Origin: a virus
DNA: 31,098 bases
IMG/VR virus record: IMGVR_UViG_3300025133_000420
Location: 1 to 31,098 of that record
Strand: one strand, 5' to 3'
The notes below the pieces were generated by a model. That model saw only the letters and a list, made by a program, of their open reading frames with translations. It made no database searches and was not told the origin of the DNA. Positions 1 to 31,098 of this stretch are shown here, one piece after another. Made by a program: the position numbers and the translations under genes. Each line of letters starts with the position of its first letter. Positions within the stretch are counted from its first letter, which is position 1.

Positions 1-1
1 T

Positions 2-1693
2 AATTGGGATAGCTCTAAAGGCGCAGGGGTCACAGCAAGTACCGTGTACAATAGCCTGAAGCCAGAAGTTATAAATATTTTAAATAGCATTAGGAATTAT
101 GATGGTACTCCTCTAAGTAGGACTCAAATATTCTCGATGATAGGTACAAGAATTTTAGATGGTAGTGTTTCCAAGCTGTCTATTAAAAATTTAAAAGATC
201 TGGCTGATACTAGTAAAAAGCGGGAGCCTATTTTGATAAAGAGGAGTGCTATTGATAGAGTAAACGAGGTTGCTGCGCTGTCTTTGATAGATAGAAATAA
301 ATTTACTTTAGATCCTGCACAAGCCACTGGCCGCATGAAGAACATCCTTCCTAATTGGAAAACCTTATCTTCTGATATTGATAAGTATATTGAAATTACT
401 ATTAATGGGGTAATTCAAAAATACTATATTAAAGATGATGATACTTTTATCGCCAGGAGTACTTTAAGTATCAAAGATGGTGATTATATTAATATTACTA
501 GGGATGGAAAAACTGTTCGTCTTTATACAAAATCGGAAAAAGATCATGCGTACCTACTTCCTGAAAAAACAAGGCAAAAGGCTTTATCCTTATTAGGAGC
601 TAAGAGTACTAGGACTTTGGAGGCTAGTGCTAGTTTGGATAGTGGTGTAGAATTTAACTATTCTCTTTCAGCTTCCAGGCAAGACTACTATGTTCTAAGC
701 TGCGTTTTGAGTTCTATAGAAACTAAGCCTAGTCAGGCTGGATCTTTCTTAGTAAAAGATACTACTGCTCGATATACACTTGCAGATACAAGCTCTGTGG
801 CAGGGCTTAGATCAGTAAATGAGTATATAAAGTATAAAGCAAATCATAGGGTATTTATCCTGGACGATGAGGATTTATTGTTAGATTATATAGAACAAGT
901 TTCTTCTATCTCTTTATCTCAGTCTGATATATTATTCGATTCCCCGAAGCAAAACAAAACTATCCCCCTACTAACTAGACAGATTCCATGGTATATTTTA
1001 GTGTACCCTACAAATAGGCAAGATTTAAATTTATTTAATAGTAAATCTAAAATAATTCAGTTGGATACTTCGGCAGCCACAGCTCGAAGTTTAGAGTGTA
1101 GGACCAGTATTGTTCCTAATTTTAGTAAACAACATACTAATAAGTTTGTTAGAATTACCACGGATGGTAAAACCGCAGTTAATGTTTATGGGGTTCCTGA
1201 TCCTCAAACTAGGATAACTAAAATTTTCTCGGACGATACTGTATTTAAAACAGGATACAGAAAACAAGGATCCTTAGTTGCTGCCAAAGACTATACTCCC
1301 AATAGGCGAAAAACAGGATTTAGGCTAGTTAAAGAGATTATAACTGAATTAGATAAAAATTACCTACTTAGCTTAAATGGTATAGGTAAATCTCTAACTG
1401 AATTTGACGTATATAGTAGACTAACTCTACAGCAATTTAATATGCTCTCTAGGTTAGAGAATTTTCAAACAATTCAAGCCTCCATTCGTAATGGGCTTAT
1501 AGAAAATGTAAAACTAATCCCCCCAATTAGACGGGCTGATAGCAGAATAAGTTTTCAAAAAACCCAACTTGTACAGAGAAAGGTAGGGGCTCCTGAGGAT
1601 ACGTTTGTACCTATAAAAGGTACTTCAGACAACCAAACTTTGGTCCCCCCAGATAGTGAGGGGAGGGGTGGTTTTGCCCCTGTTAGCAGGTAG
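2..1693 (+). CDS. Unrecognised phage protein, 5' end outside window
   Basis: The frame is open from base 2 with no stop before the first in-frame GTG at 44, so the gene very probably starts upstream of the window. About 564 codons are visible. I do not recognise the family. The product is mostly polar, with many short beta-prone stretches and Ser/Thr/Asp/Lys-rich text, and has no evident signal peptide or membrane segment. The C-terminus is a low-complexity Gly/Pro/Ser tail. It does not look like a T4 gp20 portal, although a portal often sits just upstream of the prohead core genes in T4-like phages. It is followed by a 94-base gap and then the head-assembly genes, so a virion or assembly role is likely from context only. 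Confidence 0.6.
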   Translation, partial: NWDSSKGAGVTASTVYNSLKPEVINILNSIRNYDGTPLSRTQIFSMIGTRILDGSVSKLSIKNLKDLADTSKKREPILIKRSAIDRVNEVAALSLIDRNKFTLDPAQATGRMKNILPNWKTLSSDIDKYIEITINGVIQKYYIKDDDTFIARSTLSIKDGDYINITRDGKTVRLYTKSEKDHAYLLPEKTRQKALSLLGAKSTRTLEASASLDSGVEFNYSLSASRQDYYVLSCVLSSIETKPSQAGSFLVKDTTARYTLADTSSVAGLRSVNEYIKYKANHRVFILDDEDLLLDYIEQVSSISLSQSDILFDSPKQNKTIPLLTRQIPWYILVYPTNRQDLNLFNSKSKIIQLDTSAATARSLECRTSIVPNFSKQHTNKFVRITTDGKTAVNVYGVPDPQTRITKIFSDDTVFKTGYRKQGSLVAAKDYTPNRRKTGFRLVKEIITELDKNYLLSLNGIGKSLTEFDVYSRLTLQQFNMLSRLENFQTIQASIRNGLIENVKLIPPIRRADSRISFQKTQLVQRKVGAPEDTFVPIKGTSDNQTLVPPDSEGRGGFAPVSR

Positions 1694-1728
1694 ATCACAA
1701 ATTTTAAAATAAAACTAACCAATTCTGG

Positions 1729-1749
1729 TATGTGTACTAAATATGTGTA
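1729..1749 (+). promoter_or_regulatory. Direct repeat TATGTGTA upstream of head genes
   Basis: In the gap 1694-1787 the octamer TATGTGTA occurs at 1729-1736 and again at 1742-1749. The same octamer occurs at 11481-11488 upstream of the small gene before the tail sheath. It could be a promoter variant or activator site for structural operons. No good -35 or TATAAATA element is visible in this gap. The assignment is weak. Confidence 0.2.
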
Positions 1750-1787
1750 GAGATGAAAATCTTAACCGTTATTGAGAGATTATAAAA

Positions 1788-2150
1788 ATGGATCATATGA
1801 AATTAAGTGATGAGCTTCGTAACCAGCTTCTTGAATCAGCCGCTTGGAGCAAAGCGGGTATTACCCCAACTCTTCGTGAAGAGAAGGCTAACGAAACTAT
1901 AGAGGAAGCTAAAGAGGGTGAAGTTCCCGAGGAAGAGGAAGAATTACATGAGGATACTGTTCATGTCTGCCCCCTCTGTATTTCCCAGCTTGAAGAAGCT
2001 ATTGATGAAGAAAGCATTCTTGAGCACCTTAATGTAGTTGTCGGTCTTGTTGATCGTTTAAGCCAGCTTCAGGAAGGGGATGAGGATGTTGATACCGTGA
2101 TTGACGAAACTATCCAAGAGCTTCTTTTTCAAGACTTTGACGAGGAGTAA
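1788..2150 (+). CDS. Small acidic head-region protein
   Basis: This encodes 120 residues and is strongly acidic, with a Glu-rich run in the middle and an acidic C-terminus (DFDEE). A CPLC pair in the middle is the only metal-binding hint, and its partner cysteines are missing. The position, upstream of a gp21-like protease, scaffold and capsid protein, matches that of the acidic prohead core protein gp67 in T4, but no sequence similarity can be claimed. An LLE at residues 14-16 would fit the protease's (I/L)xE rule. GAGAG precedes the ATG by about 9 bases. The next gene begins 2 bases after the stop, so they are probably co-translated. Confidence 0.65.
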   Translation: MDHMKLSDELRNQLLESAAWSKAGITPTLREEKANETIEEAKEGEVPEEEEELHEDTVHVCPLCISQLEEAIDEESILEHLNVVVGLVDRLSQLQEGDEDVDTVIDETIQELLFQDFDEE

Positions 2151-2152
2151 TC

Positions 2153-2644
2153 ATGGAAAGCATTGGCGACTTCGCAGAGAAATTAATTCTTAATCAAGTA
2201 GGAGGTATTAGGGAGGGAAAAGAACCTCTTCCTAATCAAAGTAGTAACTTAGCTCCTGCGGGTAAAGATATTTCTAATGTTAAAGTTCCTGATTCTTTCA
2301 TGAAGGAAATTTTGGGGGAAAGTTTTCACCCCCAAGAAACCCCCGCTGTTGAAGAAATTCCCGAACTTGTTTGGGAGCAACCTGAAGAGCCCAAAGCACC
2401 TCAATCTTTAACCGAGGAGACTGGTCAACAACTACTCCCTCTTTTAGAGGAAGTTAGAAATCTTCTAAAAGAAATGACCACTGCTGGTATGTTGGGAGTT
2501 AATATGGCTGGTCCAGGAAATACTAAAACTTCTTGGGAAAAAGTTGAAAAGGGATATGGCTATAAACCTTCTTTACTTCCAGGCACTTCAAGAAAAAATG
2601 TTCTTAAGCAATCTATTCGAGCAAAATTAAAGAATCGAAAATGA
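2153..2644 (+). CDS. Unrecognised head-region protein with basic C-terminus
   Basis: This encodes 163 residues. A strong GAGGAG lies 5 bases before the ATG, inside the end of the previous gene. The first two thirds are Pro/Glu-rich and probably disordered. They contain the segment VPDSFMKEILGESF, which looks like a short conserved binding motif. The last 20 residues are Lys/Arg-rich. The 3' end overlaps the next gene through ATGA (2641-2644), a translational-coupling arrangement. From its place between the acidic 120-residue gene and the protease operon, a prohead core or scaffold-associated role is inferred. No known family is recognised. Confidence 0.65.
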   Translation: MESIGDFAEKLILNQVGGIREGKEPLPNQSSNLAPAGKDISNVKVPDSFMKEILGESFHPQETPAVEEIPELVWEQPEEPKAPQSLTEETGQQLLPLLEEVRNLLKEMTTAGMLGVNMAGPGNTKTSWEKVEKGYGYKPSLLPGTSRKNVLKQSIRAKLKNRK

Positions 2645-3090
2645 AAGTGACTGACATAATTGATTCTTTGAATGAAGCTAGAGGATCTACTGAAGGTAGA
2701 AAAGCGTATACTTCTAAATCAGCTACCAAAGATGATAAGAAAAAGGCATTCAAAGGCAGGGTTAAGACTTATGATAGTATTAAATCTGCCTTATCTGATG
2801 GAGGTTATGGGCAAATTTTTACCACTAAAGCTGCGGGTAGACTATATGTAATTTCCAAAGGAAAATGGGGAGAAAAGAGTGGACGAGGTAAAATTGCAAA
2901 AGGGTTTACTCCAGGTAGTGCTACTCCCTCTGCGAAATGGTCAAGTGTCAAAAAACATGCGTCAAGGACTTTATTAAGGTACGGCAAAGGCTCCGATAAA
3001 TTAGCTCAAAAATATGGTAGTAGAACTATTAAAGCTGAACGAGGGATTGGCGGGAAAGATGGTAGAGATGATAAAAAGGAAAAAAAATAA
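2641..3090 (+). CDS. Small basic protein with T4-type targeting peptide, probable internal head protein
   Basis: This encodes 149 residues, very rich in Lys, Gly, Arg and Ser. The N-terminus reads MKVTDIIDSLNEARG. In T4, internal proteins start with a roughly 10-20 residue capsid-targeting peptide (MKTYQEFI..E type) that gp21 removes after (I/L)-x-E. Here LNE at residues 10-12 followed by Ala fits that rule. The rest is basic, as expected for a protein packaged with DNA. The gene lies directly upstream of the gp21-like protease (2-base gap) and overlaps the previous gene by 4 bases. The coding frame is clear. The internal-protein role is an inference from the N-terminus, charge and position. 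Confidence 0.65.
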   Translation: MKVTDIIDSLNEARGSTEGRKAYTSKSATKDDKKKAFKGRVKTYDSIKSALSDGGYGQIFTTKAAGRLYVISKGKWGEKSGRGKIAKGFTPGSATPSAKWSSVKKHASRTLLRYGKGSDKLAQKYGSRTIKAERGIGGKDGRDDKKEKK

Positions 3091-3092
3091 CA

Positions 3093-4898
3093 ATGCAATT
3101 ACTACAAGATATTTTTATTATTGAGCAGCTTCAGGTTCTATCCGAAGGAAAAACTAACGGTCCTATGAAAATTCGTGGGATTTTTGGTCGTTGTAATGAG
3201 AAAAATAATAACGGTAGAATCTACCCTACTGCTGTTTTAGAGAGCCAGCTTGCGAAAGTGCAGCCCCTTATCGCAGAGCGCAGACTATGCGGAGAGCTTG
3301 ACCATCCTCAGAATGATACAGTTAAATTATCCAATGCATCTCATCTTATTACTAAATTAGATATGAAGGGTAATGATCTTATTGGCGAAGCGGAAATCTT
3401 AAAAACCCCTGCTGGGCTCACTGCAAAAGCTCTAGTTGAAGGGGGAGTAAAAATTGGCATTTCCTCTAGGGGGATGGGGACTCTTTCTGAAGACCATAAT
3501 GGGGACAAGATTGTTAATGAAGATTTTCGTCTTGTAACCTTCGACCTTGTTGCTGATCCATCAACTAGAGGTGCATTTCCTGGTCTCTCTGAGTCTACTG
3601 AATCTAAGTTTGTTCGTGATTCCCAATCCAAGCTTAAGAAAGAAGGAACTTTTGTTACCTTGTTAGACTCCAAGATGCGAGACGCTTATCAGCCTTGGAT
3701 TGAAGAAGATTCTAAGAAAGGCTACCCAGGAGTAAAGGGGGGAACCAAAGCTGCAAGGAGAATAGAAAAAAAAATAAAGCATAATCCTACTTGCGAAGCT
3801 TTCGAACTAGTAAAAGCTGATGGTCACTGGCATAGGATTGCTACAACTTTAGTTGAAGCATTTGCTGACTCTATTAAGGATCTTGAGAACAATAAGCAAG
3901 CTCGTCAAAATGCTGATCGTGGAAGTGTTGCTGATCGTCTTCATTTTATGCGAGCAAGAAGGTCTTCTGCTAAACTAAAAAAGGACAAGAGGGACAGGAT
4001 CAGAGCCGCTAAGAAACGGGGTCGAAGACAGACGGATACACGAACAGCAGCTTCAGGAAGAAGGTCAGGCTCGCGTAAGGGGGCCTCTAATCGTAGAGAG
4101 GATGCGGGAACTGTTTACCACCAAAAGGGAAATCTTGTTCTGGAAAACTATAACGCTGATTCAATAGCCCTTCAGGGGCGTGGAATTGGCATTGGGGCTA
4201 GTGAAAGGCTTAGAGGTCTTCGTTCACACCAGAGAAGTGTGGCTAGAGATGACGCTAGAAACACGATTCGTAAAGCTAAGGCTGGGGTCATAGCGAAAAA
4301 TATTGAAGCTAAAGGAGCCGTAAAAGCGAAAGATATTAATGCTAAAGGAGCCGCAAAAGCGAAACTTAGAGCGACCAGAGATCAAACTAAATTAAGTAGA
4401 GTCCAGGCCCAACAGGCTCAGAGGCAATCCATTGAGAAAGCGGCAGTCGCTTCCGCAAAACCAGGAAGCATTGAAAACATCGGTCTTGGAGGAGCAGCCA
4501 GAAGAGCAGGTATGGGCGCGGTAAGAAAGGGTATTGATATGACCCGTGGAACCGCAAGAGCCATTAGGCACCCCATTAGAACTGGCAATCGCCTGAGAAG
4601 TTTTGTTAGCCGTAAGTTGGGTAGAGAAGATCAAGCCGCTGCTTACATGCAGGTAGGCTATATGCTTGCTGAGATGTTTAATCTTATAGAAGACACAGGG
4701 GAAGCTTATGGTAAAACTACTAAACCTAGGGGCACAGAAGGCGAAGGGGCAGTGCGAATCAAAGGGAAATTAAGAGTACCAGTAGGTGTTAGAGGTAGGC
4801 TACGTATAGATCCTAAAACTGGTAAGGTAGGAAGATCTGATATTATCAAAGGATTAGCTAACAGACCTAACAAACCTGGGGAAACCCAAAAAAGCTGA
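3093..4898 (+). CDS. 21: Prohead protease (T4 gp21-like) fused to a long basic C-terminal region
   Basis: This encodes 601 residues, against about 212 for T4 gp21. Residues 1 to about 175 match the gp21 prohead protease family: NGRIYPTAVLE, GELDHP (His71), a VKIGISSRG segment with Ser124/Ser125, and VADPSTRGAFP. The His and Ser are probably catalytic. From about 185 onward the protein is Lys/Arg/Ala-rich and disordered-looking, with an 11-residue tandem repeat near 401-422. The motif W246-HRIATTLVEAFAD and the related Y518-MQVGYMLAEMFNL occur in this tail. VLSE near the N-terminus and LVE, LAE and LIE in the tail could be self-cleavage sites, since gp21 proteases cut after (I/L)xE. The most likely reading is a protease that carries an internal head protein as its own tail. 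The protease assignment is strong. The cargo idea is inference. Confidence 0.85.
   Translation: MQLLQDIFIIEQLQVLSEGKTNGPMKIRGIFGRCNEKNNNGRIYPTAVLESQLAKVQPLIAERRLCGELDHPQNDTVKLSNASHLITKLDMKGNDLIGEAEILKTPAGLTAKALVEGGVKIGISSRGMGTLSEDHNGDKIVNEDFRLVTFDLVADPSTRGAFPGLSESTESKFVRDSQSKLKKEGTFVTLLDSKMRDAYQPWIEEDSKKGYPGVKGGTKAARRIEKKIKHNPTCEAFELVKADGHWHRIATTLVEAFADSIKDLENNKQARQNADRGSVADRLHFMRARRSSAKLKKDKRDRIRAAKKRGRRQTDTRTAASGRRSGSRKGASNRREDAGTVYHQKGNLVLENYNADSIALQGRGIGIGASERLRGLRSHQRSVARDDARNTIRKAKAGVIAKNIEAKGAVKAKDINAKGAAKAKLRATRDQTKLSRVQAQQAQRQSIEKAAVASAKPGSIENIGLGGAARRAGMGAVRKGIDMTRGTARAIRHPIRTGNRLRSFVSRKLGREDQAAAYMQVGYMLAEMFNLIEDTGEAYGKTTKPRGTEGEGAVRIKGKLRVPVGVRGRLRIDPKTGKVGRSDIIKGLANRPNKPGETQKS
4293..4358 (+). 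repeat. 33-bp tandem repeat in the protease tail
   Basis: Two consecutive 33-base units (4293-4325 and 4326-4358) encode AKNIEAKGAVK and AKDINAKGAAK. A partial third unit (GCGAAA) follows. The units differ at only a few bases, indicating recent duplication within the basic C-terminal region of the gp21-like protein. Confidence 0.75.
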
Positions 4899-4929
4899 TC
4901 ACTTACATTTTTTAAAAATAATTAAATTT

Positions 4930-4937
4930 TATAAATA
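4930..4937 (+). promoter_or_regulatory. T4-type late promoter TATAAATA for scaffold and capsid genes
   Basis: An exact TATAAATA lies in the gap between the protease and scaffold genes. T4-type late promoters consist of this -10 element alone, read by a gp55-type sigma factor, and a gp55-like gene is present at 18359-18700. No -35 element is apparent. Transcription would begin near 4943, leaving a roughly 30-base leader that carries AGGAG at 4961-4965 before the ATG at 4975. Confidence 0.7.
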
Positions 4938-4952
4938 TCTATAGTAGATATT
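4934..4952. repeat. Inverted repeat at the late transcription start
   Basis: AATATCTA (4934-4941) and TAGATATT (4945-4952) form a perfect 8-base inverted repeat with a 3-base spacer. It overlaps the end of the late promoter and the expected start site. It may be an operator or a short RNA hairpin at the 5' end of the scaffold/capsid transcript. Confidence 0.4.
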
Positions 4953-4974
4953 AGTAACCTAGGAGATCTTACTT

Positions 4975-5616
4975 ATGAGTGATATAAAGAATATTGCCGA
5001 TATTCTTCCTGAAGGACTTGATGAATCCACTGTCGAAGCTATCTTCGGGTTGGTGGATTCAACTATTAATGAGCAAGTTAACGAGAAGATCGGACTACTT
5101 GAAGCTAAGGTAAATGCTTACCTAAGAACTAAAGTAGATCAATTAAAAGAACAAGCTCTTACTGAGCTAAGTGAAGAGAGTGAAGTATTCCGTAATGCTA
5201 GACTCTTTGAATCAGTAAGAACTTTAATGGCTTTAGAATTTAATACTGACGATGAGGAAAATGCTCTTTCTGAAATGACCAACCAACATGGGGAACTTCA
5301 GGAAGAGTTTGACGTTTTATCAGAGCAAGTAAACTTACTTGTTCGTGAGAATGAAAAACTTCAAAGCACTGTTAAAGTTCTAGACAGCAAAGTTTCTATT
5401 ACTGAAAATACAGTAGAGGAACTTGAAAGCCAGAATGTACAGCTTCTCGAAGAAGTTGAGAATCTGGAAGCTGCAAGCTCTGAGAAATTTAATTCCTCAG
5501 AACGAGCAGTTGTTGTTTCCCGTGCGGATACGGAAATCAACGAAGAGAAAACTCAATATTCTAATGAGTTTTTAAACGATGAGGTTATGAAATTCATGCC
5601 TTTCTCCCAATCTTAA
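4975..5616 (+). CDS. 22: Prohead scaffold (core) protein, T4 gp22-like
   Basis: This encodes 213 residues, acidic and rich in Glu, Leu, Asn and Ser. Residues from about 90 to 165 form a long heptad-like coiled coil. The C-terminus ends in a short hydrophobic segment (VMKFMPFSQS), as is common in gp22-type scaffolds where the tail contacts the capsid protein. It lies between the gp21-like protease and the gp23-like capsid protein, the same order as T4 genes 21-22-23. AGGAG lies 9 bases before the ATG. The scaffold would direct prohead assembly and then be digested by the protease. At 213 residues it is somewhat shorter than T4 gp22. Confidence 0.8.
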   Translation: MSDIKNIADILPEGLDESTVEAIFGLVDSTINEQVNEKIGLLEAKVNAYLRTKVDQLKEQALTELSEESEVFRNARLFESVRTLMALEFNTDDEENALSEMTNQHGELQEEFDVLSEQVNLLVRENEKLQSTVKVLDSKVSITENTVEELESQNVQLLEEVENLEAASSEKFNSSERAVVVSRADTEINEEKTQYSNEFLNDEVMKFMPFSQS

Positions 5617-5630
5617 TAGGATTACATACT

Positions 5631-7292
5631 ATGGAAATGATGCATCAAACTGATGAAACGCTGGTCCAGAAGTGGGAGCCCGTTCTTGAGGGTATTGATA
5701 GTGATTATACCCGTCGAGTTACTGCTCAACTTCTTGAAAACCAAGCTAAGTCTATTGTTGAGGAAAAAGTTCGTAATATTGATGAAGCAATCTCCGCTGC
5801 TGCTACCACTACTGGTCAGCTCGGAACCTTCCAAAAATTCGCTTTCCCTCTCGTTCGTCGGGTTTACCCGAAACTTTTAGCCAACAGCCTTGTTGGTGTT
5901 CAGCCCATGCAGGGACCTGTTTCGCAAGTCTTCTACCTGGGTAACTCTCGCGCCCGTAATGGTGGGGCTGCTGCTGCTGATAGGCAAAATGTCTTCAGTA
6001 AGTTCAACCTGACCTATGCTGGTAATGTTGCTTCTTCTATTGGTACTGATTCTGGTGATGGTGCTGCGGGTGGTATTTTCCAAACAGACGCAGGTATTGG
6101 TGGCGGGGCTGGCCTTGACGGTGATGATGCTCAAAGCGCATTCGATGTCTCCAATGTCTTGGATACCCTTAGTGGAAATACCGAAATGATTGGTGCTGGT
6201 GCTGGTTCGGGTACGATGGGTGGTCGCATCGGTGCTTGGCCTAACTCAAACTTTGTTGGAGGTTACAACCTTTCAGGTGGTGAGCGTCTGACTGGAACGG
6301 GCATCCCTGAGATGACCTTCCACATCGAGCAAGAGGCTGTTGTGGCTCAAACTCGTAAGATGAGGGCTCTTTGGACTCTTGAGGCTTCTCAAGATCTTAA
6401 GGCTTATCACAACCTTGATCTTGAGCGTGAGCTTACTGACCTTCTTTCGAAGGAACTTCAGCTTGAGATCGACCGTGAACTCATTGAAGATCTTCGCATG
6501 ATCGCTTATGGTTTGCGTGGTCGGAACCTTGGTGGTGTAAACCAGAATCTTATGGATTCTAACTACATCAGTATGGGTACTGCGGGAACTACTTTCCCTG
6601 GTCTTGATGGAAACGATGCTAATACTACGACTTTCGTTCCTGCTCAGTTTACTTATGACTTCGATCCTGATGATCCGACAGCAGTTGAGTTTGGTTCTGC
6701 TAAAGTTAACTCCAATATCTTCGTTGTGGACTTCAGCCAGTCTTCACTTGATCTCTACCCCCGCCATGTGGGTGAGGTTTACGCGAACCTGCTTGCGATT
6801 ATTAACCTCGCCTCGCAGGACATTTACCGTACCACGATGCGTGGTCCTGGTAATTGGCTTCTGACCTCTCCGCTTGTGGCTTCTCTTCTTGAGAGTGCTG
6901 CGAAGCTTGAGGGTGGTGTCATGCCTAGCGATGCTCCTACCAACATTGGTCGAAATAGCATTGAATATAAGGGTAAGTTTATGGGGCGCTATGACCTCTA
7001 TGTTGACCCGATGTACCCGACTGATGAAATTCTTATCGGATATAAAGGCAGTAACGCTATGGATGCTGGGTATATTTATGCTCCATACATTCCTCTCCAG
7101 CAGTTGCCCACCATTACGGATCCAGAGTCCTTCCAGCCCAGGAAGGGAATTCTGACCCGCTATGGTAAGGTCCAGATTGAGCCTATGAACAGATTCTACC
7201 GAGTAATCCGTATTATTGGCCCAACTTCGAATTACCTGTTCAGCCCGTTCGCTAGGAACACTACTAACCTAGGGGTTGCAACAACCGTCTAA
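5631..7292 (+). CDS. 23: Major capsid protein, T4 gp23-like
   Basis: This encodes 553 residues (T4 gp23 is 521). The family's N-terminal pattern is present: WEPVLEG followed by LLENQ, then PLVRRVYP and VGVQPMQGPVSQVF, the gp23 P-domain signature. The C-terminus (GILTRYGK, NRFYRVIRI) is also typical. A candidate maturation site is NIDE52 followed by Ala53, the T4 (I/L)xE rule; T4 gp23 is cut after Glu65. AGGA precedes the ATG. The gene follows the scaffold by 14 bases under the late promoter at 4930 and ends before a strong hairpin at 7315. Its base composition is visibly more GC-rich than its neighbours, probably codon bias of the most abundant virion protein. Confidence 0.95.
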   Translation: MEMMHQTDETLVQKWEPVLEGIDSDYTRRVTAQLLENQAKSIVEEKVRNIDEAISAAATTTGQLGTFQKFAFPLVRRVYPKLLANSLVGVQPMQGPVSQVFYLGNSRARNGGAAAADRQNVFSKFNLTYAGNVASSIGTDSGDGAAGGIFQTDAGIGGGAGLDGDDAQSAFDVSNVLDTLSGNTEMIGAGAGSGTMGGRIGAWPNSNFVGGYNLSGGERLTGTGIPEMTFHIEQEAVVAQTRKMRALWTLEASQDLKAYHNLDLERELTDLLSKELQLEIDRELIEDLRMIAYGLRGRNLGGVNQNLMDSNYISMGTAGTTFPGLDGNDANTTTFVPAQFTYDFDPDDPTAVEFGSAKVNSNIFVVDFSQSSLDLYPRHVGEVYANLLAIINLASQDIYRTTMRGPGNWLLTSPLVASLLESAAKLEGGVMPSDAPTNIGRNSIEYKGKFMGRYDLYVDPMYPTDEILIGYKGSNAMDAGYIYAPYIPLQQLPTITDPESFQPRKGILTRYGKVQIEPMNRFYRVIRIIGPTSNYLFSPFARNTTNLGVATTV

Positions 7293-7314
7293 TTAATTAA
7301 TTAGATAATATTAC

Positions 7315-7346
7315 GAGGGTCAGAGGTTTTTTGTCCTCTGACCCTC
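7315..7346 (+). terminator. Hairpin terminator after the capsid gene
   Basis: A perfect 12-bp stem (7315-7326 with 7335-7346) encloses an 8-base T-rich loop and lies 22 bases after the capsid stop codon. There is only a weak T-run after the stem, so it may end transcription inefficiently or protect the 3' end of the capsid mRNA. Confidence 0.7.
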
Positions 7347-7376
7347 TTCCATTACTATATACTTTAGAACATTATG

Positions 7377-7384
7377 TATAAATA
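7377..7384 (+). promoter_or_regulatory. T4-type late promoter TATAAATA for neck genes
   Basis: An exact TATAAATA lies 30 bases after the capsid terminator hairpin. Expected transcription start is near 7390, just before GCAGGTGG (7397-7404) and the ATG at 7407. The promoter starts right after an earlier in-frame ATG (7374), which argues that 7407 is the real start of the next gene. Confidence 0.65.
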
Positions 7385-7406
7385 CCGAAGCAAATGCAGG
7401 TGGAAT

Positions 7407-7607
7407 ATGCTTCTTCACATAGATGGTGAAGTAGTGGAAATAAGGCCATCAGAATTATTCGAATCGAAAACACTTGTTGATTCCCGATATTTAGAGTTAC
7501 TCAGTGATTTATCAGAAAAAAAGAAAAAAGATAAACCTCTTAAAAAATCCTCTAAACCCAATATTTTTATAGAGAAATCAGATGGCAGCAGCAGCACCCA
7601 AAGTTGA
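7407..7607 (+). CDS. Small protein between capsid and neck genes
   Basis: This encodes 66 residues from the ATG at 7407. An ATG at 7374 is in frame, but it sits at the edge of the late promoter and would be upstream of the RNA start. AGGTGG precedes 7407 closely. The N-terminal half has a small beta-type pattern (LLHIDGEVVEIRPSELFES) and the C-terminal half is Lys-rich, then Ser-rich. The pattern resembles the 58-residue gene at 11503, a type of short protein often found near capsid or sheath genes. The function is unknown. The 3' end overlaps the neck gene by 26 bases. Confidence 0.6.
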   Translation: MLLHIDGEVVEIRPSELFESKTLVDSRYLELLSDLSEKKKKDKPLKKSSKPNIFIEKSDGSSSTQS

Positions 7608-8463
7608 TCCCCGATTAATGGGATACGGTGATACCTTCGGTAACTACGGAGGTAGAAACTTAGGGGATACTGACATCTATTCTACTGCAATTGATTCTTT
7701 TAAGTTAAACAAAGGACTACTTTCAGATGGTGTAGAATTAGATCCTTTTGAAGAGACTGTTCATGATTTTGTTTTAGCTAGACTGGGGCATCCAGTGGTT
7801 AGAGTGGAGCTTACCCCTTTCCAAATTAAGACTGCTATTGATGAAGCTATAACTAATCTCGATTATCATGCTCCTTTTTGGACTAATCAATGTGCTACTT
7901 TCCAATGTACCGCAGGAGTTAATGCTTATATGCTGCCCATGCACATAGCTTATAATTTAAGCTATGTTTGTTATAAGAAGTCTTTGCTTAGTATCCAGAA
8001 TATGGCAGGCACATTGGAGTTTGATTTCTTTATTAAATACTTCCAAGATAATTTCCTGTTTAGTAATTTCCAGGTATCAGATTTTTATCTGATGCAACAA
8101 CACTTGGAGATGATTAGAAAAATCTTAAGCCAAGAAGGCTCTTGGGACTTGATTAACGGAAATGTTTTACAGTTATACCCAACCCCTGTCAATAGTAGCC
8201 AAGTGGTAGTATTAATTTATAGGGCGCTAGATACTTACACTATGCATCCTTATTATAAGAACTGGATTCAAAGATTTGCTTTAGCGGTTTGTAAAGGAAT
8301 CCTTGGTGAAGTAAGGGGTAAATATAAATCACTTCCGTCTCCAGGAGGGGGCGCAAGTCTAAACGGTGCTGAGTTAATGCAGCAAAGTGATGTTGAAAAA
8401 GATAAGCTCAAAGAAGAGCTTCTCTCAGAAATCGAAGAACCACCTGCGTTCACAATGTTTTAA
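7582..8463 (+). CDS. 13: Neck protein, T4 gp13-like
   Basis: This encodes 293 residues (T4 gp13 is 309). The segment VHDFVLARLGHPVVRVELTP followed by IDEAI and DYHAPFW matches the gp13 pattern (a LGAP.V.VEL-type helix-strand unit). The C-terminal part has YYKNWIQRFALAVCKGILGE, then a Pro/Gly loop (SLPSPGGGASLNG) and an acidic helix, also typical of the family. gp13 completes the filled head and forms the neck together with gp14. A gp14-like gene follows one gene downstream. The start overlaps the previous small gene by 26 bases. Confidence 0.75.
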   Translation: MAAAAPKVDPRLMGYGDTFGNYGGRNLGDTDIYSTAIDSFKLNKGLLSDGVELDPFEETVHDFVLARLGHPVVRVELTPFQIKTAIDEAITNLDYHAPFWTNQCATFQCTAGVNAYMLPMHIAYNLSYVCYKKSLLSIQNMAGTLEFDFFIKYFQDNFLFSNFQVSDFYLMQQHLEMIRKILSQEGSWDLINGNVLQLYPTPVNSSQVVVLIYRALDTYTMHPYYKNWIQRFALAVCKGILGEVRGKYKSLPSPGGGASLNGAELMQQSDVEKDKLKEELLSEIEEPPAFTMF

Positions 8464-8465
8464 TT

Positions 8466-9644
8466 ATGCCTAAAGGAACAAGAGTTAGTCGCTGTGTTGA
8501 AAAAGTTAAAAAGTCCAAGGACGAAGGTGCAGCCATTGCAATCTGTCAGGCTTCAACTAAGCAAGGCTATGCTACAGGAAGATCTTTGAAAGAAGCTGCA
8601 CCACTTGTTGCAGGTGCTGTTAGGCTTATAGGCCCCGCTCTACTCAGAAGAGGTGCAGTAGCGACTGGACGAGGTGCTGCTCAAGGCACCGCTAGAAGGG
8701 TAGGGGCTAGGGCTGCTCGTAAAGCAGCAAAAAATCCTAAAGCCATTGGGGCTATGGGGACTGCTGGTGAAGCAGGATATGAAGCACTGAAAGCTCAAAG
8801 AGCTTCGGATACAGATTTAGAGGAAACAAAAATGAACAATGCATACATTAACAAATTAATGGAAACAAGAAGCCCCGAAAGCCGTGCTAAAACCAGGGGT
8901 AGAAAAGAATTGGGAACCCATGGAAGAAAGGGTAAGCTTACGGGTAAAACTTCTGCGGAAGTAGTAGCGAGGGGTCTCGGTCAAAGTGCCGCAAATGATA
9001 TTGGAAAAGCTAGAACTAGAGCAACGGCTGCAAATGAGAAAATTACGAGAGGAAAGCAAGAAGTCTTTGCTAAAAGGTCGGACAAGAGATTTGAGGATGG
9101 TCAAAGAATCTTCAGGCACGAACCTGGAACTTACAAGCCTAAGATGAGAGACCACACCGAGTACCATCAGATTGGACTCGTCATGGCTGATGCTATGGGC
9201 CTTAATGAGAAAACCAGACTTCAAAAAGAAGTTGAAAAAAAATCTACACCGCACCCTGGAGGATTTGGTAAAACAGCAGAATTTAAGACTTCTGGGGGAA
9301 AGAAGGTAAAGGTTCAAGATTATAAAGCTTCTAGAGGTGGAGGAGCAGGTAGCCAAGCCCAATCCCGTGCCATAGAGCTTTCTCGCAGAGGTCCCTCCTC
9401 CGAGGTGCGGAGAAAACACAATCAGCAATTAGCCTCTAAAGGAAGGAAGAGTGAACTCGCTAAAAAGGCTGATTCGGTAGCAAGAGTTAGAAAAGCTAGG
9501 GATCCTTTGAGAGGTGCCCGTCCCGTGAGCCGTTCAGGAAAAGTTTCAACAGAACTACAACCAACGGATACTAGGAGAAATCCCCCTGAAGATGTCTTAG
9601 TTAAGCGTAGCAAAGATCGAAAAAAAGAGTTTGGTATAAAGTAA
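8466..9644 (+). CDS. Basic protein with recurring Y-motif, probable internal head protein
   Basis: This encodes 392 residues with a very high Lys/Arg/Ala/Gly/Ser content. The first 40 residues form a small Cys-containing unit (Cys10 and Cys27, KQGYATGR) seen at the start of various phage proteins. SLKE43 followed by Ala44 is a candidate protease site. Residues 233-246 read YHQIGLVMADAMGL, the same motif as in the gp21-like protease tail and in the two small minus-strand proteins at 19800-20325. LNE248 follows it. The remainder is disordered and basic, suggesting DNA contact inside the capsid. The start is 2 bases after the gp13-like stop with no clear ribosome binding site, so translation is probably coupled. 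The internal-protein role is inferred. Confidence 0.65.
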   Translation: MPKGTRVSRCVEKVKKSKDEGAAIAICQASTKQGYATGRSLKEAAPLVAGAVRLIGPALLRRGAVATGRGAAQGTARRVGARAARKAAKNPKAIGAMGTAGEAGYEALKAQRASDTDLEETKMNNAYINKLMETRSPESRAKTRGRKELGTHGRKGKLTGKTSAEVVARGLGQSAANDIGKARTRATAANEKITRGKQEVFAKRSDKRFEDGQRIFRHEPGTYKPKMRDHTEYHQIGLVMADAMGLNEKTRLQKEVEKKSTPHPGGFGKTAEFKTSGGKKVKVQDYKASRGGGAGSQAQSRAIELSRRGPSSEVRRKHNQQLASKGRKSELAKKADSVARVRKARDPLRGARPVSRSGKVSTELQPTDTRRNPPEDVLVKRSKDRKKEFGIK

Positions 9645-10214
9645 TTGACAAAAAAGAACTATAAAGCAACGACGAGGCTTCCTGAGCTTCCTGATCTTGA
9701 TGAGGGAGAAAGTTTACTAAACCTCTTTGATCAGGATAATCCAGATATTAACCTATTTAACTTGGTTGATGATGAGATGATTCGTCTTGCTGGTTCTAAA
9801 TTTCTTTTTTATAAATACTATCAGACTAATGAGTTTGATGAGGTTTATATGGAATCACGCAACAAGCCTGTTGCCAAAGACCCTATTAAGGTTCATGGAC
9901 ATTATGATCCAACGTCTATGAGTGAAGAGCTTACCCAATTTGGAATTGAATTAACCAACGATCAATTGTTTACATTCAATAAAAGTTATATAGAAAGAAA
10001 AATTGGAAGGTCTATTATTCCAGGGGATATTGTTAAGCCTGAATTTCAGGATCAAATGTACGAAATTTTTGAAGTGGTAGAAGACAGTTTTGAAGCGTAT
10101 GGAGTTTATCATTTAGTATGTTCTGCTAAACTTCTTCGTGATGCTCCTGATGTGCAAAATACCCCTCTTACTCAAACCAGCGAAGAGCTTGGTGGTTACG
10201 CAGGTATCGAATGA
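9645..10214 (+). CDS. 14: Neck protein, T4 gp14-like
   Basis: This encodes 189 residues (T4 gp14 is about 256). The start is TTG, immediately after the previous stop, with no strong ribosome binding site, so coupled translation is likely. Matching features of the gp14 family are a YYQTNEFDEVYMESR strand pair, FGIELTNDQLFTF, an IIPGDIV element, and the YEIFEVVEDSFEAYGVYH hairpin before the C-terminus. gp14 joins gp13 on the head neck where the tail docks. Gene order here is 13-like, basic protein, 14-like, 15-like. The similarity is at pattern level and the N-terminus is shorter than in T4. Confidence 0.65.
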   Translation: MTKKNYKATTRLPELPDLDEGESLLNLFDQDNPDINLFNLVDDEMIRLAGSKFLFYKYYQTNEFDEVYMESRNKPVAKDPIKVHGHYDPTSMSEELTQFGIELTNDQLFTFNKSYIERKIGRSIIPGDIVKPEFQDQMYEIFEVVEDSFEAYGVYHLVCSAKLLRDAPDVQNTPLTQTSEELGGYAGIE

Positions 10215-10951
10215 GTACAAAATATATAGATGATACGGGTCTCCCTGTTAACTGGGATGCGTCTGCTTTTCTAAGCAGGAGTAGACGGTGGGATACTAGG
10301 GAAGGAGATGTTCGCAAAGTTATTTATAAAATGACAAAATCTAAAGATAATGTATCTTTTATCTATAGGGAATCCTTGCGTTCTATGATAGCTTCTTTTA
10401 ATGATATAGGGTATATTAACTCAGAAGACAAGTGGGTTGATATAAAATGTATCCATGCGAATGCTGAAAGGGCAGTAGCAAAGCTAAAGCAAGAAAATAA
10501 TATTATACTTCCGATTATATCTGTAGGTCAAACTGTATCAGATAACGACAGAGAGAGGCAGAAGACTGAAAGCCTTTTAGTTAATGAGAAATATTGGGAT
10601 AAAGAAAAAAATAGAGCTTTTAGGATCCTAAGCTTGGCTCCTAGAGCAGTTAATATCAGATACCAATTTAATATTTGGACCAAGTACATGGCAGACATGG
10701 ATCAAATTCTTGAACAAGTTAGGTTAAAGTTTAATCCAGAAATGCAAGTACCCACGGAATTTTCTACTCTAGCTAAGGCATACTTAGAATCTGAAGAAGA
10801 CGTAGGACAAGTTACTGTTACTGATAAAGAAGATAGAATTTTAAAAAAGGCAGTAAATGTTGTGCTCAGGACTTATATTCCAAGTCCGAAATTTCTTTAT
10901 ACTTCCACAGGTAAGATAGAGGAGTTTAAAATAGATACTAGAATTAATTAA
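10211..10951 (+). CDS. 15: Tail completion / sheath terminator, T4 gp15-like
   Basis: This encodes 246 residues. The family signature is NIILPIISVG followed further on by LSLAPRAVNIRYQFNIWTKY, MDQILEQVRLKFNPEM and a C-terminal PSPKFLY segment. gp15 caps the tail tube and sheath after polymerisation and binds the neck. The start overlaps the previous stop through ATGA, and GCAGG lies just upstream. A matching position next to the gp13/gp14-like genes supports the call. Confidence 0.7.
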   Translation: MSTKYIDDTGLPVNWDASAFLSRSRRWDTREGDVRKVIYKMTKSKDNVSFIYRESLRSMIASFNDIGYINSEDKWVDIKCIHANAERAVAKLKQENNIILPIISVGQTVSDNDRERQKTESLLVNEKYWDKEKNRAFRILSLAPRAVNIRYQFNIWTKYMADMDQILEQVRLKFNPEMQVPTEFSTLAKAYLESEEDVGQVTVTDKEDRILKKAVNVVLRTYIPSPKFLYTSTGKIEEFKIDTRIN

Positions 10952-10960
10952 TTTCTTAGT

Positions 10961-11167
10961 ATGAAAGGCATTTATAAAATTTTAGTAAAGGGAGACCTTA
11001 TAGTTTATACAGATTATGATGATATCCCTAAGGTTATAGACAGTGTAATTTCCTTTGAACCTGAATATCCTGAAAGTCCACACTCTGATGTGGACCACAA
11101 ACTCATAGAATCTTTTGATAGAAAACTACAAGAACTAATGAAGAGGGAACCACCATGGCGGCAGTAA
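10961..11167 (+). CDS. Small protein upstream of PAAR spike tip
   Basis: This encodes 68 residues with the pattern YKILVKGDLIVYTDYDDIP, then an acidic linker and a charged helix ending in LQELMKRE. Small proteins of this look are found beside PAAR genes in some phages, but no function is known to me. It overlaps the PAAR gene by 13 bases, so the two are probably co-translated. Confidence 0.6.
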   Translation: MKGIYKILVKGDLIVYTDYDDIPKVIDSVISFEPEYPESPHSDVDHKLIESFDRKLQELMKREPPWRQ

Positions 11168-11442
11168 CTAGGATTGGAGATCTTGACGTAACTCATTGTA
11201 GCACCCCCTCTAGAGATCAAGGTTCGGAAAATGTACTTGTTAATGGTATAGGGGTATCCAGGCAAGGAGATTTAAATACTGTTCATAAAGTTCCTGGAAG
11301 TCCTTGCCCTTCTCATGCTGCTTCTATATCAACAGGAAGCACGACAGTTTTTATTAATGGAAAAGGATGCGGTAGAGTAGGTGATGCCGTTACGGGATGC
11401 ACTTCTGTTGCACAGGGGTCAGAGAATGTTTTTGCAGGGTAA
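11155..11442 (+). CDS. PAAR-type spike tip protein
   Basis: This encodes 95 residues built of PAAR-type repeats: VTRIGDLDVTHC, NVLVNGIGVSRQGD, CPSHAASISTGSTTVFINGK and VGDAVTGC. His and Cys residues in these repeats likely bind one metal ion at the needle apex. PAAR proteins cap the central spike of contractile tails (T4 gp5.4 is the equivalent) and pierce the host outer membrane. GAAGAGGGA lies upstream of the ATG. Length and the ending (SVAQGSENVFAG) are typical of phage PAAR proteins. Confidence 0.9.
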   Translation: MAAVTRIGDLDVTHCSTPSRDQGSENVLVNGIGVSRQGDLNTVHKVPGSPCPSHAASISTGSTTVFINGKGCGRVGDAVTGCTSVAQGSENVFAG

Positions 11443-11480
11443 AAAAAGTTTTCAAAAATGTGCCCTTTACTTAGTACATA

Positions 11481-11490
11481 TATGTGTAGG
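11481..11490 (+). promoter_or_regulatory. TATGTGTAGG element before sheath operon
   Basis: The 60-base gap after the PAAR gene contains the palindrome ACATATATGT (11476-11485), overlapping TATGTGTAGG. The octamer TATGTGTA also occurs twice upstream of the first head gene. Part of the element (TAGGAG, 11487-11492) can serve as ribosome binding site for the ATG at 11503. A promoter role is possible but unproven. Confidence 0.25.
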
Positions 11491-11502
11491 AGTTAGTTAC
11501 TT

Positions 11503-11679
11503 ATGAAAATTGTAAAAAATGATAGCCTTCAAACCCTTACTATTTATTTTAGCACCGAAAAGGGCTGTAAGGAAAGGTATATGAAACCAGGGGAGAGTAT
11601 TGTAGTTCCAGAGAGCTATATTACTGAACAGATAAAAACTTTACATAGGCGCAGGATCTTTAAGATTTCCAATGCTTAG
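11503..11679 (+). CDS. Small protein upstream of tail sheath
   Basis: This encodes 58 residues from an ATG preceded by AGGAG. The sequence (LTIYFSTEKG, MKPGESIVVPESYITEQIKTL, RRIFKI) fits a small beta-rich protein with a PG-x-S-x-x-V-P turn, a pattern common in short phage proteins near capsid or sheath genes. It resembles the 66-residue gene at 7407. The sheath gene starts 10 bases downstream with AGGAGA, so they share a transcript. The function is unknown. Confidence 0.6.
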   Translation: MKIVKNDSLQTLTIYFSTEKGCKERYMKPGESIVVPESYITEQIKTLHRRRIFKISNA

Positions 11680-11689
11680 GAGATAAATT

Positions 11690-13885
11690 ATGGTAAATTA
11701 TGTAAGTCCTGGTGGATACACCATTGAGAAAGATATTTCTGAATACACTCCATCAATTAATACCTCAATTGTTGGTGTTGTTGGCTTTGCAGGAAAAGGT
11801 CCTGTTAATAAAGCTACTTTGATTACTAGTCAGAATAACCTTGTTACAACTTTTGGTGAGCCCAATGAAGATATCACGGGTCAAGGTCTTGAAGGTTCTC
11901 TTGAAATTCTAGAGCAAACCAATAGTCTTTATTTCGTCCGTGCTGCGAGTGACTCTGCTGCCGATGCCTCTGCCACAATGGCTTTAGGTACATGCCCAGC
12001 AGTGGTAGTATCTGGTGATACTGCTTATAGGCAAGGTTACGGAGCAAGTCTAGGGCCTGAAATTGCATTTAGAATTCAGGTTTATGATAACGCCAATGTC
12101 GCACAATTTACTGATAACTCAGGGGCAGGAAAAAACTTTTATGTTCCTGCCAATACCGCAGGTAGCCAAGGAGAAGCTATTAGAAAAGTTATTGGTGGGG
12201 GATTAGATGCTGATAAAGTGGGAGTGTTTTTCGATGGGGGAGTTGGTAGTTTTACTACTGGGTTAGGGTTATCGGGGGCTATTGTTGGAAGTTTTGCAGG
12301 ATCAGGAGCTTCTCTTGGAGTATCCGCTTATACAGATAATACTTACACTACAGGACTTTCAGCCCTTAGATTGGTAAACCCCGCTAGTGGTGCTACCGAT
12401 TATGGAATTTCAGGAAATTATGCTTCGGCTGTTAGGTCTTATGGAAGTACTATTACAAGTACTGGTGCCGCTAACTCCGCTGCTTATAAAATTGAGTCCC
12501 TCCATCCTGGGGCAGGATATAATGGAGGAGTTAAAACTGATGGAACCACTAGCGGTAATAGCATTACTGTTACTAATCTAGGTTCACAGAATTTTAATAT
12601 TGCTGTAAATCAAGATGGTACGACTAATGAATTGTTCAAAACCAGCTTTGTTGGGTCGGGATCCTTTATTGAGGATGTGATCAATACTGGGGAAACTAAT
12701 ACTACCTCTGATACAATCAAAGGAAATCTAGTTAAAAATGGTACAGATGCTACCGCAGCAAAGCTTACTGATTTTACTGGTAAGTTAGGAACTTTGATGG
12801 GTACTACAGACTTTACGGTAAGTTTTGATTGGTTAGATCCTGTCCCTTCAACTGAGGACGGCACAGGGACTCCCGATTCTATTACTAGAACCACCATTGA
12901 TGGAGGAAGATTTAATAAACTTATTGCCGCCGCAGCGACTAGTTTAGCTGGCGGCACTAACGGTGATAGTTCTGATACTACTACTTCTTTAATTGGCACC
13001 GCTGCTACTGATCCAAAAACAGGAATGCAGGCTCTTGATGATCCTACTATTAATATAGGAATTGCCCTTGTTCCTGGTATTCAGGACCAAGATGTTCAAA
13101 ATAATTTGATCACACTAGCAGAAACTACTCAAAATTTCCTTACTCTTGTTTCTCCTCCTGTTGCAGTGGGAACTGTTCAAGACGCAATTGACTGGAGTAA
13201 TGGTAAATCCTCCTCTACTGGAGGGTCTAGAACCTCAGCAATCAATAGTTCCTATGCTGCCATCTATTGGCCCTGGGTCAAAGTCTTCAGCGTCTTTGAT
13301 GGGAAGGATCGCTGGATTGATCCTGCCGTCTATGGGGCTCGTCAGATGGCTTTCACGGATGCTGTGGCTGATAGTTGGTTTGCCCCTGCGGGGTATCGTA
13401 GAGGTCGCCTGACGAAGCCTACGGAGGTGGAAGTCAAACTGAACCAAGGTGATAGGGACAGTCTTTATAGTGGTGGTAATGTGGTCAACCCAATTGTATC
13501 ATTCCCACAACAGGGGATTACTATCTTTGGACAGAGAACTACTCAACGATCTCCTTCCGCTCTAGATAGAATTAATGTCCGCAGACTTATGATTTACATT
13601 CGTAAGGTTATCCTTGCTGCTACCCAGAGATTCGTTTTCGAACCAAACGACGAGTTTACTTGGGCGCAAATTGAAGGTGTTTTAAACCCCTTCTTGGATG
13701 ACATTCGCAGACGTAGGGGTATTACTGAATTCCGTGTAGTTTGTGACGAGACAGTGAACACACCTCTTCGAATTGATCGTAATGAACTTTGGACTAAGGT
13801 TCTCGTTAAGCCTACTAAGACTGCTGAGATCCTCATATTTGAAATTAACCTGACCAACCAATCAGCTCAGTTAGGTAGCTTATAA
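11690..13885 (+). CDS. 18: Tail sheath protein, T4 gp18-like
   Basis: This encodes 731 residues (T4 gp18 is 659). The N-terminus YVSPGGYTIEKDISEY, followed by GFAGKGPVNKATLI and the LYFVRAAS strand, is the sheath N-terminal domain. The middle (about 100-450) is Gly/Ser/Thr-rich and probably forms the outward-facing insertion domains. The C-terminal contraction domain is clear: WVKVFSVFDGKDRWIDPA, GRLTKPTEVEVKLNQGDRD, FGQRTTQRSPSALDRINVRR and an end rich in strands. TTAGGAGATAAATT precedes the ATG. It polymerises around the tube and contracts on infection. Confidence 0.95.
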   Translation: MVNYVSPGGYTIEKDISEYTPSINTSIVGVVGFAGKGPVNKATLITSQNNLVTTFGEPNEDITGQGLEGSLEILEQTNSLYFVRAASDSAADASATMALGTCPAVVVSGDTAYRQGYGASLGPEIAFRIQVYDNANVAQFTDNSGAGKNFYVPANTAGSQGEAIRKVIGGGLDADKVGVFFDGGVGSFTTGLGLSGAIVGSFAGSGASLGVSAYTDNTYTTGLSALRLVNPASGATDYGISGNYASAVRSYGSTITSTGAANSAAYKIESLHPGAGYNGGVKTDGTTSGNSITVTNLGSQNFNIAVNQDGTTNELFKTSFVGSGSFIEDVINTGETNTTSDTIKGNLVKNGTDATAAKLTDFTGKLGTLMGTTDFTVSFDWLDPVPSTEDGTGTPDSITRTTIDGGRFNKLIAAAATSLAGGTNGDSSDTTTSLIGTAATDPKTGMQALDDPTINIGIALVPGIQDQDVQNNLITLAETTQNFLTLVSPPVAVGTVQDAIDWSNGKSSSTGGSRTSAINSSYAAIYWPWVKVFSVFDGKDRWIDPAVYGARQMAFTDAVADSWFAPAGYRRGRLTKPTEVEVKLNQGDRDSLYSGGNVVNPIVSFPQQGITIFGQRTTQRSPSALDRINVRRLMIYIRKVILAATQRFVFEPNDEFTWAQIEGVLNPFLDDIRRRRGITEFRVVCDETVNTPLRIDRNELWTKVLVKPTKTAEILIFEINLTNQSAQLGSL

Positions 13886-13896
13886 GGAATTAAAAA

Positions 13897-14493
13897 ATGG
13901 CAACATCTTATTACAAGACAAAATATGACCGTAATTTTACCCCTGGTCAGGGTCTCCCCACCATCTCTACGGATTTAGATTCAGTAAGAGCTTACCAGTT
14001 TGAGATTCACTTTTTTGGGCTTCCCGAAGATGTAACTAATCAAGCTGATTTAACTCTTGCTGCTAAGAAAATTGGTGGATTGGAAATGAAGAACGAGGCA
14101 ATTGTGATTGATCGTGTAAATGATAAAGTTCATTATCCAGGAAAAACAACTCCTGGGGAACTCACTGTAGACTTCGACAACCTTTATCTTCGTGAGACTG
14201 CTTCTGATCTTTATCGTTACTTCCGACATACTTATGACCCTCTTACAGGGGAAATGACTAAGAGTGCTCAACCTGGAGGCACCGCTGGTCAAACCTTTAA
14301 GGCTGATAAAGTTGAGGTTGTGATGTTAGATAACACGATGACCCCCCACTCCACTATTGAACTTTATGGAGTCTACCCAACATCTTGGGCAGCATCGGAG
14401 TTTAATTACTCTACAAACCAATTTCATCAATTGACAGTAAACTTCAAGTATGATTTCATGAATGTCTATAACTACGCTAATCCGACTACCTAA
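13897..14493 (+). CDS. 19: Tail tube protein, T4 gp19-like
   Basis: This encodes 198 residues (T4 gp19 is 163). Typical features are the N-terminal YQFEIHFFGLPE strand, IDRVNDKVHYPGKTTPGEL, the helix LYRYFRHTYDP and the C-terminal pair IELYGVYPTSWAASEFNY with FKYDFMNV. It forms the inner tube inside the sheath. It follows the sheath gene by 11 bases with AAGGAATT as ribosome binding site and is closed by a strong hairpin at 14517-14550. Confidence 0.92.
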   Translation: MATSYYKTKYDRNFTPGQGLPTISTDLDSVRAYQFEIHFFGLPEDVTNQADLTLAAKKIGGLEMKNEAIVIDRVNDKVHYPGKTTPGELTVDFDNLYLRETASDLYRYFRHTYDPLTGEMTKSAQPGGTAGQTFKADKVEVVMLDNTMTPHSTIELYGVYPTSWAASEFNYSTNQFHQLTVNFKYDFMNVYNYANPTT

Positions 14494-14516
14494 TAAGGCC
14501 AAGATATAAGCATTGA

Positions 14517-14550
14517 AGGCTCAGTCTGGTATTGCAATCAGACTGAGCCT
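14517..14550 (+). terminator. Hairpin terminator after the tube gene
   Basis: A perfect 12-bp stem (14517-14528 with 14539-14550) with a 10-base loop is followed by CTCTTTAACTT. It ends the sheath-tube transcript in the same way as the hairpin after the capsid gene. Confidence 0.75.
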
Positions 14551-14562
14551 CTTTAACTTAGC

Positions 14563-14573
14563 TATAATATAAT
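14563..14573 (+). promoter_or_regulatory. Tandem TATAAT next to start codon
   Basis: Two overlapping TATAAT hexamers (14563-14568 and 14568-14573) lead straight into the ATG at 14574. No -35 element and no ribosome binding site are visible. An RNA started 6-7 bases after the first hexamer would begin at or next to the ATG, giving a leaderless message. This resembles the elements at 17639, 18705 and 20347. Confidence 0.45.
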
Positions 14574-17114
14574 ATGGATTATTTTTCAGAACTATTAGAC
14601 AGTTACTCAAGGCTTAAGAAGCGTACATTCAAATTAACATACATTAATGAAGCAGAGGAAAAAAAGCCAGAAGAGGACCCCGCTCTAGGATCACAGGACG
14701 AATCAGATTCCGGGTTAGCTGCTGCTGAAAATTTTTTAAAAACTAATCTAACCTCTATCCTAGCTGCTACTAGCCAATCTAAATTTGAACAGCTCACAGG
14801 GGGAACCACCAAAGAGGGTGAACCCATTAGTATTGTTATGTGGCAGGCCAAGGATAAAAACGCTGGTACTGCCGAAAATCCAATGGGTGTTGATTTTATA
14901 AAAGCTAGTCAAGGATATACTCAATTTGGATCTGTTGCTGATATAAAAGGAGTTATTTTAGGCTCTTTTAAAGCAAAGAAAAGTTTCTCTAAGTTTATAT
15001 CGTTATTTGTTCCCAAGGGGGAAAAGAAAGATTCCACGGATGCAGATAAGGCTCTAACATCTGACGAAAGATTACGGCAACAAGAAGCGGAGATGGCGGC
15101 AGCGGCAGAACAAGAGAGAATTGATACCCTGTTTAAGCTTGGAGGAGCTTTTATGCTAATGGGTAGAGATTCAGAAGAAATTAAATCAGTAGTAAAAAAT
15201 TTACAAAAATCTTCTGCTGCTATAAGAGATTTTTGTTCAAGTTACCCTGACGCAAAAGAAAACCAGGGAGCAATAAAAAATATTTGTAGGTCTCCTGGTG
15301 CTTATATTGGGGGTATATCTAAATTTGGGTTTGAATACAAGCTTGCGAAAGGAAAAACTATTTCCTATGATCCAGAGACAGGGGAACAACTTGGAGCCCA
15401 GCCAATTAGCTCTGCATTACTTTTAGAAATTACAGACTCTCATGCTGCTTTAACTAATTTTTTAACCTGCGATAAAGATTCTCCCCCTGCGGGTGTAAAT
15501 AGTTGTAATTGCGCGGGTATGTCTAATCGAGTAGGGTTTTTGAATGAAAAATTGGTATTATTTGGATCTGAGACTACTCAAGGAGTGGTATTCAAACCTA
15601 ATTCTATGCAAGAGTTAGCTGCAAGTATGATGTTTCAGAAGTGTGGTTCTGACCAAGGTTCCTATACGAATATTGTTGCTTCCACATTAGCTACTAATAC
15701 AATTAATACCATTAAGGGAACTTTTAACGAGTTGATTCTGCAAGCAGGAGTAGGTTTCCTAAGTGCAAAAACCCCTGAAGAAAAGCACACTGCTTTTTCT
15801 AACCTAGCATATGAGATTAATAAAAAGCGATCTAATTTACTTGCTTATGCTAAAATTCAAGAACAGAAATCAGATATAGCTCTAGGTCTTGATGAAGCGT
15901 TTGATACCGAAACGCTTCTAGAGCAAGCTGGAATTGCTTCTGATCCAAAAAGCCTTCAGACTTGGTTTTTACAAGAACTTAAATATCAATGGGATTTTCT
16001 TAAACTAGTAGATGCAGATGGAGTTTTATCCACAGGAAAAGAGGTCCTAACAGGCGATAGAGCTGACACAAAACTTCTTTACAAAGACGAAAACAAGTTA
16101 AGAGAAGTAGCTAAATTTTTTGGTATAGATTTTAAAAATAAGTCCTTAGAGAAAGATCCTGAAAGCGGAATGTTTGTTTTAGGAGTTGGGCAAAAAAGGC
16201 AGCATAATATTTTGGATGGTATAAAGCAAGGAGAGATAAACTCAATTAGGCGACAAAAGATCCTTATGTCTGAGAATGCTAGTGCCCAAGATAAAAATCT
16301 AAAAGGGGGTTTCTTTAGTACTATTCGTAAGATGCAATTTCCTTCATCAAGTAGTACTAGATTTAATAGCGCCCTTAAATTTTATGAAGATATAGAAAAT
16401 ACTATTGAAAAGAACACAGAAAAATTAACCAAGTCTACCACTTATAGTAATAATGGCAGTACCAAGCTTTTAACTCCTTCAAAAATTATATCTAATTTAA
16501 CAGGTATTGTAAAAGAATCTCTAAGCTTTTCTCAGCTACAAGGTACGCCTTTAGGTAAAGCCATGTTTAATTTAGATGGATCTGAATTAGATTTTTCTGA
16601 CCCAATTATTCAAAAAAGATTAGCTGAGGTTGTTCAAAGAACTGCTAGATTTAAAATGTACAATGATGCTCTTGAGGGGGATGACCCAGATAAAAAACAA
16701 GCTGCTAGAGACGCACTAATTAGAGCATCTCTTATTTCTGGAGCTAATGATACTCCCATTGTTCAACTAGTGACAATTGACGCTGGGAAAAGTTTTGCTG
16801 TTAATCATAACGAAGCTTTCGAAGCTGTTTGTAAGGCCAATAATGATAATCCAGAATCCTTAGAAGTCAAAATTTCAGGTTTTACAGTCACCTTTACTAC
16901 TCCTGAAGGTATATCTTATTCCTATAGTCAAGAGCGTTCTGAGGGTTCTGATGGTGCTCCTGTAACTCGTAGTCTAACTAAAATGAAGCAGGAAACTTTA
17001 AGAAAGCTTACTAAAATCAAGTCTAAGTCTGGTGCTACTAATGAAAGTACTCTTCATAAATACTTGGAAGGTCAAAAAAAGTTACTTGAAGTTTTGCTTA
17101 ATCAAACCAAATAG
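14574..17114 (+). CDS. Large unrecognised protein with cleavable-looking leader
   Basis: This encodes 846 residues of no family I recognise. Residues 1-26 are amphipathic and basic (SYSRLKKRTFKLTYINE) and end in INE26 followed by Ala27, a good (I/L)xE protease site; an acidic, disordered linker follows. Residues 160-200 contain a charged helix. The rest is mixed alpha/beta, with a Cys-containing segment near 300-330 (TCDKDS..NSCNCAG) and a C-terminal coiled helix. No membrane segment or known enzymatic motif is visible. It follows the tail module behind its own TATAAT element. A protein injected with, or enclosed with, the DNA is one possibility. Its 3' end overlaps the convergent resolvase gene by 17 bases. 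Confidence 0.6.
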   Translation: MDYFSELLDSYSRLKKRTFKLTYINEAEEKKPEEDPALGSQDESDSGLAAAENFLKTNLTSILAATSQSKFEQLTGGTTKEGEPISIVMWQAKDKNAGTAENPMGVDFIKASQGYTQFGSVADIKGVILGSFKAKKSFSKFISLFVPKGEKKDSTDADKALTSDERLRQQEAEMAAAAEQERIDTLFKLGGAFMLMGRDSEEIKSVVKNLQKSSAAIRDFCSSYPDAKENQGAIKNICRSPGAYIGGISKFGFEYKLAKGKTISYDPETGEQLGAQPISSALLLEITDSHAALTNFLTCDKDSPPAGVNSCNCAGMSNRVGFLNEKLVLFGSETTQGVVFKPNSMQELAASMMFQKCGSDQGSYTNIVASTLATNTINTIKGTFNELILQAGVGFLSAKTPEEKHTAFSNLAYEINKKRSNLLAYAKIQEQKSDIALGLDEAFDTETLLEQAGIASDPKSLQTWFLQELKYQWDFLKLVDADGVLSTGKEVLTGDRADTKLLYKDENKLREVAKFFGIDFKNKSLEKDPESGMFVLGVGQKRQHNILDGIKQGEINSIRRQKILMSENASAQDKNLKGGFFSTIRKMQFPSSSSTRFNSALKFYEDIENTIEKNTEKLTKSTTYSNNGSTKLLTPSKIISNLTGIVKESLSFSQLQGTPLGKAMFNLDGSELDFSDPIIQKRLAEVVQRTARFKMYNDALEGDDPDKKQAARDALIRASLISGANDTPIVQLVTIDAGKSFAVNHNEAFEAVCKANNDNPESLEVKISGFTVTFTTPEGISYSYSQERSEGSDGAPVTRSLTKMKQETLRKLTKIKSKSGATNESTLHKYLEGQKKLLEVLLNQTK

Positions 17115-17625
17115 AATCCAAGTCCTTTAGCAATTGATCAAACTTATATATTCTGTAAGATGCTTTGTAAAATCCTTGCCTCTTATGAATTTCAATATAC
17201 GGAAATGGATTTATTGGCTTAACAGAATCTGGTACAATGGCTAGGGTTGGATGCCTATCCTGTTTAAATATCACCATAGGTATTTTGTCGCATTTATCTG
17301 AATCTTTTTCACATTGGTCTAAAAAACCCCACAGGTCCGAACTATAATTATATAAACTATATAAGTTTTCCTTATTATATCCTTTCTTACACTCTATACA
17401 AAATTTGAAATCCTTTGGGGTTATTAAATCACCGTATATTTTTAAGTGATCAGGTAGAGTATGTGTAGTAGCAAAAGCACCTGACCCTGGGGTTCTAGAG
17501 AATTCTGTAGTATTAAATCTATTATTAAGGGCTTTGGCTATCTGTCTTTCAAAGGTTGAGCCTTTAGTCCTGCTGTTTACTCGCTTTTTCTTCTTCAATG
17601 CAGAAATATCATAATTGTCGTCCAT
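17098..17625 (-). CDS. Hjc-like Holliday junction resolvase / PD-(D/E)xK nuclease
   Basis: This encodes 175 residues. The Hjc-type nuclease layout is clear: KGSTFERQIAKAL with Glu26, RTPGSGAF (44-51), GDLI with Asp66, and CIECKK with Glu78 and Lys80. Together these make a PD-(D/E)xK metal site. The N-terminus is Lys/Arg-rich. T4 uses the unrelated endonuclease VII to resolve branched DNA before packaging; this enzyme could replace it. A host-DNA nuclease is the alternative. GAGGG lies 6 bases before the ATG, behind a TATTAT element shared with the divergent gene. The 3' end overlaps the 846-residue gene on the other strand. Confidence 0.75.
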   Translation of the reverse strand: MDDNYDISALKKKKRVNSRTKGSTFERQIAKALNNRFNTTEFSRTPGSGAFATTHTLPDHLKIYGDLITPKDFKFCIECKKGYNKENLYSLYNYSSDLWGFLDQCEKDSDKCDKIPMVIFKQDRHPTLAIVPDSVKPINPFPYIEIHKRQGFYKASYRIYKFDQLLKDLDSIWFD

Positions 17626-17638
17626 AATTTACCCTCTG

Positions 17639-17651
17639 TACTATAATAGTA
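17639..17651. promoter_or_regulatory. Bidirectional -10 element TACTATAATAGTA
   Basis: This near-perfect palindrome lies between the divergent resolvase gene and the gene at 17654. On the plus strand TATAAT (17642-17647) lies 6 bases from the ATG at 17654, which has no ribosome binding site. On the minus strand TATTAT is followed by a roughly 14-base leader with GAGGG. No -35 element is apparent in either direction. Confidence 0.5.
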
Positions 17652-17653
17652 AG

Positions 17654-18046
17654 ATGGATACTGAACAAACAGGTATTAAGCTAGATGTTAATAAGTGGAA
17701 AATCCGTATTGAAGAGCGGAGCAAGAATCGTATGAAGCTACAAATTAAACTTTCGAAGGATGAAGCTATTGCTTTTAAAAATTTCTCTGATGTATGTAAG
17801 CCCCAGGAGATTACAGATGATTCCTTCATCAAGACTGTGTTTATCACTGGGATCGAGGCTTTGAACAAGCAACTTGCAGAGATGGTACAGAAGTACGCTG
17901 CTGAGAATAAAGAGGAGCTTGCATCTTCAGGAATTACTGTTATCGAAGATGAGGATGGGGAAGTACGCCTAGCGGAAACTGATTCCTTGGAGTCTCAAGT
18001 TTCAGGAAGCTCTGATTTTGTGGCCCCAAAGAAGTACGAAGGCTAA
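17654..18046 (+). CDS. Unrecognised acidic protein, possibly leaderless
   Basis: This encodes 130 residues from the ATG at 17654. An upstream in-frame TTG at 17615 would lie inside the divergent gene and upstream of the promoter, so it is rejected. Residues 25-80 (LQIKLSKDEAIAFKNFSDV and FIKTVFITGIEALNKQL) suggest a strand-helix-helix unit, followed by a helix and an acidic disordered tail. A small DNA- or polymerase-binding protein is possible, but no family is recognised. The stop overlaps the next start by one base (TAATG), so translation is coupled. Confidence 0.6.
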   Translation: MDTEQTGIKLDVNKWKIRIEERSKNRMKLQIKLSKDEAIAFKNFSDVCKPQEITDDSFIKTVFITGIEALNKQLAEMVQKYAAENKEELASSGITVIEDEDGEVRLAETDSLESQVSGSSDFVAPKKYEG

Positions 18047-18366
18047 TGTTCAAATTAAACTTTCTGAAAAAGGAAAATGATCTAAATAAGATCATTAAAC
18101 AACAGAGAAGGGAAAGATCAGCTATAAACATTTTGTTTGTATCCCTGTGGGATAAACATTCTAAATCTTTAGTTGATAAGATTAAGAAGCGTTATGAAAA
18201 CTCTCATCGGGGCCAGCCTCTTTTTATTGTAGATAGTTTTCATATGCCTCATAGTTTTGTTATTTATAACACTACTAAGTTGCCCCACCTAGTACGCTTG
18301 ACCAATAGAGGAATTCAATCAGAGGATTATCTTTCTATGATTGAGAAGACTTTAAAGATTACATAA
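18046..18366 (+). CDS. Thioredoxin-fold-like protein lacking cysteines
   Basis: This encodes 106 residues. After a basic helix, the order INILFVSLWDKHSKSLVDKI, PLFIVDSF, MPHSFVIY, LPHLVRL and a final helix matches a thioredoxin fold, with MPHS in the place of the cis-proline loop. The usual WCxxC is replaced by LWDKHS, and the protein has no cysteine at all, so it cannot act as a redox thioredoxin. It may be a structural or polymerase-accessory variant. GAAGG precedes the start. Its 3' end overlaps the convergent sigma factor gene by 8 bases. The fold call is from pattern only. Confidence 0.6.
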   Translation: MFKLNFLKKENDLNKIIKQQRRERSAINILFVSLWDKHSKSLVDKIKKRYENSHRGQPLFIVDSFHMPHSFVIYNTTKLPHLVRLTNRGIQSEDYLSMIEKTLKIT

Positions 18367-18700
18367 AATCATCTTTGCGCCTCTCAATGTAATTTTCTAT
18401 TTTTTTTGTATACTTTTTATCCCGTGTGTATTGTAATTTTAAATTGTTTACAATTATTGTAGTAAAATAGTTGAAAGCTGATCCTTTTTTAGGTTTGAAG
18501 TTTTTTACCGTTTTCAGTACTAGAGTAAAGCATTCTTGTTTAGCATCATCGGGATCTACTTTGAACTTAAAAGAGTCTATAATATTAGTAATTAATAAAT
18601 CAAATAAACAAACTAACTCTTCTTCGTAATCTTTTGGACCCTGTTGGTATAATAGAATGATTTCTTCGAAGCGTTTATTGTCGATATAATAGTTTTCCAT
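18359..18700 (-). CDS. 55: Late transcription sigma factor, T4 gp55-like
   Basis: This encodes 113 residues (T4 gp55 is 185). The order of elements fits the sigma region 2 part of gp55-like factors: YYIDNKRFEEIILLYQQG, two helices, DPDDAKQECFTLVLKTVKNF, PKKGSAFNYFTTIIVNNLKLQY and a Lys/Arg-rich end. Such factors direct the host RNA polymerase to -10-only late promoters; exact TATAAATA elements lie at 4930 and 7377. A recognisable region 4 is absent, as in gp55. TATAAT lies 5 bases before the ATG with no ribosome binding site, suggesting a leaderless message. Partner genes (gp33, gp45) are not seen in this window. Confidence 0.7.
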   Translation of the reverse strand: MENYYIDNKRFEEIILLYQQGPKDYEEELVCLFDLLITNIIDSFKFKVDPDDAKQECFTLVLKTVKNFKPKKGSAFNYFTTIIVNNLKLQYTRDKKYTKKIENYIERRKDDFM

Positions 18701-18704
18701 AACT

Positions 18705-18711
18705 TATTATA
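18705..18711. promoter_or_regulatory. Bidirectional -10 element TATTATA
   Basis: The element lies between the divergent sigma factor and polymerase genes. On the minus strand it reads TATAATA, 5 bases from the sigma ATG. On the plus strand TATTAT (18705-18710) would start an RNA near 18717, ahead of AGGGG (18724-18728) and the ATG at 18734. Confidence 0.5.
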
Positions 18712-18733
18712 GGCTTATTTTTTAGGGGATACC

Positions 18734-19789
18734 ATGGGTTACGAGTTTTGGGAAGGATCGCAAGAGGGGACTGAGTTAGATAAATTATACTCAGGTCATA
18801 AAACATACGGGGATAATCCTTTATGTGAGGGCTGTTCGATACTGAAAAAAAGCAAGCCTTGCTATTCGGTCATGGACTATGTGGGACTTAAGGAATCCCC
18901 TGTGTTGTTTCTATCAGACTCTGTAAAATATAAGCTAGGAAATACTACTGCCTTTAGCAAAGCAGAAACTGCCCTTATTAGAGAATCATATAAGGAAGAT
19001 TTTCAAGCGGCAGCGGCAGTAAAATGCCCATCAGTTAAAGATAAAGATATTACTCCTGCTGATATGGGCATTTGCCGAGTACACTTGGAGGCTACCATTG
19101 ATAAGGTTAAACCAAAACTGGTTTTCCCTTGTGGTAATCTAGCTATGAAGATGCTTGTTAAGAAGAGTGGTATCACAAATAAGAGGGGTAAGTCTTATGC
19201 GTTTACAACTGCTTTGGGGCATAGTTGTACTGTTGTTCCTCTTTACCACCCAAGTTCCTGTATCATGGAACCTCGTCATCTCCCCCTCTTCAAAAAAGAT
19301 ATTCAAAATGCTTATGAGAAGTATATCCTAGGCAGGAAGAATGAAGGAAACTTTTCATACGAAGTTCTTATGGAGATAGACCAAGTACAGGCTATTGCGG
19401 ACAGGCTAAAAGATTCTAAGGAGGCTATAGCAGTAGATCTTGAGACCACAGGGCTGAACTTTTTGAAGGATAGTATTATGTCAATTTCTTTCACCACTAG
19501 GGAGGAAACATATGTTATCCCTTTAGACCACAAAGACAGTCCTTTTAGAGATTGGAGACAATCTGCCCCGCAGGTTTGGAACTACCTCAGGCAAATTTTA
19601 GAGAATCCTAAGAGCAGGAAGGTATTTCATAATGCTAAGTTTGATCTAAAGTTCCTGATTAACTATGGAATCTATACTAAGAATGTGTGGGACACTAAGA
19701 TCATGCACCACTTACTAGATGAGAATATGCCTAAGAGTTTGATGGACCTTACTAAACTTTACTTCGCTAACGAGCTAGAAGATCTTTAA
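18734..19789 (+). CDS. polA: DNA polymerase A, N-terminal piece: UDG-like domain plus partial 3'-5' exonuclease
   Basis: This encodes 351 residues. Residues 25-195 are a family-4-type uracil-DNA-glycosylase-like domain. Its four Fe-S cysteines are conserved (C31, C34, C98, C114) and so is HPSS (172-175), but the GEAPG motif near residues 61-69 is replaced, so uracil excision is doubtful. Residues 215-351 begin a DnaQ-like proofreading domain: Exo I VDLETT (D235, E237) and Exo II HNAKFD (D304). The gene stops before Exo III, which lies in the next piece at 20359, beyond two antisense genes. N-terminal UDG-like domains are known in other phage family A polymerases. GGGG precedes the ATG. Confidence 0.85.
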   Translation: MGYEFWEGSQEGTELDKLYSGHKTYGDNPLCEGCSILKKSKPCYSVMDYVGLKESPVLFLSDSVKYKLGNTTAFSKAETALIRESYKEDFQAAAAVKCPSVKDKDITPADMGICRVHLEATIDKVKPKLVFPCGNLAMKMLVKKSGITNKRGKSYAFTTALGHSCTVVPLYHPSSCIMEPRHLPLFKKDIQNAYEKYILGRKNEGNFSYEVLMEIDQVQAIADRLKDSKEAIAVDLETTGLNFLKDSIMSISFTTREETYVIPLDHKDSPFRDWRQSAPQVWNYLRQILENPKSRKVFHNAKFDLKFLINYGIYTKNVWDTKIMHHLLDENMPKSLMDLTKLYFANELEDL

Positions 19790-19799
19790 TTACCTACGA

Positions 19800-20060
19800 C
19801 TATCCCCGATTCTCCTTGGCCCGATTCTCCTTGGATTGGTGTGCCATTCCCGATGATACAGATCTGTGGCCTGCCTTCTTAAGGCTCTCCCTTCTCTTTT
19901 TATTTACTTTGGCAGTTTTGGGATCTTTTAGCTCTCGATTTGCCATTTCTTGTCCAATTTTAAAGGCTCGTTGGGTGTCTGTCCCAACATCCCTACCTAA
20001 CCCTAAAGCTTCAGTTACAAAGTAAGCCATCGTAGTGTATAATTCTATTTTAGATTCTTT
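19800..20060 (-). CDS. Small basic protein with N-terminal Y-motif
   Basis: This encodes 86 residues from the ATG at 20058-20060. A start 16 codons further upstream would overlap the neighbouring gene, and AGGA lies 8 bases before the chosen ATG. Residues 9-22 read YTTMAYFVTEALGL, the motif shared with its neighbour, the gp21-like protease tail and the 392-residue basic protein. The rest is Lys/Arg/Ser-rich, ending in a duplicated KENRA/KENRG. It follows the similar gene at 20068-20325 with a 7-base gap, and the two look like diverged duplicates. An internal head protein with a targeting or processing leader is inferred. No known family is recognised. Confidence 0.6.
   Translation of the reverse strand, partial: KESKIELYTTMAYFVTEALGLGRDVGTDTQRAFKIGQEMANRELKDPKTAKVNKKRRESLKKAGHRSVSSGMAHQSKENRAKENRG
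19805..19834. repeat. Tandem 15-bp duplication
   Basis: The 15-mer CCCGATTCTCCTTGG occurs twice without a gap (19805-19819 and 19820-19834). It duplicates five codons (AKENR) at the C-terminus of the small minus-strand protein. Confidence 0.85.
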
Positions 20061-20067
20061 CATGATA

Positions 20068-20325
20068 TTAGTCCTGGCCTTCGCCTTTTGCGTTTCTCTC
20101 AACCTCATCGGTATGTCCTTTAGCTATTCCCTGTGCTACTTTCTTCCTACTCGTTCCTAATAAGTTTGTAACTTTTCTTTGAAGATTTGCTTTAATAGCT
20201 CTAGGACTATGCTTTATCCTTGGATTTTCCACAGGTTTGCCTCCTAATAATCCCTCTGCTACAAGAATACCCATAGTTTTATAAGTATTCCAAACTGATT
20301 CGCCTATTCTTTCGTATTTATCCAT
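20068..20325 (-). CDS. Small basic protein with N-terminal Y-motif, paralogue of neighbour
   Basis: This encodes 85 residues. AGGAG lies 7 bases before the ATG, and TATAATA on the minus strand (20347-20353) forms its likely promoter. Residues 15-28 read YKTMGILVAEGLLG, matching the motif of the next gene (YTTMAYFVTEALGL) in spacing and residue type. The remainder is basic (SPRAIKANLQRK, GTSRKKVAQG) and likely disordered. A short motif-bearing leader followed by a basic body is what T4-type internal head proteins look like. It is transcribed against the polymerase gene it interrupts. The function is inferred only. Confidence 0.6.
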   Translation of the reverse strand: MDKYERIGESVWNTYKTMGILVAEGLLGGKPVENPRIKHSPRAIKANLQRKVTNLLGTSRKKVAQGIAKGHTDEVERNAKGEGQD

Positions 20326-20346
20326 AATTGTACTCCTACCAATCTC

Positions 20347-20353
20347 TATTATA
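20347..20353. promoter_or_regulatory. Bidirectional -10 element TATTATA at the cassette edge
   Basis: The element lies between the minus-strand gene and the second polymerase piece. On the plus strand TATTAT (20347-20352) lies 6 bases from the ATG at 20359, which lacks a ribosome binding site. On the minus strand TATAAT lies upstream of AGGAG and the ATG at 20325. Confidence 0.5.
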
Positions 20354-20358
20354 TAGCC

Positions 20359-20838
20359 ATGCTCACCATAGATAACCCTAAAAAATTCGATTGGGCTAAT
20401 ATGGATTTGTCCGATTGCTGTGAAGGCAACGCGATGGATACTTACTTTACCCTTAAGCTCTTCGATCTAATCATGGAAAAGTTAGAGGGGCAACCCGTTA
20501 TGAAACTCCTTGAGAATGTTGTAATGCCTTCTCTCGAAACCTTTGCCGAGATGGAGTATAATGGGTTGGATGTGGATCTTAACATGTTGGGATCCGTAGG
20601 TAAGCAGTTACGGTCTAGTAACATGGAGGAAGAAGACTTCCTTTATACCTGTAAGGGTGTAATGAAGACTGATAATCTCTCTTCAAATGGGGACCTGATT
20701 GAAATTCTTTATACTAGAGAGGAAGGTATGGGACTGTACCCCCCTGATAAAACTCCAAAAGGTAGCCCATCTGTGGCTGCTCCAACCCTTAAACTTCTCC
20801 TTGAACATATCGAAGATGAGTTAGAAAACCGTGGGTAA
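20359..20838 (+). CDS. polA: DNA polymerase A, middle piece with Exo III and start of polymerase domain
   Basis: This encodes 159 residues. The N-terminal NAMDTYFTLKLFDLI carries the Exo III aspartate (D27), completing the exonuclease begun at 18734. The usual Exo III tyrosine four residues before it is glycine. The rest (VVMPSLETFAEMEYNGLDVD, then a charged helix, KGSPSVAAPTLKLLLEHI) is the link into the thumb of family A polymerases. The gene lacks a ribosome binding site and has TATTAT 6 bases upstream. It ends at a TAA that overlaps the GTG start of the next piece by 8 bases in the +1 frame. Alone it would be inactive, so it must act with the other two pieces. Confidence 0.8.
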   Translation: MLTIDNPKKFDWANMDLSDCCEGNAMDTYFTLKLFDLIMEKLEGQPVMKLLENVVMPSLETFAEMEYNGLDVDLNMLGSVGKQLRSSNMEEEDFLYTCKGVMKTDNLSSNGDLIEILYTREEGMGLYPPDKTPKGSPSVAAPTLKLLLEHIEDELENRG

Positions 20839-21928
20839 TTGGCAGCACAGAGATGAAGGGAAACGAATTAGTAAATCTGTTATAGCAGGTAAAACTAAGG
20901 AAGAATTAGTAGATGCTAAGAAATTTCTGAAAGGGTTATTGGATCTTCGTAAGTCTGAGAAGCTAACTAAGACTTATATCCAAGGAACTAGAAATGCAAT
21001 TGCATACAATGAGCACGATAAAATTTATGTAGATTACCGCTTTGATGGTACAGCCACAGGAAGGCTCTCTTGCGCTGCCTATACGGCTCAGAAAGCCATG
21101 GGAGTATCTTTCCATACTCTGCCCCGTGAGACAAAAAACAACATCAGGAGCCTGTTTAGGGCTCCTGATGGCTGGGCGTTTGTTACTGCCGATTACGCAG
21201 CGATGGAACTGAGAGTCCTGTCTCATATTGCTAAAGAAGGTAATATGCAACTAGCTTTCAATCAAGGAGCTGATCTCCATACTTATACTGCAAGACTCTT
21301 GTTCAATAAGGATAATATTTCTAAGCAGGAGAGGCAGATTGCTAAGACGGTATCCTTCCTTATTGTATACGGGGGAGGAGCATTTAATCTTAGTGAGACT
21401 ATGGGTATATCTCTTAGTAAAGCAAAGAAGATTATCAAGGACTATGAGAATGTATACCCTGGTATTTTTGGGTATATGGAGTTCGTTAATAAATTTATCC
21501 TAGATAATGGATATGCCTATTCTATCTTTGGTAGAAAGAGGAACCTGCCTGATGTATATAGTAGGAACCCTAAGATAGTTAATCGTGCCTTGCGCCAAGG
21601 ACTAAACTTTACTATTCAAAGTGCAGCCTCTGACATACTTTTAACTACTCTTTTAGGAGCTTCTGATAGATTTAAAGAGGCAGGAATGCAAGCCAATTTT
21701 GAATCCAGACCAGTGGCTACTGTGCATGACTCCATTGAAATTGTATGTCCTCAAGAAGAGGTTAAGGATACCCTCACAATTCTCTATGATGAGATGGTTA
21801 ATTATCCAAAGATCAAGGACATCTTTAATATCGAGTTTGACGTACCTCTTGCTATTGATGTAGAGGTGGGCAAGTCCTTTGGGGATGGGAAAGAAATTAA
21901 CTTTGAAAACGGGATACCAATTCTATGA
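20831..21928 (+). CDS. polA: DNA polymerase A, C-terminal polymerase domain
   Basis: This encodes 365 residues from a GTG. It contains the thumb end and the complete palm and fingers: DGTATGRLS, motif A TADYAAMELRVL (D121, E126), motif B R168-x3-K172-x3-F176-x3-Y180-G, and motif C VATVHDSIEIV (H299, D300). F176 aligns with Phe762 of E. coli Pol I. The frame is open only from 20825, after a TAG, so the join to the middle piece is either a frameshift within 14 bases, a separate start at the GTG, or a one-base error in the sequence. No convincing ribosome binding site precedes the GTG. The stop overlaps the next start through ATGA. Confidence 0.9.
   Translation: MGNWQHRDEGKRISKSVIAGKTKEELVDAKKFLKGLLDLRKSEKLTKTYIQGTRNAIAYNEHDKIYVDYRFDGTATGRLSCAAYTAQKAMGVSFHTLPRETKNNIRSLFRAPDGWAFVTADYAAMELRVLSHIAKEGNMQLAFNQGADLHTYTARLLFNKDNISKQERQIAKTVSFLIVYGGGAFNLSETMGISLSKAKKIIKDYENVYPGIFGYMEFVNKFILDNGYAYSIFGRKRNLPDVYSRNPKIVNRALRQGLNFTIQSAASDILLTTLLGASDRFKEAGMQANFESRPVATVHDSIEIVCPQEEVKDTLTILYDEMVNYPKIKDIFNIEFDVPLAIDVEVGKSFGDGKEINFENGIPIL
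21142..21170. repeat. Perfect 11-bp hairpin inside polymerase gene
   Basis: CATCAGGAGCC (21142-21152) and GGCTCCTGATG (21160-21170) form a perfect 11-bp stem with a 7-base loop. It lies within the codons for IRSLFRAPDG, just before motif A. It has no T-run, so it is not a standard terminator. Confidence 0.6.
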
Positions 21929-22554
21929 AATCAAAAGAACTTTTTGAGTACTTGTTTATTAAGGCAGTAGATCATTATTATGATACTATAAATGCATATA
22001 AAGGAAATGCTAGGGATATAAAAAAAGCTGATAAACATATGGATGGCTTTAATGTTCTCTTTAAGAATGCGTTAGATAAAAAGGAAGTAGTCATTAAAGA
22101 AAAACATAAAGCTATTATTCCAGGGGCTTTTCTTAATAAAAGGTGGGATTTAGCATGTAATAATAGTGCGATGGAACTAAAAAGTATTGTGCTGTCTAAG
22201 ATGGGTAAATGCTTTTCTAATAGAGTAGAAGAAGCCATAGGAGTTGCTGCGGATCTTAGGTACGGCACTAAGGGAATGAATCTTAACTACTTTCTTGTGG
22301 TGGAAGACGATGGTGACACTAATATAAGCTCTGCATACAATGAATATACAGAGTATGTTAAATATCAACGTAAGGTGGATAAGCTTATAGGTTTCTGTGA
22401 GTATATAGAAAAGGATTTAAAGTTATATGATAATGTAGCTTGTGTCCTATTAAATAATGATAAAAGTTATACCTTTCTCTATTCAGATTTACATACCTTC
22501 CTAGATAATTGGGGGAGAGGGATTTCCAAGAAAAGGTGGCAGTTTTGGAAGTAG
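21925..22554 (+). CDS. XhoI/PaeR7I-like restriction endonuclease
   Basis: This encodes 209 residues. The core NKRWDLACNNSAMELKS followed by CFSNRVEEAIGVAADL and LNYFLVVEDD matches the PaeR7I/XhoI family, where the same order (RxWDLV, xxEFKS, FNNRxEEAIGxAxDL, LGYxFLLEDC) holds the PD-(D/E)xK site. Here the acid residues are D75 and E84 with K86. Family members cut CTCGAG as part of type II systems. No partner methyltransferase is seen in the window, so the target may be host or competing phage DNA, or specificity may have changed. It overlaps the polymerase stop by 4 bases. Confidence 0.75.
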   Translation: MKSKELFEYLFIKAVDHYYDTINAYKGNARDIKKADKHMDGFNVLFKNALDKKEVVIKEKHKAIIPGAFLNKRWDLACNNSAMELKSIVLSKMGKCFSNRVEEAIGVAADLRYGTKGMNLNYFLVVEDDGDTNISSAYNEYTEYVKYQRKVDKLIGFCEYIEKDLKLYDNVACVLLNNDKSYTFLYSDLHTFLDNWGRGISKKRWQFWK

Positions 22555-23225
22555 CCGTACATGATCATGGATCTGTGAAGCTTTTGAATAATACTTGTAT
22601 GGGAGATCTCTTAGTAGTGAATGCTGCTAGGTGCTCCTTTGATAAAGAACATAAAGAATTTGATGAAACAAAAGATACAAAACTTATTCATTACTTGGCA
22701 AAGCACAAGCACTTACTTCCGTTTCGTCACCCTTCTGCTACTTTACGAATCCATACTCCTTTGTTTGTTCTACGCCAATTGGGTAAGCACCAAGTAGGAT
22801 TCTCTTGGAGTGAGGTATCTCGTAGGTATATTACTACCGATCCTAAGTTTTATCTGCCTGATAAGCTACGAAAATCCGCTAAAAATATTAAACAAGGTAG
22901 CTCTGGATATCTCGATGACGATAATGATGGTCGATGCTGGAATGAATTAGATAATCTTTATGAAGATGCCTTGGCTTCCTATAATAGAATGTTGTCTTGG
23001 GGATGTTGCCCAGAGCAAGCTCGAATGATTCTTCCTCAATCTATGTATACTACTTGTGTTGTTACAGGGTCTCTTCTTGGGTGGCACCATATGGTTACAC
23101 AGAGAACAGAAGAACACACTCAGTTGGAGACTCAAGATTATGCTAGGGCTATAGGAAGTATTATGGAAGATTTATTTCCTGTAAGTTGGAATGCCCTGAC
23201 TCAGTACTCTGATTCAAGCGAATAA
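22545..23225 (+). CDS. thyX: FAD-dependent thymidylate synthase ThyX
   Basis: This encodes 226 residues from a TTG at 22545, chosen because AAGGTGG (22533-22539) lies 5 bases upstream; GTG codons at 22536 and 22575 are alternatives. The ThyX signature appears as RQLGKHQVGFSWSEVSRRY, a variant of RHRxxSxNExSxR. Other matches are AARCSF near the N-terminus, PFRHPSATLRI, and QARMILPQSMYTT. The enzyme makes dTMP from dUMP with methylenetetrahydrofolate and FADH2, which suits a phage replicating much DNA. It overlaps the nuclease gene by 10 bases and is followed 10 bases later by the gp47-like gene. Confidence 0.92.
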   Translation: MEVAVHDHGSVKLLNNTCMGDLLVVNAARCSFDKEHKEFDETKDTKLIHYLAKHKHLLPFRHPSATLRIHTPLFVLRQLGKHQVGFSWSEVSRRYITTDPKFYLPDKLRKSAKNIKQGSSGYLDDDNDGRCWNELDNLYEDALASYNRMLSWGCCPEQARMILPQSMYTTCVVTGSLLGWHHMVTQRTEEHTQLETQDYARAIGSIMEDLFPVSWNALTQYSDSSE

Positions 23226-23235
23226 TTATAAGACT

Positions 23236-24270
23236 ATGGTACAGGATTTATCAACATTAGTAATTGGGGATTTACATTTTGAAAACAAGCTTTTAGGAAT
23301 GCTAGAAGCGCAGAAGGCTGCTGTTATTGAAATTTGTAAAGGGCAAAGATCTGCTTGTACTCATGTAATATTTTTGGGGGATCTTATGATGCATAGGAAT
23401 CCTCGACCCGAAGTTTTATTGGCTCTTAAGGATATGTTTGATACTATAAGTGAGGAATTGGGCTTTGGTATTTATATTCTGCGAGGGAACCATGATAGTG
23501 TATCTAAATCTGATGACGGAATAACTTCTTTGAGCCTATTTGAAGGCCCGAATGTAAAAGTAATCACTCAGACTTGGGTAGATCCAGAGAATGATTGGGT
23601 ATTCATACCACATTACGAAAATGAGCAAAAAATTAAAGACGATCTTTCTAACGTCCCTGAAGGGCATACTGTGTTTGGGCATTTTGGTTATTATGGGGTG
23701 CTTAACTCTGCTGGCGATTCTGATTTCAATCTTACTATATCCGATTTTAAAAACCCTACAATTCTTGGGCATATTCATAACGAAAGTAAAAATGAAAACG
23801 TCTCCATCCTCGGAACTCCCTACACCACAAACTTTGGAGAAGCAAGTAAGGACTGTTTCTTTGGAATCCTTACAGGAGGACACTTTGAAAAATTCCCATC
23901 CTTCGGAGGACCTAGGCATATAGTAATAGATTATGATGATGTGGAAGACAACTTGGATTGGATCAATCAAAGTTGTCGCAGTCCTAAGAACTTTACTTTA
24001 TTAAGAATTACTATTAATAGTACAAATGAGGACCAAAATCGTATAGCAGATTTGCGTGACAAGTTACAGGTAGGGCATGTGGAGATTATGTACAAACCCC
24101 TCTTAGATGCGAAGGAAGAGTTTGAGACAGACAATAAAGTATTCACTACTGCAATTAACGATGAATTGATCGAGCATTATATTAATTCTAGTAATGCTTC
24201 TATCAATAAAGACGATCTTCTATCTGGTTTAAAATTAATTCATGAAAATAAACAAAATAGAGATATTTAA
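23236..24270 (+). CDS. 47: Recombination nuclease subunit, T4 gp47 / SbcD / Mre11-like
   Basis: This encodes 344 residues. All metallophosphatase motifs are present: GDLHF (D12, H14), LGDLMMHR (D49), RGNHD (N85, H86, D87), GHFG and LGHIHNE. The C-terminal part is the capping and partner-binding region. With the gp46-like ATPase it forms the Mre11/Rad50-type complex that resects DNA ends for recombination-dependent replication and helps degrade host DNA. The 3' end overlaps the gp46-like gene by 29 bases, consistent with a fixed subunit ratio. Confidence 0.9.
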   Translation: MVQDLSTLVIGDLHFENKLLGMLEAQKAAVIEICKGQRSACTHVIFLGDLMMHRNPRPEVLLALKDMFDTISEELGFGIYILRGNHDSVSKSDDGITSLSLFEGPNVKVITQTWVDPENDWVFIPHYENEQKIKDDLSNVPEGHTVFGHFGYYGVLNSAGDSDFNLTISDFKNPTILGHIHNESKNENVSILGTPYTTNFGEASKDCFFGILTGGHFEKFPSFGGPRHIVIDYDDVEDNLDWINQSCRSPKNFTLLRITINSTNEDQNRIADLRDKLQVGHVEIMYKPLLDAKEEFETDNKVFTTAINDELIEHYINSSNASINKDDLLSGLKLIHENKQNRDI

Positions 24271-25828
24271 TTTTTATTCTATAAAGAATGTAAAACTCAG
24301 CTTCGACAAGTATAAAGGCATTGTTTTAATTGAGGGGAAGAATAATGATACAAAAGGCAGCAACGGATCAGGCAAGAGTGCCATTATTGAAGCTGTAGTA
24401 TGGGGCCTCTTTGGGAGGACTGTGCGGAAGTCTACTGAGGAAGCACTTGTAAATAATTCGTCAAAGAAGAACTGTTCTGTAAGGATAACAGTTAACGATG
24501 ACATTCAAATTGTTAGAGGTAAGAAGCCTGTATTCCTTAAAGTATTTAAAGGAGAGAAAGAACTCACCAAAGAGAATGCACTAAAAACTCAGGCTTTTAT
24601 CGAGGAGCTACTTCAAACTAACTACAAAGTATTTTTAGCCTCTACTGTCTTCGGCCAGCAGAATAACATAGAGTTCATTAATGCTACACCAGAAGATAAG
24701 AGAACGATCATTAAGAATTTCCTGAACTTGGATGATCTTTTCTCTCTTAGAGAATCTGTTAGGTACCTTAAATCTTCCTACTCACAGACTATTAAGAAGC
24801 AAGATGCTATTATAAATGAGCATGAGAAGAGTATTAAGTCTTATAATAAACAGTTGGACTATTTAGAGGGTTTAAGAAAGGAAGTGGAGGGCCAGTATTC
24901 TGAGGAGGTTCTCTCCCTTAGCCTTCAAGACATTATGGATCAGGAGCAATCCAACAATTCAGCGGAGTGGGCTGCTGCTGGCATCGGTAAGGACTTAGAT
25001 GCTGAGTACGAAAGGATAGATCATCTCACTAAACGACTGCATTTCCCTAATGAAAAAGAAGTTTGCGATAAGTGTGGTCATGCGTCCGAAGCCCCCTATC
25101 ATCCTAGAAGAATTCAGATGGAGATAGAACAGGTGCGAGAATATATAAGTAAGCTTGATACCGATAGGCATAATCAATTGTCAACCGTTAAGGATCTTCC
25201 CATTAGTTCTTCGGAGTACCAGCAGGTTATAGAATATAATCAACTTAAGAAAGAGTCTGAAACTTTTGAGGAGATAAAGAAAGGAACCTTGGATAAGATC
25301 CAAGAGGCACATGATATCAAGCAAGAGTACAATAGCAAGTATGAGATCATGCGGTTTTGGGAGAAAGCTTTTTCTGAATCAGGCATAGTTAAATATATTA
25401 TTAAAAATGTGTTGGACTATTTTAATTCTAAAGTAAACTTCTACCTCTCTCACCTGTCTCAAGGTAAGTTCTTCATTGAGTTCAATGAGGAGCTTAAGGA
25501 AACTATTACTCATAATAAGAATAGAATTCATTATATTTCTCTATCTGGGGGAGAGAAAAAGAAAGTTAGCTTGGCTGTGATGCTAGGACTTCAGGAGCTT
25601 TTAAAGATATCTCATAATCAGAAAACTAATCTTATGTTTTTTGATGAAGTTGCCGAGAATCTTGACCAAGACGGTCTCGAAGGACTCTACATATTATTGT
25701 CTGAATTAAAGAAAGATAAGACTTTATTTGTAATAACCCACAATAACTATCTCAAATCTCTGATGGACAATTCTCAAACGCTGTCTATAATAAAGGAAGA
25801 TGGAACTTCAAGAGTACAAGGAAAATAA
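24242..25828 (+). CDS. 46: Recombination ATPase subunit, T4 gp46 / SbcC / Rad50-like
   Basis: This encodes 528 residues (T4 gp46 is 560). It has the Walker A motif GSNGSGKS (39-46), a Q-loop region (VFGQQNN), coiled-coil arms around 170-345, a zinc hook VCDKCGHA (C275, C278), the signature LSGGEKKK (434-441) and Walker B MFFDE (D468, E469). It is the partner of the gp47-like nuclease encoded just upstream. The arms are short, as usual for phage members. No strong ribosome binding site is seen, and translation is probably coupled to gp47. Confidence 0.92.
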   Translation: MKINKIEIFNFYSIKNVKLSFDKYKGIVLIEGKNNDTKGSNGSGKSAIIEAVVWGLFGRTVRKSTEEALVNNSSKKNCSVRITVNDDIQIVRGKKPVFLKVFKGEKELTKENALKTQAFIEELLQTNYKVFLASTVFGQQNNIEFINATPEDKRTIIKNFLNLDDLFSLRESVRYLKSSYSQTIKKQDAIINEHEKSIKSYNKQLDYLEGLRKEVEGQYSEEVLSLSLQDIMDQEQSNNSAEWAAAGIGKDLDAEYERIDHLTKRLHFPNEKEVCDKCGHASEAPYHPRRIQMEIEQVREYISKLDTDRHNQLSTVKDLPISSSEYQQVIEYNQLKKESETFEEIKKGTLDKIQEAHDIKQEYNSKYEIMRFWEKAFSESGIVKYIIKNVLDYFNSKVNFYLSHLSQGKFFIEFNEELKETITHNKNRIHYISLSGGEKKKVSLAVMLGLQELLKISHNQKTNLMFFDEVAENLDQDGLEGLYILLSELKKDKTLFVITHNNYLKSLMDNSQTLSIIKEDGTSRVQGK

Positions 25829-25831
25829 TAA

Positions 25832-26014
25832 ATGAAAAACATTAACCACTTATGTACTTCTGGGGTATTTATTCCCGATAATGAGAACAAAGAGCATCCG
25901 TCAATATTAGTAGTGGGTAATAAGTTTTATTCCGAGTGCGATGCTTGTGGTAAGTTAGTCTGTCTAAACAAAACTTTGTTTGGAAGTATGCATGTTTGTG
26001 CAGAAGGTAAATAA
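25832..26014 (+). CDS. Small putative zinc-binding protein
   Basis: This encodes 60 residues. CDAC (36-39) and HVC (54-56) could bind one zinc ion in a treble-clef-like or ribbon fold. AAGGA precedes the ATG. It lies between the gp46-like and NrdJ genes with 3-base gaps, so it is part of the same transcript. No family is recognised. Confidence 0.6.
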   Translation: MKNINHLCTSGVFIPDNENKEHPSILVVGNKFYSECDACGKLVCLNKTLFGSMHVCAEGK

Positions 26015-26017
26015 TAA

Positions 26018-27916
26018 ATGGTAAATGTATCTTTGGTGGGTATAGGAAAAGAAATTTTTGATGGTAGGTATGCCTACCCTGGAGAGACTAAATGGTCAGA
26101 AAGGGCAAGAGTTATTGCAAAAACTGCTGCCTCTGCTGAGAGCGACAAGGATAAGGAGAAAGTAGAGAAGCACTTTTACGAGGCTATCGGATCTGCGGAC
26201 CTTATTCCTGGGGGCAGAATTATTTTTGGTGCTGGTAGAAATAGAGGATACCACAATCTTCTTAATTGTTATGTAATTATTCCTGAAGATAACGTGGAAT
26301 CAATCGGCCAAACTATTCAGGATATGTATAAAATTTCCTGTGCTGGTGGAGGTATTGGTTTTAACGTGTCCAAGCTTCGTCCTAAAGGAGACGATATCGG
26401 GAGCGTCAAAAACTCTGCTCCAGGCTCTGTCTCAGTGCTCCAGATGATCAACGAGGTTGGAGAGCACGTTAGAGCAGGAAAGAACAGGCGCACAGCCCTT
26501 ATGGGCATCCTTAACATCACCCACCCAGATCTGCTAGAGTTCCTTAGTGTGAAGCTTGATCAGGGAGAGCTTAATAACTTTAATATTTCTGTAGCTATCA
26601 CTAATCGTTTTCTTGAAGCTGTTGAGCTTGGAGAGGATTGGTATTTTACTTTCAACAATAAGGAGTACCATTCTTATGATCTTGCTCGTAATGGGGAAGA
26701 GGTTATTAGTGTTCTTGGGTTAGACGAAGAAGACGCTATTAGGAGGGCTGAGAACTTTCATAAGGAAAACTTTTCCGACATCTTTGAAATACTAGGTCAA
26801 AGGGACATAAAAGCCCGAGATTTATGGGATATGATTTGGAAAAATTCTGTTGAATCTGGGGATCCAGGTATATATAACATTGATTTAGCTAACGACTATA
26901 CCAATGTTTCGTATTTTGAGAGTTTGGATTCGACGAATCCTTGTGGAGAAATCTCACTTCCCAGTTACGGGAATTGTTGTTTGGGGAATATTAATCTTAA
27001 TAATATGGTACTTGCTGATGGTAGCGATTTGGATTGGAAACGTCTTGCAAAGACTGTCAGAACTGGAATCCGCTTTTTAGATAATATCCTCACGGTAAAT
27101 ACCTACCCTACTGAAGAATGTAGAAGAGTAGGGGAACGCTCTCGTAGAATTGGTTTAGGTGTAACAGGGCTGCATTATATGTTAATTAAGTTAGGATTGC
27201 GCTATGGTAGCGAGTCTTGCTTGGAGTTTTTAGAAAGATTATTTAGTACTATAAGAGATGAAGCTTACAAGATGTCTATATACCTGTCACGGGACAAAAA
27301 GCCTTTTCCCGAGTTTGATTATAAAAAGTACCTTGAAGAAGACTTTGCGAAAACTCTCCCAGCTAGGATTAGGATGCTTATCAAGCGATACGGGATTCGA
27401 AACGCTGTTATGCTTACAATTCCTCCTTGCGGTACTATCTCAATGCTCCACGGGGTTAGTTCAGGGGTTGAGCCTATTTTTTCTGCTATGTATAACAGGC
27501 GTTATAGGCATAACAATATTTGGAAAGAGCAGTTAGTTGTAGATCCGCTTTTTCGAGAGTATCATGACCAAGGAAAATCTCTATCTCCTTTTGTAGGAGC
27601 TTTGGATATATCTCCAGAAGAGCACCTAAAAGTTCAAGCTACTATTCAAAAGTTTATTGATTCTTGTATTTCTAAAACTATAAATCTTCCTAGTACGTCT
27701 TCCGCTGAAGAAGTTTCCCAAGTTGCTCTAGACTATGCACCTTACTTGAAGGGGCTAACTATTTATCGAGCTGGAGCTAAAGAAGGAGAGCCTCTAGATG
27801 CTATTCCTCTAACTCAGGAGAATATTGATAAGCACATGGGAGGGGCAGAAGAAGCTTCCGTAGAGATTGCAACGGGGGAAGCTTGTTCCCTTGCGGGAGG
27901 AGATTGTGGTTCCTGA
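26018..27916 (+). CDS. nrdJ: Class II (B12-dependent) ribonucleotide reductase NrdJ
   Basis: This encodes 632 residues. Class II features are NCYVI (C84), STNPCGEISLPS (radical site C309, with E311), the IPPCGTISM loop (C471), and a C-terminal cysteine pair CSLAGGDC (623, 630) that would be re-reduced by thioredoxin. The NPCGEI form, rather than the NLCxEI seen in class I, indicates an adenosylcobalamin enzyme. No N-terminal ATP-cone is apparent, so overall activity control may be absent. It supplies dNDPs or dNTPs without oxygen and needs host cobalamin. The last 11 bases overlap the next gene. Confidence 0.9.
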   Translation: MVNVSLVGIGKEIFDGRYAYPGETKWSERARVIAKTAASAESDKDKEKVEKHFYEAIGSADLIPGGRIIFGAGRNRGYHNLLNCYVIIPEDNVESIGQTIQDMYKISCAGGGIGFNVSKLRPKGDDIGSVKNSAPGSVSVLQMINEVGEHVRAGKNRRTALMGILNITHPDLLEFLSVKLDQGELNNFNISVAITNRFLEAVELGEDWYFTFNNKEYHSYDLARNGEEVISVLGLDEEDAIRRAENFHKENFSDIFEILGQRDIKARDLWDMIWKNSVESGDPGIYNIDLANDYTNVSYFESLDSTNPCGEISLPSYGNCCLGNINLNNMVLADGSDLDWKRLAKTVRTGIRFLDNILTVNTYPTEECRRVGERSRRIGLGVTGLHYMLIKLGLRYGSESCLEFLERLFSTIRDEAYKMSIYLSRDKKPFPEFDYKKYLEEDFAKTLPARIRMLIKRYGIRNAVMLTIPPCGTISMLHGVSSGVEPIFSAMYNRRYRHNNIWKEQLVVDPLFREYHDQGKSLSPFVGALDISPEEHLKVQATIQKFIDSCISKTINLPSTSSAEEVSQVALDYAPYLKGLTIYRAGAKEGEPLDAIPLTQENIDKHMGGAEEASVEIATGEACSLAGGDCGS

Positions 27917-28121
27917 TAAGAAAGAGTTATCTGGACCCAGAAGTAAACAAGGAGTTATACTATATGATGAATGGTACGATTTAGCAACTTCTGGATTAAC
28001 TAATGCAGAAAAGTTTGCTGATGTTAGTGCTTTTCTATTAAAAGCACCTAACCCAAAAGTAAAAAGGGATAGTGAGTTCGAAAGATTACCTGATGAGAAT
28101 GACCCATACTGGGAGGAGTAA
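27906..28121 (+). CDS. Small unrecognised protein after nrdJ
   Basis: This encodes 71 residues from a GTG at 27906. GGAGGAG lies just upstream, within the end of nrdJ, and fixes this start; an upstream in-frame ATG at 27867 lacks such a site. The sequence is polar, with YDEWYDLATSGLTNAEKFA in the middle and an acidic end (DENDPYWEE). It has no evident motif. Its position suggests a small accessory of nucleotide metabolism, unproven. Confidence 0.6.
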   Translation: MVPDKKELSGPRSKQGVILYDEWYDLATSGLTNAEKFADVSAFLLKAPNPKVKRDSEFERLPDENDPYWEE

Positions 28122-28127
28122 GTATAC

Positions 28128-28652
28128 ATGGCTATTTTTGAATGGGTTTGTACAGAGTGTAATATTTTTTGGGACAGGGATTGCTCCTTAGGCAACGCCC
28201 CTGCTAGAACAAAGTGCCCTAAATGCAAAAAACTATCGGATAGATATTGGCAAAATGCGAATGTAGGGATATCTTTTAAAGACGATGGCACGGGTAATCA
28301 AAATAACCCTGGAGTTCAAGATTTCCATACTGTAAGGCGTAGATATCAAAAGCATTTTGAACATGGATATGATAAGCAGAGTGCTAATAAATTTCTTCAT
28401 AAGAGTATTAAGCAAACCAAAAATGCTATGGATAATGAAGAGTTTAGGTACAAATCTGCTAATGTTGATTGGTCTAAATTTGCAGAGTCTAGGGGGCTAA
28501 GAAAAGTTAGTGAGAAAGAGGCAAAAGATAAGCAGGAAAGATCCCGAGTATTAACTGGGGAAGCTTATGATAGAGCAAACAAGATGGGCTACAAGGACAT
28601 AGGTAGCAATAAACTAGACATAGCGAAACCAAATAAAAATAAACCAACTTAG
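28128..28652 (+). CDS. FmdB-like zinc-ribbon protein
   Basis: This encodes 174 residues. The N-terminal 40 residues form a zinc ribbon of FmdB type (C8-x2-C11, C30-x2-C33; IFEWVCTEC, KCPKCKKLS). The rest is Lys/Arg-rich and helical, with no known domain. Such ribbons usually bind nucleic acid or proteins. GGGAGGAG precedes the ATG. It lies directly before the helicase gene (1-base gap), which hints at a replication or transcription role. Confidence 0.7.
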   Translation: MAIFEWVCTECNIFWDRDCSLGNAPARTKCPKCKKLSDRYWQNANVGISFKDDGTGNQNNPGVQDFHTVRRRYQKHFEHGYDKQSANKFLHKSIKQTKNAMDNEEFRYKSANVDWSKFAESRGLRKVSEKEAKDKQERSRVLTGEAYDRANKMGYKDIGSNKLDIAKPNKNKPT

Positions 28653-28653
28653 T

Positions 28654-29964
28654 ATGGCTTACGATTTCAGTGAAAACATTCAAAGAGGTATACTCTACCT
28701 TTTGAAGTCCAACAAGGATTTTTATCTACAGATTATAAACCTAGTTAGCCCTGAGTACTTTGAGTTTCCCTCCCATGCTAAAATTTTTAGCAAGGTTAAG
28801 GAGCATTACGAGGCATATGGAAAGCTTCCTACGGATGATTTTGTTATCCAGGACGTAAAGCCCTTGCTCACTTCTAGGGAAAATATTTCTGATTATGAAG
28901 ATGAGCTATCTTACATTAATAATGTAGATACATCTACTGTGGGTAATACTGAGTACCTACTAGACTTGGTGGAGGGCTTTGCTAAGAAAGAAGCCATGAA
29001 GAGTGCTATTGCGGAAAGCATTTCCTTAATTAAGGAAGACCGTATTGATGAGGTGGAAGCTCTTGTAAAAAAAGCCCTCCTAATTAATAGAGATGTGGAT
29101 ACAGGGCAAGACTATTTTCAAGATTTTTCTGGTAGATGGGATCGTATCTTTAACAAGAGAAGCGAGGAGAAATATAAAACTCTTCTCCCTTCACTTAATA
29201 AATCTTTAGAAGGTGGCTTGGGGACAAAAGAAATGGCTATGGTAGTCGCTCCTCCTGGTGTAGGAAAGTCCTTGTATCTGGTTAATCAAGGGGTTCACTC
29301 TATGATTGAGGGAAGGAAAGTACTATACATCTCTCTAGAAATGAGTGAGGATAAGATCGCTCAGAGATTTGATTCTATTATGACCCTAGTACCCCAAGGG
29401 AAACTAAAGGATCCTGCAAATCAACTTACCGTTAAGGAGAGACTCAATATTTTTAAGGAGGAGTTCCCTGGAAGTGAGCTTGTTATTAAGGAGTTTCCCA
29501 CAGGTCAAGCTTCTATAAATACTATTAGAAATCTATTGGTTCAGCTTAAGAACTACAATGATTTTGAGCCTGACCTTCTTATTGTGGATTACTTAGAGCT
29601 ACTTCGTCCCACAAGGGAGATTCAACAGGAGTACCATGCTCAACAGAAGACCGCTGAGGAGCTTCGAGGAGTGGCAATGGAGTACAACATCCTGGTATGG
29701 ACTGCTACCCAAACCAACAGACAGGGAAGGATGGTAAAGATCATCACAGATGCAGAGCTGGGGGACTCCTACGGGAAGATCCGAACTTGTGATTTCGCAA
29801 TGTCTCTAAATCAATCGGAGGAGGAGTTTGATCAAGGGAAGATGAGAGCTTACGTTATAAAATCTCGTAACGGTAGGCCCAGGTTCACCGTTCCTATGGA
29901 TGTTGATTATAATGTTCTTAGAATGTTTGAATCAGATGAAGTATTTTCAGGAGACAATAGTTGA
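28654..29964 (+). CDS. 41: Replicative DNA helicase, T4 gp41 / DnaB-like
   Basis: This encodes 436 residues (T4 gp41 is 475). An N-terminal helical domain (1-150) is followed by a RecA-type motor: Walker A PPGVGKS (200-206), VLYISLEMSEDKIAQR, Walker B LLIVDYLELL (D312), TATQTNRQG and DSYGKIRTCD. It unwinds DNA at the fork as a hexamer. The 3' end overlaps the next gene by 4 bases. Primase and loader genes are not visible here. Confidence 0.92.
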   Translation: MAYDFSENIQRGILYLLKSNKDFYLQIINLVSPEYFEFPSHAKIFSKVKEHYEAYGKLPTDDFVIQDVKPLLTSRENISDYEDELSYINNVDTSTVGNTEYLLDLVEGFAKKEAMKSAIAESISLIKEDRIDEVEALVKKALLINRDVDTGQDYFQDFSGRWDRIFNKRSEEKYKTLLPSLNKSLEGGLGTKEMAMVVAPPGVGKSLYLVNQGVHSMIEGRKVLYISLEMSEDKIAQRFDSIMTLVPQGKLKDPANQLTVKERLNIFKEEFPGSELVIKEFPTGQASINTIRNLLVQLKNYNDFEPDLLIVDYLELLRPTREIQQEYHAQQKTAEELRGVAMEYNILVWTATQTNRQGRMVKIITDAELGDSYGKIRTCDFAMSLNQSEEEFDQGKMRAYVIKSRNGRPRFTVPMDVDYNVLRMFESDEVFSGDNS

Positions 29965-30296
29965 CAGCAAAAAAAGATTATCCTGTCCACCCCATGGTGA
30001 TTAATACAGGAATTAAAACTTTTAAAATAGAGCAGAAAGCGTTGACGAAGGAGAACCTTTATGGGTGTGTTGATTTCCCGAAATCCTTGCTAATTATTGA
30101 TCCTAACCAGTGCCCAGAAGATTATAAAGCTACTCTTCTTCATGAACTATGCCATATAGGCTATGATATCTTCGGTTTAGGGGACGATGATGATATTCCA
30201 CAAATTAGTAACGAGTATCTTACTACGGTAAGTTCTAATATGGTCAAGCTTCTTGCAGGATTAAATAAAGAACTATTTCATTTTATCTTTGCATGA
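29961..30296 (+). CDS. Small HExxH putative metallopeptidase
   Basis: This encodes 111 residues from a TTG that overlaps the helicase stop (TTGA). AGGAG lies 7 bases upstream. LLHELCHIGYD carries HExxH (H61, E62, H65), a zinc metallopeptidase helix. A third ligand is not obvious, though Glu84 in SNEYLTT is a candidate. The size and the TLLHELCHIGYD context resemble small phage metallopeptidase-like proteins of unknown target. Confidence 0.65.
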   Translation: MTAKKDYPVHPMVINTGIKTFKIEQKALTKENLYGCVDFPKSLLIIDPNQCPEDYKATLLHELCHIGYDIFGLGDDDDIPQISNEYLTTVSSNMVKLLAGLNKELFHFIFA

Positions 30297-30308
30297 CCTA
30301 AATAAGGT

Positions 30309-30752
30309 ATGAAAGATTTAGAATTAAACGACATTCTTGTTAGGCCAAACAGGCTTCTTTTTGGGGTTACCATGTACATAAATGGTGTTTGGGTATTTTC
30401 TTTCCCCACAAATCTTGTTAGATCAGATTACCAATCTAACTATTATCTAGTAGATTATAAGTTTGGTTTGGTTAGATCTGGAGAAACAAACCCCAGGAAT
30501 ATAGCTGTCATGGGGGCTCCTGGGGATTATGTGTCTTATGATACAAGAACAGGGGCTCTATCCCATATTCCTGCTAAGTTATTTACAACCTTATTTCCTC
30601 CTCCCAATATTAACCCTCCTAAACGTACAAGGAACTCAGAGGATATTAGAAATCCAAAATTTTTGACAAAAATACAGCAAGAAACTGATGGACCTCCCTC
30701 TGATAAAGTAGCTCAAGCCATCCGTGTAACCCCCACAAAAACGACATACTAA
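30309..30752 (+). CDS. Unrecognised protein
   Basis: This encodes 147 residues. The first 95 residues look like a beta-rich domain (GVTMYINGVWVFSF, YYLVDYKFGLV, APGDYVSYD); the rest is Pro/Thr/Lys-rich and disordered. It has no recognised family. It lies 12 bases after the HExxH gene and 1 base before the last gene of the window, within the replication block. Confidence 0.6.
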   Translation: MKDLELNDILVRPNRLLFGVTMYINGVWVFSFPTNLVRSDYQSNYYLVDYKFGLVRSGETNPRNIAVMGAPGDYVSYDTRTGALSHIPAKLFTTLFPPPNINPPKRTRNSEDIRNPKFLTKIQQETDGPPSDKVAQAIRVTPTKTTY

Positions 30753-30753
30753 T

Positions 30754-31098
30754 ATGCATGAACTGATTGAATCACTAGAAGACTTCACCTGGGAAAACTA
30801 TAAGGACATCAGTGACGCTCTAGTCACTTTTAATGATTTTAGTGTAGATGACGAGATGGTTAGGCAGGCTTCAATTTACTCCTACTATTATGGACTGATG
30901 AGCATGGCTAAACATATGGTGAACGAAAGAAGCTTACAGCTTACTCGTTTTGCCTCCCAGCTTCGCAAGGAAACGAAACAACATTCTAGTGTCAAGCTTA
31001 CAGCAAAAGACTTGGACGATCATATGTACTCTGACTCCCAGTATGGAGAGAGACAGTCAGCACTTGACGAGGCTACCTTTAAGTATGAGCTACTTAAG
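30754..31098 (+). CDS. Possible UvsY-like recombination mediator, cut by window end
   Basis: 115 codons are visible and the frame is open to the window end. The protein is mainly helical: FSVDDEMVRQASIYSYYYGL, LQLTRFASQL, VKLTAKDLDDHMYSD and ALDEATFKYELLK. That layout is reminiscent of UvsY-type recombination mediators, where early helices are followed by a basic helix and a Lys-containing segment, and it would fit the nearby gp46/47 and helicase genes. Similarity is weak, so the call is tentative. The gene itself is well supported by the open frame and the 1-base gap to the previous stop. Confidence 0.6.
   Translation, partial: MHELIESLEDFTWENYKDISDALVTFNDFSVDDEMVRQASIYSYYYGLMSMAKHMVNERSLQLTRFASQLRKETKQHSSVKLTAKDLDDHMYSDSQYGERQSALDEATFKYELLK

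Follow-up and report, generated by a model that had tools for sequence, protein, structure and literature searches.

A phage family A DNA polymerase divided among three genes, with a gene-insertion hot spot at the first seam

The family A DNA polymerase of this virus is encoded by three separately translated genes, here called p1, p2 and p3, whose products probably form a non-covalent enzyme; the seam between p1 and p2 is a hot spot at which small genes are inserted, and in the window it combines a -10-like box with genes for likely head proteins. The window is the whole stretch of DNA analysed, 31,098 nucleotides of the IMG/VR record IMGVR_UViG_3300025133_000420. The split can be read directly from the genes, and an obligate three-subunit assembly of p1, p2 and p3 is proposed. 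The three open reading frames and the two minus-strand frames between them, as delimited in the initial annotation of this DNA, stand at their exact coordinates, with the exonuclease motifs Exo I and Exo II in p1, Exo III in p2 and the polymerase motifs A to C in p3. The features of the window are as follows.

3093..4898, plus strand: prohead protease of the T4 gp21 family (S77), PF03420, E 9e-24
18359..18700, minus strand: sigma-70 region 2 protein, PF04542, E 2.8e-5, divergent from p1
18734..19789, plus strand: p1, UDG-like domain and N-terminal part of the 3'-5' exonuclease (Exo I, Exo II)
19790..20358: cargo cassette, from the p1 stop to the p2 start, missing in 45 of 86 related junctions
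19800..20063, minus strand: a1, 87-aa basic protein resembling a2 in type; a longer frame starts at 20108
20068..20325, minus strand: a2, 85-aa basic protein with a conserved N-terminal peptide ending in LVAE and the Shine-Dalgarno (SD) sequence AGGAG upstream
20346..20356: near-palindromic -10-like box, CTATATAATAG on the minus strand and CTATTATATAG on the plus strand
20359..20838, plus strand: p2, C-terminal part of the exonuclease (Exo III) and first part of the thumb region
20831..21928, plus strand: p3, remainder of the thumb together with palm and fingers (motifs A, B and C); the GTG start and the p2 stop share an 8-base overlap

Profile searches and alignments place the three products along a single enzyme. 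In p1, PF03167 (UDG superfamily) covers residues 86-185 and PF01612 (DNA_pol_A_exo1) matches with E 2.8e-23, Exo I reading DLETTGL and Exo II HNAKFDLKFL; a fold model of it, of low confidence for the last 29 residues beside the cut, resembles both the Klenow exonuclease and a family 4 UDG. The p2 profile finds positions 160-291 of the Klenow chain (E 9e-7). The p3 product matches PF00476 (DNA_pol_A) with E 1e-72 and has the palm and fingers motifs of family A (DYAAMELR, R-x3-K-x3-F-x3-YG and VHDS), its best matches in the sequenced-phage collection being only about 34% identical. Since PHROG 17 is matched in successive parts by p1 (537-785), p2 (794-927) and p3 (923-1239), the set covers every conserved part of the enzyme, and the three proteins are colinear, end to end, with the uninterrupted UDG-exo-pol proteins UOF77006 and UOF81705. 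Modelled alone with AlphaFold, p2 gives a very poor and uninformative result (mean pLDDT 38), which is compatible with a need for partners and also with a shallow alignment.

Alignment to uninterrupted phage homologues puts the first cut between Exo II and Exo III, where the chain forms a variable loop, which bears out the proposal that the proofreading domain itself is divided. The second cut, on which the initial annotation laid no stress, lies within a family-specific insert of the thumb, a stretch of about 20-25 residues absent from two of the three unsplit homologues aligned. The earlier statement that all catalytic residues are kept holds for the metal-binding Asp residues of motifs A and C and for the acidic residues of Exo I-III (D235/E237 of Exo I and D304 of Exo II are invariant in p1, as is D27 of Exo III in p2). 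It fails for the Exo III Tyr, which is replaced by Gly across the p2 family ('GNAxD') and the loss of which makes proofreading activity uncertain; motif C, moreover, reads HDS, as it does in the unsplit phage homologues.

Relatives were collected from IMG/VR as 183 sequences, the window included. Many of these show one contig in overlapping stretches, and removal of this redundancy left 86 distinct p1/p2 junctions; all family loci lie on metagenomic or single-cell contigs. Prochlorococcus is no more than a possible host: one sequence (L183, by name and length the same contig as L099) comes from a Prochlorococcus single-cell assembly, and that 130.6-kb contig has no psbA match. The seam is empty in 45 of the 86 junctions and holds an insert in 41, which measures 151-2403 bp from the p1 stop to the p2 ATG. 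In 44 of the empty junctions p1 and p2 are separate genes with an overlapping stop and start, TAATG (TGATG in L102), and the remaining one belongs to a noisy contig (L065). As these 45 relatives are split and carry no cassette, the split is independent of the cassette, which lies between two genes; the notion of an antisense cassette lodged inside a gene and tied to its cut is thus not upheld. The pieces behave as separately translated, stably inherited genes: no fused version occurs among the 86 distinct junctions, and dN/dS is well below 1. The relation of p2 to p3 varies by lineage, being either GTGnnTAA, an 8-base overlap, or ATGA, a 4-base overlap; the p3 start codon is kept in the relatives, and the p2 stop at that place is lost in L055 and L064.

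Three frames in a row resemble a broken gene, and a decayed polymerase or an assembly error might be suspected. The relatives refute this reading, whose probability is negligible: the same cassette with the same junctions is found in two IMG/VR contigs of other metagenome ids (L001 and L002) and the split is kept at more than 80 further distinct junctions, so that the layout of the window is not the assembly artefact against which the initial annotation had cautioned. Both p1 and p2 are, besides, under strong purifying selection, p2 likewise behind antisense cargo (p2 dN/dS 0.02-0.11 in those pairs that allowed the calculation, antisense-cargo loci included). It is extremely unlikely that the cassette is an intron or a similar element whose removal from RNA or protein restores a single polymerase. 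Its fixed site, in a cluster that is one gene in other phages, would fit such an element, but the cargo sequences are unrelated, Rfam gives no match even at a lax threshold and no group I or group II RNA core is thus recognised; removal would also restore nothing, because the cassette-free relatives still have two open reading frames in different frames. Programmed frameshifting or bypassing could produce one chain from the short different-frame overlaps that cassette-free relatives have at both seams. This too is very improbable, given that the seams show no conserved slippery sequence, that the p2/p3 frame relation differs among lineages with the start codon retained, and that whole genes occupy the seams. 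Of the two fates first envisaged for the pieces, to work together as subunits or to be joined, the former is presumably correct and the latter is not supported.

The p1/p2 seam is a hot spot for gene insertion, and small genes unrelated to one another have come and gone there repeatedly. Five or more unrelated types of cargo occur there, in both orientations, including the following.

Class A, antisense: basic proteins (window, L003, L008, L009, L010, L026, L032)
Class B, antisense: proteins with a lipobox-like start and a hydrophobic segment (L007, L013, L015, L028, L031, L058, L103 and others)
91-aa hydrophobic protein, sense (L040, L045, L052)
62-63-aa protein, sense (L042, L044, L057, L163)
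51-aa protein, sense (L043)
Glycosyltransferase-2-like gene together with an antisense gene (L075, L080, L087)
2OG-oxygenase-like gene, below the Pfam cut-off (L090)

In L090 a further gene sits at the p2/p3 seam, its start and stop overlapping p2 and p3. A tree of 66 taxa requires at least 14 changes between seams with and without an insert, the direction of change not being inferable, and 17 changes of state (none, sense, antisense or both). Class B genes have dN/dS of 0.04-0.12 and are hence coding and under strong selection at the protein level; class A-type cargo evolves fast (dN 0.09 and dS 0.12 between L009 and L010). No homing endonuclease was recognised in the cargo, some of which was searched with Pfam and PHROG and most of which was read by eye.

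As regards the function of the window's own cargo, the phage is a myovirus with a gp23-like capsid, a tail sheath and the S77 prohead protease, and in T4 the gp21 protease cleaves head and internal proteins after L/I-X-E (PMC9026906). A peptide ending in φ-x-x-φ-φ-x-E is common to a2, a1 and most basic cargo (19 of 28 proteins, against a mean of 1.5 after shuffling), a figure that gives the breadth of sharing and is no independent test, the motif having been defined on the same proteins. A motif of this type (VGYMLAE) also lies in the long basic tail of the S77 protease itself. A putative targeting peptide with an [LI]-X-E type site and a protease of the gp21 family thus occur in one phage, and from this combination and the specificity of T4 gp21, a1 and a2 are most likely internal head proteins, co-packaged, injected and cut by the S77 protease. 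The T4 proteins IPI, IPII and IPIII (PMC9026906) are likewise small and basic, with a conserved short peptide that has a capsid-targeting role in T4, an [LI]-X-E type end and an S77 protease in the same phage; the shared peptide of the cargo differs in being longer and in that it may be internal or C-terminal. For a1, which has no match in sequenced phages, the start at 20063 is more likely than that at 20108. Besides [LI], V or F is also found before X-E in the cargo motif.

The state of the seam is accompanied by a change in the signals before p2. Empty seams have a GGAG-type SD just upstream of the p2 ATG, inside the last codons of p1 (SD in 29 of 39 junctions by a strict test, -10-like box in none of the 39), and sense cargo retains the stop/start overlaps. 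All 31 antisense-type junctions, a class assigned partly by the same box and with which the directions of the open reading frames agree, lack an SD and show a TATAAT-like box whose first base lies between -14 and -10. In the window itself TATTAT occupies exactly -12 to -7 of the p2 ATG, which makes the A of the ATG the expected first transcribed base; behind antisense cargo p2 thus agrees with what is expected of a leaderless gene, which lacks an SD and has its -10 box at a distance of 6-7 nt from the start codon. The same signal recurs elsewhere: over 1022 open reading frame starts in the loci TATAAT peaks at -12/-11, almost exclusive of SD, and by gene family it is found in 90% of 68 members for the sigma-like gene (at -12/-11; at -11 to -6 of the ATG in the window), 51% of 72 for the 17654 gene, 44% of 93 for the 14574 gene and 23% of 153 for the group that contains p2. 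Three pairs of starts in the window (17625/17654, 18700/18734 and 20325/20359) have one symmetric box each between a gene with an SD and a gene that lacks one. The exact motif is no more frequent across the window than expected by chance, and the promoter argument rests for that reason on position, not on motif frequency. Because a two-hexamer sigma-70 scan finds no -35 match for the junction box on either strand, a host sigma-70 promoter is unsupported and a phage sigma factor must be assumed, for which the sigma-70 region 2 protein (18359..18700) is a candidate.

The box could, from these positions, fire both ways and yield among others a leaderless p2 mRNA. It is unlikely, though worth weighing, that it is instead a late-type promoter of the minus-strand cargo only, with p2 and p3 made from the long p1 transcript by weak SD-less initiation. 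The minus strand of the window does read exactly TATAAT, with the normal SD of a2 at a fitting distance; against this, the distance from the box to the p2 ATG is fixed across unrelated cargo and that to the antisense start varies, and other SD-less genes of the window have the same spacing. That antisense cargo serves mainly as a late off-switch of the polymerase, acting through transcription antisense to p1, is improbable: cargo runs into the 3' end of p1 in several relatives and a late-type box is plausible, but the cargo has time and again disappeared and given way to sense genes, and selection for the protein is strong in class B.

According to the favoured model of a non-covalent polymerase from three genes, the products would be a UDG-like protein with one part of the exonuclease, a protein with Exo III and part of the thumb, and a third with the thumb tip, palm and fingers. 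In the empty state the genes would be translationally coupled, at the first seam through TAATG and the GGAG-type sequence just upstream and at the second through GTGnnTAA or ATGA. Antisense cargo would exchange the SD of p2 for the near-palindromic -10 box, 7-12 bases before its ATG, from which the antisense genes would probably be transcribed leftwards and a leaderless mRNA of p2 and p3 rightwards; in the window, the two small basic proteins with the φ-x-x-φ-φ-x-E peptide would be the S77-cleaved internal head proteins. Put more boldly, and only tentatively, the whole phage family may depend on an obligate heterotrimeric family A polymerase, cut in the proofreading domain and in the thumb, with seams at which accessory genes, those for injected proteins among them, are exchanged and a symmetric box that serves both the cargo and a leaderless polymerase mRNA. 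If kept as three subunits throughout the family, the polymerase would offer a natural experiment on how an enzyme of one chain tolerates being cut inside its domains, and on whether the supply of subunits regulates proofreading. The seam, being empty, sense or antisense often among close relatives, offers a comparison set for the entry of genes into an operon that is not broken by it, and for the use of one symmetric -10 box by two divergent genes, one with a leaderless start.

Split phage polymerases are already known, and a limited literature search turned up none of family A that is in three pieces, is cut within two domains and has a cargo seam. In Aeromonas phages 25 and 44RR the polymerase (gene 43, family B) likewise lies in separate coding regions with a gene or an untranslated stretch between them, and in phage 25 the two pieces purify together and show activity (PMC2988022). 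These polymerases are in two parts, with a homing endonuclease gene in phage 25 (PMC2988022), whereas the window phage has a family A enzyme in three parts, many different cargo genes and no recognised homing endonuclease. Rhodothermus phage RM378, which had been put forward as a precedent for a split family A polymerase, also has polymerase functions annotated in separate genes; its 'DNA polymerase' piece is, however, a family B exonuclease domain (PF03104), far from the piece 'similar to DNA polymerase I', which is a 5'-3' exonuclease. As the 50 kb of it that were searched contain nothing with significant similarity to p1, p2 or p3, RM378 was rejected as a relative, and it does not serve as that precedent. 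The UDG-exo-pol proteins UOF77006, UOF81705 and WAB25010 (Lysinibacillus phage LysYB1) have the domain order of p1-p2-p3; the polymerase gene is whole in the three such relatives inspected among sequenced phages, and its product is one chain of 804-891 residues, where the window phage has three.

The UDG-like domain of p1 (18734-19330), the gene of the split family A DNA polymerase that also carries Exo I and Exo II, contains four invariant cysteines (31, 34, 98 and 114) with the spacing of the iron-sulphur site of family 4 UDGs, although it lacks the GEAPG motif A. This domain is probably no longer a glycosylase. In p2 (20359-20838 in the window), which encodes Exo III and part of the thumb, a glycine replaces the Exo III tyrosine across the whole family (GNAxD), and because of this substitution proofreading may be altered in the p2 family. 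In the related contig L032 (L032:4590-5002), the reading frame of p2 itself shifts and a little sequence is missing, which represents either an error or decay.

The related contig L090 (L090:3921-4995) holds a gene of approximately 190 aa with overlapping start and stop codons between p2 and p3, the palm/fingers gene, as well as a 2OG-oxygenase-like gene between p1 and p2. The class B antisense cargo found between p1 and p2 in L013 (L013:4005-4505) starts with a lipobox-like signal and presents a hydrophobic segment in its second half; this class could correspond to a spanin-like lysis protein. In the window, the 3' end of the small basic antisense cargo gene a1 (19800-20063, minus strand) contains an exact 15-bp tandem repeat in two copies, CCCGATTCTCCTTGG (19805-19834).

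The contig that carries a further family member (L183:6001-7065) is 130.6 kb long and belongs to the single-cell assembly Prochlorococcus sp. AG-409-P03; psbA had no match on this contig.

Elsewhere in the window, the ORF that follows p3 (21925-22554) matches the restriction endonuclease XhoI (PF04555, E 3e-8) and adjoins a FAD thymidylate synthase (Thy1) gene. At 14536-14574, a strong, terminator-like inverted repeat is directly followed by CTATAATATAATATG, likely another leaderless start, here placed behind a terminator. Finally, the S77 prohead protease (3093-4898) has a basic tail of approximately 400 residues, within which a tandem repeat is located (4292-4364).
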